Of a DNA stretch of 64,000 nucleotides, positions 1 to 64,000 are shown in pieces. The stretch comes from Flavobacterium sp. ACN2. GTDB taxonomy: Bacteria; Bacteroidota; Bacteroidia; Flavobacteriales; Flavobacteriaceae. A program made the translations under genes and the position numbers. The stretch lies in the NCBI RefSeq assembly GCF_002303885.1, contig NZ_MRCM01000002.1, positions 248,001-312,000 of the forward strand. The letters are read 5' to 3'. How positions within the stretch are numbered: the first letter of the stretch is position 1; each line of letters begins with the position of its first letter. The notes under the pieces were generated by a model. The model ran no database searches and was not told the origin of the DNA. It was given only the letters and a program-made list of their open reading frames with translations.

Positions 1-1679
1 ACTACATATCTTGAATTGGTTCCAATAGCCCACGCATCACGATTTCCGAAACTGGTTCCCGTTTTCCATGCAATTTTAAGCGAACTGTCATAAAACTTCC
101 ACGCTTCATCTCCTTCCGGTCTATTAACCTCTTCCATTGCATTATACGTTAACCAAATTGATCCCGCACCCAAAATATTCTTCTGATCGGTTTCTGAACC
201 AAAATCGGGCTTAAAATCGTTTTTATAGTTAAGTTCAGTAAATTCGTTAGTTCTATACTTACTCTTATTTTTAGTGTAATAATTGACTGTAGACGAAAGG
301 TTTGCATACGTTCGGCATAAATCCCATAAATTACTTTCGGCTCCACCTAAAATAAGCGACAAACCGTAATGATCAGGTGTTTTATTAATGTTCTTTAATT
401 TGAATTTTTGAAGTTCTTCATAAAACTTGTTTACAGTAAATTCCTGAAGCATTAAAACCGCAGGAATATTTAACGAACGTGATAATGCGCGATGTGCAGG
501 AACAGCGCCATCAAAAGTTAAATTGAAATTTTGAGGCGTATATCCAGAAATCTGCGTTGGAATATCAGCTACTAAAGTATTGGGCAGTAATTCGCCATCA
601 TCCAACATTGCTCCATACAAAAGTGGTTTTAGAATACTTCCTGTACTTCTTGGCGCATCAATAATATCTACGTCTTTTTGATGATCTGCATCTGCCGGAG
701 AATTTCCAACATAACTCATTACATTTCTACTCTGAACATCAATAACCAAAATCGCCAGATTATGAACCTCATTCTGTTTGTACTGGTTGTAATAATATCT
801 TGCAATTTGATTGACGCGATTTTGCAAGGCATAATCAATAGTAGTTTTTACTCTTGTTCCTTCTTCATTTTTTGCAACTCTCTGTAATAAATGCGGAGCG
901 ATTTGAGGCAAATCATAAGGTTTCTGAGGCAATGGTTCTTCTATTGAAAGTTCGTATGTCTGCTTATCGATGATACCTTCCTGATGTAGTTTTAATAAAA
1001 GTCGGTTTCTTTTGTTCAATAATTTTATCTGGTTTTTCCCCGGATAAATTAAACTTGGCGCATTCGGTAAAACAGCCAAAACTGCATTTTCTGCCCACGA
1101 TAACTGATTGGACTGCACTCCAAAATAGCGCCATGAAGCCATTTCCAATCCCACAACATTTCCTCCAAAAGGCGCATGTGCAGCATACATTTCTAGAATT
1201 TCATTTTTAGAATACCCTAATTCTAATCTCGTGGCGAGAATAATTTCTATTATTTTTTCAAAATACGTTCTGTTTTTTCCTTTTCGGGATAATCGAATAA
1301 CCTGTTGTGTTAAGGTACTTCCTCCTCTCACCACTTTTCCTGCTTTTCGGTTTTGCTTAAAAGCATTAATCATTGCACCAGGATTGAATCCGGGGTGTTT
1401 ATAGAAATACTCGTCTTCAAAATACACAATGCATTTTTTAAACTTATCTGGAACGCTATCTTGTGCTGGAAAACGCCATTGTCCGTCACGGGCAATTTTA
1501 GCTCCAAGTAATTCTCCTTCTTTGCTTTCAATTACGGTTGAATAAGGCTCTTTAAATAACGTTCGAGGTATCGAAAAATAGTAAATCAGCAAGAGCAGAA
1601 ATGCAATTGCTGATTTAACTTTATTCTTTTTAATCCAATTTATGATGCGTTGGAAAAACGCTATAAGTTTATTTTTCAA
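1..1679 (-). CDS. pbpC: Penicillin-binding protein 1C (partial; C-terminus beyond window)
   Basis: This is a class A penicillin-binding protein that polymerises and cross-links peptidoglycan at the periplasmic face of the inner membrane. The frame is open from about 1712 to the window edge and about 559 residues are visible. A membrane helix lies at residues about 21-37. The glycosyltransferase domain shows EDEYFYKHPG (88-97) and RGGSTLTQQ (118-126). The transpeptidase domain shows STGSILKP (active Ser near 346) and KTGTS near 540. No ATG suits the N-terminus; TTG at 1679 is chosen because it sits just before the basic stretch and the helix. The preceding minus-strand neighbour beyond the transposase gene is an alpha-2-macroglobulin, the usual partner of PBP1C, which is thought to guard the envelope against proteases. 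The C-terminal PBP1C domain is not visible. Confidence 0.9.
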   Translation of the reverse strand, partial: MKNKLIAFFQRIINWIKKNKVKSAIAFLLLLIYYFSIPRTLFKEPYSTVIESKEGELLGAKIARDGQWRFPAQDSVPDKFKKCIVYFEDEYFYKHPGFNPGAMINAFKQNRKAGKVVRGGSTLTQQVIRLSRKGKNRTYFEKIIEIILATRLELGYSKNEILEMYAAHAPFGGNVVGLEMASWRYFGVQSNQLSWAENAVLAVLPNAPSLIYPGKNQIKLLNKRNRLLLKLHQEGIIDKQTYELSIEEPLPQKPYDLPQIAPHLLQRVAKNEEGTRVKTTIDYALQNRVNQIARYYYNQYKQNEVHNLAILVIDVQSRNVMSYVGNSPADADHQKDVDIIDAPRSTGSILKPLLYGAMLDDGELLPNTLVADIPTQISGYTPQNFNLTFDGAVPAHRALSRSLNIPAVLMLQEFTVNKFYEELQKFKLKNINKTPDHYGLSLILGGAESNLWDLCRTYANLSSTVNYYTKNKSKYRTNEFTELNYKNDFKPDFGSETDQKNILGAGSIWLTYNAMEEVNRPEGDEAWKFYDSSLKIAWKTGTSFGNRDAWAIGTNSRYV

Positions 1680-1700
1680 AATTAAATTGTTATTGCGTAT

Positions 1701-1899
1701 CCTAACAGGTTTTCAAAACCTGTTAGGTATTCCTTATCCATTCCAAAAAGATAAAAAAACAAAATCTTTTCTTTTATCTAAAAACATCTAACAGGTTTTA
1801 GAAAGCCATTGGATATTCTTTATCCCTTTCTAAAAGAAAAAATAAAATTTTCTTCTCTATATCTATAAAATGCCTAACAGGTTTTGGAATCCTGTTAGG
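1701..1899. repeat. Palindromic repeat array downstream of the transposase gene (REP-like)
   Basis: Perfect or near-perfect 27-bp palindromes with arms CCTAACAGG/CCTGTTAGG occur at 1701-1727 and 1873-1899. A decayed copy with one intact arm starts near 1788. The spacing is about 85 bp and the flanking A/T-rich text is also similar, so the array looks like a tandemly duplicated unit. The same palindrome lies on the other side of the transposase gene. Confidence 0.85.
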
Positions 1900-1917
1900 A
1901 TAGTCGAATACTATTTT

Positions 1918-2508
1918 CTATTGGTCAAGTAAGTCTATATCATTTAAAACTCCTTCATAAATTAACTTTTTTTCATCATGACAAAATATGAAATTTTCTA
2001 AATCATTGAATAATTCTAAAATAAATTCTCGATCAATGCTACTTTGTTTATCTGACAAATATGAACGATAAGAAGAATGTCTATAAGATTGAAAATCTTT
2101 AGAAAATTTATGCTTGACAGGATTTAAATGAACGTATAAGATCAACTGTCTTAAATATTCTTCATTTTCGATTCTGTTTCTTTGCAAATGTTCCTGAAAC
2201 AAACTTCCTGTTCTATCATAAGCCTTGTTTATGCTTTTAGAATAAGAGTTAAATAAATTTGAAAATGGAAGATGAATTTTTTCTTTAAACTTTTCAGGTA
2301 GATTAATTTTATCTTTTATTCTTAGAACAATATGAAAATGATTTTTGAGCAAACAATAAGCATAAACATCAGCAATTGGCGAAATATATTTTTTAAGCTT
2401 TTCTAAAAAATAATTATAGTTTTTCTCTTCAATAAAAATATCCTCCCCATTATTTCCTCGATTATACACATGATAATATTGGCCTGCCTCAAAAACATCC
2501 CTCTCCAC
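1918..2508 (-). CDS. REP-associated tyrosine transposase (Y1/HUH family, RAYT-like)
   Basis: This 196-aa protein belongs to the IS200-like Y1 transposase superfamily, whose members nick single-stranded DNA through a tyrosine with the metal held by a His-x-His motif. NHFHIVL places the HUH pair at H57 and H59. Tyr118 and Tyr125 (in YVHLNP, typical of the family) are the catalytic candidates. The N-terminus GQYYHVYNRG is also characteristic. Its length and single copy suggest a domesticated RAYT rather than a complete insertion sequence. It is bracketed on both sides by 27-bp palindromes, the expected substrate of such enzymes, and it separates the a2m and pbpC genes. Mobility of the gene itself is not shown; the expected activity is spread of the flanking palindromes. 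Confidence 0.85.
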   Translation of the reverse strand: MERDVFEAGQYYHVYNRGNNGEDIFIEEKNYNYFLEKLKKYISPIADVYAYCLLKNHFHIVLRIKDKINLPEKFKEKIHLPFSNLFNSYSKSINKAYDRTGSLFQEHLQRNRIENEEYLRQLILYVHLNPVKHKFSKDFQSYRHSSYRSYLSDKQSSIDREFILELFNDLENFIFCHDEKKLIYEGVLNDIDLLDQ

Positions 2509-2528
2509 AATCTTATTCTTTTTATTAT

Positions 2529-2619
2529 CCTAACAGGTTTCCAAAACCTGTTAGGTATCTTTTTTTTCTTCTTCTAAAAACTTAATATAATACCTAACAG
2601 GTTTTGGAAACCTGTTAGG
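2529..2619. repeat. Palindrome pair upstream of the transposase gene (REP-like)
   Basis: Two 27-bp palindromes, 2529-2555 and 2593-2619, have arms CCTAACAGGTTT/AAACCTGTTAGG and are separated by a 37-bp A/T-rich spacer. They match the copies at 1701-1727 and 1873-1899, and a 26-bp copy at 37039-37064. Confidence 0.85.
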
Positions 2620-2636
2620 ATACGTGTGCTAATAAT

Positions 2637-5600
2637 TTATTTCACAACCTCAACCCAGAATCCTTTTGTTCTGGCTAAGAATGTATTATCATACATCGCT
2701 TCACATTGTAATCCTGGCAGGTAATAATTTCCTAAATACGATGCATTTAACAGGATTCTAAATACCTTAGTTTCTCTTGCTTTCATTCCGAAATAGAAAT
2801 TAGTTCTGTCATCTCGAATATCAATATAATCTGCAATGTTGTTTACAGCATCTCCATAATCGGTAAAACGAGTGTTTACAATTTCGAATCCTGAAGGCAG
2901 AATTTGAGATAACGCTACGTTTTGAACGCTTTCTCCTCTTTGGTTTTTAATTGTAACCTCGGCAACAAATTCAGTTCCCTGATTAATTCTTGAAACATTA
3001 ATTACACTTCCTTTTCTATTTTTGAAAACAATAGAAGCCGTAACATCACTTTGAACCGCATTTTCTTGTCCGATAGGCAGAATTCCAGTGTTCAAAACAC
3101 GAACATAAACTGTATTGGCTTTATTGTTTTTCAGCGTAATACTGTTTGAACCCGAAGCAACAGACAAACTGCGATCTGCAACTGATTTACCTGTATTGAT
3201 TGTCTCTCCTTTTCCGTTTTTACTAAATTGGATATTGATTCCTTTCGGACCATTACTCACCGCAAATTTCGACATTGCATACAAACAATAAGCTGTTGTC
3301 TGTGTACTCATCCATTGATTAGCTGACATTTCTTTGGCTAATTTTGTTGCAGTAACAAATGCTTTTTGTTTCTGATCTAAAAGAAGCATCGTTTCTAAAG
3401 CCATTGCTCGGTTTCTTTCACTTGAACCATAATAGTAATAGCTGTAGCCATCTGAACTACCATCAATGCTGGTTTTCAGGAACAAACTTTGCCCAGCCGA
3501 TTTCTGACCTGCTAAAACATAAGCGGCTGCCAAACGAAGCATACTTTCATTCGAAATACCTTTTGTTTCTCTCAATCTGTTCATTGCTGATAAATCAGCA
3601 TTTCCTGCTAAAGCTAAAGTGTACAAACGATACGCCTGAGCTAAATCATTTCCGTATTTAGGCTCAAAACGCCATTGTTTCGCTTCTTTCTGCTGATACG
3701 ACAGCCATTTCGATTTGAAATTAATTGGCAGTACATATCCTTTTTTCTCTGCTTCAATTAAGAAATGTCCAGCATAAGAAGTTCCCCAATCATCTGCAAT
3801 TGCATTTCCTTGCCAGTACGGCATTCCGCCATTTGATAATTGGAAATTACCCAATCTGGCAATTCCGGCTGCAATATTTTTCTGAATCAGATCTTTGCGT
3901 TTCGCATCTATATCGGCCACATCGCCCAAATACAATTGTGGGAAAACAGATGAAGTCGTCTGTTCTACACATCCATGTGGATACTGAATTAAGAATTGTA
4001 ACCTTCCGTTCAAATTCATTGATGGCATAGACGAAACTTCTAATCTTGCTTTGTTGCTTCCTGCAATTCCGAAAGTATTCCATGAAATTGTCTTCGTACT
4101 ATTTGGCGTTAAAACAACATCTGTAAAAGTACTCGTAACCGGATTTGGATTCGTCATGTCGATTTCAACATCATAAGTCGATTTCTCACTTCCAGATGTT
4201 GCTATTACTTGAACTTTTGCAATTCCAGTTGCAGAGCCTACAACCAGATTAAAATATGCCATTTTCTCATCTGGCTGTGCAAAACTTAGCTTCTGAACCG
4301 AACTTCCCATTACTTTCAATCCGTTGCTGGTTTTTACCTGAATCGAAACATTTTTAATTTTATTTTCTGTTGTAAAAATGGTCACAGGCAATGTTACTTT
4401 CTCTGACGGCGAAATTTTTCTAGGCAGTGAAGCCAATACCATCAACGGGCTCTTAACTTGCGTTGCTTTTTCGACGCTTCCATAAGCGCTTGTATTCGCA
4501 TCACCCGCTACTACCATTGTTCGAACAGAACCAATATATTTTGGAAGCTTTAAATCATGCGATTTCGTTTCTCCTTTTCCTAATTTAAATGGTCCATAAT
4601 ATAACACTACAGGTTTAAAACGGTTGGCTTTTTTAGCTTTTCCGCCTCCTAAATCCTGATCTCCACCAATACTGAAAATCTGATTTATTTTTCCGCCATA
4701 AGCGCCAATTACATCATCGTAAACGTCCCAAGTTTTTACTCCTAAAGCTTCACGCACATAAAAACTATCCCACGCATTTGGTGTTTTAAAACGAGTTAAA
4801 TCCAAAAGTCCTTCATCTACAACTGCGATTGTATACGTCATTTCTTTACCTGATTTCTCGCCTACTTTTACTGTAAACGGCTGTTCTGGTCTTAACACGT
4901 CTGGCATATTAAGGGTCGGTGCCAAAATAGTGTTTTTATCTACCACTTCGATTGGCACAATTCCGTACATACGAATTGGCGAATCGTTTTTGGTTGAAGC
5001 GTGTGGCTGCAATAATGTAATATTAAAATATACGTTTGGTGCCATTGCTCCTGTAATTGGAACCTCAACTTTAGTTTCTCCTTTTTTAGTCTCAGCCCAA
5101 ATAGTCTGCACTACTCTCGATCCGTTTTCAATTGAAATTAAAGCACGGCCACCTTCACTTGAAGGGAAAGAAATCTGTGCTTTTTCTCCAACAGCATAAT
5201 TCTTTTTATCGGTAGAGAAAACTAACATATTGGCTGTAGAAGCATCTCTATTACGTGTTTTTCCAGACCAGATTGGCCAATCGATATTTACGGTTAAAGA
5301 TGTTGCATGACCATCTTGCTGATCGGCAACACGAATTAAATAACGTCCCCATTCTTCGTCTGTCAAGGCAAATTGGAAACTTCCTTTTCCGCTCGAATCG
5401 GTATTGATGACAAAAGTTTTGTATGAAGTTGTTGCATTCGAAGAATTATAATTTGATAAATTATCGCTTGAAGAATCCCACCACCATCTCCAGTCTACTT
5501 TATAAACTCGTACTTCGAGATTACGAACCGATTTTGGTCTTCCGTTTTCGTCAACTGTTACAACATCAAAACGATTGTTTGTTCTCGTTTCAAGCATGCT

Positions 5601-8324
5601 GTATTTATTCAGTTCCGGCGTTTTTAAACCTACATAGGTTTTGTATGGAGAATAGGTCGTTGACATCACATCTGTACTAAAATCTCCTCCTTCTTCGTAC
5701 ACTTTTGTAATGAATGAAGCACGAAGCATTCCGGGTGCCTGACCTTGTAATCTTGGCTGAATGTTTACTGATGCTTTTCCGCTTTCATTTAATTTGCCAG
5801 AGAAAATATTAATTTCTTCTGTACTGAATTGACGTGCTAAATCATCAAAAGTATATTTTTCATAACCTTTAAAAGTCGTGCTTTGTTGAGAGAATTTAGC
5901 CTGCATTTCTACATTCAAATTCTTAGCAATTGCACCGTGAAGCCATGTTACCTCAAGATTGTCTGTATTTGGATACGAAGCCGAAAGTGTTTTTCTGCTA
6001 AATGTATTCTTGATTTTTAAACGATTTGGTTTGATGGTTTCAATCTTAATGTTCTTATAGAATTTAGCTCCACCAACACTTACCATTGCTTCCCAGTTTC
6101 CTGTTGGTGCATCTTGATTTGTTGGCACTATAAAGGCATAATGATTTAAATCATTCGTTTTTTGAACAGTCTGATAAACCGTTTTACCGTTCGGGTCGTT
6201 TAATCTGAATTTAATTGGATGTGATTTTGGAAGTTTATTCGCGGCATCATTCAAAATAAATGACAGATACAAATTATCTCCCGGACGCCAAACGCCTCTT
6301 TCTCCATAAATAAATCCTTTCAGTCCTTTTTGCAAAGTTTCACCTGCAACATCAAAATTACTTACAGATAACGAAAGTCCATCGTCTAACTTCACATAAG
6401 TCGACTGATCGCCTAAAGTAACAATGGCAAAATAGGCAAATTTATCCAATTGGAAAGATGCAATACCTTCACTGCTGGTTGCTTCTGTCGCTATTTTTTG
6501 CTGTTGGTAATTGTATAAATCTACCCTTGCATTTGAAACAGGTTCAGTTGTAACGATATTATTTACCGCAAATAAATATGATTTGTTTTCTCCTCTTTTG
6601 GCAATAACTCCTAAATCTGATGCTAAAATATTGGTTGCAATTCTAGCGTTGTAATAGTAAGAACCTGTACACGGATCTTGACTTTCTCTCCAGTCATAAT
6701 CATCATAATAATAGTAATCGTCATAAGAGTTTCCGCTGTAGTTTACGTCGTTTTCATCAACTTCTTCTTCCTCGGCTTCATCATCGCTATTGTCTGATGT
6801 TTCACATTTATAAAGCGAATATTTCTTTTTATAAACAAATTCAACTCTGTAAATTGCTCCTGGTTCTGGTTTAATGATCTTAGATAAATCTAAGGCATAC
6901 GTATTCCATTTCGCCAGATTTGCGAGCGTACTTTCTTTTAAATTTAAAGTGGTTTTAGCAATTGGCTGTGCGACTTTTTTAAGATTTTGCCCGCCATTTA
7001 ATTCATTGTATTGAAGAAATTGCAGAATATTATTTTTATAAATCTTGTATACTTTTACATCTACAGCACTTAGATTTACAGCTTCAAAATTCAGTTTTAA
7101 ATTGTTGGAACTTGGCAAAATTGTTCCATTTTTAATAAAACGAATGTTTGGTTTTATCTGGTCAAAAGAAATTTTCTCGCTGTAATTGTTTTCCAGTTTT
7201 TTACCATATTGGCTCTCGATTCCCTGAAAAACTTCCAATAATAATTCGCCCGTAACAACTTGTTCTGGTTCTTCGTCTGGTACATATTCAACAGCTTCTT
7301 CTACAACTGCCGCGGCTGAATCTACGGCAACAGCAGCTGAGTCAACCATAACCGCAGCCGAATCTACTGCAACTGCAACTGGTTCTTGCACAGCTACTGC
7401 TACAGGCTCTTGTTTTTTAGAAGCATTTTGGTTTGTAAAATATACTTTAAGTAAATTTCCTTGGGTAGAAAACTTAAGATTATTAGTGTTTTGAATCGAA
7501 ACCAATCCGGCAAAATCCTGACCTTTTTCTAAAGGTTCAGAGAAATTAATTAAAACCTGCTGATTGTTTCCGTCTGGAACTTCAACTTTTATAACTTTAA
7601 ATTCGTTGATGCTCGTAATCGGGAAATCGATTTGTCCTTTTTGATCAATGTCAACATCATTTCCGTCATAGATAATTTCCAAAGTGGAAGCTTCTGATTG
7701 ACGCTGAATGCTATCAATTATAAATCGAAATTCTTTAGCAGGGCCAGCTACTTTCTCAAATTTAATTTTAAGATTGTTCCCTTTATGTTTGGCTTCAACC
7801 AGCTTTTGAGCGGTTTCCAAATCAATATTATCGGCTGTTTTTAAAACGCAGTTTAAATATTGATATTCTTTGCTATACGATTGAATATCACCCGTATTGA
7901 TGGTAAAATCTTGCTTAACCGTTTTAACTGTAAAGTTGAATTTTGAAAGTTCCTTTTCTTTCTCTTTCGGAATGGCAGTCAGTTTATCTAAGTTTAAAGT
8001 AACCTGATATTCTGTTCCCATTTTTAGTTTTTTCTCCGGAATAAAAGCTAACGTGTTTGTTGAAAGCGCTATGACTTTTCCGTGAACACTTGGCGAAATG
8101 TCAAACAAATCGTCATCTAATTCCTGATTTGGCTTCCAGTCGTTTTTATCGAAAGCCAAAACCACACGAATGTCAGAATCCGAAGAAACGATTCCGCCCG
8201 TAAAACTGGTAATGTAATCTTTAAATAGTGAAAAATCTGAATTGAAATCTGCTGCCGATTTGCGCCCGCAAGATTGAAAAATAAAAAACACAAAAGATAC
8301 GAAAATTAGTCCTTTTACTTTCAC
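2637..8324 (-). CDS. Alpha-2-macroglobulin family lipoprotein
   Basis: This giant 1895-aa envelope protein is predicted to trap proteases by a thioester mechanism, by analogy with E. coli YfhM. A type II signal peptide ends in FQSC, giving lipidated Cys19. The MG2-type motif GVWRPGD lies near residue 680. The thioester motif CVEQ is intact at Cys1452-Gln1455, followed by the alpha-alpha helical thioester domain and C-terminal MG domains. It is longer than E. coli YfhM (about 1650 aa). Part of the extra length is an Ala/Val/Glu-rich stretch at about 306-355, with repeated EPVAVAV and VDSAA, and an acidic Asp/Tyr-rich stretch near 530-560. It lies upstream of pbpC with the transposase gene inserted between them. 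The start is set by the signal peptide. Confidence 0.93.
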   Translation of the reverse strand: MKVKGLIFVSFVFFIFQSCGRKSAADFNSDFSLFKDYITSFTGGIVSSDSDIRVVLAFDKNDWKPNQELDDDLFDISPSVHGKVIALSTNTLAFIPEKKLKMGTEYQVTLNLDKLTAIPKEKEKELSKFNFTVKTVKQDFTINTGDIQSYSKEYQYLNCVLKTADNIDLETAQKLVEAKHKGNNLKIKFEKVAGPAKEFRFIIDSIQRQSEASTLEIIYDGNDVDIDQKGQIDFPITSINEFKVIKVEVPDGNNQQVLINFSEPLEKGQDFAGLVSIQNTNNLKFSTQGNLLKVYFTNQNASKKQEPVAVAVQEPVAVAVDSAAVMVDSAAVAVDSAAAVVEEAVEYVPDEEPEQVVTGELLLEVFQGIESQYGKKLENNYSEKISFDQIKPNIRFIKNGTILPSSNNLKLNFEAVNLSAVDVKVYKIYKNNILQFLQYNELNGGQNLKKVAQPIAKTTLNLKESTLANLAKWNTYALDLSKIIKPEPGAIYRVEFVYKKKYSLYKCETSDNSDDEAEEEEVDENDVNYSGNSYDDYYYYDDYDWRESQDPCTGSYYYNARIATNILASDLGVIAKRGENKSYLFAVNNIVTTEPVSNARVDLYNYQQQKIATEATSSEGIASFQLDKFAYFAIVTLGDQSTYVKLDDGLSLSVSNFDVAGETLQKGLKGFIYGERGVWRPGDNLYLSFILNDAANKLPKSHPIKFRLNDPNGKTVYQTVQKTNDLNHYAFIVPTNQDAPTGNWEAMVSVGGAKFYKNIKIETIKPNRLKIKNTFSRKTLSASYPNTDNLEVTWLHGAIAKNLNVEMQAKFSQQSTTFKGYEKYTFDDLARQFSTEEINIFSGKLNESGKASVNIQPRLQGQAPGMLRASFITKVYEEGGDFSTDVMSTTYSPYKTYVGLKTPELNKYSMLETRTNNRFDVVTVDENGRPKSVRNLEVRVYKVDWRWWWDSSSDNLSNYNSSNATTSYKTFVINTDSSGKGSFQFALTDEEWGRYLIRVADQQDGHATSLTVNIDWPIWSGKTRNRDASTANMLVFSTDKKNYAVGEKAQISFPSSEGGRALISIENGSRVVQTIWAETKKGETKVEVPITGAMAPNVYFNITLLQPHASTKNDSPIRMYGIVPIEVVDKNTILAPTLNMPDVLRPEQPFTVKVGEKSGKEMTYTIAVVDEGLLDLTRFKTPNAWDSFYVREALGVKTWDVYDDVIGAYGGKINQIFSIGGDQDLGGGKAKKANRFKPVVLYYGPFKLGKGETKSHDLKLPKYIGSVRTMVVAGDANTSAYGSVEKATQVKSPLMVLASLPRKISPSEKVTLPVTIFTTENKIKNVSIQVKTSNGLKVMGSSVQKLSFAQPDEKMAYFNLVVGSATGIAKVQVIATSGSEKSTYDVEIDMTNPNPVTSTFTDVVLTPNSTKTISWNTFGIAGSNKARLEVSSMPSMNLNGRLQFLIQYPHGCVEQTTSSVFPQLYLGDVADIDAKRKDLIQKNIAAGIARLGNFQLSNGGMPYWQGNAIADDWGTSYAGHFLIEAEKKGYVLPINFKSKWLSYQQKEAKQWRFEPKYGNDLAQAYRLYTLALAGNADLSAMNRLRETKGISNESMLRLAAAYVLAGQKSAGQSLFLKTSIDGSSDGYSYYYYGSSERNRAMALETMLLLDQKQKAFVTATKLAKEMSANQWMSTQTTAYCLYAMSKFAVSNGPKGINIQFSKNGKGETINTGKSVADRSLSVASGSNSITLKNNKANTVYVRVLNTGILPIGQENAVQSDVTASIVFKNRKGSVINVSRINQGTEFVAEVTIKNQRGESVQNVALSQILPSGFEIVNTRFTDYGDAVNNIADYIDIRDDRTNFYFGMKARETKVFRILLNASYLGNYYLPGLQCEAMYDNTFLARTKGFWVEVVK

Positions 8325-8499
8325 CTTTAATTAGAGTTAATTGGTTAATAAACTAAGAATTTAATACAATTTACTGTCAAAAGTTGTAACAGCAAAAACG
8401 CAATTAAATTATTATAAAAGTAAAATATTTTCTGAATCTTTTAAGAAGAAAATTCTCTAATATGATTATTTAACTTTTGTTGAAGTTTTATCATTGCCC

Positions 8500-9132
8500 T
8501 CAAAGCTCAGAACCTAATTTTGATAAAACTTTATCCATTTCCAAAAAATGATTTTCTGTGTTTGAGGAATAAAACATTTGATTACCACCTGTAATTATAA
8601 TAACCTCATCATCATGGTTTCCGTAAAATTGTATTCCTTCAAGCCATTGCTTAAATGATACGCCTTTGTCTGAGTAATTTTTGATAATAAAATCTAGATC
8701 GTTCGGCTCTATTTCATAAAATGTATTGCTGGGAAATTCTAGCGCAAAACCAGCCTGAAGAAATGCCATTGCAGTAAAAAAGTCTGTCAAGGTCTCTGTT
8801 TCCAAATTCCATTCCTTTTCATCATAACTCATATAGACTGGCGGATTCGTTTTTGACAAATCGTCTTTATGAATTCCCCAAACACAAGCCCGTTGATTTT
8901 CATAGTAAAAAATCAAATAATCATTGTGTTTAAAATATTGAAAACGTTCTGGAACAATCAATAAATCTTGGGTCTGATTTAAATTTTCAATTTTCCCCAA
9001 TTCAGTATAGTAATCAACAAAAACTGCTGGAAGATCTCCAAAAATATCTCTTATAAGTTGAATTTCATTTTCGGTAAAACCATTGGGTTCTGTAATGCCA
9101 AAAAGCTTTTTTATTTTTGAAAAATCTGTCAT
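8500..9132 (-). CDS. SMI1/KNR4 (SUKH)-like protein
   Basis: This is a 210-aa soluble protein without signal peptide. The pattern of a FTENEI helix, DLPAVFVDYYTELGKIE, a strand with NQRACVWGI and then VYMSYDEKEWNLETETLTDFF resembles the SUKH superfamily. That superfamily includes immunity proteins against polymorphic toxins and also housekeeping members. No toxin gene is adjacent, so an immunity role is not supported by context. It lies 12 bp upstream of tadA's stop codon side on the same strand and ends 175 bp from the a2m start. The assignment rests on the fold-like pattern only. Confidence 0.6.
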   Translation of the reverse strand: MTDFSKIKKLFGITEPNGFTENEIQLIRDIFGDLPAVFVDYYTELGKIENLNQTQDLLIVPERFQYFKHNDYLIFYYENQRACVWGIHKDDLSKTNPPVYMSYDEKEWNLETETLTDFFTAMAFLQAGFALEFPSNTFYEIEPNDLDFIIKNYSDKGVSFKQWLEGIQFYGNHDDEVIIITGGNQMFYSSNTENHFLEMDKVLSKLGSEL

Positions 9133-9144
9133 GGTATATTGGAA

Positions 9145-9588
9145 TTATTTACGTCTTTCAAGAAAGAATCGTTTCATCAAATCTGCAGCTTCATTAGCCA
9201 TCACCCCAGAAACGACAGTCGTTTTAGGATGCAGCTTTGTTCCCATATTGATAAACCCACGTTGTTCGTCTCTTGCGCCAAAAACAATTTTAGAAATCTG
9301 GCTCCAGTACAAAGCGCCAGCACACATTTGGCAAGGTTCAAGAGTAACATAAAGCGTACAGTCTTTTAAGTATTTTCCGCCTAGAAAGTTTGCTGCTGCT
9401 GTGATAGATTGCATTTCAGCATGAGCTGTAACATCATTTAATAATTCGGTTAAGTTATGACTGCTTGCAATTACTTTATCTGCAACGACAATTACAGCGC
9501 CAACAGGAATTTCGCCTCTTTCAAAAGCTATTTCTGCTTCCTGCAAAGCTTTTTTCATAAAATATTCGTCTGTAAAAGGATTTATCAT
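9145..9588 (-). CDS. tadA: tRNA-specific adenosine deaminase
   Basis: The product is a zinc-dependent deaminase that converts the wobble adenosine of tRNA-Arg(ACG) to inosine. The 147-aa length is typical. The catalytic motif is H56-A-E58, with zinc ligands in PCQMC (Cys86, Cys89). The N-terminal helix (EYFMKKALQEAEIAFERGE) and the IPVGAVIV strand are characteristic of TadA. It may be cotranscribed with the SUKH-like gene, whose start lies 12 bp downstream of the tadA stop. A guanine or cytosine deaminase of the same family is the alternative, but the sequence reads best as TadA. Confidence 0.9.
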   Translation of the reverse strand: MINPFTDEYFMKKALQEAEIAFERGEIPVGAVIVVADKVIASSHNLTELLNDVTAHAEMQSITAAANFLGGKYLKDCTLYVTLEPCQMCAGALYWSQISKIVFGARDEQRGFINMGTKLHPKTTVVSGVMANEAADLMKRFFLERRK

Positions 9589-9648
9589 AATTGCAAAAAT
9601 AGGAGTTTAGAACTTATTTTTATTACATTTAATCCTTGATATCTGAAT

Positions 9649-10614
9649 ATGGAAAGAAATTACAAAATCAGCATTCCTGAACCATGCTCTGAAGACTGGA
9701 ACAAAATGACGCCAAATGAAAATGGCCGTTTCTGCATGAGCTGTTCAAAAACTGTTGTTGATTTTACCTTGATGTCTCCAGAAGAAATTCAGCAATATAT
9801 TATTACAAATCAAGGCCATAAAATGTGTGGCAGATTTAAAAAATCTCAACTTGATTCGATAACAATCCAAATTCCGAGTATAGTTCTTTATACCCAAACG
9901 CATTTTCATAAAATGTTTTTACTGGCTTTATTTATTGCCATGGGAACTACTTTGTTTAGCTGTCAGAATAAAGAGGGGAACAAACAAAAAATAGAGAAAA
10001 TTGAAATAATTGAAAATGCTCCTTCTCCAAAAACTGAATCCAACGAAAAGCAGGAAGTATCTACTACTAAACCAACAACCGTTAGCAAAACAAAATCTAA
10101 AAAGGTTCCTATTCTAAAAAGCAAAAAATCCCTTTCTTTAGTAAAAACAGAATGCGCAGAAACGCTACCCAATGAGGATATTTATGAAGACAATACCGTC
10201 TATGGAGGAATGGGAATTGATGTTATACCGGATTACCCTGGGGGGAAAGATGTATTTTACGAAGCATTTAGATCTGAATTTAAAATACCCAAAGAGTTAA
10301 AAAAATCTACCGGAGTAATCAAAATGTCTTTTGTTATTGAAAAAGACGGAAGTTTAAATGAAATAAAAACCATTGAAGATCTTGGTTTTGGAACTGGAGA
10401 AGAAGCTATCAGAGTTTTACAAAAATCTATAAAATGGACTCCAGGCGAAATCCAAGGAAGGAAAGTTAGAACTTTTTACAATCTACCCATCACATTGGAA
10501 CTCGACACTTTAAATCCGAAAAAAAGGAAGAGAAAGTTTTCAAAAATTACGACCATGCAAATTGTTAAAACTGGTGATAGTCAGGAACAAACCGAATTAA
10601 GTTTACAACCATAA
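9649..10614 (+). CDS. TonB-C-domain protein with N-terminal four-Cys module (paralogue 1 of 3)
   Basis: This 321-aa protein has an N-terminal cytosolic module with Cys13, C29MSC32 and Cys60. They could form a zinc-ribbon-like site: EPCSEDWNKM, GRFCMSCSKTVVDF, MCGRFK. A single hydrophobic segment follows (about 88-105, ending LFSC), then a Lys-rich linker and a C-terminal domain that resembles the TonB C-terminus (VIEKDGSLNEIK, W-T-P-G-E, FYNLPITLEL). It probably spans the inner membrane and contacts an outer-membrane partner, but no ExbBD gene is nearby. The next two genes are paralogues. The start follows directly from MERNYKISIPEPC, which aligns with paralogue 2. Confidence 0.75.
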   Translation: MERNYKISIPEPCSEDWNKMTPNENGRFCMSCSKTVVDFTLMSPEEIQQYIITNQGHKMCGRFKKSQLDSITIQIPSIVLYTQTHFHKMFLLALFIAMGTTLFSCQNKEGNKQKIEKIEIIENAPSPKTESNEKQEVSTTKPTTVSKTKSKKVPILKSKKSLSLVKTECAETLPNEDIYEDNTVYGGMGIDVIPDYPGGKDVFYEAFRSEFKIPKELKKSTGVIKMSFVIEKDGSLNEIKTIEDLGFGTGEEAIRVLQKSIKWTPGEIQGRKVRTFYNLPITLELDTLNPKKRKRKFSKITTMQIVKTGDSQEQTELSLQP

Positions 10615-10694
10615 AGGACTAACTTTAAGAGATTTTTCTATAAAAAAATTGCTTGTGCTTATTATTTATTACGTTTAATTCTCTGAATTTAGAA

Positions 10695-11513
10695 ATGGAA
10701 AGAAAAGGAAAAATAACAATACCAGAACCATGTCATGAAGATTGGAACAAAATGACGCCAAATGAAAATGGCCGTTTTTGTCTGAGCTGTTCTAAAACGG
10801 TTATAGATTTTAGTTCTATGCTTCCAGAAGAAATTCAGCATTATTTTATTCAAAATCAAAATGATAAAATTTGCGGGAGATTTAAACAATCACAGTTAGA
10901 TACCATTACGATTCAAATTCCTAATCGCATTTTATATTCTCAGACCAACTATCATAAAATGTTTCTACTTGCTTTGTTTATTGCCATGGGAACAACTCTT
11001 TTTAGCTGCCAAGATAAAGAAGGAAACAAGCAAAAAATTGATCAAATTGAAATCGTCGACAATCTGACACAAAATCAAGATGAAGATGTTTCCTCCTGCT
11101 ATGGCCATGAGATTGAATCTAAAAAAGAAAAAACAAAAAAGCCAAGAGAAAGAATCACAATGGGAGCGGTACTTCCTCTTATAGCTAGTGAAAATGAGAG
11201 ACTACATTTTAAATATAGTATTATATATAATGCCGTTGATTTGGATATTCTACCCGCTCCAAAAAACGGAATTAAAAAATTCTATTCTTATTTTGCAAAA
11301 AATTATACTACTTCAAAAGAAGGAGAAATGTCTGTTTTATTTGTTGTAGAAAGAGATGGCACTTTAAGCAATTTTAGAGTAACTCAAAACAAGTCGTCAG
11401 AAAATGAAGCAAAAGTTATTAAAGTATTAGAATCTGGCCCAAAATGGATTCCTGGAAAAACAAACAATCAGTTTGTTCGATCAACTTTCATTTTGCCAAT
11501 TACATTTAAATAA
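10695..11513 (+). CDS. TonB-C-domain protein with N-terminal four-Cys module (paralogue 2 of 3)
   Basis: The 272-aa product is a close relative of the preceding gene through the Cys module (EPCHEDWNKM, FCLSC, ICGRFK) and the membrane segment ending LFSC. It diverges in the linker and then shows a TonB-like C-terminus (VERDGTLSNFRV, KWIPG, FILPITFK). An in-frame ATG at 10653 exists. ATG at 10695 is chosen because it aligns exactly with the start of paralogue 1, and the 14 extra residues have no counterpart. The stop overlaps the start of the next gene in TAATG, which suggests translational coupling. Confidence 0.75.
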   Translation: MERKGKITIPEPCHEDWNKMTPNENGRFCLSCSKTVIDFSSMLPEEIQHYFIQNQNDKICGRFKQSQLDTITIQIPNRILYSQTNYHKMFLLALFIAMGTTLFSCQDKEGNKQKIDQIEIVDNLTQNQDEDVSSCYGHEIESKKEKTKKPRERITMGAVLPLIASENERLHFKYSIIYNAVDLDILPAPKNGIKKFYSYFAKNYTTSKEGEMSVLFVVERDGTLSNFRVTQNKSSENEAKVIKVLESGPKWIPGKTNNQFVRSTFILPITFK

Positions 11514-12151
11514 TGAAAATAAAACATAAAATAACTACTTATATAAATCGCAAATCGTTTTTGCCAACGTTGTATGTAGTTATAGCTGTAGTTTTTTTCG
11601 GTTGTCAAAACAAAGAAGCCAAACAGCAAGAAATTAAAAATATTGAAGTTATTGAAGATACTTTGACAGCAAAACCAGAAGCTTTAGATGCAACTGCAAT
11701 TAGTACAAAAAAAACAGATCAAGCACCTTCAGATGTATCAAAAATTGAGCAGCTTAAAATAAAAAAAACGACAACAATAGCCTCTAGAGAAGTGGATGAG
11801 AACAAATCTTCGAAATCTGATAAAGCAAAAAAAGATGATGCTTCTTCAACTCTAAAACCTCTTTCAAATACAAACGCCGAATTTCCTGGTGGTATTGATC
11901 AATTTCATACTTTCTTCATGAAAGAATATAAAAAACCAGAAAATGTAAATTACTGGAAACTCAATTTCACCCTTGCCTTTGCGATAGAAAAAAACGGAAG
12001 TGTTTCATTTCTTGAATGTTCGCCGCCTGTTGAAGAGCCTCTAGAAAAAGAAATTATAAGGGTTTTAAACTTATGTCCTAAATGGCAACCAGGCGAATCA
12101 AACGGAAAAAAAGTCAGAATGCAATATTCTGTGCCTATTCTTCTAAAATAA
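11513..12151 (+). CDS. TonB-C-domain protein lacking the Cys module (paralogue 3 of 3)
   Basis: This 212-aa protein has a short N-terminus, one hydrophobic segment ending FFGC (Cys31) and a Lys/Ser-rich linker. Its C-terminal domain (FAIEKNGSVSFLEC, KWQPGESNGKK, YSVPILLK) matches the TonB-like end of the two preceding paralogues. The QNKEAKQQEIKNIEVIED stretch after the membrane segment also matches theirs, so it appears to be a copy that lost the Cys-rich cytosolic module. Its ATG overlaps the upstream stop by one base. The FFGC could be a lipobox, making it a lipoprotein, but the signal region starts late. Confidence 0.7.
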   Translation: MKIKHKITTYINRKSFLPTLYVVIAVVFFGCQNKEAKQQEIKNIEVIEDTLTAKPEALDATAISTKKTDQAPSDVSKIEQLKIKKTTTIASREVDENKSSKSDKAKKDDASSTLKPLSNTNAEFPGGIDQFHTFFMKEYKKPENVNYWKLNFTLAFAIEKNGSVSFLECSPPVEEPLEKEIIRVLNLCPKWQPGESNGKKVRMQYSVPILLK

Positions 12152-12202
12152 TACGCACAGAGAAATTAAATTTAAAACCGTAAATTTGCTTTTTACCATA
12201 CA

Positions 12203-13990
12203 ATGAAAAGCGATTTACTTTCAAACATATACAATCCGACCGATTTACGTCTTTTAAAAGAAGAACAGCTTACTCAGGTTGCTCAAGAACTTCGTCAATT
12301 TATTATTGATATCGTTTCTGTAAAAGAAGGGCATTTGGGGGCAAGCTTGGGCGTTGTAGAGCTTACAATTGCTTTGCATTATGTTTTTAACACCCCAGAT
12401 GATTTATTGGTTTGGGATGTTGGACATCAAGCTTATGGGCACAAAATATTGACCGAAAGAAGAGAAAACTTTCATACCAATAGGCAAATCGAAGGTATTT
12501 CTGGTTTCCCTAAAAGAAGCGAAAGTGTTTACGATACTTTTGGCGTTGGGCATTCTTCCACTTCAATTTCTGCAGCTTTAGGAATGGCGATTGCTTCTAA
12601 GCTAAAAGGTGATTTTGACAAAGAACATATTGCTGTAATTGGCGATGCTTCTATTGCAAGCGGAATGGCGTTTGAAGGACTTAATCATGCTGGAGTTACC
12701 GATGCTAATATTTTGGTTATTCTAAATGACAATGCAATCGGAATTGACCCCAGTGTTGGCGCTTTAAAACAATATCTGACTTCTGTCAAAAACGGAAAAA
12801 ATCCAATACAAAATAATATCATAAAGTCTTTAAATTTTGATTATTCGGGACCAATAGACGGTCACGATCTTCCGAAATTAATTAAAGAATTAAAACGTTT
12901 AAAAAAGATTAAAGGCCCAAAATTCCTTCATATCGTAACTACAAAAGGAAAAGGCTTGCTTCAGGCTGAAGAAAATCAGGTAAAATATCACGCGCCTGGA
13001 AAGTTTGATGCTTCGACTGGCGAAATTCATTTAAAATCGGAAGAAAATCTTCCTCCAAAATATCAAGATGTTTTTGGCTTGACCATTTTAGATTTAGCTA
13101 AAAAGAATGAAAAAATAATCGGAATTACTCCTGCAATGCCCTCTGGAAGTTCATTAAAATTTATGATGGACGAATTGCCAGATCGCGCCTTTGACGTTGG
13201 AATTGCCGAACAGCATGCCGTTACATTAGCGGCTGGTATGGCAACTCAGGGAATGATTGTTTACTGCAATATTTATTCGACTTTTTTACAGCGCGCCTAT
13301 GATCAAGTAATTCATGATGTGGCGCTGCAAAACCTTCCTGTTATTTTTTGTTTGGACAGAGCAGGTCTAGTTGGAGAAGACGGAGCAACACATCATGGTG
13401 TTTTTGATATTGCCTACTTGCGTTCGATTCCGAATATGATTATCTATGCGCCTTTAAACGAAATTGAACTTCAAAACATTTTGTATACTGCGCAACTTGG
13501 ATTAGATCATCCAATTGCAATTCGATATCCAAGAGGTCGAGGCGTACTTCCAAATTGGGAAGTAGAAAATTTCGGACATTATAAAAAAATTAATTTAGGT
13601 GAAGCAAAATGTTTAAAAGATGGTACAAAAGTTGCGGTACTGTCGACCGGAACAATTGGAAATAATGTTATAGATGCCCTCAAAGAATCTCCCCATTCTG
13701 ATGAGATTGCCCATTACAACTTTAGCTTTATTAAACCACTAGATACCAATACATTAACCACTATATTTAAAACTTTTAAAAACATTATTACAATCGAAGA
13801 TGGAGTTAAAAATGGTGGTTTTGGAAGTGCTGTTTTAGAATTTGCAGCATCAAATAATTTTAAAAATTCGATTGAAATTTTGGGGGTTCCAGACCAATTT
13901 ATTGAGCATGGAACAGTAAATCAATTACAACAATTGTGTAAAATTGACGTTAAAAATTTAATAAATCTTTTTTCTAACGGTTCAAAATAA
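12203..13990 (+). CDS. dxs: 1-deoxy-D-xylulose-5-phosphate synthase
   Basis: The enzyme condenses pyruvate and glyceraldehyde-3-phosphate using thiamine diphosphate, the first step of the MEP isoprenoid pathway; it also feeds thiamine and pyridoxal synthesis. The 595-aa length is slightly short for the family. Visible motifs are VGHQAYGHKIL, the ThDP/Mg motif GDASIASGMAFEGLNHAG ending in NDN, the catalytic-Glu region DVGIAEQHAVTLAAGMA, and DRAGLVGEDGATHHG of the pyrimidine domain. It lies 51 bp after the third TonB-like gene; a TAAATTTG element at about 12180 may be its own -7 box. Confidence 0.96.
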   Translation: MKSDLLSNIYNPTDLRLLKEEQLTQVAQELRQFIIDIVSVKEGHLGASLGVVELTIALHYVFNTPDDLLVWDVGHQAYGHKILTERRENFHTNRQIEGISGFPKRSESVYDTFGVGHSSTSISAALGMAIASKLKGDFDKEHIAVIGDASIASGMAFEGLNHAGVTDANILVILNDNAIGIDPSVGALKQYLTSVKNGKNPIQNNIIKSLNFDYSGPIDGHDLPKLIKELKRLKKIKGPKFLHIVTTKGKGLLQAEENQVKYHAPGKFDASTGEIHLKSEENLPPKYQDVFGLTILDLAKKNEKIIGITPAMPSGSSLKFMMDELPDRAFDVGIAEQHAVTLAAGMATQGMIVYCNIYSTFLQRAYDQVIHDVALQNLPVIFCLDRAGLVGEDGATHHGVFDIAYLRSIPNMIIYAPLNEIELQNILYTAQLGLDHPIAIRYPRGRGVLPNWEVENFGHYKKINLGEAKCLKDGTKVAVLSTGTIGNNVIDALKESPHSDEIAHYNFSFIKPLDTNTLTTIFKTFKNIITIEDGVKNGGFGSAVLEFAASNNFKNSIEILGVPDQFIEHGTVNQLQQLCKIDVKNLINLFSNGSK

Positions 13991-14024
13991 TTATTTTGCG
14001 ATACCAAAACAAAAATTACCTATA

Positions 14025-15026
14025 ATGAAATTATTGCGTTCTACCCTTTTGCTATTATTGCTTTTGTGTACTTCTAATAACTTTGCCCAGATTATACAAA
14101 CAACTCTAAGCCCCAATCAAGCACCTAAACCGCCTTCAAACTGGACAGAAAAAAACCAACTTGGTTTTGACCTTTCACAAATAGCTTTTGTAAACTGGAG
14201 CGCGGGGGGAACAAGTTCTATCTCTGGATTATTTAAAGGAGAATTCTCTAGAACTTATTTGAAAGGAAATCATAAATGGTTCAACGAACTTATTATGAAA
14301 TATGGTCTAAACAAACAAGAAGATATTGAAACGAGAAAAACGGATGATGCGATTCAATTGAACTCTACTTACGGTTTTAGAAAAGATACCGCTTCAAATT
14401 GGTACTACTCAGCAAAGTTTAACTTCAATACGCAGTTTACCAACGGTTACAATTATCCTAATCGAGACGTTCCTATTTCTAGACCTTTTGCACCAGCATA
14501 TGTCTTTTTAGGAGCCGGAGCAGAAAATTCAAATAAAGAGAAAAACAGAACATTTTATTTCTCACCAATTACTTTAAAGACTACATTGGTATTAGATCAA
14601 AATTTGGCAAACCAAGGTTCTTTTGGTGTTAAAAAAGCCGTTTATGCGCCAGATCCTTTAGATCCAACCCAGCAAATTTTGATTGAAGAAGGTCAAAAGG
14701 TAAAAGCCGAATTTGGTATCCTTTTTACTGCCTACATGAAAAACGAAATCTATAAAAATGTTTTTTACGAAAACAGACTTTCCTTATATACTGACTATTT
14801 AAATCGATTCGGAAATGTCGACATTGATTATGACACACGTCTAGATTTGGTTGTAAATGCTTATGTCAAAGCAAATATTGGCGTTCATTTAATTTACGAT
14901 GATGACATTAAAAACAAAAAAGACGTTATTGATCCAGCCACAGGAACAAAAAGTCAAGTTACTGAAGGTCCAAGAATGCAGTTAAAACAAGTTCTTGGTG
15001 TTGGTCTCGTGTATGCTTTCAAATAA
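14025..15026 (+). CDS. DUF3078 outer-membrane protein
   Basis: This 333-aa protein has a signal peptide (residues about 1-21, ending NFAQ). The body is rich in alternating strands typical of an outer-membrane beta-barrel. The FVNWSAGG motif near residue 53 is the hallmark of DUF3078, and the C-terminus ends in VGLVYAFK, a terminal-Phe-type strand. Its function is unknown. It lies 34 bp downstream of dxs, probably in the same transcript, and is followed by a strong bidirectional terminator. Confidence 0.8.
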   Translation: MKLLRSTLLLLLLLCTSNNFAQIIQTTLSPNQAPKPPSNWTEKNQLGFDLSQIAFVNWSAGGTSSISGLFKGEFSRTYLKGNHKWFNELIMKYGLNKQEDIETRKTDDAIQLNSTYGFRKDTASNWYYSAKFNFNTQFTNGYNYPNRDVPISRPFAPAYVFLGAGAENSNKEKNRTFYFSPITLKTTLVLDQNLANQGSFGVKKAVYAPDPLDPTQQILIEEGQKVKAEFGILFTAYMKNEIYKNVFYENRLSLYTDYLNRFGNVDIDYDTRLDLVVNAYVKANIGVHLIYDDDIKNKKDVIDPATGTKSQVTEGPRMQLKQVLGVGLVYAFK

Positions 15027-15042
15027 AGAAATCAATAAAAAT

Positions 15043-15085
15043 AAAAAAAGCTTCTTTTAGAATATTTCTGAAAGAAGCTTTTTTA
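15043..15085. terminator. Bidirectional intrinsic terminator between DUF3078 and dgt
   Basis: The 15-bp arms 15043-15057 and 15071-15085 contain AAGCTTCTTT and AAAGAAGCTT. They have T-runs on both sides and end two convergent genes. Confidence 0.9.
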
Positions 15086-15086
15086 T

Positions 15087-16433
15087 TTAACGCTTTTTTT
15101 GTCCTTGAATCATTTCATAGAGTTCAAGCGCATTTCCGTCTGTTAAGAGCGAAACATAATGACAGATATGCAATAGGCGCTCATATAAATTGGTTTTCTC
15201 TAAATGATGTTTTTCTGGAAGCATTTTCAAAATCAACTTATCGTAGTTTGAAGCAGTTCCATCATATTTATTATTAAATGCTGTAATAAATTTATCCAAC
15301 AGCGTTTGAATAATTTGGTAACCTACAATTTCTTTTTCAATTACTTCTCTGCTTTGGTATATTTTTTCAACACTCAGTTTGATAATATCATTCATCTGTG
15401 CTTTGTATTTGCTTTTATCTGTTAAAGCATACGGAAAATTTCCCGCCAGAATTGCTTCTTCATTTTCAACAAAAACATTTACAGCATCATTAATCAAAGT
15501 TCCAATTGCCAAAGCTCTCAAATAACTGATACGATCTTCTTTTGTAGTTAACGATTTGTATTTAGAAACCCCAATATTATCTTTTACGAGATTAATCAGA
15601 TATTCTAAAGCAAAATCTTCAGAAACCAAACCTAAATTAATTCCGTCTTCAAAATCAATAATCGTATAGCAAATATCATCTGCCGCTTCAACCAAATACG
15701 CTAAAGGATGTCTTTCAAAACCAATATCGTCTCCAGATTTATTGGCAATCATTCCCATATCTTTGGCAACTTCTTCAAAGAATAATTTATCTGTTTGAAA
15801 GAAACCGTATTTCTTATCAGCGATATTATTGGTCGGCTTTTTCGGAAGACTCTCTTTCGGATATTTCATAAAAGCCCCCAAAGTAGCATACGAAATACGA
15901 AGTCCGCCTTCAATTCCAGGGCGGCTTGCGGTTAGAACTGAAAATCCGTTTGCATTTCCTTCAAAATCAATTAAATCCTGCCATTGCTTATCTGTTAGCT
16001 GATTTCTATATTTCTGCCCATTTCCGATAGCAAAATATTCGCCAATTGCTTTTTCGCCAGAATGCCCAAAAGGTGGGTTTCCGATATCGTGCGCTAAAGA
16101 AGCCGCAGCCACAATTGCGCCAAAATCGTTCATATGATAACCATGAACTTCTTTTAAATAAGGGTATTTTTCAATGATTTTCTTTCCAACCAAACGCCCA
16201 AGCGAACGCCCTACAACAGAAACTTCCAAACTATGCGTTAAACGCGTGTGCACGAAATCGGTTTTAGAAAGCGGAATAACTTGTGTCTTATCTTGCAAAC
16301 TTCTAAAAGCGGCGGAGAATATAATTCGGTCGTAATCGACTTCAAATCCTAAACGAGTATCATCTTGTTCTACACGTAATCTTTTGCTTGTATCGCCCTG
16401 ACGTTTTAATGATAAAAGTTGTTCCCAGTTCAT
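15087..16433 (-). CDS. dgt: Deoxyguanosinetriphosphate triphosphohydrolase (dGTPase)
   Basis: This HD-domain enzyme hydrolyses dGTP to deoxyguanosine and tripolyphosphate, controlling nucleotide pools. The metal-binding motif is in SLAHDIGNPPFGHSGE. The N-terminal substrate region includes RLRVEQDDTRLGFEVDYDRI and FRSLQDKTQVIPLSKTDFVH. From MNWEQLL the protein is 448 aa. An upstream in-frame ATG at 16499 would add 22 residues, but that stretch is encoded by an intergenic TTTAGAT-type repeat, so ATG at 16433 is preferred. Confidence 0.93.
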   Translation of the reverse strand: MNWEQLLSLKRQGDTSKRLRVEQDDTRLGFEVDYDRIIFSAAFRSLQDKTQVIPLSKTDFVHTRLTHSLEVSVVGRSLGRLVGKKIIEKYPYLKEVHGYHMNDFGAIVAAASLAHDIGNPPFGHSGEKAIGEYFAIGNGQKYRNQLTDKQWQDLIDFEGNANGFSVLTASRPGIEGGLRISYATLGAFMKYPKESLPKKPTNNIADKKYGFFQTDKLFFEEVAKDMGMIANKSGDDIGFERHPLAYLVEAADDICYTIIDFEDGINLGLVSEDFALEYLINLVKDNIGVSKYKSLTTKEDRISYLRALAIGTLINDAVNVFVENEEAILAGNFPYALTDKSKYKAQMNDIIKLSVEKIYQSREVIEKEIVGYQIIQTLLDKFITAFNNKYDGTASNYDKLILKMLPEKHHLEKTNLYERLLHICHYVSLLTDGNALELYEMIQGQKKR

Positions 16434-16436
16434 TTT

Positions 16437-16500
16437 AATTTTAGATTGTAGATTAACGATTTTAGATTTTTGATCTAAATTGCTGATTTTAGATTTCAAA
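16437..16500. repeat. Short-period intergenic repeat (TTTAGAT type)
   Basis: Imperfect repeats of TTTAGATT separated by a few bases lie directly upstream of dgt. A similar run is at 22022-22060. Confidence 0.6.
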
Positions 16501-16531
16501 AATACGTTTTATTTTAGGATTTTCTTCTGCT

Positions 16532-16740
16532 TTAAAATTCTAAAGCGGTGCTATGTTTGATTTCTCCCATTACAAAAATACTGTTCGTGTTTCCAATGTT
16601 TTCAATCGTTGACAACTTATTCATTACAAAATCCTGATAACTAGCCATATCTTGCACTAAGATCTTGAGCATAAAATCGTAATCGCCAGCAATATTGTAA
16701 CATTCTATAATTTGACTTAATACCTTTAAATAGTTTTTGC
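16532..16740 (-). pseudogene. Lrp/AsnC-family regulator remnant (C-terminal half only)
   Basis: On the minus strand the frame ending at 16532 reads IIECYNIAGDYDFMLKILV, then MASYQDFVMNKLSTIENIG and SIFVMGEIKHSTALEF. This is the ligand-binding RAM domain of an Lrp/AsnC regulator, about 65-70 residues. The helix-turn-helix half of the usual 150 aa is absent, and the frame runs into a stop near 16770 with no start. The break coincides with hairpin sequence at 16751-16800. The remaining residues look undegraded, so the truncation seems recent. Confidence 0.85.
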
Positions 16741-16750
16741 TTTTTATGTC

Positions 16751-16800
16751 AACAAATGAGGCCGAATATTAGTTCTGATTCGGTTCGGCTTCATTTTGTT
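16751..16800. repeat. Inverted repeat at the break of the Lrp remnant
   Basis: The arms AACAAATGAGGCCGAA (16751-16766) and TTCGGCTTCATTTTGTT (16784-16800) form a long hairpin. It abuts the point where the Lrp gene is cut off. It might be a terminator or the scar of an element. Confidence 0.65.
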
Positions 16801-16848
16801 GGTATTTTTTAGGAGCAGAAGCATTTAGTTTTCAGAAACAACTTCTGT

Positions 16849-16916
16849 CCCGCTATCCACTATATCTTTTCCTGTCTAAAGAAGCCAGAAAAAGGATACC
16901 GTTCCTATCGGGGCTA
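16849..16916 (+). repeat. Structured CCCGCT...CGGGGCTAA element, copy 1
   Basis: The outer arms CCCG/CGGGG enclose an inner stem ATCTTTT/AAAAGGAT with a variable tip. A second copy with the same conserved blocks but a different loop lies at 37124-37195 on the minus strand. The pattern suggests a dispersed structured RNA or palindromic element. Confidence 0.6.
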
Positions 16917-16954
16917 AAAAACAACTATTATTTTTCAGAAGAACTTTAGTAAAC

Positions 16955-16983
16955 AAAAAAGCGCTCCAATTGGAACGCTTTTG
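16955..16983 (-). terminator. Intrinsic terminator of the first beta-barrel gene
   Basis: The stem GCG(C)TCCAATTGGA(A)CGC with an A-run at its plus-strand left side becomes a U-run for minus-strand transcription. It lies 20 bp past the stop at 17004. Confidence 0.75.
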
Positions 16984-17003
16984 TATTTATTAAAAATCCA
17001 AAA

Positions 17004-17591
17004 CTAGAAGTTTTTAGAAATTCCTATGTTTACGGTTTTTCCAAAATTGACGAAAAACTTACTATAATCAACATCACTGCCACTTATATCATAGTTTAAT
17101 GTTTCGTATCCTAATCCACCAATACTAAAATTTAGGCCAAAACCTTTTTTCATATTAATAAAAAGAGCTGGCGTGATACCCGTATAAAAACCATCAGCTT
17201 TGTTTTCTGACACAAGCGATCCATTTTCGTAATTTTTGTTTTTTTGATTTTGAAACCCCGCCCCCAAATCGGCAAAAACTGAAAAAGTTTCGTTCAATGG
17301 CATTGTATAACGTACAAAGGCTCCTGTTTTAAAAGTATTCGCTTTACCTTCACCCTCTCCAAGATTACTTTTTGAAGATTGTACCGAAAATTCGACTCCA
17401 GCTGTCCAGTTATCATGAAATTGATATCCGATTTTTGGAGAAAACTCAAAAACATTGTTTTTTGCTGATGCAATTTCTCTATCCGTTTTTTCAGAAGAAT
17501 AACCAATATTTCCTCCAACTAAAATTGTTCCCTTTTGGGCATTTGCAAAGCCAAAAACTGACAATGCAAGAATAAGTAGCATTTTTTTCAT
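17004..17591 (-). CDS. Small outer-membrane beta-barrel protein (paralogue 1)
   Basis: This 195-aa protein has a signal peptide (MKKMLLILALSVFGFANA, cleavage near 18). An eight-strand-type barrel pattern follows: GTILVGGNIGYSSEK, FSPKIGYQFHDNWTAGVEFS, AFVRYTMPLNETFSVFADLG, and a C-terminus ending NIGISKNF with terminal Phe. It is a tandem paralogue of the next gene upstream. The family matches PorT/OmpW-like outer-membrane-beta-barrel domains of Bacteroidota. Its role is unknown. It has its own terminator downstream. Confidence 0.8.
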   Translation of the reverse strand: MKKMLLILALSVFGFANAQKGTILVGGNIGYSSEKTDREIASAKNNVFEFSPKIGYQFHDNWTAGVEFSVQSSKSNLGEGEGKANTFKTGAFVRYTMPLNETFSVFADLGAGFQNQKNKNYENGSLVSENKADGFYTGITPALFINMKKGFGLNFSIGGLGYETLNYDISGSDVDYSKFFVNFGKTVNIGISKNF

Positions 17592-17761
17592 AATGGTTTA
17601 TAATTTAAAATTTGTAGGCATTAACCAACAACAATGCCATCAGACAATCAATAATAATCGAAAAACCAAACATTTACAGTTACTTAATACATTCTAAACA
17701 CATTGGCAATAATTGCGTTTTTTATTACAAATTCGTAAACAATAAGTTTACATTAGAGCAT

Positions 17762-17790
17762 AAAAAAAGCGCTCCAAATGGAGCGCTTTC
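17762..17790 (-). terminator. Intrinsic terminator of the second beta-barrel gene
   Basis: The stem AGCGCTCCAAATGGAGCGCT is preceded on the plus strand by an A-run, which is a U-tract for minus-strand RNA. Its design is like that of the paralogue's terminator at 16955-16983, so gene and terminator were probably duplicated together. Confidence 0.85.
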
Positions 17791-17814
17791 TGAAATTGAA
17801 TATAAAAACTAAGA

Positions 17815-18399
17815 TTAGAAGTTTTTAGAGATTCCAATGTTAAATGTTTGACCAAAGTTGAAGTAGAATTTACTGTAATCAGCTCCGTTGTTGTCATAGC
17901 TTAAAGTTTCGTATCCTAAACCACCAATGCTGAAGTTAAGACCAAAACCTTTTTTCATGTTGATGAAAAGAGCTGGAGTTACTCCAACATACATACCGTC
18001 TCCTTTGTATTTTGAGAAAGCATTTCCAGGACCGTATACTTTGTCTTTTTGAGTTTGGAAACCTGCACCCATATCAGCAAAAACTGCAAAAGTTTGGCTT
18101 AATGGCACAGAGTAACGAACAAATGCTCCTAATTTGAAGTTGTTGTTTTTTTCTTCGATACCAGCTGTAGTTTCGTTGTTAGATGAACTTACTGCAAATT
18201 CTCCTCCTACTGTCCAGTTATCGTTAAATTGGTAACCTACTTTTGGAGAAAAAGTAAATGTACTTGTTTTGTCTTCGCTAAATCTGTATTCTGATTTTTC
18301 AGAAGTGTAACTGATGTTTCCACCAACTAAGATTGTACCTTTTTGTGCGTTTGCAAAACTGCAGATAGCTAAAGCAGCCATCACTAGAATTTTTTTCAT
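17815..18399 (-). CDS. Small outer-membrane beta-barrel protein (paralogue 2)
   Basis: This 194-aa protein has a signal peptide (MKKILVMAALAICSFANA) and is closely related to the gene at 17004: KGTILVGGNISYTSEKSE, FSPKVGYQFNDNWTVGGEF, RYSVPLSQTFAVFADMGAGF, and the end NIGISKNF. The two most likely arose by tandem duplication and remained separate transcription units, each with its own terminator. It is predicted to sit in the outer membrane. No substrate can be inferred. Confidence 0.8.
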   Translation of the reverse strand: MKKILVMAALAICSFANAQKGTILVGGNISYTSEKSEYRFSEDKTSTFTFSPKVGYQFNDNWTVGGEFAVSSSNNETTAGIEEKNNNFKLGAFVRYSVPLSQTFAVFADMGAGFQTQKDKVYGPGNAFSKYKGDGMYVGVTPALFINMKKGFGLNFSIGGLGYETLSYDNNGADYSKFYFNFGQTFNIGISKNF

Positions 18400-18547
18400 G
18401 ATTTGGGTTTTATTTTAATTTTAGCATTCCTTTAACAATAACGATGCCGTGAATACTGGGCTGCTCAATTTTTTTATAATTACTTTAAGAGATAAATTTG
18501 TAGCAATCGAAACTATTTCTCGCTACTTTTGTAACAAATAAAAAGTC

Positions 18548-19444
18548 ATGTCGATAGAAGTAAACAGTATATCAAAAAGTTACGGAGAGCAAAAAGCTCT
18601 AAATGAAATTTCTTTTAAAATCGAGAAAGGAGAAATCGTAGGATTTCTTGGTCCAAACGGAGCTGGAAAATCTACTTTGATGAAAATTTTGACCACTTAT
18701 TTACTTGCCGATAGTGGCTCAGCCCTTGTAAATGGTCACGATGTCATGACAAACGCAAAAGAGGTTCAACGCTCGATTGGTTACTTACCAGAGCACAATC
18801 CGTTATATTTGGATTTGTATGTTCGTGAGTATTTGGCATTTAATGCTGATGTTTACAACGTGCCAAAATCAAGAATTGAAGAAGTAATTCAACTGACAGG
18901 ACTGACACCCGAAAGTCATAAAAAGATTGGACAGCTTTCTAAAGGATACCGCCAACGCGTTGGATTGGCAAATGCCCTGCTTCATGATCCAGAAGTTTTA
19001 ATTTTGGATGAACCAACTACTGGACTGGATCCTAACCAGTTAATGGAAATTCGAAATGTGATTAAAAATGCAGGGAAAAATAAAACTGTTTTTTTATCGA
19101 CACACATCATGCAAGAGGTTGAAGCAATTTGCGATCGTGTCATAATTATTGACAAAGGACAAATCGTTGCAGACAATAAATTGGATCATTTAGTTACTAC
19201 CAATAAAGAGCAAGTAATTGAAGTAGAGTTTGATTACAAAGTTGAAGAACAGCTTTTGGCTAGACTAGAAAATATTTCTTCTTATATAAATACGCATGAC
19301 ATGACATGGGAACTAACTTTTGTTACAGAAAAAGACATGCGTCCCGCTATTTTTGACTTTGCCAACGAAAATGGATTAAAAACTTTACAACTCAATCAGA
19401 AAAATAAAAATCTGGAAGCTGTTTTTAGAGAAATTACTAAGTAA
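18548..19444 (+). CDS. gldA: Gliding-motility ABC transporter ATP-binding subunit GldA
   Basis: This 298-aa ABC ATPase has the length and architecture of Flavobacterium GldA. GldA works with GldF and GldG and is linked to gliding in F. johnsoniae. Walker A GPNGAGKS lies at 35-42, signature LSKGYRQ at 131-137, Walker B LILDEP at 152-157 and the switch His at 187. The roughly 90-residue C-terminal region after the ATPase core is typical of GldA/NosF-type ATPases. gldF and gldG are not adjacent, as expected for flavobacteria. A strong terminator follows. A general ABC-2 exporter ATPase is the alternative reading. Confidence 0.88.
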   Translation: MSIEVNSISKSYGEQKALNEISFKIEKGEIVGFLGPNGAGKSTLMKILTTYLLADSGSALVNGHDVMTNAKEVQRSIGYLPEHNPLYLDLYVREYLAFNADVYNVPKSRIEEVIQLTGLTPESHKKIGQLSKGYRQRVGLANALLHDPEVLILDEPTTGLDPNQLMEIRNVIKNAGKNKTVFLSTHIMQEVEAICDRVIIIDKGQIVADNKLDHLVTTNKEQVIEVEFDYKVEEQLLARLENISSYINTHDMTWELTFVTEKDMRPAIFDFANENGLKTLQLNQKNKNLEAVFREITK

Positions 19445-19477
19445 CTTTTCAATCGCAGTCAAGGTTTTCAGTTAGAA

Positions 19478-19518
19478 AAGCGGTTTGTTTTTAAATAAAA
19501 CAGACCGCTTTTTTTATT
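19478..19518 (+). terminator. Intrinsic terminator after gldA
   Basis: The stem AAAGCGGTTTGTTT/AAACAGACCGCTTT is followed by a T-run and lies 33 bp past the gldA stop. Confidence 0.85.
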
Positions 19519-19577
19519 GCCTCTTTTCTGCAAATCAGTAAAATAGGGCTTTTTCAAAAAAAATAATTTCTATTTTT

Positions 19578-19609
19578 ATTTAGACTTGTTATAAATAGTG
19601 TTATATTTG
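19578..19609 (+). promoter_or_regulatory. Possible promoter / Fur-like site of the 706-aa receptor
   Basis: TATATTTG at 19602-19609 fits the Bacteroidota -7 box. Just upstream TTTAGAC...TTATAAAT forms an imperfect inverted repeat resembling A/T-rich Fur sites. No well-spaced -33 TTG is seen, so the call is weak. The remaining 210 bp to the start codon hold no clear structure. Confidence 0.3.
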
Positions 19610-19819
19610 GCAAATCAAATTTTAAATGCCACGGTATGTTACCTATTCTCCTTACTCTTAAAAAACTTATTTCTGTTGTTTTAAATCAAGTAATACATCT
19701 TCGAAAAAGGTTTTCGGACAAATTAGAACAAATTGTACTGCAATAAATTCTGATTTTAAAAACTACAAAAGATTATTATGTTCTAAATCTCGGTTTAGAA
19801 TTAGCCAAATTTAAACAAC

Positions 19820-21940
19820 ATGAAAAAAATTATAACCTCTCTTATGCTTGCTTTTTCGGTATATGATGGATATTCTCAAACAGAAAAAGAAACCGATAGT
19901 ATTGTTGAAACCACTATAAATGCTTTAGATGAAATTGTGATTAGTAAAAAGAAAGTACTTTACACTCAAAAATCGGATCGTCTTGTTTTTAATGTAGAAA
20001 ACAGCATCGTTTCTGAAGGCGGGACCGCGCTTGACGTCTTATCACGTGCGCCAGGCGTTGTTGTGTCTCAAGATGGCGATTTGTCCATTCGCGGACAACA
20101 AGGCGTTGCAGTAATGATTAACGGTAAACTAACACAGCTTTCTCAAAAAGAATTGGCCAATTATCTAAAAGCTACAACTTCATCGAACATCAAACAAATA
20201 GAAGTAATTACCAATCCTTCTTCTAAATACGATGCAGCCGGAAAAGCTGGAATTATAAACATCATACTTAAAAAACCAAACTCAGCTGGTTTAAAAGGTA
20301 CTGCTTTTGCGAGTTACGGAAGAGGTCGAAAAAACAGAACCAATTCGGGTTTCAATTTAAACTACAATAAAGATAAATGGGGCGTTTTCGGAAATTACAG
20401 CTATACTTTCCGTGGCGAAGAAGAACACAAACAGTTCAATCAGACTCAATATACAAATCTTACGCATCAGGAAATTGCTTCTACCAATCACCAAACTTCT
20501 ATAACAGATGAGCCTTTGACTTCTAATAATTTTAAGGTTGGAACTCAATATGAGGTTTCGCCTAAAACCAATTTAGAGTTCTATGTTGATGCCAAAATCG
20601 GACGCTATGAAAATATGGCGGACGGAACAAATAAAGTGTTCAACACCTCAAATCAGCCCATTTTTGATGCTTTGACTTACAATGATAGTAAAGAAAAATG
20701 GAACGATTATACGTATGCTTTTTCTGGTACGCATAAATTTAATGACGAAGGAAAAAATATGATTTTTGATTTTGAATATGAAACTTCGAAGTTTAGATCT
20801 AATCAATTTCAAAGTGCCGATAATACGGCAAATGCTACTGTTGTAAACGATCGTCGCGGTTATATTCCTTCTCAATTAAAAGTCTTTACAGGAAAAGTCG
20901 ATTTTGTAAATCCGTTCAAGGAAAAACAATCTATTGAATGGGGTTTTAAAGCCAGCATTAAAAACAATGATAATCCGTCTGTTTACGAATATTATGATAA
21001 CAACGAATGGCTTATTGATTTTAATTCGACCAATCATTTTGAATATAATGAACAGATTTACGCGGCTTACGCCAACTACAAATATCAGTTAGAAAAATTA
21101 AATATTCAGGCTGGTTTAAGAAGCGAATACACTGCAATCAATATTGATCAGAAAACATTGAATGAAGAACATAAAGATGATTATTTGAAATGGTTCCCGA
21201 GTCTTTCTTTAAAATATGAATTCACGAGCAATCATTCTGCGCATGCATCTTATAGCAAAAGAATCAATAGACCAAGCCAGTTTGATTTGAATCCGTTCCG
21301 TTTTTACGATGATTCATTCAATTACTCGCAAGGAAATCCGAACTTGATTCCAGAGATTACCCACGCTATGGAAATTGGTTATGCTTGGAAAAGTAATTTT
21401 ATGGCTTCTCTTTATTTCAATAGCACCAAAGATGTTTTTACGGAAGTGTACAACTACAATCTAGACACAAATACAACCGTTACCACTCAAATAAACGTGG
21501 ATAAATCATACAATTACGGAGTTAACATTACCAATACTTCTGAGTTAAGCAAGTGGTGGTCTGTCAATACTTTATTCAATGTTTTTGAAAATAAATTTAT
21601 GGGGCAAATTTTAAACAGCAATACAATTGATCCCATTATGACAATCAATCTGAGTGTTCAAAACTCTTTTACTATAACCGAAACCTTGAAAGCAGAAGGA
21701 AACGCACAATACCAGTCAAAATCTAATCTTGGAATTTACCAAAGAGATGGTTTCTTTGATTTTAGCATTGGAATTTCTAAGCAAGTTTTGGCTAAAAAAG
21801 GGAATATTAAACTAAATTTTACCGATGTTTTCAATACCAATAATTTCTACATTAAATCTGCTGTTGCGCAAACTACTATTGATAAAAGATATGATCTTGA
21901 CAATCGTATAGCGACAATTGCATTTACATACCGTATATAA
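19820..21940 (+). CDS. TonB-dependent outer-membrane receptor (beta-barrel family)
   Basis: This 706-aa outer-membrane protein has a signal peptide ending DGYS-Q (about residue 20). The TonB-box-like ALDEIVISKKK segment is followed by a plug domain (GTALDVLSRAPGVVVSQDGD, INGKLTQLS, IEVITNPSSKYDAAGKAGIIN) and then a long barrel ending FTYRI. The usual N-terminal carboxypeptidase-like beta-sandwich of Bacteroidota receptors is missing, so the protein is about 80-100 aa shorter than many relatives. It is monocistronic, with a terminator on each side. The substrate is unknown. Confidence 0.82.
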   Translation: MKKIITSLMLAFSVYDGYSQTEKETDSIVETTINALDEIVISKKKVLYTQKSDRLVFNVENSIVSEGGTALDVLSRAPGVVVSQDGDLSIRGQQGVAVMINGKLTQLSQKELANYLKATTSSNIKQIEVITNPSSKYDAAGKAGIINIILKKPNSAGLKGTAFASYGRGRKNRTNSGFNLNYNKDKWGVFGNYSYTFRGEEEHKQFNQTQYTNLTHQEIASTNHQTSITDEPLTSNNFKVGTQYEVSPKTNLEFYVDAKIGRYENMADGTNKVFNTSNQPIFDALTYNDSKEKWNDYTYAFSGTHKFNDEGKNMIFDFEYETSKFRSNQFQSADNTANATVVNDRRGYIPSQLKVFTGKVDFVNPFKEKQSIEWGFKASIKNNDNPSVYEYYDNNEWLIDFNSTNHFEYNEQIYAAYANYKYQLEKLNIQAGLRSEYTAINIDQKTLNEEHKDDYLKWFPSLSLKYEFTSNHSAHASYSKRINRPSQFDLNPFRFYDDSFNYSQGNPNLIPEITHAMEIGYAWKSNFMASLYFNSTKDVFTEVYNYNLDTNTTVTTQINVDKSYNYGVNITNTSELSKWWSVNTLFNVFENKFMGQILNSNTIDPIMTINLSVQNSFTITETLKAEGNAQYQSKSNLGIYQRDGFFDFSIGISKQVLAKKGNIKLNFTDVFNTNNFYIKSAVAQTTIDKRYDLDNRIATIAFTYRI

Positions 21941-21984
21941 AGTTTCGTTCTTTAAATACCTTGTTTTTTGTTTTTTTTTGTGTT

Positions 21985-22024
21985 AGTCAAGAGCCTGTTC
22001 CTTCAAACAGGCTCTTCTATTTTT
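21985..22024 (+). terminator. Intrinsic terminator after the 706-aa receptor
   Basis: The stem AGAGCCTGTT/AACAGGCTCT is followed by TCTATTTTT. Confidence 0.8.
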
Positions 22025-22060
22025 AGATTGCAGATTTTAGATTTTAGATTTTAGATTTTG
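22022..22060. repeat. Short-period intergenic repeat (TTTAGATT type)
   Basis: Four imperfect tandem copies of AGATTTT occur here. They resemble the run upstream of dgt at 16437-16500. Confidence 0.6.
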
Positions 22061-22067
22061 AGACATA

Positions 22068-22113
22068 AAAAAAAGTCTTTTAAAGCTATTCGCTTTAAAA
22101 GACTTTTTTTATT
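22068..22113 (-). terminator. Bidirectional terminator at the end of the Xus-like operon
   Basis: The stem AAAGTCTTTTAAAGC/GCTTTAAAAGACTTT carries A- and T-runs on both sides. It ends the operon 22128-27002 and backs up the receptor terminator. Confidence 0.85.
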
Positions 22114-22127
22114 TTATTTGAAACCTC

Positions 22128-23285
22128 TTAGTTTTTCTTTGTTTTTTTCTTTCTTCCCCACCAAATATAAAAACCTGTAATTGGCAAGCTAGCGCAGATT
22201 AAACTAGCTGTAAAATAGAGAATTTTAGTTGTTATTCCGCCAATGGCACCAACGTGAAGACTATAATTTGAGCGGCTCATCCAATCGTGGAATTTCTCGT
22301 CGCCTATATATTTTCTAGATTTTGGAAGCAATTCCAATGTTTTCTGATCAAAATATAAATCTCTCCAATTTCCGTTATGCATATCGGTACAGGCATAAAA
22401 ATCATCTTTGGGTTCATCTGGAAAATGAATAATTACAGCTTCATTATTATGCTTAGCAATCTCGTTTCTGACTTTATTAAATATAATATCAGCAGAAGTA
22501 AGCATATCATATTTAGGTTTTAAGAGCGTATCCGATTTTATTTCGGCTACCACTTCTTTCTTTGCTTTTTCATTGCCAAAACCTCCTGTAATCCAATAAG
22601 TGCTTTCTCGTACCCAATGAAAACTCATTATTAATCCGGTTAACGCAATTAAAAATGCCAAAAGAAGCGAATAAAACCCTAAAACATTGTGAAGGTCATA
22701 ATTCAGTCTTTTAAATTTGGCACTCCATTTAATTTTAAAACTATTGTTAATTCCTGTTTTATTCCATTTTTTAGGAAACCATAAAATGATGCCACTTATT
22801 AATAAAAAGAAGAAAATAAGAGTTGCCCAAGAGGTTACTGCAGTTCCTATTTCTCTTCCTAGCCAAACATAGCGATGACCTTCATCAATTTCATGGAAAA
22901 AATCTTCATGATCGACCATTCCGGTTATTTTTCCGTTATAAGGATTTACATAAATCAAAGAATCAGATTCTATATCTACTTTTATTGTTTTATCTAAACC
23001 ATTATACCATACTCCATGAATATCCTTTTCTGGCAAGGCTTTTTTTACTGCAGCATAAATTTTAGAAGGAGGCAAAACTTTATCTGGAGTTTGTGCTTCT
23101 ACATTTAGCCACGGAGAAGTCAATTCTTTTATTTCATGTTCAAAAACCAAAATACAGCCTGTAATTCCCATTATAAAAACTACTATTCCAGAAGCAAGTC
23201 CAAGCCATAGATGCAACCAGGCATTAATTTTACTGAATCGAGATTTCTCTTTTGATTTTGGTTTTGGTGATTTAATAACACTCAT
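22128..23285 (-). CDS. PepSY-domain inner-membrane protein (XusC-like ferric-siderophore reductase)
   Basis: This 385-aa protein has four predicted membrane helices (about 28-50, 155-175, 200-222 and 350-372). Conserved His residues lie near the helices (WLHLWLG, DLHNVLG, SLHVGAIGG), and PepSY-like periplasmic segments lie between helices 1-2 and 3-4. Family members of the PiuB type are thought to reduce iron in siderophores at the inner membrane. It is the last gene of an operon with a DUF4374 lipoprotein and a TonB receptor. That is the gene set of the Bacteroides xusABC xenosiderophore system, which supports the role. Confidence 0.85.
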   Translation of the reverse strand: MSVIKSPKPKSKEKSRFSKINAWLHLWLGLASGIVVFIMGITGCILVFEHEIKELTSPWLNVEAQTPDKVLPPSKIYAAVKKALPEKDIHGVWYNGLDKTIKVDIESDSLIYVNPYNGKITGMVDHEDFFHEIDEGHRYVWLGREIGTAVTSWATLIFFFLLISGIILWFPKKWNKTGINNSFKIKWSAKFKRLNYDLHNVLGFYSLLLAFLIALTGLIMSFHWVRESTYWITGGFGNEKAKKEVVAEIKSDTLLKPKYDMLTSADIIFNKVRNEIAKHNNEAVIIHFPDEPKDDFYACTDMHNGNWRDLYFDQKTLELLPKSRKYIGDEKFHDWMSRSNYSLHVGAIGGITTKILYFTASLICASLPITGFYIWWGRKKKTKKN

Positions 23286-23384
23286 TTTGTTCCTAGTTTA
23301 ATGACGCAATAAAACCATACAATCAATGCTTTAAAGCAATAATTGTATGGTCTTAATTATGTAAAAATTAAATTGTGTAACTGC

Positions 23385-24623
23385 TTATTTCTTTTTTGTC
23401 AATCTTGTGATTGCTGGCAAATCAACTCCGCCTGTAATTAAAGCTCCTGCTTTTGCCACACCAGTTGCAATATCAATTTGATAAACACGTCCTTCTGTAT
23501 TAGTTACAAAACTTTTGTAAATTTTACCACTTTCAATTAAAGCACTTCCGAAACCAAAATAATTGTCTCCAGCGTGATCAGGCAATCCTGTAACTGGCGT
23601 AATTGCTTTTGTATTAAGATCGATGATAGCAGATTTTAAATTGAAAGATTTATAGTTTAAGAATCCCCAGTTTGGTTGTGCAGCGTCAATATCTGCAGGA
23701 ATGTAGTTAACTAATACTTTTTCTCCACCTGCTGGATAAGCAGATAAAACTTTTCCTTTTAGAGAACTTGTTTCAAAGTCGAAGAAGTAAGTTGAATCGA
23801 ATTCTGACTGTCCTTTTTTAATTCTAAGAATTCCTGAGTGAGACGCAGTTGGTGTATAACCACATAAAACTGAATTTGAAGAGAAAGTATAAATATCTCC
23901 AGATTCTGTTTGTACCATACCAGTATTAGTATAATATTGACCAATTGCTGTAGTACGAGAATCTTCTAGAGTTTTTAAGTATTTTAAAGATGGATATTCG
24001 TAAACTTTTACAACTGCTTTTTCTTGGTAAAGTTTCCAGTCTTTATCACGCTCAAATGTCGAAACAAATAATTTATCTCCTGATACATTTACACTAGTTG
24101 GCCATAAAAAGTGTCCGTTAGAAATAGCAAAGTCATCATAAACACGCTTTGAAATTGTAACTGTAGCTGGATCGTAAATTAAAATTTCATTTTGAGTAGA
24201 ACTAGCATCCCATGGAGAATTAATCATAACCAATTTGTTATCATCAGTAGTTCCGTAAGCATAACTATCTCCTGTAAATAAGTTTGCCGTTGTACCTAAT
24301 TTACCTTCTGTGTTAAGGTAATATCCAACAGACCCTTCTGCATTTCCTGTTAAAGCAAAAAATGTGTTTGCAACCGGAACTAAAGCTCCTGCTTGCTCGA
24401 TACCTTTACCAACCATGTTGATTGACCCAGTCATCAATTCATCTACAGATTCAAACTGCCAAACATAAACATCCCAATCAGTTGTTTGATATGAAAGCAC
24501 ATAAGTTTCATCAGCTGGATTTCTTACCTCTGAATTATCATTATCACTGCTGCATGAAAAAAACAGAGCAGGCAATACTGCTAAAGCCAAAAGATTTTTA
24601 ATTCTTTTATTCATTGTGTTCAA
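23385..24623 (-). CDS. DUF4374 surface lipoprotein (XusB-like siderophore binder)
   Basis: This 412-aa lipoprotein has lipobox FFSC (Cys24) followed by SSDNDNSE. The body shows repeated beta-propeller-like segments (ETYVLSYQTTDWDVYVW, LWPTSVNVSGDKLFVSTF, YFGFGSALIESGKIYKSF), which is the DUF4374 pattern. In Bacteroides the homologous XusB binds ferric enterobactin on the cell surface next to its TonB receptor. The gene lies 15 bp behind the receptor gene. A second ATG three codons in (24614) is an equally good start. Binding of a ferric siderophore is inferred from context. Confidence 0.83.
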   Translation of the reverse strand: MNTMNKRIKNLLALAVLPALFFSCSSDNDNSEVRNPADETYVLSYQTTDWDVYVWQFESVDELMTGSINMVGKGIEQAGALVPVANTFFALTGNAEGSVGYYLNTEGKLGTTANLFTGDSYAYGTTDDNKLVMINSPWDASSTQNEILIYDPATVTISKRVYDDFAISNGHFLWPTSVNVSGDKLFVSTFERDKDWKLYQEKAVVKVYEYPSLKYLKTLEDSRTTAIGQYYTNTGMVQTESGDIYTFSSNSVLCGYTPTASHSGILRIKKGQSEFDSTYFFDFETSSLKGKVLSAYPAGGEKVLVNYIPADIDAAQPNWGFLNYKSFNLKSAIIDLNTKAITPVTGLPDHAGDNYFGFGSALIESGKIYKSFVTNTEGRVYQIDIATGVAKAGALITGGVDLPAITRLTKKK

Positions 24624-24638
24624 TTTAAAATTATATAA

Positions 24639-27002
24639 TTAGTTTAAAAAATATCTCAATTTAACTGCAAAAGATCTTCCCGGCTTTTGCACTTTAAAAT
24701 AGTCATAGACTTTTGTGTCTGCAACGTTATTACATTCTATTCCGATATTGTATTTTCCATTTTGAAAAGAATAAGAAGCCGCAATATTCTGTGTAAGTTG
24801 CTCCGGAATTGTTTTTCTACTGTCGGGAGTTCCATTTTTTGTAGATACTAAGTAGTATTCATCAATGTAATTTGTAAATAAATTAATTGATAAATTGTCA
24901 TCTGAAGTTCTTAGTTTTCTAAAGTTTAAACCAACACTTGCATTAGCATAAAAAATAGGAACATTTGCCAGCTGAGAACCATTATTGTAATTGATAATAT
25001 TAGATCCAGGAGGGTCAAATTTATTGGTGTCAATAGTTTTCTGATGAGTAGCATTTACTTCAACTGTCAGCCAATTTTTATATCCATAATGCAAAGAAGC
25101 ATCAAAACCAGTAACTCTTACACTGTATTCATTTTGATAAATAGACTGAAATCCTTGAGTCTGGATTCGGATAAAATCTTTTGCATCTCTATAAATGAAA
25201 TTTCCTTGCACTCCAAAAGAATGATCTTCTAAAGCTTTCTTGTACACAAGTCCTGCATTAAAGTTATCACTTGCCTCTGGTTTCAAAGTCGGTGCTGGTC
25301 TAAGATTTAAACCATCTCCCAACATTTCATCGCCTGTTGGCAAACGATATGCATGCTCGTAAGACGTTTTCAATTGCAGTTCACTTGTTACAAAATACGC
25401 TAATGCTGCTCCATATCCTATGTCATCAAAAGAGCTTTTAAGTGGCGTATACACATTTTTACCATTTATGTATTCTAAAACATTCATACTGGTATTTAGG
25501 AAATATTTCTTTCCAAATGCGATTACAGATAGTTTTCTATCAAATGCAGCAAGATTATAAGAAAGTCCTAAAATATTTTTGTTTACTACTGGAGAACCTG
25601 GTTTAGTAATTTCACGAACTTCATCGTCTTCTTTTCTTTTTAAAGTATTAACAGAATAATTAAAAGCAAAATACTGCCTGTCATTCAAATCATACTTGAA
25701 GTTAGTATTAGCTTGAAAAGAATTATCATCGTAAACATAAATCGTTTTTTCATCATTTAACTCTCCTCCGCTATTGCTTACTACACTTGGCGTACTACTC
25801 CCATCCCATTGATATCTATAAGATGAAGTATCTACAGAACGGCTTTGAACGACATTGTACGAAGCAATGAAGTTTACCGATAAATTTTTAGTGAATAAAC
25901 TGTCTTTTTTGAATTTTAGGGAAGGCACAAAAGCTTTACTATCATTAAAAGCCTGTCCAACTACTCTTTGCATAGTAGATCCCGTTTGTATTTCTTTCTT
26001 ATTTGCTGAAGCCATCATGCCAATCAACAAATAATCTGCATATTTCTTTCCTTTTACTCCAACCTCAGCCATAATAGCTCCAGATTTGTAACCGTCATGA
26101 AAATGTTTGTATTCTTGTTCTGGGTTAAATGTACCATCGGGATTAGAGGTAGTCGCAGTAATTTTATAGCTGTTATCGGTATAATTACCAAATGCATTGA
26201 CATTGGCCACTAAACCATTTTTACCCGTAAATCTGGTGTTTACAGCAACTCTGTGTGTATTAAAAGATCCAAAACTGTAAGATGCATCAATATATCTTTT
26301 TACAGATTGGTTGGTAATAATGTTTACCGCTCCACCTAAGGCATCGCTACCTAACTCAACAGGCACCACTCCTTTGTAAACTTCGATACGCTCTGCCATG
26401 TTTACTGGAATGTTATTCAGGGTAAATGAAGATCCGTAACTGTCGATTGGAATTCCATCCATAAAGAATTTTACCTGATTCCCTGAAAATCCATTCAATG
26501 AAAATTTAAAATCAGAGCCCATTCCTCCTGTTTCTCTAATACGAACTCCAGTAGTTGTACCTAATACTTGATTTAAATCTGCTGAAGAATTATATGTTTT
26601 CTTTAAATCAATTGCTGCAATATTAAAAGGCTGTTCTTTAACTCGCTCAATTTTAGACTTTCCAGTTACCTGAACTTCATCTAAAGCCGCCATATCTTCT
26701 TCGATAGTAATTTTTGGCGCAGTTTGATTGGATAGTAAATTGATTTTGGTCTGTTTGGATTTATAACCAACATAATTAACTACTAAAGTGTAATTACCAG
26801 GTTCTGCAGTAATTTCATATTCACCATTTGCATTTGTAAGGGCTGCATAATTGGTTCCTTTTAGAGCTACAGAAACTCCTTCTGCCGGCTGACCATTGTC
26901 TACCATAATCACTCCACTTAAAACTACTTTGCCGTTTTGCGAGAAACCCTGAACCGAAGAAAGTGTCAGTAATAACAGGATTACAATTCTTTTAATCTGC
27001 AT
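24639..27002 (-). CDS. TonB-dependent siderophore receptor with carboxypeptidase-like N-domain (XusA-like)
   Basis: The 787-aa receptor has a signal peptide (about 1-22, ending GFSQ). A CarboxypepD-reg-like beta-sandwich follows (VLSGVIMVDNGQPAEGVSVA to YKSKQTKINL, about 27-95), then the TonB box region (ALDEVQVTGKSK), the plug (IRETGGMGSDFKFSLNGFSG, VPVELGSDALGGAVNIIT) and a 22-strand-type barrel ending FAVKLRYFLN. It is the first gene of the operon with DUF4374 and PepSY proteins. An A/T-rich Fur-like inverted repeat precedes it, consistent with iron repression. The precise ligand cannot be read from sequence. Confidence 0.88.
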   Translation of the reverse strand: MQIKRIVILLLLTLSSVQGFSQNGKVVLSGVIMVDNGQPAEGVSVALKGTNYAALTNANGEYEITAEPGNYTLVVNYVGYKSKQTKINLLSNQTAPKITIEEDMAALDEVQVTGKSKIERVKEQPFNIAAIDLKKTYNSSADLNQVLGTTTGVRIRETGGMGSDFKFSLNGFSGNQVKFFMDGIPIDSYGSSFTLNNIPVNMAERIEVYKGVVPVELGSDALGGAVNIITNQSVKRYIDASYSFGSFNTHRVAVNTRFTGKNGLVANVNAFGNYTDNSYKITATTSNPDGTFNPEQEYKHFHDGYKSGAIMAEVGVKGKKYADYLLIGMMASANKKEIQTGSTMQRVVGQAFNDSKAFVPSLKFKKDSLFTKNLSVNFIASYNVVQSRSVDTSSYRYQWDGSSTPSVVSNSGGELNDEKTIYVYDDNSFQANTNFKYDLNDRQYFAFNYSVNTLKRKEDDEVREITKPGSPVVNKNILGLSYNLAAFDRKLSVIAFGKKYFLNTSMNVLEYINGKNVYTPLKSSFDDIGYGAALAYFVTSELQLKTSYEHAYRLPTGDEMLGDGLNLRPAPTLKPEASDNFNAGLVYKKALEDHSFGVQGNFIYRDAKDFIRIQTQGFQSIYQNEYSVRVTGFDASLHYGYKNWLTVEVNATHQKTIDTNKFDPPGSNIINYNNGSQLANVPIFYANASVGLNFRKLRTSDDNLSINLFTNYIDEYYLVSTKNGTPDSRKTIPEQLTQNIAASYSFQNGKYNIGIECNNVADTKVYDYFKVQKPGRSFAVKLRYFLN

Positions 27003-27075
27003 TATTTAAAATTAGTTTAAATTAAATTTGGCACAAAATTAACATCAACAATCAGGTTTAACAAATTATTTTTAA

Positions 27076-27097
27076 TTATTCTAAATAAAAGTTTTTA
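27076..27097 (-). promoter_or_regulatory. Candidate Fur box upstream of the Xus-like operon
   Basis: On the minus strand TTATTTAGAATAATTAAAAA is an imperfect inverted repeat resembling Bacteroidota iron boxes (TTTAGAATnATTCTAAA type). It lies about 75-95 bp upstream of the receptor start. Confidence 0.4.
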
Positions 27098-27240
27098 TTA
27101 ACGTAAAAAATGATTTTCTTCTAAAAAAAAGATGCTTTCTTAAGATTTAATTAATTTTAGATTAAAATCACATTAAAAAAAATCAAAATAAAATCAGAAA
27201 TTTAAAATCGCTTTTATAAAAAAACTTACAAAAAATAAAA

Positions 27241-27263
27241 AAACCTGCTTAGCAAGCAGGTTT
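27241..27263 (-). terminator. Intrinsic terminator after the PLP decarboxylase gene
   Basis: The stem AAACCTGCTT/AAGCAGGTTT has a U-tract for minus-strand transcription, 26 bp past the stop at 27289. Confidence 0.85.
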
Positions 27264-27288
27264 CTAAAAGGAGTAATTATGTTTCAGA

Positions 27289-28689
27289 TTAAATGATTTC
27301 TAATAGATCTTTCATCTCTTTAATTACTATTCTAACATCTTCTTCATTCGTCCTCCAATTCACAAATGAAGCTCTAATTCCTTTTTTGTTCTGATAAACT
27401 GTTGGCGTCATAAATACTTTTCCAGTATCATTCAAAGCAGATAAAAAGGGAGTTACTTTTTCCTGATTGTGTTCTCCTTTTAATGTAAAGCAAACATTAT
27501 TTAAACGAATTGGCGCTAAAAGCTCAAAATCATTTTCTATTAGAGCATTTGCAAAATGTAAAGCCAATGCTATACTATCTTCAATAAGGTCTCTAAAACC
27601 TTCTTTTCCATAGGCTTTAAGCGAAAACCATACCGGCAGCGCACGCAAACGGCGTGAATTTTCAGGAAGCACATTCAGATAATTAAAATTCTCTAAAGGA
27701 TTCCCTAAATAAGGCGCATTAGAATTTTGGAATGTTTCAATTTGCAGATTAACATGCTCTTTTTTAACCAAATAAAAAGCACTTTCGTATGGAACATTCA
27801 GCCATTTATGACAATCAATCGTAATACTGTCTGCTCCTTCCCAACCTTTTACATAATGTTTGTATTTTTCTGAAACTGCCGCAAAACCGCCAAAAGCACC
27901 ATCAATATGCCACCAGAAATTGTATTTTTCTCTTAGTTTGGCAATTGCCTCAAAATCATCAAAATCGGCGGTGTTTACCGTTCCAGCACTTGAAATTAGA
28001 ATAAAAGGTTCTCCGTTTAGAGCTTTGATCTTTTCTTCTAAATCGGCAGTATCCAAAGCTTCACGATTGCCTTCAATTGTTTTTATAACTGTATAATTCT
28101 GGCTTCCAATTCCTAACATCGATAATGATTTTATGGAGGAAGAATGTGGAGTCGCTGTTAAAATATTAATGGTTTCAGAGATCCCGTTTTTAGCAAAATC
28201 TTTTCCATACTGTTTTCCAAACCATTGTCTCGCAACTGCTAAACTGGTGAAATTGGACATTGTTGCGCCAGTTACAAATCCTCCTAAAAATGCATCCGGA
28301 AGTTCTAATAATTGCAACAATAGATTGATGGTTTCGAATTCTATTAATGCAGATGCTCCGCCCTGTGCTTTAACCGCCTGAGTATTTTGATCGTAAACTG
28401 ATGCCAGCCAATCTCCAACAATAGAAGCGGGAGTTGATCCCCCTGTTACAAATCCCCAATATCGTGGACCAGGCGAGGAAACCATCAATGGAGCCAATCT
28501 TTCATTAAATTCCTTTAAAGCTTCAATAGATCCTAATCCTAGCTCATTTAGCTCCGTTTTAGGATCTATTGAATAAGTATTAGAGGTTGGAATGTTATCG
28601 ATATTACTCAAAAAATCAATTCCCTGCTGTTTTGTTTTTTCTAAGATATTCTCAAAATTGTCGAGATCGTGCTGTAATTTTGAATTCAT
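27289..28689 (-). CDS. Pyridoxal-dependent group II decarboxylase family protein
   Basis: This is a 466-aa fold-type I PLP enzyme. The Schiff-base lysine is K295 in DCHKWLNVPYES. The cofactor region includes TGATMSNFTSLAVARQ and WWHIDGAFGGF. The family covers aromatic-L-amino-acid, glutamate and diaminobutyrate decarboxylases. The substrate cannot be fixed here. The next minus-strand gene upstream is a DAACS amino-acid symporter, and the two could form an amino-acid decarboxylation and transport pair, but a repeat-containing gap of about 110 bp separates them. Confidence 0.82.
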   Translation of the reverse strand: MNSKLQHDLDNFENILEKTKQQGIDFLSNIDNIPTSNTYSIDPKTELNELGLGSIEALKEFNERLAPLMVSSPGPRYWGFVTGGSTPASIVGDWLASVYDQNTQAVKAQGGASALIEFETINLLLQLLELPDAFLGGFVTGATMSNFTSLAVARQWFGKQYGKDFAKNGISETINILTATPHSSSIKSLSMLGIGSQNYTVIKTIEGNREALDTADLEEKIKALNGEPFILISSAGTVNTADFDDFEAIAKLREKYNFWWHIDGAFGGFAAVSEKYKHYVKGWEGADSITIDCHKWLNVPYESAFYLVKKEHVNLQIETFQNSNAPYLGNPLENFNYLNVLPENSRRLRALPVWFSLKAYGKEGFRDLIEDSIALALHFANALIENDFELLAPIRLNNVCFTLKGEHNQEKVTPFLSALNDTGKVFMTPTVYQNKKGIRASFVNWRTNEEDVRIVIKEMKDLLEII

Positions 28690-28717
28690 ATTATATAGTT
28701 ATTTATATCACGCATTG

Positions 28718-28760
28718 TCAAGCTGAGCGAAGTCGAAGCCATTTCACGCGAGATAAGTTG
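28718..28760. repeat. Dispersed intergenic repeat arm
   Basis: TCAAGCTGAGCGAAGTCGAA is a single arm of the hairpin repeat family seen in longer form at 30921-31046 and 35545-35614. It lies between the symporter and the decarboxylase. Confidence 0.45.
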
Positions 28761-28801
28761 TTTTCAGTATTTATTTTAAGAATTGGAAATTTATAGTGAA
28801 G

Positions 28802-30025
28802 CTACCACTTTGTCTTTTCGGAGAATCGTGAAACCATCATAGAACAGATTACATCTCCATTGGCATTTAATAAAGTAGCAATTGGGTCTACTAAAGTTCC
28901 TAAAATCATGGCAACCGGCAAAGCTTGTTCCATCGGAAAACCATAAACAGTAATAGCTAAAATTTCTCCAATATAACCTCCGTTTGGAATTCCGCCTTCG
29001 ACAATTGAAACTATAACTGTAATTCCGAGTGCTAAAAGAATCGTCATTGGATCTGTAAAATCTTTCCCAAACATGGCAAACAAAAAGGTTATTTTTAAGA
29101 TGGATGACATACTCGAACCGTCTTTGTGTAGAGGTGCGCCAAGCGGAATTACCAGATTTCGTACATGTGCCGGAATTCCCATTTTTTCTGCTGCCGCTAA
29201 ATTGGCTGGAATGGTCGCTATACTACTACAGGTTCCTATAGCGGTTAAAGAAGGCATTATGTTATTGCTCCAAAAAACTTTAAAAGCCCTTTTTCCGCCA
29301 GCGACAAGGGCATATAAACTAAAGAACACAAAGAAATAGAAAATGCAAGCAGCGTAATAAACTGCCATTGGTTTTGCATAAACTCCTAGCAATTGTGGCC
29401 CGAAGACTCCAACTTGATAAGCAAAATACGCTCCTAAACCAATTGGCGCAAATTTCATGATGATGTTTAAAAGCTGTTTCATTACCTCGTTTCCAGAATC
29501 CAGAAAACTCTTGAATGCGTTTCCTTTTTCTCCTGATTGCAATGTGGCAAAACCCACTAAAAAAGAAAAAATAATCAACGCCAACATACTTTTTCGAGAC
29601 AATAATTCGAAGAAATCATTTGCTGTAAGCAGTTTGGCAATTTGATCTCCCGCTGATCCTGACGCTACTTCTTCAAACGGAACTTTCGCAATTGCGATAT
29701 CTTCATGAATCGGAAAAAGATAAACAGCACAAATCATTACAATGGCAGAAATCAGAATTGTAGCGAGAAAAACCAATACCATTATAACAAACAGTTTTCC
29801 TAACCTTTCTGTACGTTCCAGATTCGCAACCGAAGAACCGATTGTGAAAAATATAAGTGGTATAATGGCTGTAAAAAGTAAATTCAGGAATATATCGCCA
29901 AGTGGTTTTATAATCAAAACATCTTCTCCAAACACCAATCCGAAAATACTTCCAATAATAATACCGCCAAGAAGCCATAAAATACTGCTGTAATTCTGCA
30001 AAAAATTGATTTTCTTAACTTCCAT
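28802..30025 (-). CDS. Dicarboxylate/amino-acid:cation symporter (DAACS, GltP type)
   Basis: This 407-aa polytopic inner-membrane protein has about eight helices and two re-entrant loops. The first re-entrant loop shows the Ser-rich GTCSSIATIPANLAAAEKMG, and APLHKDGSSMSS follows. GGIPNGGYIGEILAI corresponds to the second loop, and the LGTLVDPIATLLNANGDV helix carries the Asp and Asn residues that coordinate substrate and Na+ or H+ in this family. The likely substrates are glutamate, aspartate or C4-dicarboxylates. It is slightly shorter than E. coli GltP (437 aa). Confidence 0.88.
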   Translation of the reverse strand: MEVKKINFLQNYSSILWLLGGIIIGSIFGLVFGEDVLIIKPLGDIFLNLLFTAIIPLIFFTIGSSVANLERTERLGKLFVIMVLVFLATILISAIVMICAVYLFPIHEDIAIAKVPFEEVASGSAGDQIAKLLTANDFFELLSRKSMLALIIFSFLVGFATLQSGEKGNAFKSFLDSGNEVMKQLLNIIMKFAPIGLGAYFAYQVGVFGPQLLGVYAKPMAVYYAACIFYFFVFFSLYALVAGGKRAFKVFWSNNIMPSLTAIGTCSSIATIPANLAAAEKMGIPAHVRNLVIPLGAPLHKDGSSMSSILKITFLFAMFGKDFTDPMTILLALGITVIVSIVEGGIPNGGYIGEILAITVYGFPMEQALPVAMILGTLVDPIATLLNANGDVICSMMVSRFSEKTKW

Positions 30026-30207
30026 AATGATACAAGGGTTTAGAATTCAGCAACCTTTATTTTTTAGAAACATATTTCTCTTTGTCTATAAAGGCGTTTC
30101 ACTTATTTAAACAAACATAGCTATGTGTGAAAAAATATATTTTTCTTTTAATTCTTCTCAACTAAAATTAAGAAAAATCTATGTTTCTATGTGTTTAAAA
30201 ATTTCAA

Positions 30208-30861
30208 CTACTTCTCCAGAACAATAGTAGTAAAAGCTCTATCGACTAATTCTCCTGTTTTGCTTTTTACTTTTTCGGTTTGTGTTTCTGTATACACAAT
30301 TTTAAAATCCGATTTTTTTATTAATTCCTGCGCTTTTTCTGTACTGTACAATTCAAATTCGAATTGTGTAAAAGGCAGTTTTTTCATGAAATCTTCTTCG
30401 GCAAATGTCAGGCAGAAAGTACCGTTTGGTTTTAAAACCCTGTAGATTTCTGATAGTAATTCCTCAGGTTTCTGCCAAAAATAAATGGTGTTTACTGTAA
30501 ATATTTTATCAAATAATTCAGCTTCAAACGGAATAGTATTTCCGTCATAAAGTGAAAAGAAAGCCTGTTTTTGAGAAACGAAATTTCGGTTGATTTGTCT
30601 TGCTTCCTGAAACATCAGTTCCGACATTTCCAGTCCGTAGTATTTTAGCTTTTCGGCTTGTTCAAACAAAAACTCTACATGACCAGCGTTTCCGTGGCCT
30701 AGTTCTAGAATTCTATTTTCGTTTGCTATATTTAAATTCTGAATCGAATGTTTGGTCATGTTGATGTTCGTTTCGTTCATCATATTGCCCATTTCGATTC
30801 CTTTTTCTCCCGATGGATGTTTTAATTGAGAGGCAATTTCTTGTAATTCTTCATTTTTCAT
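30208..30861 (-). CDS. Class I SAM-dependent methyltransferase
   Basis: This 217-aa protein has the Rossmann-type SAM site ILELGHGNAGHVEFL (motif I, about 51-65), YYGLEMSELM (motif II) and DKIFTVNTIYFWQKPEELL (motif IV/post-I). It matches methyltransf_11/25-type small-molecule methylases (UbiE-like). The substrate is unknown. It follows metF on the same strand, but a 126-bp hairpin repeat separates them, so cotranscription is uncertain. Confidence 0.8.
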   Translation of the reverse strand: MKNEELQEIASQLKHPSGEKGIEMGNMMNETNINMTKHSIQNLNIANENRILELGHGNAGHVEFLFEQAEKLKYYGLEMSELMFQEARQINRNFVSQKQAFFSLYDGNTIPFEAELFDKIFTVNTIYFWQKPEELLSEIYRVLKPNGTFCLTFAEEDFMKKLPFTQFEFELYSTEKAQELIKKSDFKIVYTETQTEKVKSKTGELVDRAFTTIVLEK

Positions 30862-30920
30862 GGCGTGAAAATTTAAGTATCTAAATTAAACAAAAATCCA
30901 AATTCGAAGAGTATTTTTTT

Positions 30921-31046
30921 GTCATTCTGAGGAACGAAGACACGAGCGATAGCGAACTGGCAAAGCAATCACACTCGCATGTCTACAAAGATTGGACGAC
31001 ATACTTTGCGGAATTTCTAGTGTGATTCTTCGTTCCTCAGAATGAC
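30921..31046. repeat. Long inverted repeat (GTCATTCTGAGGAACGAAG family)
   Basis: The outer arms GTCATTCTGAGGAACGAAG and CTTCGTTCCTCAGAATGAC are perfectly complementary and enclose about 85 bp with further weak symmetry. This is the type of hairpin repeat found scattered between genes in many Bacteroidota. It sits between metF and the methyltransferase. Confidence 0.85.
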
Positions 31047-31060
31047 AAACTGCATACAGA

Positions 31061-32017
31061 TTAAAAAACCTGACTTGCAATCTGGCGAATATTCTCAGAT
31101 TTCCCCATTGAGTAATAATGCAAAAATGGAACTCCAGCGGCTTTTAATTCTAATGACTGCTGAATCGCCCATTCGATTCCGACTTGTTTGATTTCAGCGT
31201 TGTTTTTGCATTTATCTACAGCATCGATTAAATCTTCTGGCAAATCGATTCTGAAAATCTGTGGTAAAACCTGTAAATGCCTCTGAACCGCAATTGGTTT
31301 AATTCCAGGAATAATCGGAATTGTAATACCCATTTCTCTTGCTTTTTCTACAAAGGCAAAATATTTTGAGTTGTCAAAAAACATTTGTGTTACGACATAA
31401 TCTGCTCCTGCATCTACTTTTTCTTTTAATCTTTTTAAATCTGATTGTAAAGATGGCGATTCCAAATGTTTTTCAGGATAACCCGCAACACCAATACAAA
31501 AATCAGCTTTGTTATCGATATCCATCACTTCATGCAGATATTTTCCACAATTTAAATCTTTGATTTGACGAACCAAATCAACTGCGTAATGATTTCCTCC
31601 TGCTTTCGGTACAAAAGATTGTTCGTCTTTCATTGCATCGCCTCGAAGTGCCATTACGTTGTTGATTCCTAAATATTGGCAATCAACCAGCATGTATTCG
31701 GTTTCCTCTTGTGTAAATCCACCGCAAAGCAAATGTGGCACCGTATCTACATTGTATTTATGTTTTATAGAAGCGCAAATTCCAAGCGTTCCTGGACGCA
31801 TACGAGTTAATTTCTTATCCAAAAGTCCGTTACCTTTATCAATATAAATATATTCTTCACGAGAAGTCGTTACATCAATAAACGGCGGTTTAAACTCCAT
31901 TAACGGATCAATATTATCGTATAATTCCTGAATGCTTTTCCCTTTTTGAGGCGGAATAATTTCAAATGAGAATAATGTTTTTCCTTTGGCGTTTTCTATA
32001 TGCTCTGTTACTTTCAT
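31061..32017 (-). CDS. metF: 5,10-methylenetetrahydrofolate reductase
   Basis: The flavoenzyme reduces methylene-THF to methyl-THF, the methyl donor for methionine synthase. The 318-aa TIM barrel shows FSFEIIPPQKGKS at the N-terminus with the catalytic Glu, VTTSREE, HLLCGGFTQEE, ALRGD and VTQMFFDN, all typical of MetF. It is encoded downstream of the split metH genes on the same strand, which supplies the substrate partner. The start MKVTEHIENAKGKTLF is well placed. Confidence 0.95.
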   Translation of the reverse strand: MKVTEHIENAKGKTLFSFEIIPPQKGKSIQELYDNIDPLMEFKPPFIDVTTSREEYIYIDKGNGLLDKKLTRMRPGTLGICASIKHKYNVDTVPHLLCGGFTQEETEYMLVDCQYLGINNVMALRGDAMKDEQSFVPKAGGNHYAVDLVRQIKDLNCGKYLHEVMDIDNKADFCIGVAGYPEKHLESPSLQSDLKRLKEKVDAGADYVVTQMFFDNSKYFAFVEKAREMGITIPIIPGIKPIAVQRHLQVLPQIFRIDLPEDLIDAVDKCKNNAEIKQVGIEWAIQQSLELKAAGVPFLHYYSMGKSENIRQIASQVF

Positions 32018-32086
32018 TCTTTTTTAGTTGATAGTTTTTGGTTGATGGTTGATGGTTCTTATCGAACTCAACAGTTACAACTTCAA

Positions 32087-32443
32087 CTATATTAATTTTT
32101 TATAATAGTTAATAAAACCGTTTAATAACTTTTTACAAGTTTGAATCTGTGCCAATACAATATTAAATGTATTCTCATCAATGTATTTTTGATCTAATGC
32201 TAAATAAAATTGTGTTTCTAATTCATATAATGATCCTCGTGAAATATGAAGAAAATGTATTGTATCTTTTGATGTTTGACGCCCACAACCTTCCGCTATA
32301 TTTGAAGGAATTGAGATTGCAGCTCTTCTCATCTGATTTGTCAATCCAAATAATTCTTCCTTTGGAAACAGTTTAGAAGAGTCATACAATAAATTCACCA
32401 ACTTCCTCGCTTCAATCCAAACTTCCAATTTACTGTATTCCAT
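32087..32443 (-). CDS. Four-helix bundle protein (23S rRNA intervening-sequence family)
   Basis: This 118-aa protein has the S23/IVS-family signature: LEVWIEARKLVNLLYD, LTNQMRRAAISIPSNIAEGCGR and FLHISRGSLYELETQ, with hydrophobic helices of similar length. Relatives are encoded in 23S rRNA intervening sequences or as stand-alone genes; the molecular role is unknown. Here it is a free-standing gene inserted between metH and metF, flanked on both sides by TTGATGG-type repeats, which looks like acquisition at a repeat site. Confidence 0.88.
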   Translation of the reverse strand: MEYSKLEVWIEARKLVNLLYDSSKLFPKEELFGLTNQMRRAAISIPSNIAEGCGRQTSKDTIHFLHISRGSLYELETQFYLALDQKYIDENTFNIVLAQIQTCKKLLNGFINYYKKLI

Positions 32444-32448
32444 TCTTA

Positions 32449-32600
32449 TTTAGTTGTTTGTTGATGGTTGATAGTTGTTGGTTCTCTTTTGTAATCTACA
32501 ACCAAAAAACATCAACTAAATTAATCTACTTTAATCGGTTCAAATTAAAAGTTTATAGATCTGACAAAACCTATCAACCAAAAACCATCAACCATCAACT
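32449..32600. repeat. Inverted TTGATGG/CCATCAA short-period repeats
   Basis: Tandem-like GTTGATGGTTGATAGTTGTTGG at 32452-32482 faces its complement AACCAAAAACCATCAACCATCAACT near 32577-32600. A related single-orientation run lies at 32044-32077 and another pair at 42444-42521. They can fold into long weak hairpins between cotranscribed genes. Confidence 0.65.
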
Positions 32601-32603
32601 ATT

Positions 32604-35279
32604 CTAGTCTGCTATATTAGGGTTTAACCATTTCATGGCGTAATCTGTTGAGACATTACGTCGTTTGGCGTAATCTACAACCTGATCTTCTTTTATTTTT
32701 CCTAATCCGAAATATCTACTTTTTGGGTTTCCGAAATAATATCCTGAAACTGAAGAAGCCGGCCACATCGCCATACTTTCTGTCAGGGTAACTCCAATTT
32801 CTTCGGCTACATTTAAAAGCTTCCAAATCGTTGGTTTTTCCAAGTGATCAGGACAAGCCGGATAACCTGGCGCTGGACGAATTCCTTTATAATTTTCCTT
32901 AATCAATTCTTCGTTGGTTAAAGATTCTTCGCTGTCATAACCCCAAAAATCTTTACGAACTCTCTCGTGAAGATATTCGGCGAAAGCCTCAGCAAAACGA
33001 TCAGCAAGTGCTTTCACCATAATCGAATTATAATCGTCTAAATTCTTTTCATATTCCGCAGCCCATTCATCTACACCAAAACCTGTAGTTACGCAGAAAG
33101 CTCCCATATAATCTTCGATTCCGCTTTCTTTTGGCAGAATAAAATCGGCTAAAGCGATGTTTGGAGCGCCTTTTGTTTTTTGTGATTGCTGGCGAAGCGT
33201 TAAGAATTTCTCTAAAACTTTTCCGTTTTCATCACGCAATTCAATATCGTCATCACCAACTTGATTCGCAGGGAAAATTCCGTAAATACCTTTCGCTTTT
33301 AGTTTTTTCTCTTCTAAAATTACTTTAAGCATCGCCTGAGCATCTTTAAAAACAGATGTTGCTTGTTCGCCCACAACCTCATCGGTTAAAATCGCTGGAT
33401 ACTTTCCGTACAATTCCCAAGTCTGGAAAAACGGTGTCCAGTCAATATACGGAACCAAAACATCCAGTTCAATTTCGATGGTTTGTGCGCCAATTACTTT
33501 TGGTTTAGTTGGTGTATACTCAGACCAATCCAATGGTAATTTATTTTTACGGGCATCTTCAATCGTCAAGAAATTTTTATCTCTCGAACGATTTAAGAAC
33601 GTTTCTCTAAACGAATCGTATTCTGCACGAATATCTGCCGCATATATTTTTCGGTTATGATCTAGCAGATTTCCTGCAACGGTAACGGCTCTTGAAGCAT
33701 CGTTTACGTGAATTACAGTTTCTCTATATTGAGGCGCAATTTTCACCGCGGTGTGCGCGCGAGAAGTAGTTGCCCCGCCAATCATAATCGGGATTTTAAT
33801 ATTTTGTTTGTCTAATTCTTTGGCTAAATATACCATTTCGTCAAGCGAAGGTGTGATCAATCCGCTTAATCCAATAATATCTACTTCGTGTTCAATCGCC
33901 GCTGCAATGATTTTTTCTGGAGGAACCATAACGCCAAGATCTACAATCTCATAATTGTTACAAGCCAATACAACCGAAACTATGTTTTTTCCAATATCGT
34001 GAACGTCACCTTTTACGGTTGCCATTAGGATTTTTCCGTTTCCTTGTTTATCTCCCGCTTGTTTGCTTGCTTCGATAAAAGGCAATAAATAAGCCACAGC
34101 TTTTTTCATTACACGAGCCGATTTAACTACCTGAGGCAGGAACATTTTTCCGCTTCCGAATAAATCTCCTACCACATTCATTCCCGTCATCAAATTGATT
34201 TCGATAACTTCAATTGGTTTTGTCGCTGCCAAACGTGCTTCTTCTACATCTTCTTCAATAAAAGCATCAATTCCTTTTACCAACGAATGTGTAATACGAT
34301 CCTGAACAGATCCTAAACGCCATTCCTGAATGGCTTTTTCATCGCTTTTTACTTCACCTTTTACATTTTCTGCAAAATCCAGAAGTCTTTCAGTAGCATC
34401 GTCACGTCTATCTAAAATTACGTCTTCAACGTGTTCTAATAAGTCTTTCGGAATATCATCATAAATCGTAAGCATCTCCGGATTCACGATTCCCATCGTC
34501 ATTCCTTCTTTAATTGCGTGATACAAAAACACCGAGTGCATCGCTTCACGAACAACATCATTTCCTCTAAACGAGAACGAAACGTTACTCACTCCACCGC
34601 TGATATGTGCATGTGGCAAATTCTCACGAACCCATTTTGTTCCTCTAAAAAAGTCCAGAGCATTCAGGCGGTGTTCTTCCATTCCTGTTGCAACTGGGAA
34701 AATGTTCAAATCGAAAATAATATCCTGCGGAGGAAATCCTACTTTGTTTACCAAAATATCATACGAACGCTGACAAATCTCAACTCTACGATCGTAATTA
34801 TCCGCCTGACCAACTTCGTCAAAAGCCATAACAATAGCAGCTGCTCCGTAACGTTTGATTAATTTGGCGTGGTGAATAAAGGCTTCTTCTCCTTCTTTTA
34901 ACGAAATCGAGTTTACAACGCTTTTTCCTTGTACTACTTTTAGACCTGCTTCGATGATTTCCCATTTCGAACTGTCGATCATAATTGGCACTCTCGAAAT
35001 ATCTGGTTCTGCAGCAATTAAATTCAAAAATTTAGTCATTGCATTAACACCGTCAAGCATTCCTTCATCCATATTAATATCGATGATTTGTGCTCCTCCT
35101 TCTACCTGCTGTCTTGCAATATCAAGCGCCTCGTCATATTTCTCTTCCTTGATTAATCTTAGGAATTTTCTTGAACCTGTTACGTTTGTACGCTCACCAA
35201 CATTCACGAAAACACTTTCGGGCGTAATAATCAACGGTTCTAATCCTGATAATACAAGGTCTCTTCTTTTTTCTGTCAT
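32604..35279 (-). CDS. metH: Methionine synthase, pterin/cobalamin/activation modules (split MetH, part 2)
   Basis: This 891-aa protein carries the modules of cobalamin-dependent MetH except the homocysteine domain. The methyl-THF (pterin) domain is at about 15-300 ([25 protein letters not shown]). The B12 cap and Rossmann domains contain [10 protein letters not shown], whose His427 is the cobalt ligand. The C-terminal SAM-binding activation domain is at about 570-885 ([40 protein letters not shown]). The homocysteine-binding module is the separate gene at 35959. The protein transfers the methyl group of methyl-THF to homocysteine. It belongs to the SAM-I-controlled metH-metF transcript. Confidence 0.96.
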
Positions 35280-35286
35280 TTCTTTC

Positions 35287-35326
35287 TAAGTTACTAAGAT
35301 CCTGAGATTCTAAGGTTCTAAGTTTT
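35287..35326. repeat. Short-period intergenic repeat (CTAAGGTT type)
   Basis: Repeated CTAAG/CTGAG words about 8 bp apart lie here. Like runs are at 36970-37012, 37481-37524 and, in complement, 37738-37770. Confidence 0.55.
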
Positions 35327-35342
35327 TTATTCTATTTTCTTT

Positions 35343-35369
35343 CCTGCAAGGTTTCCAAAACCTTGTAGG
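35343..35369. repeat. Palindrome related to the REP-like family
   Basis: CCTGCAAGGTTT and AAACCTTGTAGG are the arms of a 27-bp palindrome with the same design as the copies around the transposase gene, but two bases per arm differ. Confidence 0.6.
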
Positions 35370-35387
35370 TATTTATGTTTAATATTT

Positions 35388-35480
35388 TGGGCGTGCCCCT
35401 CCGGGTCGGGCTATCCGTTACAAGTCCTCGCTCTTCCTTCGTCAGGCTGTGGGCTTTTCACTTCTATCCCTCACGCACAC
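35388..35480. repeat. GC-richer intergenic element
   Basis: The segment starts GGGCGTGCCCCTCCGGGTCG and ends near CCCTCACGCACACTCG. It is markedly richer in G+C than its surroundings, contains short self-complementary blocks and no ORF. It looks like a dispersed flavobacterial repeat, but only one copy is in the window. Confidence 0.4.
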
Positions 35481-35544
35481 TCGATTTCAATTGTCATTAT
35501 GGGTAACGAAACAAATTCAACCTTTTTTCTGAATCCTCATTTTT

Positions 35545-35614
35545 GTCATTCCGACGAAGGAGGAATCTTCGTTAGTTGTTTAAATTATGTAGATTCCTCC
35601 TTCGTCGGAATCAC
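35545..35614. repeat. Inverted repeat (GTCATTCCGACGAAGGAGGAAT family)
   Basis: The arms ATTCCGACGAAGGAGGAATC and GATTCCTCCTTCGTCGGAAT flank a 29-bp loop. It has the same general design as the hairpin at 30921-31046. It lies immediately downstream of the 100-aa gene and may stop or protect transcripts. Confidence 0.8.
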
Positions 35615-35623
35615 AATTATACT

Positions 35624-35926
35624 TTATGATTTTTTAAAATCAATATTTAAATCTCCATTTTGTATATCACTATACCAACCATCAATAGATAATTTGTATT
35701 TATAATCTTTTGGAAGAATTTCAATTAGATCTTTAACAATTGATTGTATTAATTCAATATGATCAGTTGGCTTACCTTCTGGATGTAATATTATTGACAA
35801 GAGACCTTTTTTAAAACTATAATAAAATAAATTTCCGTAAGAACTCCAATCTTTGTATTTCCCATATTTCTTAAATGAATATTTTATCATTAATTCATCC
35901 AATAAATCAAAATGCCCCTCTTCCAT
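35624..35926 (-). CDS. Hypothetical protein, 100 aa
   Basis: I do not recognise this protein. It is soluble, without signal peptide or membrane segment, and rich in Lys, Tyr, Asp and Ile. It begins MEEGHFDLLDELMIKYSFKK and contains KDWSSYGNLFYYSFKKG, LHPEGK and IDGWYSDIQNGDLNIDF. It starts 32 bp after the stop of the homocysteine-methyltransferase gene and so is within the metH transcript. A hairpin repeat follows its stop, and 344 bp of repeats separate it from the second metH part. Codon use is like its neighbours. Linkage to methionine metabolism is positional only. Confidence 0.55.
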   Translation of the reverse strand: MEEGHFDLLDELMIKYSFKKYGKYKDWSSYGNLFYYSFKKGLLSIILHPEGKPTDHIELIQSIVKDLIEILPKDYKYKLSIDGWYSDIQNGDLNIDFKKS

Positions 35927-35958
35927 TTCAACATTCTTACATTAATTAAACAATAATT

Positions 35959-36963
35959 CTACTCAAAAATCGGAGCAACTCTCGGCTTATAATCCTTGGC
36001 AACCTCAGCCATTAATCGAATATGATCTGGCGTTGTTCCACAACAACCTCCAATAATATTGATTAAATTATCCTCTAAATATTCTCTAATGAAAGCCTGA
36101 GTTTGTTGTGGCGTTTCATCATATTGTCCGAATGCATTTGGCAATCCTGCGTTTGGATGTGCCGACACATTAAAACTTGTGTTATGTGCTAATGTTTTTA
36201 AATATGGTTTTAGCAAATCGGCTCCAAGAGCGCAATTGAATCCTACACTTAATAACGGAATATGCGAAACTGAAATCAAAAACGCTTCTACAGTTTGTCC
36301 AGAAAGTGTTCTTCCAGACGCATCTGTAATTGTTCCCGAAACCATGATTGGAATATCGATGTTTCGTTCTTCTTTTACTTCTTCAATTGCGAAAAGCGCA
36401 GCTTTTGCGTTTAATGTATCGAAAATGGTTTCTACCAAAAGTAAATCGCATCCCCCATCCATTAAAGCTTCTGCTTGTTGTTTGTAAGCAATTCGTAAAT
36501 CGTCAAAAGTTACGGCTCTGTATCCTGGATCGTTTACATCTGGCGACATACTTGCTGTACGGTTTGTCGGCCCAATTGAACCCGCTACGAAACGTGGCTT
36601 TTCTGGATTTTTTGCGGTAAACTCATCGGCTACTTGTCTTGCGATTTTTGCCGATTCGTAGTTTAACTCGTAAACCAAATCTTCCATATGATAATCGGCC
36701 ATACCGATTGTCGTGCCTGAGAAGGTATTGGTTTCTACGATGTCTGCACCAGCTTCATAATACGCGGCATGAACATCGCGAATCGCTTGTGGTTGTGTTA
36801 GGGATAGTAAATCGTTGTTTCCTTTTAACGGATGCGGGAAATCTTTGAAACGCTCGCCTCTAAAATCTTCTTCTGAGAAATTATAGCGTTGCAACATTGT
36901 TCCCATTGCTCCATCAAGGATTAGGATATTTTTTTTTATTGCTTCTTGAATTGTTATTGCCAT
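35959..36963 (-). CDS. metH: Homocysteine S-methyltransferase module (split MetH, part 1)
   Basis: The 334-aa protein is the N-terminal homocysteine-binding module of methionine synthase as a separate polypeptide. The zinc ligands are Cys244 (GFNC) and the pair Cys307-Cys308 ([10 protein letters not shown]). The N-terminus [12 protein letters not shown] and ETNTFSGT are typical of MetH rather than BhmT. It presents homocysteine thiolate to the cobalamin of part 2 (32604-35279). It is the first gene behind a SAM-I riboswitch (37305-37418), so the transcript should be turned off when SAM is plentiful. Confidence 0.95.
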
Positions 36964-36969
36964 GGCTTC

Positions 36970-37012
36970 TTTTTTTAGCTTCTGAGATACTAAGGTTCTA
37001 AGATGCTAAGTT
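36970..37012. repeat. Short-period intergenic repeat (CTAAGGTT type)
   Basis: CTGAGATACTAAGGTTCTAAGATGCTAAG-like words lie just upstream of the metH part 1 start, inside the riboswitch-controlled leader. Confidence 0.5.
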
Positions 37013-37038
37013 TTTTTATTATGATTGTGAAGTTTAAA

Positions 37039-37064
37039 CCTAACAGGTTTTAAAACCTGTTAGG
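37039..37064. repeat. Dispersed copy of the REP-like palindrome
   Basis: A 26-bp perfect palindrome has arms CCTAACAGGTTTT and AAAACCTGTTAGG, identical in its arms to the copies flanking the transposase gene 35 kb away. It lies in the metH leader. Confidence 0.85.
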
Positions 37065-37123
37065 TTTGCTTCGGATATTTTTTTGTTCACATTAATTCCA
37101 AAAGTGCACTATTGCTGGCTCAT

Positions 37124-37195
37124 TAGCCCCGATTGAAGTGGAAATCCTTTTGATTTTTTTCTTTAAAAAAGCAAAAGATTGCAACGAAAAGCGGG
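37124..37195 (-). repeat. Structured CCCGCT...CGGGGCTAA element, copy 2
   Basis: On the minus strand the blocks CCCGCTTTTCG, ATCTTTT, AAAGAAA, AAAAGGAT and CGGGGCTAA are in the same order as in copy 1 at 16849-16916. Outer and inner stems are conserved while the loops differ. It lies between the SAM-I riboswitch and metH part 1. Confidence 0.6.
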
Positions 37196-37304
37196 AACTG
37201 TTGACTGCAAAAATGCGCCAATGATTCGCTCCTGATACAGAATCTGTTTCAGTAAATATTATATGTTATCGAGAAAAGTTTTGAGAAATACGAGTATGTA
37301 TTTG

Positions 37305-37418
37305 TGTTATCTATCTTTAATACTGGAAAATGTCGTATAAAGTAGAATTTAGCACCTTCTTTATGATAAAGGGTTGCTAAGGTTTCATCGGGTCTATCCC
37401 TCCGCCTTTCGTGATAAC
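37305..37418 (-). ncRNA. SAM-I (S-box) riboswitch upstream of the metH operon
   Basis: The minus strand carries the S-box core: the P1 strand GTTATCACGAAAGG, then GAGGGATAGACCCGATGAAA, CCTTAGCAACC, the P3 arm GGTGCTAAATTC, and the closing AAAGATAGATAAC. The order and conserved bases match the SAM-I aptamer. No clear terminator follows it closely. The leader to metH part 1 is 340 nt and holds repeats, so the expression platform is unclear; SAM binding should reduce metH-metF expression. Confidence 0.93.
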
Positions 37419-37480
37419 TGACAATAATTTTAAGAACAGTGCAAAGGTATGAAATAGGCTTTCTATTTGCAAATGTTTTT

Positions 37481-37524
37481 TTTCTAAGGTTCTGAGGGAC
37501 TTAGATGCTAAGGTTCTAAGGTTT
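37481..37524. repeat. Short-period intergenic repeat (CTAAGGTT type)
   Basis: TCTAAGGTTCTGAGGGACTT and GCTAAGGTTCTAAGG-like words lie upstream of the SAM-I riboswitch on the minus strand. A complementary run follows at 37738-37770. Confidence 0.5.
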
Positions 37525-37591
37525 TATCTTTTACGTGATTTAGCTTCGGAGGAGTATAATACTTATAGAAAAACAACATTTACAACACAAA

Positions 37592-37632
37592 AGCTCCAGC
37601 GAAGCGACATAATATTTCGCTCCGCTGGAGCT
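37592..37632. repeat. Hairpin repeat (AGCTCCAGCGAAGCGA)
   Basis: The arms AGCTCCAGCGAAGCGA and TCGCTCCGCTGGAGCT pair with one mismatch. The flanks to 37540 and 37690 also show weak complementarity (TTTCTATAAATATG versus the opposite flank), suggesting one compound palindromic element. Confidence 0.7.
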
Positions 37633-37690
37633 CTTACATAAACGTAATTATTTCTTTTCTATAAATATGTCATCCCTCTGGGATTAATTA

Positions 37691-37723
37691 AAAAAGCCCA
37701 AACTTTAAAAGTTTGGGCTTTAA
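37691..37723 (-). terminator. Terminator of the sulfate-assimilation operon
   Basis: The stem AAAGCCCAAACTT/AAGTTTGGGCTTT with U-runs lies 53 bp past the last gene of the operon. Confidence 0.85.
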
Positions 37724-37775
37724 GATATTTAAAAAACCTTAGCGCCTTAGTCCCTTAGAACCTTAGCTCCTTCGA

Positions 37776-38828
37776 TTAAACAATCGCCTTAACAACCGCT
37801 TTTGGAGCTTCTTTACGAGTTCCGTCGAAACCGTCTACACCAGAAACCGTTGTATATTTCAATACGTATTTTTTACCTGGATTGATGATTCCGTATGCAG
37901 CCTGGCACATTAAAGTTGCTTCGTGGAAACCACAAAGGATCAACTTTAATTTTCCTGGGTATGTATTTACGTCTCCAATAGCAAAGATTCCCGGAATGTT
38001 TGTTTGGTAATCTAATGCATTGTTTACTTTAATTGCATTTTTTTCGATTTCTAATCCCCAGTCTCCAATTGGACCTAATTTTGGTGTTAATCCAAAAAGT
38101 GGGATGAAATAGTCACATTCGATTTTACGGTGTGCTCCGTTTTCTTCAATATCTAGTGACTCAACGTGTTCAGCACCATTGATTCCGATAACTTCTGCTG
38201 GAGTTACTAATTTGATTTTTCCAGCTGATTTTAATTCCTGTACTTTTTCTACAGAATCTAAAGCTCCTCTGAATTCGTTTCTTCTGTGAATCAAAGTTAC
38301 TTCTGAAGCTACATTTGCTAAGAAGATACTCCAGTCTAATGCTGAATCTCCTCCTCCTGCAATTACAACTCTTTTATCTCTGAATTTCTCAGGATTTTTG
38401 ATGAAGTATTTTACTCCTTTATCTTCATAAAACTCGATATCTTCGATAAGTGGTTTACGAGGCTCGAAACTTCCTAAACCTCCAGCGATTGCGATAACTG
38501 GTGCGTGGAATTTAGTTCCTTTGTTTGATGTTACAATGAAAGTTCCGTCTTCTTGCTTTTCAACTGTTTCAGCACGCTCTCCTAAAGTAAATCCTGGCTC
38601 AAATTGTTTGATTTGCTCCATTAATCCGTCAACTAAATCTCCGGCTAATACTTCTGGGAATCCAGGAATATCATAAATTGGTTTTTTTGGATATAACTCT
38701 GATAGCTGTCCTCCTGGTTGTGGAAGAGCATCTAAAATGTGGCATTTTAATTTTAACAATCCTGCCTCGAATACGGCAAATAAACCTGTTGGGCCTGCTC
38801 CAATTATAAGTATATCTGTTTTAATCAT
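37776..38828 (-). CDS. Ferredoxin--NADP+ reductase, thioredoxin-reductase-like (FNR type 2)
   Basis: This 350-aa FAD/NAD(P)-binding oxidoreductase shows FAD motif GAGPTGL (about 11-17), NADPH motif GGGDSALDW, and the C-terminal GDVNTYPGKLKLI. There is no redox CxxC, which separates it from thioredoxin reductase and fits FNR2. It would supply electrons through ferredoxin to the sulfite reductase in the same operon. An upstream ATG (38891) would add 21 residues, but ATG at 38828 starts the conserved MIKTDILIIGAG and is preferred. Confidence 0.87.
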   Translation of the reverse strand: MIKTDILIIGAGPTGLFAVFEAGLLKLKCHILDALPQPGGQLSELYPKKPIYDIPGFPEVLAGDLVDGLMEQIKQFEPGFTLGERAETVEKQEDGTFIVTSNKGTKFHAPVIAIAGGLGSFEPRKPLIEDIEFYEDKGVKYFIKNPEKFRDKRVVIAGGGDSALDWSIFLANVASEVTLIHRRNEFRGALDSVEKVQELKSAGKIKLVTPAEVIGINGAEHVESLDIEENGAHRKIECDYFIPLFGLTPKLGPIGDWGLEIEKNAIKVNNALDYQTNIPGIFAIGDVNTYPGKLKLILCGFHEATLMCQAAYGIINPGKKYVLKYTTVSGVDGFDGTRKEAPKAVVKAIV

Positions 38829-38925
38829 TATGTTGTTGTTTATAATCATTCTTAATAACGCAAAGAAACGAATAAATCCTTGTACTTTCAATGATTTTTA
38901 TCATTAATTTCTTTCCGAAACTTTT

Positions 38926-39507
38926 TTACTCTTTATTTTTCAATGAATCGGTTATCTCATTCATTCGTTTAACCTTTTCTTCAAAATTGCCTTTTAAGGT
39001 TTTTCGATATTCGTTCAGATTCTCAACCATTTGGTTGATATCCTGAGGAATTACTTCTTCAAAAAACTCCCGAAGCCTTTTGGCTGTTGTTGGTGATTTT
39101 CCGTTGGTTGAAATGGCAATTTTTACATTTCCTTTTGTTACGATTCCGCCCAAATAATAATCACATAAATCTGGTGTATCGGCTATATTGCAAATCAAAT
39201 AACGTTTTCTCGCTAAATCGTAAACCTTTTTATTTACTTTCAAATCGTCTGTACAGGCAATTACCATGTGACGTTTTTTGAGCATTTTCTTTTTAAACTT
39301 CGATTCTGTTAATTTAATCGAAGGATGTTTTTCGGCCAGAACTTTTATTTCTAAATGAAATTCTTTTGCCACTACCTCAACATTTGCGTTCGGACTTGAT
39401 TTTAGCAAGAAAGAAAGCTTTTCCAGACCTACATTTCCTCCACCTACAATTAGTACATTTAAATTGTGAAGCTTTAGAAATATTGGATATAATTCGTTTT
39501 GTTCCAT
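38926..39507 (-). CDS. Precorrin-2 dehydrogenase / siroheme synthase N-terminal type
   Basis: This 193-aa protein resembles the CysG N-terminal half or Met8: an NAD site in VGGGNVGLEKLSFLL, the active Asp region IACTDDLKVNKKVYDLA, NIADTPDLCDYYLGG and the STNGKSPTTAKRLREF helix. It oxidises precorrin-2 and may insert iron to give siroheme, the cofactor of the sulfite reductase in the same operon. Its partner CobA is a separate gene 73 bp upstream, so the CysG function is split over two proteins. Confidence 0.9.
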   Translation of the reverse strand: MEQNELYPIFLKLHNLNVLIVGGGNVGLEKLSFLLKSSPNANVEVVAKEFHLEIKVLAEKHPSIKLTESKFKKKMLKKRHMVIACTDDLKVNKKVYDLARKRYLICNIADTPDLCDYYLGGIVTKGNVKIAISTNGKSPTTAKRLREFFEEVIPQDINQMVENLNEYRKTLKGNFEEKVKRMNEITDSLKNKE

Positions 39508-39580
39508 TTTAATTTAATTTCATCTAAACAAAATTAGATGATTTACCAACGAATTGTTCCTAACGGAACATATAATTATT

Positions 39581-40354
39581 TTAATGAATGGTTTCTTTTG
39601 ATAGAAATTCTTCGTAAAATCCTTTTAGTTTATTGCTTTCGCGGACAACCTCGCCTAAAACAATAATGGCTGGTGAACCTAATTCTTTTTCTTTTACAAC
39701 TTCTAAAATTGAATCTACTGTTCCTACACCCACTTTTTCTTCTGTTGTTGTTCCGTTTTGGATGATCGCAACGGGTAAATTTCCTTTATCTTCTTTTTGA
39801 AACAAATCGATGATTTGAGGCAATTTGTGCATTCCCATCAAGATTACAACCGTTGCAGATGATTGCGCAGCCAAAGCTACATCTGACGATAATTTTCTAT
39901 CAGATGTTGTTCCTGTAATAGCCCAAAAGCTTTCTGAAACGCCTCTTTTTGTTATTGAAATTCCCTGACTTGCAGGAACGGCAACTACTGATGAAATTCC
40001 TGGAACTACGATAGTTTCTATTCCAAAGCTTTCTGCAAAATCAATTTCTTCACCACCTCTTCCAAAAATAAATGGATCACCGCCTTTTAATCGAACTACG
40101 TTTCCGTAAGTCAAAGCATTGTCAACAATTAGCTGATTGATTTGATCCTGTGTGTAAGCATGATTTCCGATTCTTTTTCCAACAAAAATTCGAATTGCAT
40201 TTTTAGGTGCGTAATCCAGAATTTCTTCGTTGGCCAAAGCGTCGTATAAAACCACATTTGCTTCAGCCAATGCCTTTACAGCTTTTAGCGTAAGTAAATC
40301 AGGATCGCCCGGACCTGCACCGACTAAAGTTATTTTGGGTTTTATATTATGCAT
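39581..40354 (-). CDS. cobA: Uroporphyrinogen-III C-methyltransferase
   Basis: The enzyme transfers two methyl groups from SAM to uroporphyrinogen III to make precorrin-2 for siroheme. The 257-aa protein has the signature VGAGPGDPDLLTLKAVKAL at the N-terminus, LKGGDPFIFGRGGEE, VPGISSVVAVPASQGI and ILMGMHK. Its start overlaps the end of the sulfite reductase gene by eight bases (ATGCATAA), which suggests coupled translation. Siroheme for sulfite reduction is the evident purpose. Confidence 0.94.
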   Translation of the reverse strand: MHNIKPKITLVGAGPGDPDLLTLKAVKALAEANVVLYDALANEEILDYAPKNAIRIFVGKRIGNHAYTQDQINQLIVDNALTYGNVVRLKGGDPFIFGRGGEEIDFAESFGIETIVVPGISSVVAVPASQGISITKRGVSESFWAITGTTSDRKLSSDVALAAQSSATVVILMGMHKLPQIIDLFQKEDKGNLPVAIIQNGTTTEEKVGVGTVDSILEVVKEKELGSPAIIVLGEVVRESNKLKGFYEEFLSKETIH

Positions 40355-42437
40355 TTGCTAATTCCTGTGCTCTGAAAGTTTCGATTTTGTCAAAGAAAAC
40401 TGTTGCTTGTGCAATGTAATCTTTAGCGAAAGCTTCAGATGGTTCATTTTTATTGATTTGGTAAACCAAGTCTTTAAAAGTTGAGTTTAATTCGATTTTA
40501 TTATTTTCAACAAAAACAGTATCAAACAAATCTACAATTCCTGCATGATGATTTGTTTTTTGGTTTTCTGACAATAACAACGCTTTTGCTCCATTTACAA
40601 ATCCTGCGTAAGCATGATAAATTGCATCTGACCATTTTTTCTCGTCGAAAGATTCTTGAGCCAAGATCAATTTCTCTTTAGCTTCAAACAATAATGTCGC
40701 TACTAAATCGATCACTACTCCGGCACATTCTCCAACTCCAACTGCTTTTACGTAATTGTCTGCATTACCCCAATCCACAAAATCGGCTTCTGTTAAATTG
40801 GTAACATCAGCGTAAGGTTTTAAGATTTCGTAGAAATATTTTTCTCCTTTTGTATCATAATAATCTAGGAATTTTTGTCCGCTTCCGTTAGCATCAAAAT
40901 CATTTAAAATGGTACGCAACGCATCAGGACCTCTACGACTAGGCACTTTAATTACTTTATCAGCAAAACGTCCAGCGCCATTTCCTAATCTTCCTCCACC
41001 TAATAAAACTTGTAAAGCCGGAGCCACTAGTTTTCCTGAGTTGATAGACATTCCCTGAAATCCAATTGCAGACATATTGTGCTGTCCGCAGGCATTCATA
41101 CAACCAGAAATTTTAATTTCGATTTCGCGGTTGTTTAAATACTGAGGATATTCTGCCGTTAAAACTCTTTCTAATTCTTCTGCAATACCGGTACTACTTG
41201 CAATCCCCAAGTTGCAAGTATCAGTACCCGGACATGCCGTAATATCTCCAACTGAATTATATCCTAATTGAACAAAGTCAAGTTTGGCTAATTCTTGATA
41301 AAAGAATGGTAAATTCTCTTCTTTTATGTGACGTATTACAATATTTTGACGCAATGAAAAACGTAATTCATTTGCTCCGTAATTCTTAATTAAATTGGCT
41401 AATAATCTCGCTTTATCGGTATAAAAATCTCCTAATAAAATTTTGATTCCAATTGCATAATAACCGTCTTGTTTCTGTTTGATTACATTCGAATTTTTCC
41501 AAGCTTCATATGCTTTAGTATCTTCGATTGTAACTTGCGGAACTTCTAATAACGGTTCTGGAATTGGGCCATCAAAAGCGGTTGTATCAATTTCGTATGT
41601 TTCAAAAGCGATGGCTTTTTTCTCTTTTTCAACCAAATCAAGGAAAACATCTCTTCCCATTTCTTTGATTAAGAATTTCATACGCGCTTTCATTCTTTTT
41701 GCACGTTCACCATATCTGTCGAAAATACGAATGATTCCTTCTGCTGTTGGAATAATTTCGTTTACCGGAACGAATTCTGAAAGCAATTCCGCATGTGCTG
41801 GCTGAGATCCTAAACCTCCTCCAAACATGATTTTGAAACCTTTTTGTCCGTCTTTAATTTTCGGGATAAATCCTAAATCGTGTAAATAACTCAAAGCGGT
41901 ATCTTCGTCTGAAGAAGAGAACGAAATTTTGAATTTACGTCCCATTTCCTGACAGATTGGGTTTCTTAACAAATATTGAAAAAGTCCGTGTGCATAAGGC
42001 GAAACATCAAATGGTTCGTTTACGTCTACACCCGCTAATTCGCTTCCTGTAATATTTCTTACTGTATTTCCACAAGCTTCACGAAGCGTAATATCGTCTT
42101 TAGCCAAATCTGCCCAAAGTTCTGGTGTTCTGTCTAAACTCACGTAGTGAATCTGAATATCCTGACGCGTTGTAATGTGCAAACGCCCTGTAGAATATTC
42201 ATCAGAAACTTGTGTGATACGCACTAATTGCTCGCTGGTCACTTTACCATAAGGCAATTTGATACGAATCATCTGAACGCCTTCCTGACGTTGCCCGTAG
42301 ATTCCACGCGCTAAACGAAGACTACGAAAACGCTCATCATCAATTTTTCCTCCACGGAATAAATGAATCTTTTTTTCTAATTCGATAATCTCCTTCTGAA
42401 CTACCGGATTTTCTATTTCTGTTCTAAAACTTTCCAT
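40347..42437 (-). CDS. Sulfite/nitrite reductase-like hemoprotein fused to a C-terminal HEPN domain
   Basis: The 696-aa protein has two ferredoxin-like/siroheme repeats. The 4Fe-4S/siroheme cysteines are Cys402 and Cys408 (CPGTDTC) and Cys446 and Cys450 (CMNAC). FDVSPYAHGLFQYLLRNP and RLHITTRQDIQIH are typical of the family. The context (cysH, cysD, cysN, siroheme genes) shows that it reduces sulfite to sulfide with ferredoxin. After about residue 565 the reductase ends and a helical region follows (ECAGVVIDLVATLLFEAKEK, WSDAIYHAYAGFVNGAKALL, NHHAGIVDLF), which matches HEPN domains. This tail is unusual for a sulfite reductase and may help oligomerisation or substrate binding. Confidence 0.9.
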   Translation of the reverse strand: MESFRTEIENPVVQKEIIELEKKIHLFRGGKIDDERFRSLRLARGIYGQRQEGVQMIRIKLPYGKVTSEQLVRITQVSDEYSTGRLHITTRQDIQIHYVSLDRTPELWADLAKDDITLREACGNTVRNITGSELAGVDVNEPFDVSPYAHGLFQYLLRNPICQEMGRKFKISFSSSDEDTALSYLHDLGFIPKIKDGQKGFKIMFGGGLGSQPAHAELLSEFVPVNEIIPTAEGIIRIFDRYGERAKRMKARMKFLIKEMGRDVFLDLVEKEKKAIAFETYEIDTTAFDGPIPEPLLEVPQVTIEDTKAYEAWKNSNVIKQKQDGYYAIGIKILLGDFYTDKARLLANLIKNYGANELRFSLRQNIVIRHIKEENLPFFYQELAKLDFVQLGYNSVGDITACPGTDTCNLGIASSTGIAEELERVLTAEYPQYLNNREIEIKISGCMNACGQHNMSAIGFQGMSINSGKLVAPALQVLLGGGRLGNGAGRFADKVIKVPSRRGPDALRTILNDFDANGSGQKFLDYYDTKGEKYFYEILKPYADVTNLTEADFVDWGNADNYVKAVGVGECAGVVIDLVATLLFEAKEKLILAQESFDEKKWSDAIYHAYAGFVNGAKALLLSENQKTNHHAGIVDLFDTVFVENNKIELNSTFKDLVYQINKNEPSEAFAKDYIAQATVFFDKIETFRAQELANA

Positions 42438-42443
42438 TTCTCT

Positions 42444-42521
42444 TTAGTTGTTGGTTGTCAGTTGTTGGTTGTTGGTTTGCTGGCAGAATCACTATCAACC
42501 AAAAACCATCAACTATCAACT
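42444..42521. repeat. Inverted TTGGTTG / CAACCAA short-period repeats
   Basis: TTAGTTGTTGGTTGTCAGTT at 42444 and following faces ATCAACCAAAAACCATCAAC near 42493-42521. It forms a weak hairpin between cysN and the reductase gene and is the same family as 32449-32600. Confidence 0.6.
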
Positions 42522-43764
42522 AGCGAATGAATCCTACTCCTGCTGTTGTGTTTGTTGCTGTATCAATTAAGATAAAAGCTCCGTTTGATTTGTTTTCGTT
42601 GTATGAATCAAAATATAACGGTTTGCTTAATTTGATCGTTACTTCTCCAATTTCGTTGATTGCTAATTGTGAAGCTTCTGTCGTTCCTGAGTAATCTGTA
42701 GCAATTGTATTTTTGATGCTTTCTACTTTTGCTAAAACTCTGTTTGTATTATGTTGTACCAAATATTTAGTTCCCGGAACCAGTTTTTTACTATCCATCC
42801 AGCAAACTGTTGTGGTAATATCTTTTTCAATTTTTGGAAGTTCTGATGATTTTACAATCATGTCACCTCTTGTTACATTGATATCATTTTCTAATTCGAT
42901 TGTGATTGAAGAACCTGCAACGGCTTCATCAAATGTTTTATCGAAAAAGTGAATTTTAGATACTTTTGATTCTGTTAAAGAAGGAAGAACCGTTACCGCA
43001 TCTCCAACTTTGATTGAGTTTCCGTATAATTTTCCGGCGTAACCTCTAAAATCGTGATATTCTTCTGTTTTAGGACGAATCACAGTCTGAACTGGGAAAC
43101 GTGCTTTTCCTGCTTCAAAAACATCAGAAGCATGTAATCCTTCTAAATGTTCTAAAACTGTTTGTCCGTCATACCAAGGCATATTTTCTGATTTATCAAC
43201 CACGTTTCCGCCGTTGATTGCACTTAACGGAATGTAACTTACGTTTTGTTCTTTAAAAGTACTTTTTGCATTTAATGCCTGAAAATCGGCTTTGATCTTA
43301 TTGAAAACTTCTTCCGAATAATCAACTAAATCCATTTTGTTAATCGCAACAATTACTTCTTTTACTCTCAATAAATTATTGATAAAAAAGTGACGGTAAG
43401 TCTGCTCGATAACTCCTTTTCTAGCATCAATCAAAATGATCGAAACCTGAGAAGTTGAAGCTCCTGTAACCATGTTTCTAGTATATTCTACGTGCCCAGG
43501 AGTATCGGCAATAATGTAACTTTTCTTTGCAGTCGAAAAATAAATATGCGCAACATCAATTGTAATTCCTTGCTCTCTTTCTGCAACTAAACCATCAGTT
43601 GCCAAAGAAAAATCAAGATAATCGTATCCTTTTTGTTTACTGCTTTTTTCGATTGCTTCTATTTTATCAGTCGTCAATGATTTTGTATCGTACAATAATC
43701 TCCCGATCAAAGTACTTTTTCCGTCATCTACACTTCCTGCTGTTGCTATTTTTAAAACGTCCAT
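42520..43764 (-). CDS. cysN: Sulfate adenylyltransferase subunit 1 (GTPase)
   Basis: The regulatory GTPase subunit of ATP sulfurylase couples GTP hydrolysis to APS synthesis. G1 is GSVDDGKST (10-18), G3 is DTPGH and G4 is NKMD. EF-Tu-like beta-barrel domains follow and the protein ends FIR. At 414 aa it lacks any fused APS kinase (CysC), consistent with direct APS reduction by the operon's CysH. The partner cysD lies 120 bp upstream. Confidence 0.95.
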   Translation of the reverse strand: MDVLKIATAGSVDDGKSTLIGRLLYDTKSLTTDKIEAIEKSSKQKGYDYLDFSLATDGLVAEREQGITIDVAHIYFSTAKKSYIIADTPGHVEYTRNMVTGASTSQVSIILIDARKGVIEQTYRHFFINNLLRVKEVIVAINKMDLVDYSEEVFNKIKADFQALNAKSTFKEQNVSYIPLSAINGGNVVDKSENMPWYDGQTVLEHLEGLHASDVFEAGKARFPVQTVIRPKTEEYHDFRGYAGKLYGNSIKVGDAVTVLPSLTESKVSKIHFFDKTFDEAVAGSSITIELENDINVTRGDMIVKSSELPKIEKDITTTVCWMDSKKLVPGTKYLVQHNTNRVLAKVESIKNTIATDYSGTTEASQLAINEIGEVTIKLSKPLYFDSYNENKSNGAFILIDTATNTTAGVGFIR

Positions 43765-43773
43765 CTTATATAT

Positions 43774-43803
43774 TGTTTCAGGTTTAAAGTTTCAGGTTTC
43801 ATG
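43774..43803. repeat. Short-period repeat (GTTTCAGG type)
   Basis: TTGTTTCAGGTTTAAAGTTTCAGG-like words occur between cysD and cysN. Related runs are at 44808-44840 and 50113-50148. Confidence 0.5.
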
Positions 43804-43884
43804 TTCTCTCGAAACTTATAAATCTGTGTGTTTTTGTTTTCTTAATCCTAACTTTTAATTTTTAATTCTCAATTTTTAATTGAA

Positions 43885-44784
43885 TTAAAAGTATCCTTGT
43901 TGTTTTCTCTTTTCCATTGCAGCTTCAGAACGTTTATCATCGATTCTGGCACCTCTTTCAGAAATAGTTGATGATCTGATTTCTCCAACTACTTCTTCGA
44001 TTGTTGCTGCGTAAGATTCAACTGCCGCTGTACAACTCATATCTCCAACGGTTCTGAAGCGAACAATTCTTTCTTCGATTTGTTCGTCTTCTTCCTGATA
44101 CACAAAAGGAGAATGCGACCAGATTAAACCGTCTCTCAAAAAAACTTTTCTTTTATGTGAGAAATAGATTGATGGAATTTCGATGTGTTCTTTTTCGATA
44201 TAACTCCAAACATCTAATTCTGTCCAGTTTGAAATTGGGAAAACACGAACGTTTTGTCCATTTTCAATTTTTCCATTCAAAATATCAAACAATTCAGGTC
44301 TTTGATTTTTTTCGTCCCATTGTCCGAAATCATCACGAACCGAGAAAATACGTTCTTTCGCTCTTGCTTTTTCCTCGTCACGACGTGCGCCTCCAATACA
44401 AGCATCAAACTTAAATTCTTCAATTGCATCTAAAAGTGTTGTTGTTTGTAAGCTGTTACGGCTTGAATATTTTCCAGTTTCTTCAACCACTTTTCCTTCA
44501 TCAATAGCATCCTGAACATTACGAACGATTAGCTCTAAACCTAATTCTTCTACCAATTTATCTCTGAAAGCAATTGTTTCAGGGAAATTGTGTCCCGTAT
44601 CAACGTGTAATAGAGGAAACGGAATCTTAGCAGGGAAAAATGCTTTTTGCGCTAAACGCACTAATGTGATAGAATCTTTTCCTCCTGAGAAAAGTAAAAC
44701 CGGTTTGTCAAACTGTGAAATTACTTCTCTGAAAATGTATATCGCTTCACTCTCTAAAGCGTTTGTTTTTAATACTGAACTCAT
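43885..44784 (-). CDS. cysD: Sulfate adenylyltransferase subunit 2
   Basis: The catalytic ATP sulfurylase subunit forms APS from ATP and sulfate. The PP-loop is SGGKDS (33-38). HVDTGHNFPE, IGGARRDEEKARAKERIFS and PISNWTELDVWSYI are typical, and the 299-aa length is normal. It forms a heterodimer with CysN, encoded next. Confidence 0.96.
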   Translation of the reverse strand: MSSVLKTNALESEAIYIFREVISQFDKPVLLFSGGKDSITLVRLAQKAFFPAKIPFPLLHVDTGHNFPETIAFRDKLVEELGLELIVRNVQDAIDEGKVVEETGKYSSRNSLQTTTLLDAIEEFKFDACIGGARRDEEKARAKERIFSVRDDFGQWDEKNQRPELFDILNGKIENGQNVRVFPISNWTELDVWSYIEKEHIEIPSIYFSHKRKVFLRDGLIWSHSPFVYQEEDEQIEERIVRFRTVGDMSCTAAVESYAATIEEVVGEIRSSTISERGARIDDKRSEAAMEKRKQQGYF

Positions 44785-44807
44785 TGTTTTTTTGTTTGAT
44801 ATTTTTT

Positions 44808-44840
44808 AGTTTCAAGTTTTAAGTTTCAGGTTTCAAGTTG
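44808..44840. repeat. Short-period repeat (AGTTTCAAG type)
   Basis: Four AGTTTCA/AGTTTTA words about 7-8 bp apart lie between cysH and cysD. Confidence 0.5.
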
Positions 44841-44924
44841 CCTGATCTAAAAATCTCCACTCTTTATTCTATAATCTATATTCTATTCTCTGCAGAAGTC
44901 TTGCCTCTTGCTTCTTCCTTCTAT

Positions 44925-45635
44925 TTACTCTTTTTTCGCACTGTGAAGTCCACATTCTTTATGGCTTGATTCCCACCACCATCTTCCGGCTCTGATATCT
45001 TCACCTGGGAAAATAGCTCTCGTACAAGGTGCACATCCAATACTTACGAAACCTTGTTTGTGCAATGCATTTTGAGGAACATTGTTTTCGGATAAATACG
45101 TTTCAACTTCTTCTAAAGTCCATTTTAGCAACGGATTGAATTTGATGATTTCGAAGTTTCCGTCATATTCAAACAAACTTAAATCGTGTCTGTTTTCTGA
45201 TTGTTCTGCTCTTAAACCTGTAATCCAAACTGAGTTTCCTGCCAAAGCTTTTCTTAACGGAACCACTTTTCGAATAAAACAGCACTCTTTTCTGTTTTCA
45301 ACCGAATCGTAAAAGCTATTGGGCCCTTTTGTTTTCAGAAGATTTTCTACTGAAGCAGCTTCTGGGAAAAAAACTTCGATTGGTCTTTTGTATTTTTTTA
45401 ATGTTTTATGAAAAACATCGTAAGTTTCCTGAAATAATCTTCCAGTGTCTAAAGTAAATACCGTAATATCTGTATTACTTTTTGCAATAAAATCAGTAAT
45501 TACCTGATCTTCCTGACCGAAAGATGTCGAAAAAATTACTTTTCCTGGAAACTCTTTTGATAAAAAAACTAAGGTTTCGTCAAGCGAAAGAGCTGCAGTT
45601 TTCTCTAATAATTCTTGTACAATAATCGCACTCAT
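44925..45635 (-). CDS. cysH: Adenylyl-sulfate (APS) reductase, CysH family with 4Fe-4S
   Basis: The 236-aa enzyme reduces APS to sulfite. Cys118-Cys119 (KECCFIRK) and Cys201-x2-Cys204 (GCAPC) are the 4Fe-4S ligands that mark assimilatory APS reductase rather than the PAPS-specific enterobacterial type. The catalytic Cys is Cys228 in KECGLH. PP-loop-like TSFGQEDQV sits near residue 37. The absence of a cysC gene in the operon agrees. It lies 25 bp after the TSUP permease gene. Confidence 0.94.
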   Translation of the reverse strand: MSAIIVQELLEKTAALSLDETLVFLSKEFPGKVIFSTSFGQEDQVITDFIAKSNTDITVFTLDTGRLFQETYDVFHKTLKKYKRPIEVFFPEAASVENLLKTKGPNSFYDSVENRKECCFIRKVVPLRKALAGNSVWITGLRAEQSENRHDLSLFEYDGNFEIIKFNPLLKWTLEEVETYLSENNVPQNALHKQGFVSIGCAPCTRAIFPGEDIRAGRWWWESSHKECGLHSAKKE

Positions 45636-45660
45636 AATCTCTCCTTTCTAAAATTATCTT

Positions 45661-46563
45661 TTACAATAATTTAGATAATGTTTTTAAACTCAATATTATA
45701 ATTAGAACTCCAACTGCAACCATCATTGGTTTTCTTTTGATTCTATTTACCAAATAAGCTGCTATTGGCGCTGAAATAACTCCTCCTAAAATCAATCCGA
45801 TAATGATCTGCCAACCGTGAATTCCGCCAAAAAGCATGAAAGTAATTCCGCTAGCAAACGAAATCGCAAACTCAGCTGCATTCACAGAACCTATGGTATA
45901 TTTCGGATTTCTTCCTCTTCCTAACAATGTTGAAGTCACAATTGGCCCCCAGCCTCCTCCTCCAACAGAATCCATGAAACCTCCAAACACTGCCAAAACT
46001 CCTAGTTTCTTAGTTTTCTTTTTAACAACACTTTTTCTCAAAGCTTTTCTGATAATTACAACTGCCAGAATAATCATGTAAACCGCAATAAATGGTTTAA
46101 TAATATCTCCGTCAATAACATCGGATAATAAATAAGCTCCTGTAATTGATCCTAAAACTCCAGGAATCAATAAGTGTTTGACCAATTTTTTATTGATGTT
46201 TCCAAAGCGGTGGTGCGAAAGCGCCGATGCTCCAGTTGTAAACATTTCTGAAACGTGAACTGCCGTACTGCTCAAAACTGGCGAAACTCCATAAGCCAAT
46301 AAAAATGACGTAGAAGTTGCTCCATATCCCATTCCTAAAGCACCATCTACCAATTGAGCAAAAGCACCAATTAAAAAAAACGCTAAAAGATTTTCATCAA
46401 GCCCCTGAACAAAACCATCCCACGAAAATTCAGCGTGATGATTATAAATTAATGTAACTGCCAAACCTAACAATAAAACAACAGGTATTACAACCCACAA
46501 TTTTTCCTTTAATAAAGAATCAGACTTTACTATCGTGTTGTTTAACTTAAGTTCATTTTCCAT
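45661..46563 (-). CDS. TSUP (TauE/SafE) family permease, first gene of the sulfate-assimilation operon
   Basis: This 300-aa inner-membrane protein has about eight helices. Conserved Gly/Asp segments such as AQLVDGALGMGYGATSTSFLLAYG and FGGFMDSVGGGGWGPIVTSTLL are typical of TSUP transporters of sulfur-containing anions. As the leading gene of the cysHDN-sulfite reductase operon it probably imports sulfate, or exports sulfite. The promoter at 46626-46656 lies 63-93 bp upstream. Confidence 0.87.
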   Translation of the reverse strand: MENELKLNNTIVKSDSLLKEKLWVVIPVVLLLGLAVTLIYNHHAEFSWDGFVQGLDENLLAFFLIGAFAQLVDGALGMGYGATSTSFLLAYGVSPVLSSTAVHVSEMFTTGASALSHHRFGNINKKLVKHLLIPGVLGSITGAYLLSDVIDGDIIKPFIAVYMIILAVVIIRKALRKSVVKKKTKKLGVLAVFGGFMDSVGGGGWGPIVTSTLLGRGRNPKYTIGSVNAAEFAISFASGITFMLFGGIHGWQIIIGLILGGVISAPIAAYLVNRIKRKPMMVAVGVLIIILSLKTLSKLL

Positions 46564-46625
46564 ATTTTAAGAATTGTTTTTGCTCTTAAAAATCCATTAC
46601 CCTATCGGCTTAGTAGATTACTTTG

Positions 46626-46656
46626 CAAAAGTACTATATATTTCGAAATATCAAAA
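46626..46656 (-). promoter_or_regulatory. Promoter of the sulfate-assimilation operon with an internal palindrome
   Basis: On the minus strand TTTTG and TACTTTTG (46633-46626) are separated by 18 bp, matching the Bacteroidota -33/-7 consensus. The spacer contains the perfect 14-bp palindrome ATATTTCGAAATAT (46638-46651), a position where a bound repressor would block RNA polymerase. The divergent side leads to a second TSUP gene. Confidence 0.7.
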
Positions 46657-46873
46657 CAATATATTTACTTTTTTACATAAGCTATCCTCTTATAAACCAA
46701 GTTAAAAGAGATTTAAAAAAGAATTAGTGATTATTTTAACAAATTAAATGCTGCCTCTTACTATTTTAACAACATGTTCCAATTTTGTGATCCACAAAAA
46801 TACACATTTAATCTCTACAAAATCTATAGGATAATTATAAAATTGTTATTATTTTAGCGGCAAATAATTTTTC

Positions 46874-47656
46874 ATGGATTTTCAGATCGGTCTTGTAATA
46901 GCAGGTTTAGCAGTTGGTTTTATTGTTGGGTTAACAGGTGTTGGAGGAGGCTCTTTAATGACTCCTATTTTATTATATTTCGGCATTTCTCCAACAACCG
47001 CAGTAGGAACCGATTTACTATACGCTGCTTTTACCAAAGCTGGAGGAATATTTGTACACAATAAAAAAGGGAACATCAACTGGAAAATCACGGGCTGGCT
47101 GACTTTAGGTAGCGTTCCCGCCGCTTTAGTAACTTTATGGATTTTACATAGCATTAAAACCGACATAGAAACTATAAATAGGGTTATTAAGTATAGTTTA
47201 GGATGGGCTTTACTGTTTACTTCTATAGCGATTATATTCAAAAAGAAACTTTTAGTTTTTTCTCAAAAACATGCTGGAGATAAATTTCATAGTGAAAGCA
47301 CTACACAAAACATGCTTACCATTGGAATTGGAGTTTTATTAGGAGCAACCGTAACTTTAACCTCTATTGGTGCTGGAGCATTAGGTACTGTGACTTTGTT
47401 TTTTCTTTATCCATTATTACCAACTCCTCGTTTAGTTGGAACCGAAATTGCACATGCTGTTCCTTTAACTTTAGTAGCTGGAATTGGCCATGCTTCTATG
47501 GGGAATTTAGATTTAGGATTATTGGGTCAATTATTAATGGGATCACTTCCTGGAATATACATGGGAAGTATGCTAAGCGGAAAAGTGCCAGATCAATTTC
47601 TAAGAAATGCAATCGCAGTAATGCTTTTCTTAGCTGGATACAAATTGATATTTTAA
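46874..47656 (+). CDS. TSUP (TauE/SafE) family permease, second paralogue
   Basis: This 260-aa inner-membrane protein has about seven or eight helices. GFIVGLTGVGGGSLMTPILL and GVLLGATVTLTSIGAGALGTV are the duplicated TSUP motifs. It is transcribed divergently from the sulfate operon and is more typical of the YfcA branch than the leading permease, so the two probably move different sulfur compounds or directions. The divergent gap of 310 bp holds the cys promoter and otherwise only A/T-rich sequence. Confidence 0.83.
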   Translation: MDFQIGLVIAGLAVGFIVGLTGVGGGSLMTPILLYFGISPTTAVGTDLLYAAFTKAGGIFVHNKKGNINWKITGWLTLGSVPAALVTLWILHSIKTDIETINRVIKYSLGWALLFTSIAIIFKKKLLVFSQKHAGDKFHSESTTQNMLTIGIGVLLGATVTLTSIGAGALGTVTLFFLYPLLPTPRLVGTEIAHAVPLTLVAGIGHASMGNLDLGLLGQLLMGSLPGIYMGSMLSGKVPDQFLRNAIAVMLFLAGYKLIF

Positions 47657-47674
47657 TCGTCATAAACAAAACAA

Positions 47675-47712
47675 AAAAGACCATTTCAAATTTAGAAATG
47701 GTCTTTTGTTTT
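47675..47712. terminator. Bidirectional terminator between the TSUP and rrf2 genes
   Basis: The stem AAAGACCATTTC/GAAATGGTCTTT has A- and T-runs on both sides, between convergent genes. Confidence 0.85.
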
Positions 47713-47730
47713 TATAAATTAAAGTATTTT

Positions 47731-48141
47731 CTAAAATGCAATGTCTGCCAAAGAATTACTTTCTAATATTTTAAGTGTATTATCACGAACTTCTGTCATT
47801 AAACGTCTAGCAGCACAAGTTGATTCATCATCGCAATCGTCACATCTTTCGTAAAAATTATGACTTGCACAAGGCAGTAACGCAATTGGACCTTCAAGAA
47901 TTCGGTACACTTTTGCCATGCTGATATCTTTTGGATCTTTTATCAAATAATAACCTCCTCCTTTTCCTTTTTTAGCACCAAGGAAACCCGAGTTTCTTAA
48001 CAGCAGTAAAATACTTTCTAAAAATTTTATCGAAATATGTTCGCTTTTCGCAATTTCGGCAATCTGAACTGGATCATTATTTTCGCGTCTTGCTAAATAA
48101 GTCAAAGCTTTGATTCCGTATTTTGTCTTTTTTGAAAGCAT
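47731..48141 (-). CDS. Rrf2-family transcriptional regulator with four C-terminal cysteines
   Basis: This 136-aa winged-helix regulator shows MLSKKTKYGIKALTYLA, the recognition region ISIKFLESILLLLRNSGFLGAKKGKGGGYYL, and a Cys cluster C91, C100, C103, C109. IscR-type Rrf2 proteins bind a 2Fe-2S cluster through three Cys in this region, while CymR-type members sense cysteine supply through the cysteine synthase. Its place beside the sulfate operon suggests that it controls it. The target could be the palindrome at 46638-46651. Both are inference from position. Confidence 0.85.
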   Translation of the reverse strand: MLSKKTKYGIKALTYLARRENNDPVQIAEIAKSEHISIKFLESILLLLRNSGFLGAKKGKGGGYYLIKDPKDISMAKVYRILEGPIALLPCASHNFYERCDDCDDESTCAARRLMTEVRDNTLKILESNSLADIAF

Positions 48142-48201
48142 CTTTATGTTTTAGATTCCAGCTTTTCAAGAGTTAATTGATTGCTGTAAATTATTAAACA
48201 A

Positions 48202-48236
48202 CAAAAATATGCTTTTTGTTTGAACAATCACAAAAG
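48202..48236 (-). promoter_or_regulatory. Promoter of the rrf2 gene
   Basis: On the minus strand CTTTTG (48236-48231) and TATTTTTG (48209-48202) match the -33/-7 Bacteroidota pattern with about 21 bp spacing. The 5' UTR is about 55 nt. Confidence 0.5.
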
Positions 48237-48262
48237 AATAAAGTTAAATTCTACTAGTTCTA

Positions 48263-48766
48263 TCAAATTACTTCTTTTTCTCCAATCAAATCAATCTGAT
48301 AGAAGATTTTCATATCTTTTTCAAGCTCTCTTCTCACTACCACATAAGTTTTTGATATAGAATCATGCCAGAAACTGCCAGATTTTCCTAAAAATGATAA
48401 TACATCAAAAGGAATTACGCGACATAAGGTACGAATAAGAATCTTAATAAAATTTGGTTTCATACCATTTTCAGTAACGACCACCAAACCCGTAGCAAAT
48501 TTGCCCATAGTAGTACCAAAAAAGCACTCCATAAAAAAATAATTAAGCATCAAAAAAGTAAAAAATGCTAAATAAGTAGAATCAGTAACAAATCTTTTCC
48601 AAATGGAGAATATATCCCAATTAAAAATATTTCCGATTATTACAATTACAAAACCAGAAACAAAAATTGAAATAATTGTAAAAATAAAATCAACAATACT
48701 CCCTTCAAAACGTTTTCTATCTGAAGCAAGTAACTTTTTATCAAGAATGTAAATTCTATCGCTCAT
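48263..48766 (-). CDS. RDD family membrane protein
   Basis: This 167-aa protein has two to three membrane helices. The RDD-like elements are KRFEGSIVDFIFTII at the start, YFFMECFFGTTMGKFATGLVVV in the middle and RTLCRVIPFDVLSFLGKSGSFWHDSISKT near the end. The function of RDD proteins is poorly defined; some are Na+/H+ antiporters or envelope factors. It is probably monocistronic, with a terminator upstream at 48829-48880 separating it from metZ. Confidence 0.78.
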   Translation of the reverse strand: MSDRIYILDKKLLASDRKRFEGSIVDFIFTIISIFVSGFVIVIIGNIFNWDIFSIWKRFVTDSTYLAFFTFLMLNYFFMECFFGTTMGKFATGLVVVTENGMKPNFIKILIRTLCRVIPFDVLSFLGKSGSFWHDSISKTYVVVRRELEKDMKIFYQIDLIGEKEVI

Positions 48767-48828
48767 AAACTAATCGACATTAATATTCTCAGTCTAAAAC
48801 AAAAGTATATTTTTTATAGAACAATCTT

Positions 48829-48880
48829 AAAAAAAAGACGATTTTCAATAGTAAAACTTACTATCAAAAATCGTCTTTAT
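48829..48880 (-). terminator. Terminator of the metX-thrA-metZ operon
   Basis: The stem AAAGACGATTTT/AAAATCGTCTTT with an inner TAGTAA/TTACTA stem has a U-tract for minus-strand RNA, 39 bp past the metZ stop. Confidence 0.85.
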
Positions 48881-48918
48881 ATATAGAAATCTAAAATCTT
48901 AAGTCTAAAATTTAAAAT

Positions 48919-50091
48919 TTAAGAAAGTGCTTGTTTTAAATCTGCAATTACATCTTCAACAGTCTCCAAACCAACAGAAACACGAACCAAACCTTGCGTG
49001 ATTCCCACTGCTAATTGATCTTCTTCAGATAATTTGCTGTGTGTTGTAGAAGCTGGATGCGTAACAATTGTTCTTGTATCTCCAATATTTGCTGATAACG
49101 AACAAAGTTGAATTGAGTTCAAGAATTTTCTTCCTGCTTCGATTCCGCCTTTAATTTCGAATGCGATGATGTTTCCACCTGCTTTCATTTGCTTTTTAGC
49201 AATTTCATATTGTGGATGCGATTTCAAGAACGGGTATTTTACGCTGTTTACATTTGGATGGCTTTCTAAAAATTCAGCTACTTTTAGAGCATTTTCGCAG
49301 TGTCTATCAACACGAACTGCTAATGTTTCTAAACTTTTTGAAAGAACCCAAGCATTAAATGGTGATAAAGCTGGTCCTGTATTTCTAGAGAACAAATAAA
49401 TCTGTCTGATTAACTCTGCATCTCCAACTGTTACTCCACCTAAAACGCGTCCTTGTCCATCAATTAATTTTGTTGCTGAATGGATAACCAAATGCGCTCC
49501 AAATTTAATTGGCTGTTGTAAATATGGTGTTGCAAAACAGTTGTCGATTATCAAAATCAAATTGTGTTTTTTAGCAATATTTCCTAACAATTCTAAGTCA
49601 ATTACATCAACTCCTGGATTTGTTGGAGATTCGGCGTATAATATTTTGGTATTGGGCTTAATAAAGCTTTCGATTGTTTCTGGCTTATTGATTTCGAAAT
49701 AAGAAGTTTCGATATTCCATTTTGGAAAATAAGTCATAAACAAAGCGTGAGTAGAACCAAAAACACTGCTTGCAGAAACAATATGATCTCCAGAATTTAA
49801 CAAAGCTGCAAAAGTAGAATATACTGCCGCCATTCCTGTTGCAAAAGCATAACCAGACTCAGCCCCTTCCATTTTACAGATCTTATCTACAAACTCCGAA
49901 GTGTTTGGATTACTGAAACGGCTATAAATATTTCTTTCTTTTTCTTCTGTAAAAGAAGCCCTCATATCTTCAGCATCTTCAAAAACGAAGCTTGATGAAA
50001 GGTACAAAGGCACCGAATGTTCTAAATATTGTGATCTCTCTAATTGTGTTCTAATGGCTTGTGTTTCAAAACCAAATTCTTCTGTATTCAT
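48919..50091 (-). CDS. metZ: O-succinylhomoserine sulfhydrylase / cystathionine gamma-synthase family
   Basis: This is a 390-aa PLP enzyme of the Cys/Met metabolism family. The PLP lysine lies in HSATKLIDGQGRVLGG. The substrate region includes YSRFSNPNTSEF, GMAAVYSTFAALLNSGDH and SLGVETVEDVIADL-like ends. It condenses activated homoserine with sulfide (MetZ) or cysteine (MetB). With metX for acetylhomoserine and a second enzyme MetY nearby, the exact acyl donor is uncertain. An upstream ATG at 50121 would add ten Lys/Gln-rich residues; ATG at 50091 fits MNTEEFGFETQAIRTQ. It is last in the SAM-I-controlled operon. Confidence 0.85.
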   Translation of the reverse strand: MNTEEFGFETQAIRTQLERSQYLEHSVPLYLSSSFVFEDAEDMRASFTEEKERNIYSRFSNPNTSEFVDKICKMEGAESGYAFATGMAAVYSTFAALLNSGDHIVSASSVFGSTHALFMTYFPKWNIETSYFEINKPETIESFIKPNTKILYAESPTNPGVDVIDLELLGNIAKKHNLILIIDNCFATPYLQQPIKFGAHLVIHSATKLIDGQGRVLGGVTVGDAELIRQIYLFSRNTGPALSPFNAWVLSKSLETLAVRVDRHCENALKVAEFLESHPNVNSVKYPFLKSHPQYEIAKKQMKAGGNIIAFEIKGGIEAGRKFLNSIQLCSLSANIGDTRTIVTHPASTTHSKLSEEDQLAVGITQGLVRVSVGLETVEDVIADLKQALS

Positions 50092-50112
50092 TGTGTGTTG
50101 TTTTTTTGTTTT

Positions 50113-50148
50113 TTGTTTCAAGTTTCAGGTTTCGAGTTTCAGGTTTTA
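50113..50148. repeat. Short-period repeat (GTTTCAAG type)
   Basis: TTTCAAGTTTCAGGTTTCGA-like words lie upstream of metZ, the same family as 43774 and 44808. Confidence 0.5.
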
Positions 50149-50233
50149 AAAACAGAAATCTAAACTAAAACAAGTCAATTATTTATGCGCAATCTGAGCA
50201 TTTTGTAATTATCTAATTGACTAATTATCTAAT

Positions 50234-50659
50234 TTATAAAGCTTCGTTATTCAAGACAACTTTGTACTTAATAGTTGCCGTTGGCTCAACCGTTTTAGCT
50301 ACCGAACAGTATTTCTCGAAAGAAAGCTGTGCTGCTTTTTTTGCTTTTTCGGGGTTGATTTCTCCTTCTAAATAAAAAACCACATCGATTTCTTTAAAAG
50401 GTTTTGCTTCTTCGATTTGAACTCGTGTTCCTTCAACCTCAGCATTAAAAGAAGTGATTTCCTGACGCTGTTTTTTTAAGATCGAAATCATATCAATAGC
50501 GCTGCATCCAGCAACTCCCATTAATACCAATTCCATTGGGCTTGCACCTAAATCGCTTCCGCCAAATTCGGCTCTGCTGTCAACGTCAACTACGTGTCCG
50601 CGTTCATTTTTTACTTTAAAATGAAATGCGTCATTTACTCTGTTTAAACTTACTTTCAT
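50234..50659 (-). CDS. OsmC family protein
   Basis: This 141-aa protein is of the OsmC/Ohr superfamily, thiol peroxidases that detoxify organic hydroperoxides. The two conserved cysteines are in GVAGCSAIDMISILKKQRQ and KYCSVAKTVEPTATI. It lies within the metX-thrA-metZ operon with short gaps. A link to sulfur metabolism is possible, because OsmC-like proteins can also react with persulfides, but this is inference. Confidence 0.87.
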   Translation of the reverse strand: MKVSLNRVNDAFHFKVKNERGHVVDVDSRAEFGGSDLGASPMELVLMGVAGCSAIDMISILKKQRQEITSFNAEVEGTRVQIEEAKPFKEIDVVFYLEGEINPEKAKKAAQLSFEKYCSVAKTVEPTATIKYKVVLNNEAL

Positions 50660-50683
50660 TGTGTTGTTATTTTTTTGTTTTTT

Positions 50684-51334
50684 TTATTCTGTATTTGAAT
50701 CAATATTTTTTGTTCTTTCAATAACATTGATTTTGTTTTCTATATTAATATGAAAATAGTCATTTAATAAAATAAGTAGACCTATTACCCATATAATTAT
50801 TAATGCATGAATACGATATTTCAATATAAAACTATTCTCAATATTTCTATTTCTACTTTTCGCTATTAAAGGCAAAAAAATCAAAAAGAGAAGCAATGAA
50901 TTCCACAATATTGAAAAAATCAACGTAAACATAATACTATCGTTCACACCAGGAATTACTATCGATTCTTTGTTGTCATCGGGATCAACATAAACCATAA
51001 TTCTTTTGCTTTCTTTTAAAACAAGAAACAAAGTATCATGGTCTTCTACATTACTCAAACCGTAACCAAACCCGATTCTATTTCCCCAATATTTTTGCGC
51101 TCCTATTACATAAGAATATTTAATCGCAACTTCGTACGAAGTACTCCCTTTTCTAGAATATGAATTCATATCGACTTTTTCGATATTCGCTGGAACTTGG
51201 ATCCAATTTTCAGCTTGCACTCCCTTTATGATAGTGTAGAAACTAAAAAACAAAGTTCCCAAGCCAACTATTACAAAAGGACCGAGAAATAATATTCCAC
51301 AGCCCCAACCTTGCAAAAAAGTCTTAATTTTCAA
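50684..51334 (-). CDS. DUF3592 membrane protein
   Basis: This 216-aa protein has three predicted membrane segments: about 12-35 (LGPFVIVGLGTLFFSFYTII), about 125-148 (MFTLIFSILWNSLLLFLIFLPL) and about 165-185. Between the first two lies an extracytoplasmic beta domain with WIQVPANIEKVDMNSYSRKG, YVIGAQKYWGNRIGFGYG and VYVDPDDNKESIVIPG, which is the DUF3592 pattern. Function unknown. It sits 25 bp after thrA and 24 bp before osmC, so it is in the methionine operon. Confidence 0.75.
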   Translation of the reverse strand: MKIKTFLQGWGCGILFLGPFVIVGLGTLFFSFYTIIKGVQAENWIQVPANIEKVDMNSYSRKGSTSYEVAIKYSYVIGAQKYWGNRIGFGYGLSNVEDHDTLFLVLKESKRIMVYVDPDDNKESIVIPGVNDSIMFTLIFSILWNSLLLFLIFLPLIAKSRNRNIENSFILKYRIHALIIIWVIGLLILLNDYFHINIENKINVIERTKNIDSNTE

Positions 51335-51359
51335 TTTCTATGTAAATCTAAAATTTCAA

Positions 51360-53774
51360 TTATCCTTTATCAGACAATCTCAAAATATCTCCGAAAACCC
51401 CTCTTGCTGTTACTGCAGAACCTGCACCGGCTCCCTGAATAACGATTGGACGATCTCCGTATGATTCTGTATAAATTTCGAAGAAAGAATCAGAACCTTT
51501 TAATCCGCCCAATGCAGTATCTTTTGGTACTGAAACCAATTTTACTTCTAGATTTCCTTTGTCATTCTGCAAATCTCCAGACAACTCACCTATATATCTC
51601 AAGACATGGTTTGGCTGTTGCTCTGCTTTTATTTTAGCATAAATTGGATCGAATTCTTTTAATTTCGTCAAGAAATCGGCAGCACTTCCTTCACGTAAGT
51701 GTTCTGGAATTAAATTCTGAATTGAGATTTCTTCAAACTCATTTTGCAAATCTAATTCTCTAGCTAAAATTAATAATTTTCTACCAACGTCATTTCCGCA
51801 TAAATCCTCACGCGGATCTGGTTCTGTATATCCGTTATCAATTGCTTCTTGCAAGATTTCGCTAAAAGGAGCATCTTTCGCAGAGAAATTATTGAATAAA
51901 TAACTTAATGTTCCAGAGAAAACTCCTTTAATTTTTGTGATATTTTCTCCCGAAAGGTGCAATAATTTAATCGTATCAATTAACGGTAATCCTGCCCCTA
52001 CATTGGTTTCGTATAAGTAATTCTTTTGATTTTCTGCCAAAGCTTTTCTCAATTCTTTATAAAAACCATACGTCAAAGTATTCGCTACTTTATTCGAAGA
52101 AATCAAATCGAAACTGCTTTCTACAAGCGGAATATAATTCTCAACGAAAGTCGCACTTGCTGTATTATCAATTGCAATTAAGTTCTCTAAATGGTGTTCG
52201 TTTGCGTAAGCAATAATATCTTTAATCGTGTAAGCTTCGCCTTTTGTTTGAATATCGTTTTTCCAGTTATCTGTAACACCATATTTGTTTAAAAGCAACT
52301 TTTTAGAATTTGCGATAGCAAACACATTCAGCTTAATATCTTTACGTTTTTCGATTGCTGCAGCCGATTCTAAAATTTGATTAATCAAAGTTCCTCCTAC
52401 TAGTCCATGACCGAAAATAGCAATGTTGATCTTTTTCGAAACTCCAAAAATCTCTCCGTGAATTACGTTTAAAGCTTTATTTAATTCTTCTTTTTTAACA
52501 ACCAAACTCACGTTTTTTCCCGTTACGGTGTTGTTAAACAAAATCGGAACAATTTTATTTTTAATTAAAGCGGTGTATGGTTTATGGAAAGTACTCAAAT
52601 CTTGTCCGATTATCGAAATTACCGATACATTATCTGTTACCGTAATCTGATTTACGTCTTTAGAATAGAAGTCATTTTCGAATTCTTTTTCTAATTCTAC
52701 CATTGCAAGAGTAGCTTTTTCTGTTGCCACAACCAATCCGATTCCTCTTTCTGAAGAACCTTGCGAAATGATACTTACACTGATATTGTGATCTCCCATT
52801 ACTTTAAAAATTCGAGCATCAACTCCTGCTTTTCCAAGTAATCCACGTCCTTCAAGATTTACAAGAGAGACATTTTCTAAAACAGAAAGCGTTTTAATTC
52901 CTTCTTTAGAAGAATCAGATGTAATTAAAGTTCCACGGTTTTCGTGGTTGAAAGTATTTAAAATACGAAGCGGAATATTCTTTTCTAACAAAGGAATAAT
53001 TGTCTTCGCATGAAGAATCGTTGCACCAAAATTTGCCAGCTCATTTGCTTCATTGAAAGATAAATATTCAATCTTCTTAGCATCGGCAACCAAATCTGGG
53101 TTTGCTGTATAGATTCCGTCTACGTGCGTGAAGTTTTGTAATTCTTCTGCATTTAAATAATTTGCGATTAACGAAGCGGTATAGTTACTGCCATTTCTAC
53201 CTAAAGTAGTTGTGTCGTTGTTGTTGTTTGAGCCAATGAAGCCTGTAACTATATTAACCGTTTCGCCGTTATGTTCTTTAAAATAATTGACTACGTTTTT
53301 CTTTGAAAGCTGTTCTAAAGGCTGAGCATCGCCAAATTTAGAATCTGTTTTCAACAAATCTCTTGTATCTACAAAATTGGCAGGAATTCCTTTTTCCAAT
53401 AAAATTGCTGTCAATAATTTAGCCGAAAGCAATTCGCCTTTAGATAAAATCTGGTCTTTGATTTTTTTGCTGTAATCTCCAATTAAACTTACTCCTTCAA
53501 AAAGTTTGTCTAATACATTAAATTCTTCCGATAAATCAACATTCGGATAATCTGATATTTGATATTTTTTAAAATTCTCTAATAATTCCTTGTAACTGCC
53601 GTTTTTAGCAGCAATGCTCAAAATAAACTCTAATTCGTCTGTAGCATTTCCGCGTGCAGAAACCACAACGGCAATTTTTTCACCTTGACTTACTTTATCA
53701 GAAATGATTGAAACAACTTTGTTAAGTCCTTCTCCGTTTGCTAACGATTTACCTCCAAATTTTAATACTTTCAT
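51360..53774 (-). CDS. thrA: Bifunctional aspartokinase / homoserine dehydrogenase
   Basis: This 804-aa fusion catalyses the first and third steps from aspartate to homoserine. The aspartokinase is at about 1-285 (KFGGKSLA, SARGNATDE, TTLGRNGSNYTA), ACT regulatory domains at about 295-450, and homoserine dehydrogenase at about 455-800. The dehydrogenase shows GHGLVGGTLI, FSGTLSYLFN and TEPDPREDLCGNDVGRK with the catalytic acids and Lys intact. The usual KFGGTS of aspartokinases reads KFGGKS here. It starts 1 bp after the metX stop, so translation is probably coupled. It supplies homoserine to MetX. Confidence 0.95.
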   Translation of the reverse strand: MKVLKFGGKSLANGEGLNKVVSIISDKVSQGEKIAVVVSARGNATDELEFILSIAAKNGSYKELLENFKKYQISDYPNVDLSEEFNVLDKLFEGVSLIGDYSKKIKDQILSKGELLSAKLLTAILLEKGIPANFVDTRDLLKTDSKFGDAQPLEQLSKKNVVNYFKEHNGETVNIVTGFIGSNNNNDTTTLGRNGSNYTASLIANYLNAEELQNFTHVDGIYTANPDLVADAKKIEYLSFNEANELANFGATILHAKTIIPLLEKNIPLRILNTFNHENRGTLITSDSSKEGIKTLSVLENVSLVNLEGRGLLGKAGVDARIFKVMGDHNISVSIISQGSSERGIGLVVATEKATLAMVELEKEFENDFYSKDVNQITVTDNVSVISIIGQDLSTFHKPYTALIKNKIVPILFNNTVTGKNVSLVVKKEELNKALNVIHGEIFGVSKKINIAIFGHGLVGGTLINQILESAAAIEKRKDIKLNVFAIANSKKLLLNKYGVTDNWKNDIQTKGEAYTIKDIIAYANEHHLENLIAIDNTASATFVENYIPLVESSFDLISSNKVANTLTYGFYKELRKALAENQKNYLYETNVGAGLPLIDTIKLLHLSGENITKIKGVFSGTLSYLFNNFSAKDAPFSEILQEAIDNGYTEPDPREDLCGNDVGRKLLILARELDLQNEFEEISIQNLIPEHLREGSAADFLTKLKEFDPIYAKIKAEQQPNHVLRYIGELSGDLQNDKGNLEVKLVSVPKDTALGGLKGSDSFFEIYTESYGDRPIVIQGAGAGSAVTARGVFGDILRLSDKG

Positions 53775-53775
53775 T

Positions 53776-54765
53776 TTATTTCTTTATTGTTTCTGCCTTA
53801 AAAATATCGGCAAGTAAATGATCTAATTGTTTGTACTCGATTAAAAAAGCGTCATGTCCGTGAACCGAATCAATTTCGCTATAGAAAACATTATCTTTAA
53901 ATTTCTTCAATTCCTCGTAGGTTTCTACATTCTCCTTAGCTGTAAAAAACAAATCCGAATTGATTCCGACAATATGAATTGAAGCTTTTGTTTTAGACAA
54001 TAAGTTTTCAAAACTTTCACTATTTCTAGTAATATCAATTGTTTTAAGCAACTGATTCATTAATTTATAAGAAGACAATTGGAATCTTTTCTGCAATTTT
54101 TTCCCGTGATGTGCAAGCCAGCTTTCAATATTAAAAATCAAAAGATCTTGGTTGATCGTACGCTGAAATTTTTCTTTGAAAGATTCTGGCGAACGGTAAC
54201 AAAGCATTGCATGTATTCTGGCGTCTTCAATTGGTTTCGAAGAATTATTGAGAATTTGCTCTTGTAAAAAGCAATTTGCAATAAGCCAATCAGTAGATTT
54301 CCAATCACTCGCAATCGGAATAAGGTTTTCTGTAATATTTGGCGATAAAGCTAAAATTTCCCAAGCAATTCCACCTCCAACAGAACCTCCAATAACTGCA
54401 AAAAGCTTTTCGATATTTAGAGTTTTTACACCTTCGATAAAGATTTTGGCAATGTCTCTAGCCGTAAAATCTAAATAGTTGTCAATTAAAAAAGAATTGC
54501 TTCCGTTTCCTGGAATATCGAAAGCGAGAATGGTATAAACAGCACTATCAATAGTTTTACCTTCGCCAATTAAGTCATTCCACCAGCCATTTTCGCCAGT
54601 AACTTGGGAATTTCCAGTTAAAGCATGATTAACCAAAACAATAGGCGCGCTGTGCAAAGGTTGTCCTGCCAGCGTAAAACTTAATGGTATAGAATGATAA
54701 GTTGCACCACTTTCTGTGATGAAATCTTGAATTATAATGGGATTTGGTATATTTTCCAATTTCAA
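53776..54765 (-). CDS. metX: Homoserine O-acetyltransferase (alpha/beta hydrolase fold)
   Basis: This 329-aa protein activates homoserine for sulfhydrylation. The nucleophile elbow is GGSVGGG (Ser128). The Asp (GINSDLFF) and His (VHGHDAFLIEY) complete the triad. NHALTGNSQVTGENGWW is the typical oxyanion region. It is first in the operon behind a SAM-I riboswitch. It is somewhat shorter than many MetX proteins (350-380 aa). Specificity for succinyl-CoA instead of acetyl-CoA cannot be excluded. Confidence 0.92.
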   Translation of the reverse strand: MKLENIPNPIIIQDFITESGATYHSIPLSFTLAGQPLHSAPIVLVNHALTGNSQVTGENGWWNDLIGEGKTIDSAVYTILAFDIPGNGSNSFLIDNYLDFTARDIAKIFIEGVKTLNIEKLFAVIGGSVGGGIAWEILALSPNITENLIPIASDWKSTDWLIANCFLQEQILNNSSKPIEDARIHAMLCYRSPESFKEKFQRTINQDLLIFNIESWLAHHGKKLQKRFQLSSYKLMNQLLKTIDITRNSESFENLLSKTKASIHIVGINSDLFFTAKENVETYEELKKFKDNVFYSEIDSVHGHDAFLIEYKQLDHLLADIFKAETIKK

Positions 54766-54838
54766 ATCTGTTGTATTATTGATTTGTATATGGAAATATT
54801 AGAAAGAAAAACTAGGTTTAACTAGAAAAAATCTTGTT

Positions 54839-54942
54839 GTTATCTTTCCACGTTTGGCGTGGTAGAATGTAGCACCTTCTTCGTTTTACCGAAGGGTTGC
54901 TAAGGCTTCATCGGGTCTAATCCCTCGTCCTTTCTTTATAAC
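54839..54942 (-). ncRNA. SAM-I (S-box) riboswitch upstream of metX-thrA-metZ
   Basis: The minus strand shows GTTATAAAGAAAGGACGAGG, GATTAGACCCGATGAAGCC, TTAGCAACC, a P3 hairpin, GGTGCTACATTC and CACGCCAAACGTGG, closed by AAAGATAAC. All S-box hallmarks are present. It lies 74 nt before the metX start. No strong terminator is seen in that gap, so control may be translational or depend on another fold. Confidence 0.95.
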
Positions 54943-54972
54943 ATTTCAATACGTGTTTGAACTTAACGAGTG

Positions 54973-55003
54973 CAAATTAACTACTAATTTCGCTAACAAA
55001 CAA
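54973..55003 (-). promoter_or_regulatory. Likely promoter of the SAM-I-metX transcript
   Basis: On the minus strand TTG (55003-55001), a 20-bp spacer and TTAATTTG (54980-54973) match the -33/-7 pattern with one mismatch. They are placed 31 bp before the riboswitch, so metX need not depend on the upstream leader unit. Confidence 0.5.
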
Positions 55004-55134
55004 ATTTTATCTAAAAGTGTTTGTTAAATTTCTGTGACATACTTTAGCAAAAACTATTATACGCAAAAATTTACCGAACAAAAATGCCCAGTAAAATTAA
55101 GCAGGTTTTCACCTAGTTTATGATGCTTTTCCGT

Positions 55135-55335
55135 TTAGATAAAAAGCGTTTCATTTTCTTTTGAATACATCAAAAACAATAAAGAGTTTGGTGCTTTTTT
55201 TGCAGCGCTTTTATCTTCCTCTGTGATTCCGAATCTTGGGTGAGCCAATTCGTTTGTTGGCGGCGGATTACTATTTTTTGTTCTTCTATTTTTAAATTTA
55301 GAAATTTTTTCTGCGAAGTAGTTCAATTTGCTCAT
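55135..55335 (-). CDS. Small protein of unknown function, 66 aa (SLLFxxYxxExE tail)
   Basis: I do not recognise this protein. It has a basic N-terminal half (KISKFKNRRTK), a Pro-rich middle (PPPTNELAHPRFGITEEDK) and the tail NSLLFLMYSKENETLF. The tail resembles that of the 58-aa ORF before metY (KSLLFHLYDLEEEGED). Codon use looks like real coding sequence. It follows two leader-ORF/terminator units (55412-55729) and precedes the SAM-I promoter of metX. The shared tail and shared position make a real small gene family plausible. Confidence 0.55.
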   Translation of the reverse strand: MSKLNYFAEKISKFKNRRTKNSNPPPTNELAHPRFGITEEDKSAAKKAPNSLLFLMYSKENETLFI

Positions 55336-55411
55336 GATATTAAGTTTTAGTTAAGTTGTGTTTTATAATCTTTATTTCTCGTTTATCTTTTTGTTAATTC
55401 GTTTTACCGAA

Positions 55412-55452
55412 TAAAAAAACCCTTTTGGATTTTTAGATACCAAAAGGGTTTA
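55412..55452 (-). terminator. Attenuator terminator D
   Basis: On the minus strand AAACCCTTTTGG and CCAAAAGGGTTT form a 12-bp stem with a U7 tail. The 5' arm with its flank (CTTTTGGTATC, 55446-55436) is complementary to GATACTAAAAG (55483-55473) overlapping the stop codon of leader D, with one G-U pair, so an antiterminator of 11 bp can compete. Confidence 0.85.
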
Positions 55453-55481
55453 AGTTTTTACACTCATGTATGCTTTTAGTA

Positions 55482-55547
55482 TCAACAGACGTATGCGCAA
55501 ATAAGCGCGACAGTAAACATCTTGTTCATCTGTAAGGATTTATTCAT
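55482..55547 (-). CDS. Leader peptide D (21 aa), putative attenuator
   Basis: This ORF was read directly on the minus strand. It has Met at 1, 7 and 10, Cys at 17, and ends AYVC just before TGA. Residues 7-12 read MNKMFT, similar to VNKMFC of leader C. Its stop codon overlaps the antiterminator segment of terminator D, which begins 30 nt downstream. A ribosome reaching the stop would mask that segment and allow termination; one stalled at Met or Cys would not. Translation is unproven, and M7 could be the true start. Confidence 0.55.
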   Translation of the reverse strand: MNKSLQMNKMFTVALICAYVC

Positions 55548-55591
55548 CTGTGATTTATATTGTATTTTTAAATTTTGCATTTCTGTTAAAT

Positions 55592-55625
55592 TAAAAAGCC
55601 TCCTAATATTTCTATCGGAGGCTCT
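55592..55625 (-). terminator. Attenuator terminator C
   Basis: On the minus strand GAGCCTCC and GGAGGCTTTTT form the stem and U-tail. The 5' arm AGCCTC (55623-55618) can also pair with GAGGCT at codons 17-18 of leader C (55681-55676). Confidence 0.8.
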
Positions 55626-55657
55626 TACTATATTGTTATTGTATTCTTACAATTTTT

Positions 55658-55729
55658 TTAAGCAATAGACACCCCAGCCTCGGTCTTAACCGAAATGGCA
55701 CAAAACATTTTGTTGACTTTTAAGTTCAT
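55658..55729 (-). CDS. Leader peptide C (23 aa), putative attenuator
   Basis: A short ORF on the minus strand begins MNLKVNKMFCAIS and ends GVSIA. Met8 and Cys10 are the candidate control codons. Codons 17-18 (GAG GCT) repeat the 3' arm of the terminator that follows 33 nt after the stop and can pair with its 5' arm. A longer in-frame ORF from 55843 exists, but its first part is A/T-rich and leader-like spacing favours the last 23 codons. It is followed in tandem by leader D. Confidence 0.55.
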   Translation of the reverse strand: MNLKVNKMFCAISVKTEAGVSIA

Positions 55730-55827
55730 TTGATTTCTAGTAGTTTTTGGGTATAACAAATATGCAAATATTTTTTTTATTACACAAATAAAATTCAAGA
55801 ATTTAATTACAAAATTCGTTGAAAATG

Positions 55828-55846
55828 TGTTTTTTAACGACAAAAA
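55828..55846 (-). promoter_or_regulatory. Shared upstream motif, copy C (TTTTGTCGTTAAAAAACA)
   Basis: On the minus strand TTTTTGTCGTTAAAAAACA lies about 100 bp before leader C. It matches TTTGGTCGTTAAAAAAATA before leader A and TTTGGTCGATTAAAAAATA before leader B. It may be an extended -33 element or an operator. Confidence 0.5.
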
Positions 55847-55982
55847 ACATCTTACAAAAACGAAAACGAAATAACAAAGGTAAAAAACTTACAAAAAAGC
55901 TAATTTTTTCTTCATGACTCCATTTGACAAATCAATTTATCAAAGAACTTTTTTCTCTTTTTTCTTTTTTTTAACTAAAAAA

Positions 55983-57071
55983 TTAAAGCCAAACAGCTTC
56001 TTTACTCCTAATTCGCTCCGCAATTTTCAGAATATCGGTTATAATTCCTCTAGAAATCGCTTGTTTGCAAGGTGGAGCACTTTGAATTACGATCGGAATG
56101 TCTGCATAAGATTTAGTGAAAATTTCAAAAATGGCGTCAGAACCTTTCAATTGTCCGATTGGAGAATCTACTGGTTCCGAAATCAACTTAACTTCCAAAA
56201 TGCCTTTTTCCACATCAAACTCACCCACATATCTCAATACATGATTTTCTGCTTGAGTAATTTTGGTGATTTTAAAAGATTTATCGAGAGCGTCTTTGTT
56301 TAGCACTCCGTTTTTCTCCAAATGCTCTTCGGTTATAAATGGCTTGATTTTAATGTCTGAAAGCTCAAAATCTTTTCCTATTTCTCTGGCCAAGATCAAA
56401 AGTTTTCTTGCAGTATCGTTTCCCGACAGATCTTCTTTAAAGTTTGACTTCATTAATCCTAAAAGACTCGCATCTTTTAAAACAGATGAAAACGAAACTT
56501 CTTCTGATGAAAATCGATTAAAAACATAACTTAGATTATCAGAGAAAACACCTCGAATTTTTGTGATTTTTTCGCCCGAATAGTACAAATCTCTTAAGGT
56601 TTGCAAAACGGGAATCCCAGTTTCAACAGAGGTTTCATACAAAAACTCTTTGCCATGCTTTTTAAGATCTGATCGTAGTTCTTTATATAAGTCAATCGGG
56701 AGCGTATTGGCTTTTTTGTTTACCGCTACAATATTGAATCCGTTTTTGATTAGCGTGTTATAATGCTTTACCAATTCATCACTGGCAGTTGCATCTACGG
56801 CAATCAAGTTTTCAAATTCGTTTTCTTGTGCAAATTCGACAATATCTTCTACTTTAAAAGGAACTGCCAATTGTCTAAAATTGGTTTCCCAAGCATAACC
56901 AACACCTTCTTTCTCAAAAAAAGCAACCGTCGAATTGGTTATTATGGGAAAATGAAAATCGACATTTTTGCTTTCAAGAAAAAACTCCTGACTTTCGACA
57001 ATCTGATTAATCAAAGTACTTCCGATATTTCCAATTCCAAAAAGGATAATGTTTATTTTAAGCTTTGACAT
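55983..57071 (-). CDS. Homoserine dehydrogenase paralogue with altered active site
   Basis: This 362-aa protein is homologous along its length to the dehydrogenase half of ThrA (GIGNIGSTLI, VDATASDELV, VNKKANTLPIDLYKELR, LAREIG, LKGSDAIFEIFTKSYAD). The NAD-binding GxGxxG is kept. In the substrate site SGTLSYLFN has become SDNLSYVFN, and TEPDPREDL has become MKSNFKEDL, so the conserved Glu is Lys; the later Asp and Lys (GNDTARK) remain. It has no kinase or ACT domain. It may be a divergent reductase or a regulatory pseudoenzyme. It lies downstream of metY beyond a terminator. Confidence 0.8.
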   Translation of the reverse strand: MSKLKINIILFGIGNIGSTLINQIVESQEFFLESKNVDFHFPIITNSTVAFFEKEGVGYAWETNFRQLAVPFKVEDIVEFAQENEFENLIAVDATASDELVKHYNTLIKNGFNIVAVNKKANTLPIDLYKELRSDLKKHGKEFLYETSVETGIPVLQTLRDLYYSGEKITKIRGVFSDNLSYVFNRFSSEEVSFSSVLKDASLLGLMKSNFKEDLSGNDTARKLLILAREIGKDFELSDIKIKPFITEEHLEKNGVLNKDALDKSFKITKITQAENHVLRYVGEFDVEKGILEVKLISEPVDSPIGQLKGSDAIFEIFTKSYADIPIVIQSAPPCKQAISRGIITDILKIAERIRSKEAVWL

Positions 57072-57129
57072 AATTTCTATTTTTTAATTTTTGAAACCAT
57101 ATAAGAGATATGAGTTCATTTAATATTCC

Positions 57130-57185
57130 AACGTTTATCAGGTTAGAAGCACTGCAGTGTGTCTCTACGGTGCGTCTCTACAAAA
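57130..57185. repeat. Partial GTAGAGACGCAC-type palindromic repeat
   Basis: AGCACTGCAGTGTGTCTCTA and GGTGCGTCTCTAC are two versions of the same word, with the CACTGCAGTG palindrome at the left. It looks like a decayed copy of a dispersed intergenic palindrome between metY and the dehydrogenase paralogue. Confidence 0.5.
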
Positions 57186-57233
57186 TGCACTTATATTCCT
57201 TATAGGGTTTAAATTTTATAAAGATGCTTTTCA

Positions 57234-57277
57234 TAAAAAATTACCTTTAGCAAAACCACTCGCTAAAGGCAATTTTT
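57234..57277 (-). terminator. Terminator after metY
   Basis: On the minus strand TTGCCTTTAGC and GCTAAAGGTAA form the stem, followed by TTTTTT, 21 bp past the metY stop. Confidence 0.85.
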
Positions 57278-57297
57278 CAAACAAAAAACAAAAAAAC

Positions 57298-58602
57298 CTA
57301 ATTTTTATTGATGCTGAATTGAGAAAGCGAAACGCTCTCAAAAACAGTTTGCAAATCAGCAATTAAATCCTCGATATCTTCAATTCCCACAGACAGACGA
57401 ATCAAATCTTTAGAAACTCCTGTTTCTATTTGTTCTTCATCTGTTAATTGCTGGTGCGTAGTACTTGCCGGGTGAATAATCAGCGATTTTGTATCGCCAA
57501 TATTGGCTAGCAGAGAGAATAATTTAGTATCATCAACCACTTTTTTAGCAGCATCAAAACCTCCTTTTAATCCGAAAGTGATAATACCGCTTTGTCCTTC
57601 TGGCAGATATTCTTTAGCCAAAGCATTATATTTACTCGATTTTAAACCTGGATAATTTACCCAAACCACCTCATCTTGTTTTTCTAACCATTCGGCTAGA
57701 GCCAAAGCATTCTCACTGTGTTTCTTAATTCGAATTGGAAGTGTTTCTAATCCCTGAATAATCTGAAAAGCATTAAAAGGGCTTAAAGCAGCACCAAAAT
57801 CACGCAAACCTTCAATTCGAGCTTTTGCTATAAAAGCTGCATTTCCTAAGGCTTCATGATATACTAATCCGTGGTATCCTGCAGATGGTTCGGTAAATTC
57901 CGGAAATTTTCCGTTTGCCCAATCAAAGTTTCCAGCATCAATGATAACGCCTCCTAATGAAGTTCCGTTTCCTGCGATATATTTAGTTAAGGAATGAATA
58001 ACAATATCGGCACCATATTTAATTGGATTCAATAAATAAGGTGTCGCAACTGTATTATCTACTATAAATGGCACTTTGAATGCTTTGGCTTCTGCCGAAA
58101 TTGCTTTTAAGTCTAGTACATCTAATTTTGGATTTCCAAGAGACTCTACAAAGAAAGCTCTTGTATTTTCTTTTGCTGCTTTGGTAAAATTTTCAGGTTT
58201 TGAAGGATCTACAAATGTGGTAGTAATTCCTAATCTTGGCAAGGTAACTTTTAACAGATTGTAAGTTCCCCCGTATAAACTATTTGAAGCAACAATATGA
58301 TCTCCCGCTTTTAAGAGTGTCAATAAAGTTGTTGAAATTGCAGATGCTCCAGAAGCAGTTACGACAGCTCCAATTCCGCCTTCAAGAGCTGCCAGACGTT
58401 GTTCTAAAATATCATTGGTCGGATTATTTAATCTAGTGTAGATAAATCCAGCTTCGGCAAGACCAAATAAATTGGCTGCATGATCTGCGTTATTAAATAC
58501 ATATGAAGATGTCTGGTAAATAGGCACGGCTCTTGTTCCTGAATTTTTAGTAACGTCGTGACCTGCATGTAATGCGTTTGTTGCAAATTTTTGTGTACTC
58601 AT
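57298..58602 (-). CDS. metY: O-acetylhomoserine aminocarboxypropyltransferase (sulfhydrylase)
   Basis: The 434-aa PLP enzyme converts O-acetylhomoserine and sulfide to homocysteine. Features are TNALHAGHD, IYTRLNNPTNDILEQRLAALEGG, the PLP-lysine motif HSLTKYIAGNGTSLGG and AGYHGLVYHEALG, which separate MetY from MetB/MetZ. It sits behind the Met/Cys-rich leader A, terminator A and the 58-aa ORF, with 120 bp between that ORF and metY. The expected control is derepression when charged Met- or Cys-tRNA is short. Confidence 0.93.
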   Translation of the reverse strand: MSTQKFATNALHAGHDVTKNSGTRAVPIYQTSSYVFNNADHAANLFGLAEAGFIYTRLNNPTNDILEQRLAALEGGIGAVVTASGASAISTTLLTLLKAGDHIVASNSLYGGTYNLLKVTLPRLGITTTFVDPSKPENFTKAAKENTRAFFVESLGNPKLDVLDLKAISAEAKAFKVPFIVDNTVATPYLLNPIKYGADIVIHSLTKYIAGNGTSLGGVIIDAGNFDWANGKFPEFTEPSAGYHGLVYHEALGNAAFIAKARIEGLRDFGAALSPFNAFQIIQGLETLPIRIKKHSENALALAEWLEKQDEVVWVNYPGLKSSKYNALAKEYLPEGQSGIITFGLKGGFDAAKKVVDDTKLFSLLANIGDTKSLIIHPASTTHQQLTDEEQIETGVSKDLIRLSVGIEDIEDLIADLQTVFESVSLSQFSINKN

Positions 58603-58651
58603 GATTTCTTAGTTTTTTAGGTATTTTTAATACGTTTATATATTGTTATAT

Positions 58652-58680
58652 GTAATTGATATTGATATTGATATTGCAAT
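58652..58680. repeat. ATTGAT microsatellite upstream of metY
   Basis: Three to four ATTGAT units are followed by TTGCAATTGAAATTG between the 58-aa ORF and metY. It is not in a coding frame. Confidence 0.6.
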
Positions 58681-58721
58681 TGAAATTGCTTTTTGAACTT
58701 GCTATTGAATCTAAAATTGAT

Positions 58722-58898
58722 TTAAGCCAAAATATCTTCTCCCTCTTCTTCAAGATCATATAGATGAAAAAGTAATGATTTCTGCGTTTTTATCTGCTGT
58801 GCAGGATCATATTTTGGAGTTTCAGTTGATGCTTCTTCCGAATTATTATTTCTTAATAAGTATTGAAATGCGATAGTATTTATATCTAGTGTATTCAT
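58722..58898 (-). CDS. Small protein of unknown function, 58 aa (SLLFxxYxxExE tail)
   Basis: This ORF was read directly on the minus strand. It starts MNTLDINTIAFQYLLRNNN, has a Ser/Glu/Thr-rich middle and ends with KSLLFHLYDLEEEGEDILA. The tail matches that of the 66-aa protein at 55135 (SLLF, Tyr three residues on, then two Glu). It begins 26 bp after terminator A and is followed by metY, so it should share metY's attenuation. It could be a small regulator or chaperone, but no function is known to me. Confidence 0.55.
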   Translation of the reverse strand: MNTLDINTIAFQYLLRNNNSEEASTETPKYDPAQQIKTQKSLLFHLYDLEEEGEDILA

Positions 58899-58923
58899 GA
58901 TTTAAAATTTAAAATGTTGGAAA

Positions 58924-58959
58924 TAAAAAAGCCCTTTCGGATGGCGACCAAAAGGGCTT
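58924..58959 (-). terminator. Attenuator terminator A
   Basis: On the minus strand AGCCCTTT and AAAGGGCT form the stem, followed by TTTTTT. The 5' arm includes CTTTTGG (58954-58948), which can pair instead with CCAAAAG (58999-58993) in the last codons of leader A. A 17-bp palindrome TTATAGTTTAACTATAA (58958-58974) sits directly before it. Confidence 0.85.
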
Positions 58960-58989
58960 ATAGTTTAACTATAACAAAGATTGTCTCTT

Positions 58990-59070
58990 TCACTTTTGGC
59001 AACAGCAAATTGGGATGCACATTTGCATCATCTCACAACACATCATATTTCCTTTTGCTATTGTTTTCAT
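58990..59070 (-). CDS. Leader peptide A (26 aa), Met/Cys-rich attenuator before metY
   Basis: This ORF was read directly on the minus strand. It starts MKTIAKG, then NMMCCEMMQMC (residues 8-18) and CCC (22-24), and ends QK. It has 6 Met and 6 Cys in 26 residues. The codons for Cys24, Gln25 and Lys26 contain CCAAAAG, the antiterminator strand for terminator A, whose stem begins about 31 nt after the stop. This is the layout of amino-acid attenuators such as trp and his: stalling on Met or Cys codons would leave CCAAAAG free and allow readthrough to the 58-aa ORF and metY. Translation is not proven. Confidence 0.75.
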   Translation of the reverse strand: MKTIAKGNMMCCEMMQMCIPICCCQK

Positions 59071-59137
59071 TTTTATTTAAAATTTGAATTCGACTATTTT
59101 TTAAATTCGACTAATTCGATAGAGTAAATGTAATAAG

Positions 59138-59156
59138 TATTTTTTTAACGACCAAA
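59138..59156 (-). promoter_or_regulatory. Shared upstream motif, copy A, within the leader A promoter
   Basis: On the minus strand TTTGGTCGTTAAAAAAATA occupies the -33 region. TACATTTA about 20 bp further is a good -7 box. The same motif precedes leaders B and C. Confidence 0.55.
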
Positions 59157-59180
59157 TTAAAATTGAAATTTTATACTATT

Positions 59181-59230
59181 TTTTTTAGAATCTCTTTCAA
59201 GCCTTTTAAATAAAGGCCTGAAAGAGCCTA
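59181..59230 (-). terminator. Terminator after the 948-aa TonB receptor
   Basis: On the minus strand GGCTCTTTCAGGCCTTT pairs with AAAGGCTTGAAAGAG, followed by an A/U-rich run with T8. Confidence 0.85.
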
Positions 59231-59236
59231 TTTTAA

Positions 59237-62083
59237 TTAAAATTTAAAGCTTAAGCGGGCAAAACCAAATCTTCCGTTTAATCCGAATTGAGAAACTGCT
59301 CTTGAATAAGCAAACTGATTCGCATTTGTCAAATCTGTACTTGGCGCTGGCGACAAAGTTGGGGTTGTATTTGTAAAGGCCGGTGTTGCAGGATTATTTC
59401 TGTCTGGATAAACATCTCCTATATTATTAACTCCAATTGTAGCTCTAAAATGCTTGTTGATCTGATATCCTAAAGATAAATCTGTAACCAATTTTGCGCT
59501 ATATTCCGGATGTTCGTACACAGAAGAAAATCCGTCTAAATTCACATCTGTTGCTCCTGGATCTGTAACTTTTCCGAAATAACTGTTTCTTAAATAAATA
59601 TCTAGTTTTTTAATACTGAAAGTAGTCATCAGATTGGCTTTCAATTTCGGAATTGCTTCTTCTAAATACACTCGGCTTGATTCTGGGAAGAAAGAATAAA
59701 TGTAAGGTTCTCCTCCTGCATTAACTATTGATTGCGGAATATGCAGATCTCCTACTCTTTTGGTTTCGTTGAAACTAAATGCAAAATCATTTTTAATGAT
59801 AAAATCTTGAATTACATCGTATTTCTGAGAAATTACCAAATCAATTCCTTTTGTTTCAGAATCGATTCCGTTTGTCCAGAAAGAAGCTCTTTCTACACCT
59901 TTCAAATCAAATGCTTGTTGAAACAAAGTCAATGCCTCTGCTTGTTCTGGCGAAGTTGCAGCGCCAATTTGCGCATCTGTTGGTCTAGAATATTGTCCAG
60001 ACAATACAATTCTGTCGTTGATTCTTGTAAAATAAGCATCAGTTGCAATGGTTATGTTAGCTTCAGGAATTTTGAATGTAAATCCTGTACTGATGCTTTT
60101 TGATTTTTCTGGTTTTAAACTTTCAATTCCAATACTTTTTGCTGCTTGCGAATCGTTTGTAAAATACCCCACTTGATATGGAGAACCATTGATAAACTGA
60201 GTAGAGCTTGACTCAAAATATCTTTGCTGCAAAGAAGGCGCTCTAAAACCCGTTTGTCCAGAAATTCTCCAATTGATATTATCATTTAATTTTAAAAGAG
60301 AAGCTAGTTTGAATGTAACTGTATTTCCAAAATCTGAATAGTTTTCATAACGCGCAGCTCCATTTATAAGCCATTTTTCAGTGGCATTCAATTCTAAATC
60401 AATATAAGCGGCACCACTTTTTCTGTCTTTTTCTTTAGCATCAGAAGGCTGAAATCCTGAAAATCCTTGCGCTCCTGCTCCACGTTTGTTTCCGAAGAAG
60501 TCAGTTACAATCAATGGCGAATTGCTTGGCAAGATTCCTGAAACTAAATTTCCGTTTACATCATACAATCCGTAAGAAGCTTCTTCTCCTGCTTTAATTT
60601 GGTAATTTTCATATCTAAATTCACCTCCAAAAGCAACGTTCAGCCCAGAAAGCACATCTAGTTTTTTGCTAAAGTCCAAATTGGTAGTGCTCTGTAAAAA
60701 CGAAACTTTTCCGGCATCAAAACTAAAAGGAGAATTGGTTCCTAAAGTCGCGTTGATAGAATTATTCACATCATAGTTAAAAGAGTTTGTTCCTAAGTTG
60801 GTGCTTAAATCGGTATCAAACCCAAATAATTGTGTATTTACACCAACTGCTGCTGAAGCATCTAAAATCTTTGATTCAATTTCTGGCAAGAATCCGTTTT
60901 GATACACTTGCGTGAAAGTACCAGAACCATTTGGCAATCTATTGAACGCATACGATTTACCTCCTCTATAAGAAACCCCTCCAAAAGAATATAAAGAAGT
61001 GGTTTCGCTCAAAGGATATTTAGCATTAAAATACAATTGTCCTGCAGCCAATTCTGACTGCCCAACACTCATATTATAATCACTTCTCTGCTGGCCTCTG
61101 TAAGCCAATTCATTATTAGTTACGTCAAAATTTAAAGCCGTCTGCATTTGCGCAATTGTTGTTGCAGATGCAATAGCATTTTGTTGTGCTGTTGTAAAAT
61201 AACCTACTTGCGGCGCATATTGTTTTAAAGAAGACAAAATCTGAGCCGAGTTTGCAGTCGTATTAATATTGCTAAACAAAGAGTTGATTTCTACTCCATT
61301 TTGCGCCGCTCTATTTTCAACGGCATTGTAAGCATTAAAAATTCCATTACTTCTTATTCCTGCTCTACTAGTTGCTTGTCTCGTCACCGCAGTTCCTGTA
61401 ACATTTAAGAAACTTCCCGGTTTACCCAATGAAGTTCCGTAGTTTAAATCGATTTGGGCAGTTTGACCGTCTGCTCCTCCTTCAAAATTATTTGATCCCG
61501 AAGACAAATTGGCTCCATACTGAATTCCTCCTGTCAAATAATTAGCGTTTTTCTTTAGAACAATATTAATAACTCCCGCAATCGCATCAGAACCATATTG
61601 TGCGGCAGCTCCATCTCGTAAAACTTCTATTCTTTCTATGGCAAAAGACGGAATTGCATTTAAGTCTGTTCCTACAGATCCTCTTCCTGGCGATCCGTTT
61701 ATGTTTACTAAAGCACTTGTATGCCTTCTTTTTCCGTTTACTAAAATTAAAACCTGATCGGGTCCTAATCCTCTTAATTGCGCAGGGTCAACGTGGTCTG
61801 TTGCATCTGCTGTAGATGTGGGGTTACTCGTAAACGACGGCGCAACATAATTTAAAATTTGAGTTACGCTCGTTTGCGGTGCTCCTTTTGTTATTTCTGA
61901 TACGTTAAAAACATCAACCGGAACCGGCACATCTGTTTTAACTCTGTTTTTACTTCTTGATCCAATAATAGTAACTTCAGACAGTTCGTTGTTTTTTAAA
62001 CTATCCTGCTCTTTTTTATTGTCCTGAGCATAAAGTCCTGAAAAAGTCACAAGACCTAAAACGATTAGTACATTTTTCTTCAT
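59237..62083 (-). CDS. TonB-dependent outer-membrane receptor, 948 aa, under Met/Cys attenuator
   Basis: The protein has a signal peptide (about 1-19, ending GLYAQ), a TonB-box-like LSEVTIIGSRSK, the plug (PAQLRGLGPDQVLILVNGKR, IERIEVLRDGAAAQYGSDAI, AGVINIVLKKN) and a large barrel ending FGFARLSFKF. There is no N-terminal carboxypeptidase-like domain and no SusD partner. The gene stands alone behind leader B and terminator B. The substrate is unknown. Control by a Met/Cys leader suggests uptake of a sulfur compound (methionine, cystine peptides, sulfonates or a cobalamin-type cofactor); this is inference from regulation only. Confidence 0.88.
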   Translation of the reverse strand: MKKNVLIVLGLVTFSGLYAQDNKKEQDSLKNNELSEVTIIGSRSKNRVKTDVPVPVDVFNVSEITKGAPQTSVTQILNYVAPSFTSNPTSTADATDHVDPAQLRGLGPDQVLILVNGKRRHTSALVNINGSPGRGSVGTDLNAIPSFAIERIEVLRDGAAAQYGSDAIAGVINIVLKKNANYLTGGIQYGANLSSGSNNFEGGADGQTAQIDLNYGTSLGKPGSFLNVTGTAVTRQATSRAGIRSNGIFNAYNAVENRAAQNGVEINSLFSNINTTANSAQILSSLKQYAPQVGYFTTAQQNAIASATTIAQMQTALNFDVTNNELAYRGQQRSDYNMSVGQSELAAGQLYFNAKYPLSETTSLYSFGGVSYRGGKSYAFNRLPNGSGTFTQVYQNGFLPEIESKILDASAAVGVNTQLFGFDTDLSTNLGTNSFNYDVNNSINATLGTNSPFSFDAGKVSFLQSTTNLDFSKKLDVLSGLNVAFGGEFRYENYQIKAGEEASYGLYDVNGNLVSGILPSNSPLIVTDFFGNKRGAGAQGFSGFQPSDAKEKDRKSGAAYIDLELNATEKWLINGAARYENYSDFGNTVTFKLASLLKLNDNINWRISGQTGFRAPSLQQRYFESSSTQFINGSPYQVGYFTNDSQAAKSIGIESLKPEKSKSISTGFTFKIPEANITIATDAYFTRINDRIVLSGQYSRPTDAQIGAATSPEQAEALTLFQQAFDLKGVERASFWTNGIDSETKGIDLVISQKYDVIQDFIIKNDFAFSFNETKRVGDLHIPQSIVNAGGEPYIYSFFPESSRVYLEEAIPKLKANLMTTFSIKKLDIYLRNSYFGKVTDPGATDVNLDGFSSVYEHPEYSAKLVTDLSLGYQINKHFRATIGVNNIGDVYPDRNNPATPAFTNTTPTLSPAPSTDLTNANQFAYSRAVSQFGLNGRFGFARLSFKF

Positions 62084-62148
62084 TTCTTCTTTTACTGATT
62101 AATTATTGTTTTTGGCTTAAAAAAAATCTTACAGGTTTATTTTTGGCA

Positions 62149-62179
62149 TAAAAAAAACCTCTGCGTTTCGGCAGAGGTT
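62149..62179 (-). terminator. Attenuator terminator B
   Basis: On the minus strand AACCTCTGC and GCAGAGGTT form a 9-bp stem followed by T8. It lies between leader B and the TonB receptor. Its 5' arm CTCTGC can also pair with GCAGAG in codons 18-19 of leader B (62222-62217). Confidence 0.9.
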
Positions 62180-62204
62180 CTATTTATATTTTATTGAAAA
62201 ATAA

Positions 62205-62273
62205 TTACAATAGTGTCTCTGCGGATAACTCCGGCATCTTACAAGACATCATATTGCAAACTGTAAATTTCAT
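62205..62273 (-). CDS. Leader peptide B (22 aa), Met/Cys-rich attenuator before the TonB receptor
   Basis: This ORF was read directly on the minus strand. It starts MKFTV, then CNMMSCKM (residues 6-13), and ends PELSAETLL. The control codons would be Cys6, Met8, Met9, Cys11 and Met13. Codons 18-19 (GCA GAG, preceded by C) repeat the 3' arm of terminator B and can pair with its 5' arm. The terminator stem starts 26 nt after the stop. The design is the same as leader A. Translation is unproven. Confidence 0.7.
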   Translation of the reverse strand: MKFTVCNMMSCKMPELSAETLL

Positions 62274-62308
62274 TTGTTTCTTTTGTTTTAACGGGGCAAA
62301 GTTGCAAA

Positions 62309-62328
62309 CTATTTTTTAATCGACCAAA
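62309..62328 (-). promoter_or_regulatory. Shared upstream motif, copy B, within the leader B promoter
   Basis: On the minus strand TTTGGTCGATTAAAAAATAG is followed about 20 bp from its TTG by CAACTTTG as a near-consensus -7 box. It matches the motif before leaders A and C. Confidence 0.55.
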
Positions 62329-62418
62329 CAAAAAACAAATTATTTTCTATTACCCTATCAAAATAGTATGTTATTGTTAAATTTCTGCTAGAAAAAATAA
62401 AAAAAGTTGAACTTTAAT

Positions 62419-62447
62419 TTGCAAATCAAAATGGTTTCATACCTTTG
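62419..62447 (+). promoter_or_regulatory. Promoter of the SAM-II-metK transcript
   Basis: TTG (62419-62421), an 18-bp spacer and TACCTTTG (62440-62447) match the Bacteroidota -33/-7 consensus. Transcription would start near 62453, at the 5' edge of the riboswitch. Confidence 0.75.
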
Positions 62448-62452
62448 CACCC

Positions 62453-62615
62453 GAAACAGAGGAAAAATTTGAACTGATTGCAACCTCTTCATAATGAAAT
62501 GATTTCGTTATGAATGCTGAAAGATTCATTTCAGTAGTAAAAAATGCTAAAGCAGGAACTCTCCTTTAGCCCTTTTTAGCAATTACTTTCCCTGCTTAAA
62601 TTTTTAAAAACTAAT
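62453..62615 (+). ncRNA. SAM-II-like riboswitch with inserted hairpins, upstream of metK
   Basis: P1 pairs AGAGG (62458-62462) with CCTCT (62484-62488). The loop carries ATTTGAACTGATTGCAA, which matches the SAM-II loop (GAUUUAAC..UAUUGCAA). The 3' pseudoknot strand AAAAAATGCTAAAGCAGG (near 62549-62566) matches AUGUAGCUAAAAAGG. Between them, where the minimal aptamer has about seven bases, lie two hairpins: TTCATAA/TTATGAA and CTGAAA/TTTCAG. The 3' strand is also the left arm of a second stem (TAAAGCAGG with CCTGCTTAAA, near 62599) followed by TTTTT, which could act as a terminator in one of the states. The leader ends 20 nt before metK. Confidence 0.75.
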
Positions 62616-62634
62616 ATTTTATTATTACATTATT

Positions 62635-63885
62635 ATGGCTTATTTATTTACGTCAGAATCTGTTAGTGAAGGGCATCCAGACAAAGTTGCAGATCAAATT
62701 TCGGATGCATTAATCGATAACTTTTTGGCATTTGATGCTGATTCTAAAGTAGCATGTGAAACTTTAGTTACTACAGGTCAGGTTATTTTAGCAGGTGAAG
62801 TAAAGTCGAATACTTATCTTGATGTTCAGCAAATCGCTCGCGAAGTAATCCGTAAAATTGGATATACTAAAAGTGAGTATATGTTTGAAGCGAATTCTTG
62901 TGGAATTCTTTCAGCTATTCATGAGCAATCTGCAGATATTAACCAAGGTGTTGACAGAGCTAAGCCAGAAGAGCAAGGTGCAGGTGACCAAGGAATGATG
63001 TTTGGTTACGCAACAAACGAAACTGAAAACTTCATGCCATTGGCATTAGATTTATCTCATAAATTATTACAAGAGTTAGCTATTTTAAGACGTGAAAACG
63101 CAGCAATCACGTATTTACGTCCAGATGCTAAATCTCAAGTAACTTTAGAATATAGCGACGATAACAAACCAACTCGTATTGATGCGATTGTAATTTCAAC
63201 TCAACACGATGATTTTGATGAAGAAGCTACAATGTTGGCTAAAATCAAAAAAGACATTATCGAAATCTTGATTCCAAGAATTATCGCTAAAAACCCAGAG
63301 CACGCTCACTTATTTAACGATAAAATCAACTACCATATTAACCCAACAGGAAAATTCGTTATTGGAGGACCTCACGGAGATACTGGTTTAACAGGAAGAA
63401 AAATCATTGTTGATACTTACGGTGGAAAAGGTGCTCACGGTGGTGGTGCATTCTCTGGAAAAGATCCAAGTAAAGTAGATAGAAGTGCTGCTTATGCAAC
63501 TCGTCATATCGCTAAAAACTTAGTTGCTGCTGGTGTTGCTGACGAAATCTTAGTTCAGGTTTCTTACGCAATTGGAGTTGCTGAGCCAATGGGTATTTTC
63601 ATTGAAACTTACGGAACTTCTAAAGTAAACTTAACTAACGGTGAAATCGCTAAAAAAGTAGAAGCTATCTTCGATATGCGTCCTTACTTTATCGAGCAAC
63701 GTTTAAAATTAAGAAACCCTATTTATAGCGAAACTGCTGCTTACGGACACATGGGACGTAAACCAGAAACGGTTACTAAAACTTTCTCTGCTCCAGGTGG
63801 AAATGAAAAAACGGTTACTGTTGAGTTGTTTACATGGGAAAAACTTGATTTTGTTGACCAAGTAAAAGCTGCATTCGGATTATAA
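62635..63885 (+). CDS. metK: S-adenosylmethionine synthetase
   Basis: The enzyme makes SAM from methionine and ATP. The 416-aa protein has [18 protein letters not shown] at the N-terminus (ATP-site His and Asp), [13 protein letters not shown], the P-loop-like [20 protein letters not shown] and [19 protein letters not shown], all typical. Codon use is strongly optimised, as expected for a highly expressed gene. SAM, its product, is the ligand of its own leader and of the two SAM-I riboswitches in the window, closing the feedback loop. Confidence 0.97.
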
Positions 63886-63907
63886 TTCAATCTGAATTTT
63901 AAATACT

Positions 63908-63944
63908 AAAAAAGGCTGTCTAAAAATTTTAGACAGCCTTTTTT
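63908..63944 (+). terminator. Terminator after metK
   Basis: The stem AAAGGCTGTCTAAAA/TTTTAGACAGCCTTT with a T-run lies 22 bp past the metK stop. Confidence 0.9.
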
Positions 63945-64000
63945 GTTTTTCTTCTTCTTTAAAAATCAAACCTAATATGTTTAAAAAAACTGTTAGATTT

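Follow-up and report, generated by a model that had tools for sequence, protein, structure and literature searches.

Operons of the trp/his type are controlled by ribosome-mediated transcription attenuation, and methionine control is usually described via SAM riboswitches, Met T-boxes or repressors. In 2020, Canestrari reportedly described leader peptides with runs of Cys from Actinobacteria/mycobacteria. Leader ORFs that code for Cys, and that are thought to sense it, lie before cys genes in Actinobacteria; conserved terminator hairpins are not reported at these leaders, nor are conserved RNA structures ahead of the Met operons of Actinobacteria (PMC1262725). In Salmonella, mgtCBR has tandem attenuators, with a pair of short ORFs inside a single long leader (PMC3641672). 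Closer to the present case, a transcriptome study of F. psychrophilum gives strong indications that leader peptides attenuate amino-acid synthesis operons in Flavobacterium; "methionine" occurs 0 times in its main text, and its passages on this attenuation name no Met or Cys case (PMC9723704).

The Flavobacterium leader units described here resemble trp/his-type attenuators in having a leader ORF with control codons, a protector, an antiterminator, a terminator and a cognate operon, and differ from them in their Met and Cys codons, in standing as two serial units, in being shared by a set of Met/Cys operons and in belonging to Flavobacteriales. With the actinobacterial Cys-run leaders they share a Cys-coding leader ORF before cys genes, but they have Met codons and an intrinsic terminator with competing pairings; a Cys run near the stop codon without a conserved terminator, which is the actinobacterial type as described in PMC1262725, does not fit them, the terminator being conserved in Flavobacterium. 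Compared with mgtCBR, the genes are different, both ORFs are rich in Met/Cys, and each ORF has its own terminator. What appears to be new is the use of Met codons, the serial units and the regulon; the attenuation mechanism, Cys leaders (Actinobacteria) and tandem leader ORFs (mgtCBR) are already known. Our literature search, which most subscription papers lay beyond, found no Met-codon leader attenuator.

The window, that is, the whole 64,000-nt stretch of Flavobacterium sp. ACN2 DNA that was analysed, holds four such units: one before a TonB receptor (unit 1), the reported one before metY (unit 2), and a weaker second pair before metX (units 3 and 4). A preliminary description of this DNA had pointed out a 26-codon ORF with six Met and six Cys codons, a strong terminator, a small ORF and metY, all of which are present on the (−) strand. 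The unit 2 leader ORF (MKTIAKGNMMCCEMMQMCIPICCCQK, 59070–58990) has 26 codons, with 6 Met (start included) and 6 Cys. Segment 1 (CAATAGCAAA, 59063–59054) is the 5′ arm of the protector and pairs with TTTGCTGTTG (59009–59000), and segment 2 (TTTGCTGTTGCCAAAAG, 59009–58993) is at once the 3′ arm of the protector and the 5′ arm of the antiterminator. The terminator (58959–58929; 12 pairs, then a T run) has segment 3 (CCCTTTTGG, 58956–58948) as its 5′ arm and segment 4 (CCGAAAGGG, 58940–58932, then the T run) as its 3′ arm. CCAAAAG (58999–58993) is complementary to CTTTTGG (58954–58948) of the terminator 5′ arm, at the very positions first proposed. A small ORF of 58 aa (58898–58722), with no match in Pfam or NCBIfam, lies between the terminator and metY (58602–57298; O-acetylhomoserine aminocarboxypropyltransferase/cysteine synthase; TIGR01326, 648 bits), and a homoserine dehydrogenase follows (57071–55983; PF00742, PF03447).

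The composition of the unit 2 leader is exceptional. With the start codon excluded, its 11 Met+Cys place it at the top of the 736 ATG ORFs of 7–60 aa in the window (runner-up 5). When the 634-nt intergenic stretch was shuffled 5000 times with dinucleotides preserved, the number never rose above 6. The control codons are likely codons 9–18 (MMCCEMMQMC). Cys codons 22–24 fall within the antiterminator arm (TTGCTGTTGCCAAAAG) and are variable among relatives, and are probably retained partly for RNA pairing. The parts of an attenuator can all be found in the sequence, namely leader codons, an intrinsic terminator, a competing antiterminator, a 1:2 protector and cognate biosynthetic genes. We consider it highly probable (roughly 0.86) that the Met/Cys leader unit works by ribosome-mediated transcription attenuation and responds to the levels of charged tRNA-Met and tRNA-Cys. 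The preliminary description had read the same geometry in this way and had named conserved Met/Cys codons and alternative pairing in orthologous leaders as the check; both are conserved, which supports its reading. Beyond it, our analysis adds three further units in the window, shows that units stand in tandem, and brings in a protector helix and a regulon.

The gene metY is present in 84 of 150 genomes of the genus and in 136 of 199 genomes of the family. Among the 30 nearest genus loci (the window's own counted), every one has a Met/Cys-rich ORF upstream of metY. We compared 86 Flavobacterium metY loci, which are 86 of the 87 listed matches, the window's own included and a second copy of 52% identity (in genome G006) left out. 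At least one unit (Met/Cys ORF, antiterminator arm and terminator) lies upstream in 80 of the 86, and in 39 both unit types stand in tandem directly before metY, within 800 nt. Of the six loci without a unit in the scan, L113 offers no more than 194 nt of upstream sequence, and L107 does show a unit when read by eye; the terminator scan overlooked both L107 and unit 1 of the window, which were recognised by reading. Leader and terminator are also present at 79 of 80 loci from named relatives, a set that overlaps the 86; these relatives are nearly all Flavobacterium, and the nearest metY, 100% identical, is that of F. tyrosinilyticum. The unit 1 type has the arm CCGCAGAG and a CCTCTGC..GCAGAGG terminator, and the unit 2 type has the arm CCAAAAG and a CCCTTTTGG..CCRAAAGGG terminator. 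In the window and in 19 near relatives (L118–L136), units 1 and 2 are separated by a 948-codon receptor gene, which is broken into two ORFs at two of these loci, and unit 1 therefore heads the receptor there. Two genomes have two metY copies (L069/L080 in G111; L033/L076 in G030), one copy under a unit 1+2 pair and the other under a second-type pair.

Three competing pairings are predicted for each unit: the protector (1:2), the antiterminator (2:3) and the terminator (3:4). For the antiterminator, near-identical units were removed, leaving 62 of 78 unit 1 and 58 of 71 unit 2 cases. The unit's own arm beat the average swapped arm in 56/62 (unit 1) and 46/58 (unit 2). A shuffle test was passed by 58/62 unit 1 antiterminators and by only 28/58 of unit 2, more than 10 of 200 shuffles giving an equally good duplex in the other 30. 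The arms co-vary, for example from CAGAG/CTCTG to CAGCG/CGCTG (L042, L046) and in TGYGGG/CCCRCA types (L075, L078, L079, L090). Pairs were counted in alignments A1 and A2, with 35 and 34 of the 62 and 58 units, most divergent subtypes and some close ones being left out. For unit 1, 93.6% of cells are paired in the antiterminator and 99.0% in the terminator, each reached by 0/500 shuffles, and few antiterminator pairs are changed on both sides (1 pair; 55/500 shuffles). For unit 2, the terminator reaches 97.1% (0/500 shuffles) and the antiterminator 90.5% (21/500); the covariation score of the latter was reached by 47/500 shuffles, and slid controls score similarly. Covariation of the two stems had been suggested as a further check in the preliminary description: the terminator pairing of unit 2 is indeed conserved, but the covariation of its antiterminator is weak.

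The predicted protector is a third conserved pairing, completing a trp-like set with antiterminator and terminator. It joins the start of the leader to a stretch at or beside segment 2, with two-sided changes such as CAATAG/CTATTG and CAACAG/CTGTTG. We tested 57 of 60 unit 1 leaders and 45 of 58 unit 2 leaders, the unit 2 leaders omitted being mainly arm-after-stop leaders and a few long ones. The own pairing was better than the swapped one in 40/57 for unit 1 (−9.57 vs. −7.47 kcal/mol) and in 36/45 for unit 2 (−9.78 vs. −7.06 kcal/mol); only 34/57 and 29/45, respectively, passed the shuffle test, divergent units being weak. In folding of the full-length RNA the terminator is most stable, and the antiterminator is best only with the polymerase at the end of segment 3. 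Since equilibrium favours the terminator, switching would have to be under kinetic control.

The leader ORFs also bear signs of coding. Across lineages, the unit 1 RNA arm is read in two frames (TCC GCA GAG = SAE and CCG CAG AGG = PQR), and a second, compensating shift restores the frame up to the stop codon. Gap runs divisible by three number 141/156 in the coding part and 1/104 after the stop codon for unit 2, and 130/166 (coding) and 45/173 (non-coding) for unit 1, counts that are supporting evidence only, because the rows were picked as ORFs.

With ample Met and Cys, the ribosome would translate as far as the stop codon, where it would sit on segment 2 (TTGCCAAAAG), and the terminator would form. 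A shortage of charged Met-tRNA or Cys-tRNA would instead hold the ribosome at codons 9–18, covering segment 1 and freeing segment 2, which could then pair with segment 3 and let the polymerase continue into metY. In the lineage of the window, unit 1 would act likewise on the TonB receptor. Where other relatives have both units in series before metY, repression should be tighter and the response steeper. A Met-codon attenuator would sense the charged tRNA of an amino acid that is required for both the start and the elongation of proteins, and it would raise the question of how a leader could be startable and yet stalled in Met shortage.

Outside the genus, metY is often preceded by another kind of control. 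Among the 28 best of the 134 other-genus genomes with a match in the family scan, 21 carry SAM-I (S-box, RF00162) ahead of the orthologous metY, 6 have a leader there, and 1 has neither (L054, with 383 nt upstream). SAM-I was found upstream of metY in 0 of the 86 Flavobacterium loci; two RF00162 matches (L028, L030) lie downstream of the gene. The contrast with SAM riboswitches drawn in the preliminary description is borne out, with SAM-I in 21 of the 22 leaderless loci from other genera and in none of the 86. While the SAM-I aptamer senses SAM, no SAM-I or SAM-II aptamer match was found at the Flavobacterium leaders, nearby SAM-II matches being on the opposite strand. Rfam at gathering score gave no known RNA family at the leaders of the window and the genus loci, and the T-box model was absent from the matches at that score in the window and loci. 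With SAM-I at some orthologous metY genes and a leader at others, two sensors can be compared on the same gene as nature has placed them. In many relatives a SAM-II match lies near the metY units on the strand opposite to the leaders, as it does in the window.

Similar leaders are found away from metY. Leaders were detected with a Met+Cys filter that is symmetric for both residues, and models R1 and R2 (thresholds 0.01 and 0.001) match 124 and 123 of the 150 genus genomes, respectively, weak matches being partly noise. In various genomes, leaders precede metX-thrA, cysE-cysK, cysH-D-N, cystathionine-type PLP genes, metH, OsmC-hom clusters and the TonB receptor. The occurrence is patchy: filter-passing leaders stand at only 7/30 cysE and 8/30 cysH loci (one of the 8 at 615 nt), the search gave no leader ahead of cysH in the window itself, and none in 11 of 40 loci (L168–L207) or in 7 of 18 further loci, one of these 7 (L425, in G291) having a Met-rich ORF at an R1 match. 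Outside the genus, R1 matches at ≥56 bits in 16/197 other genera, with a Met-rich ORF at each match; matches of R2, the leader 2 model, below ~50 bits in other genera were discounted as mostly AT-rich and terminator-like. A scan of 246 genomes of the order gave 11 matches in other families, all weak (≤59 bits); of four inspected, one has nothing, and the other three have leaders, which stand ahead of cysH-D-N, metX and metY. At two loci (L421, 5950–5710(−), and L432, (−)), two Met/Cys-rich leaders in tandem precede genes whose translations read as an EamA-like transporter and an amino-acid permease of 481 aa, which are candidate Met/Cys importers. In another genus (L428), a Met-rich leader (MKNFYRRNMIMMNKCMKMYQLFYGQKRKS) is followed, after some 700 nt, by a periplasmic binding protein (PF01497) and apparent ABC transporter genes.

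The codon content of the leaders varies with the operon. The median Cys/(Cys+Met) is 0.75 for cysE (n = 7), 0.63 for OsmC/hom-led clusters (n = 6), 0.57 for cysH (n = 11), 0.44 for metY (n = 130), 0.20 for metX (n = 11), 0.06 for metH (n = 2), and 0 for PLP genes (n = 3). This set does not include leaders whose first recognised gene is a TonB receptor, metK or sulfite reductase or is >700 nt away, nor metY-set leaders >50 aa. The Cys share is higher in cys operons (median 0.67, n = 18) than in met operons (0.43, n = 152; p = 2e-6), also when the cys-operon leaders are compared with the 22 met leaders other than those of metY (p = 3e-4), p-values that are a guide only, because the sequences are related. 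The OsmC/hom-led leaders, with their high median, run against this trend. Within genomes, the trend holds in 11 of 11 that were grouped by hand, a number that includes close relatives (G061, G406 and G524; G009 and G011) and, except in G077, leaves out OsmC/hom-led leaders; with these added, two genomes are opposite (G129, 0.60 vs. 0.67; G033, 0.75 vs. 0.86) and one more agrees (G055, 0.67 vs. 0.38). We think it probable that the Met and Cys pathways of Flavobacterium form one attenuation regulon. In it, serial leader switches would precede genes of synthesis, sulfate assimilation and transport, each leader would have a Cys:Met mix matched to what its operon makes, and at metY the leaders would stand in place of the SAM riboswitch of other genera. 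If true, this would be the first Met-codon attenuator, and metY would be a gene that has exchanged a metabolite sensor for a codon sensor. Such graded content would be a testable code, predicting substrates for the TonB receptor, the EamA-like transporter and the amino-acid permease. In addition, hisG of the ACN2 genome (L435) has a His-rich leader ORF (MISIQLHHHHLHYCSQAMC) and a terminator upstream; from this and the F. psychrophilum transcriptome, classical attenuation is to be expected in Flavobacterium.

The same attenuation could sense Met only, with the Cys codons secondary or serving RNA pairing, a reading that overlaps the main one and that we consider unlikely as a full account. The most distant leaders of the genus are almost free of Cys and have Met runs (L109, MIFNTNTMMMAMMMMNMMMFTTPYCLKSTS), several leaders from other genera have no Cys (L210, L211, L213, L217), and Cys codons 22–24 of the window's leader lie within the antiterminator arm, all of which agree with Met sensing; the leaders before cysE and cysH-D-N are instead Cys-rich and Met-poor (L193, MKFTCCNKCACMGIISAGVCCCI; L417, MRTISGIQILTCCCTMTMCCCNCCCLKLPFLRR), which speaks against it. 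The loss of Cys in distant leaders also counts against a Met/Cys peptide, or a small Cys-rich protein, that would sense metals or redox state. The CC and MM clusters do look like metal ligands, and a TonB receptor lies upstream, yet the recognised downstream genes are those of Met/Cys synthesis; metal sensing was set aside on these genes, and we find it barely credible.

Arrest peptides, such as TnaC, SpeFL and plant CGS1, stall the ribosome in another way, and Met, Cys or SAM in the exit tunnel could do so here, the stalled ribosome working on the same hairpins. Outside the Met/Cys runs, however, the leader sequence is little conserved, with other residues, length and arm frame all varying, and the Cys:Met ratio changes with the operon; comparison of the leaders by reading revealed no conserved peptide near the stall site, and an arrest peptide appears very improbable. 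We give an equally small chance to a new metabolite-binding riboswitch with an incidental ORF. A conserved structured leader before Met genes, where other genera carry SAM-I, would suit it, but the leaders have no Rfam match and their conserved parts are the arms of competing helices and an ORF with a retained frame. Attenuation by a translated leader with Met and Cys control codons remains our preferred reading.

The other units of the window lie in a run of Met/Cys genes: metH, sulfite reductase, cysN, cysD, cysH, metX, thrA, metY, homoserine dehydrogenase and metK (names beyond those with profile matches were read from translations). The unit 1 leader ORF (MKFTVCNMMSCKMPELSAETLL, 62273–62205(−)), with segment 2 (CCGCAGAG) at 62224–62217, is unexceptional in composition alone (equalled in 65/5000 shuffles). 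It is followed by a terminator (AACCTCTGC-cgaaac-GCAGAGGTT and T run, 62179–62150(−)) and by the TonB-dependent receptor (62083–59237(−); PF00593, PF07715). Alike stretches of the form TTTGGTCG..TAAAAAA stand before unit 1 (62330–62300(−)) and unit 2 (59155–59130(−)), and we take them to resemble the Bacteroidota promoter. Judging from the sequence, unit 2 may have a promoter of its own where the receptor intervenes.

Units 3 and 4 (55729–55593 and 55580–55417) have leaders with less Met/Cys than units 1 and 2 and with lower match scores. Unit 3 consists of the leader ORF MNLKVNKMFCAISVKTEAGVSIA (55729–55658(−); 38.0 bits) and an AGCCTCC..GGAGGCT terminator with T run (55623–55593(−)). Unit 4 has the leader ORF MQNLKIQYKSQMNKSLQMNKMFTVALICAYVC (55580–55482(−); 40.5 bits), an antiterminator arm after the stop codon (TACTAAAAG, 55481–55473(−)) that is complementary to CTTTTGGTA (55446–55438), and the terminator AAACCCTTTTGG..CCAAAAGGGTTT (55451–55417(−)). 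This pair precedes a 66-aa ORF (55335–55135(−)), for which a Pfam search gave no family, a SAM-I riboswitch (RF00162, 54944–54837(−), 75.5 bits) and metX. In genus relatives, going by coordinates, R1 and R2 match also at the equivalent site downstream of metY. A unit 2-type terminator precedes both the 58-aa and the 66-aa ORF, and the two have a common C-terminal pattern (SLLFHLYDLEEEGEDILA / SLLFLMYSKENETLFI) and look paralogous. Both metX and metH have a SAM-I riboswitch ahead of them, and the divergent metK has a SAM-II match (62453–62560(+), 47.6 bits); riboswitch and leader control would thus be in use side by side in the ACN2 genome. The window also has two Flavo-1 RNA matches, at 37121–37202(+) (77.5 bits) and 16842–16919(−) (71.3 bits), one of which lies near the SAM-I riboswitch of metH, but on the opposite strand.
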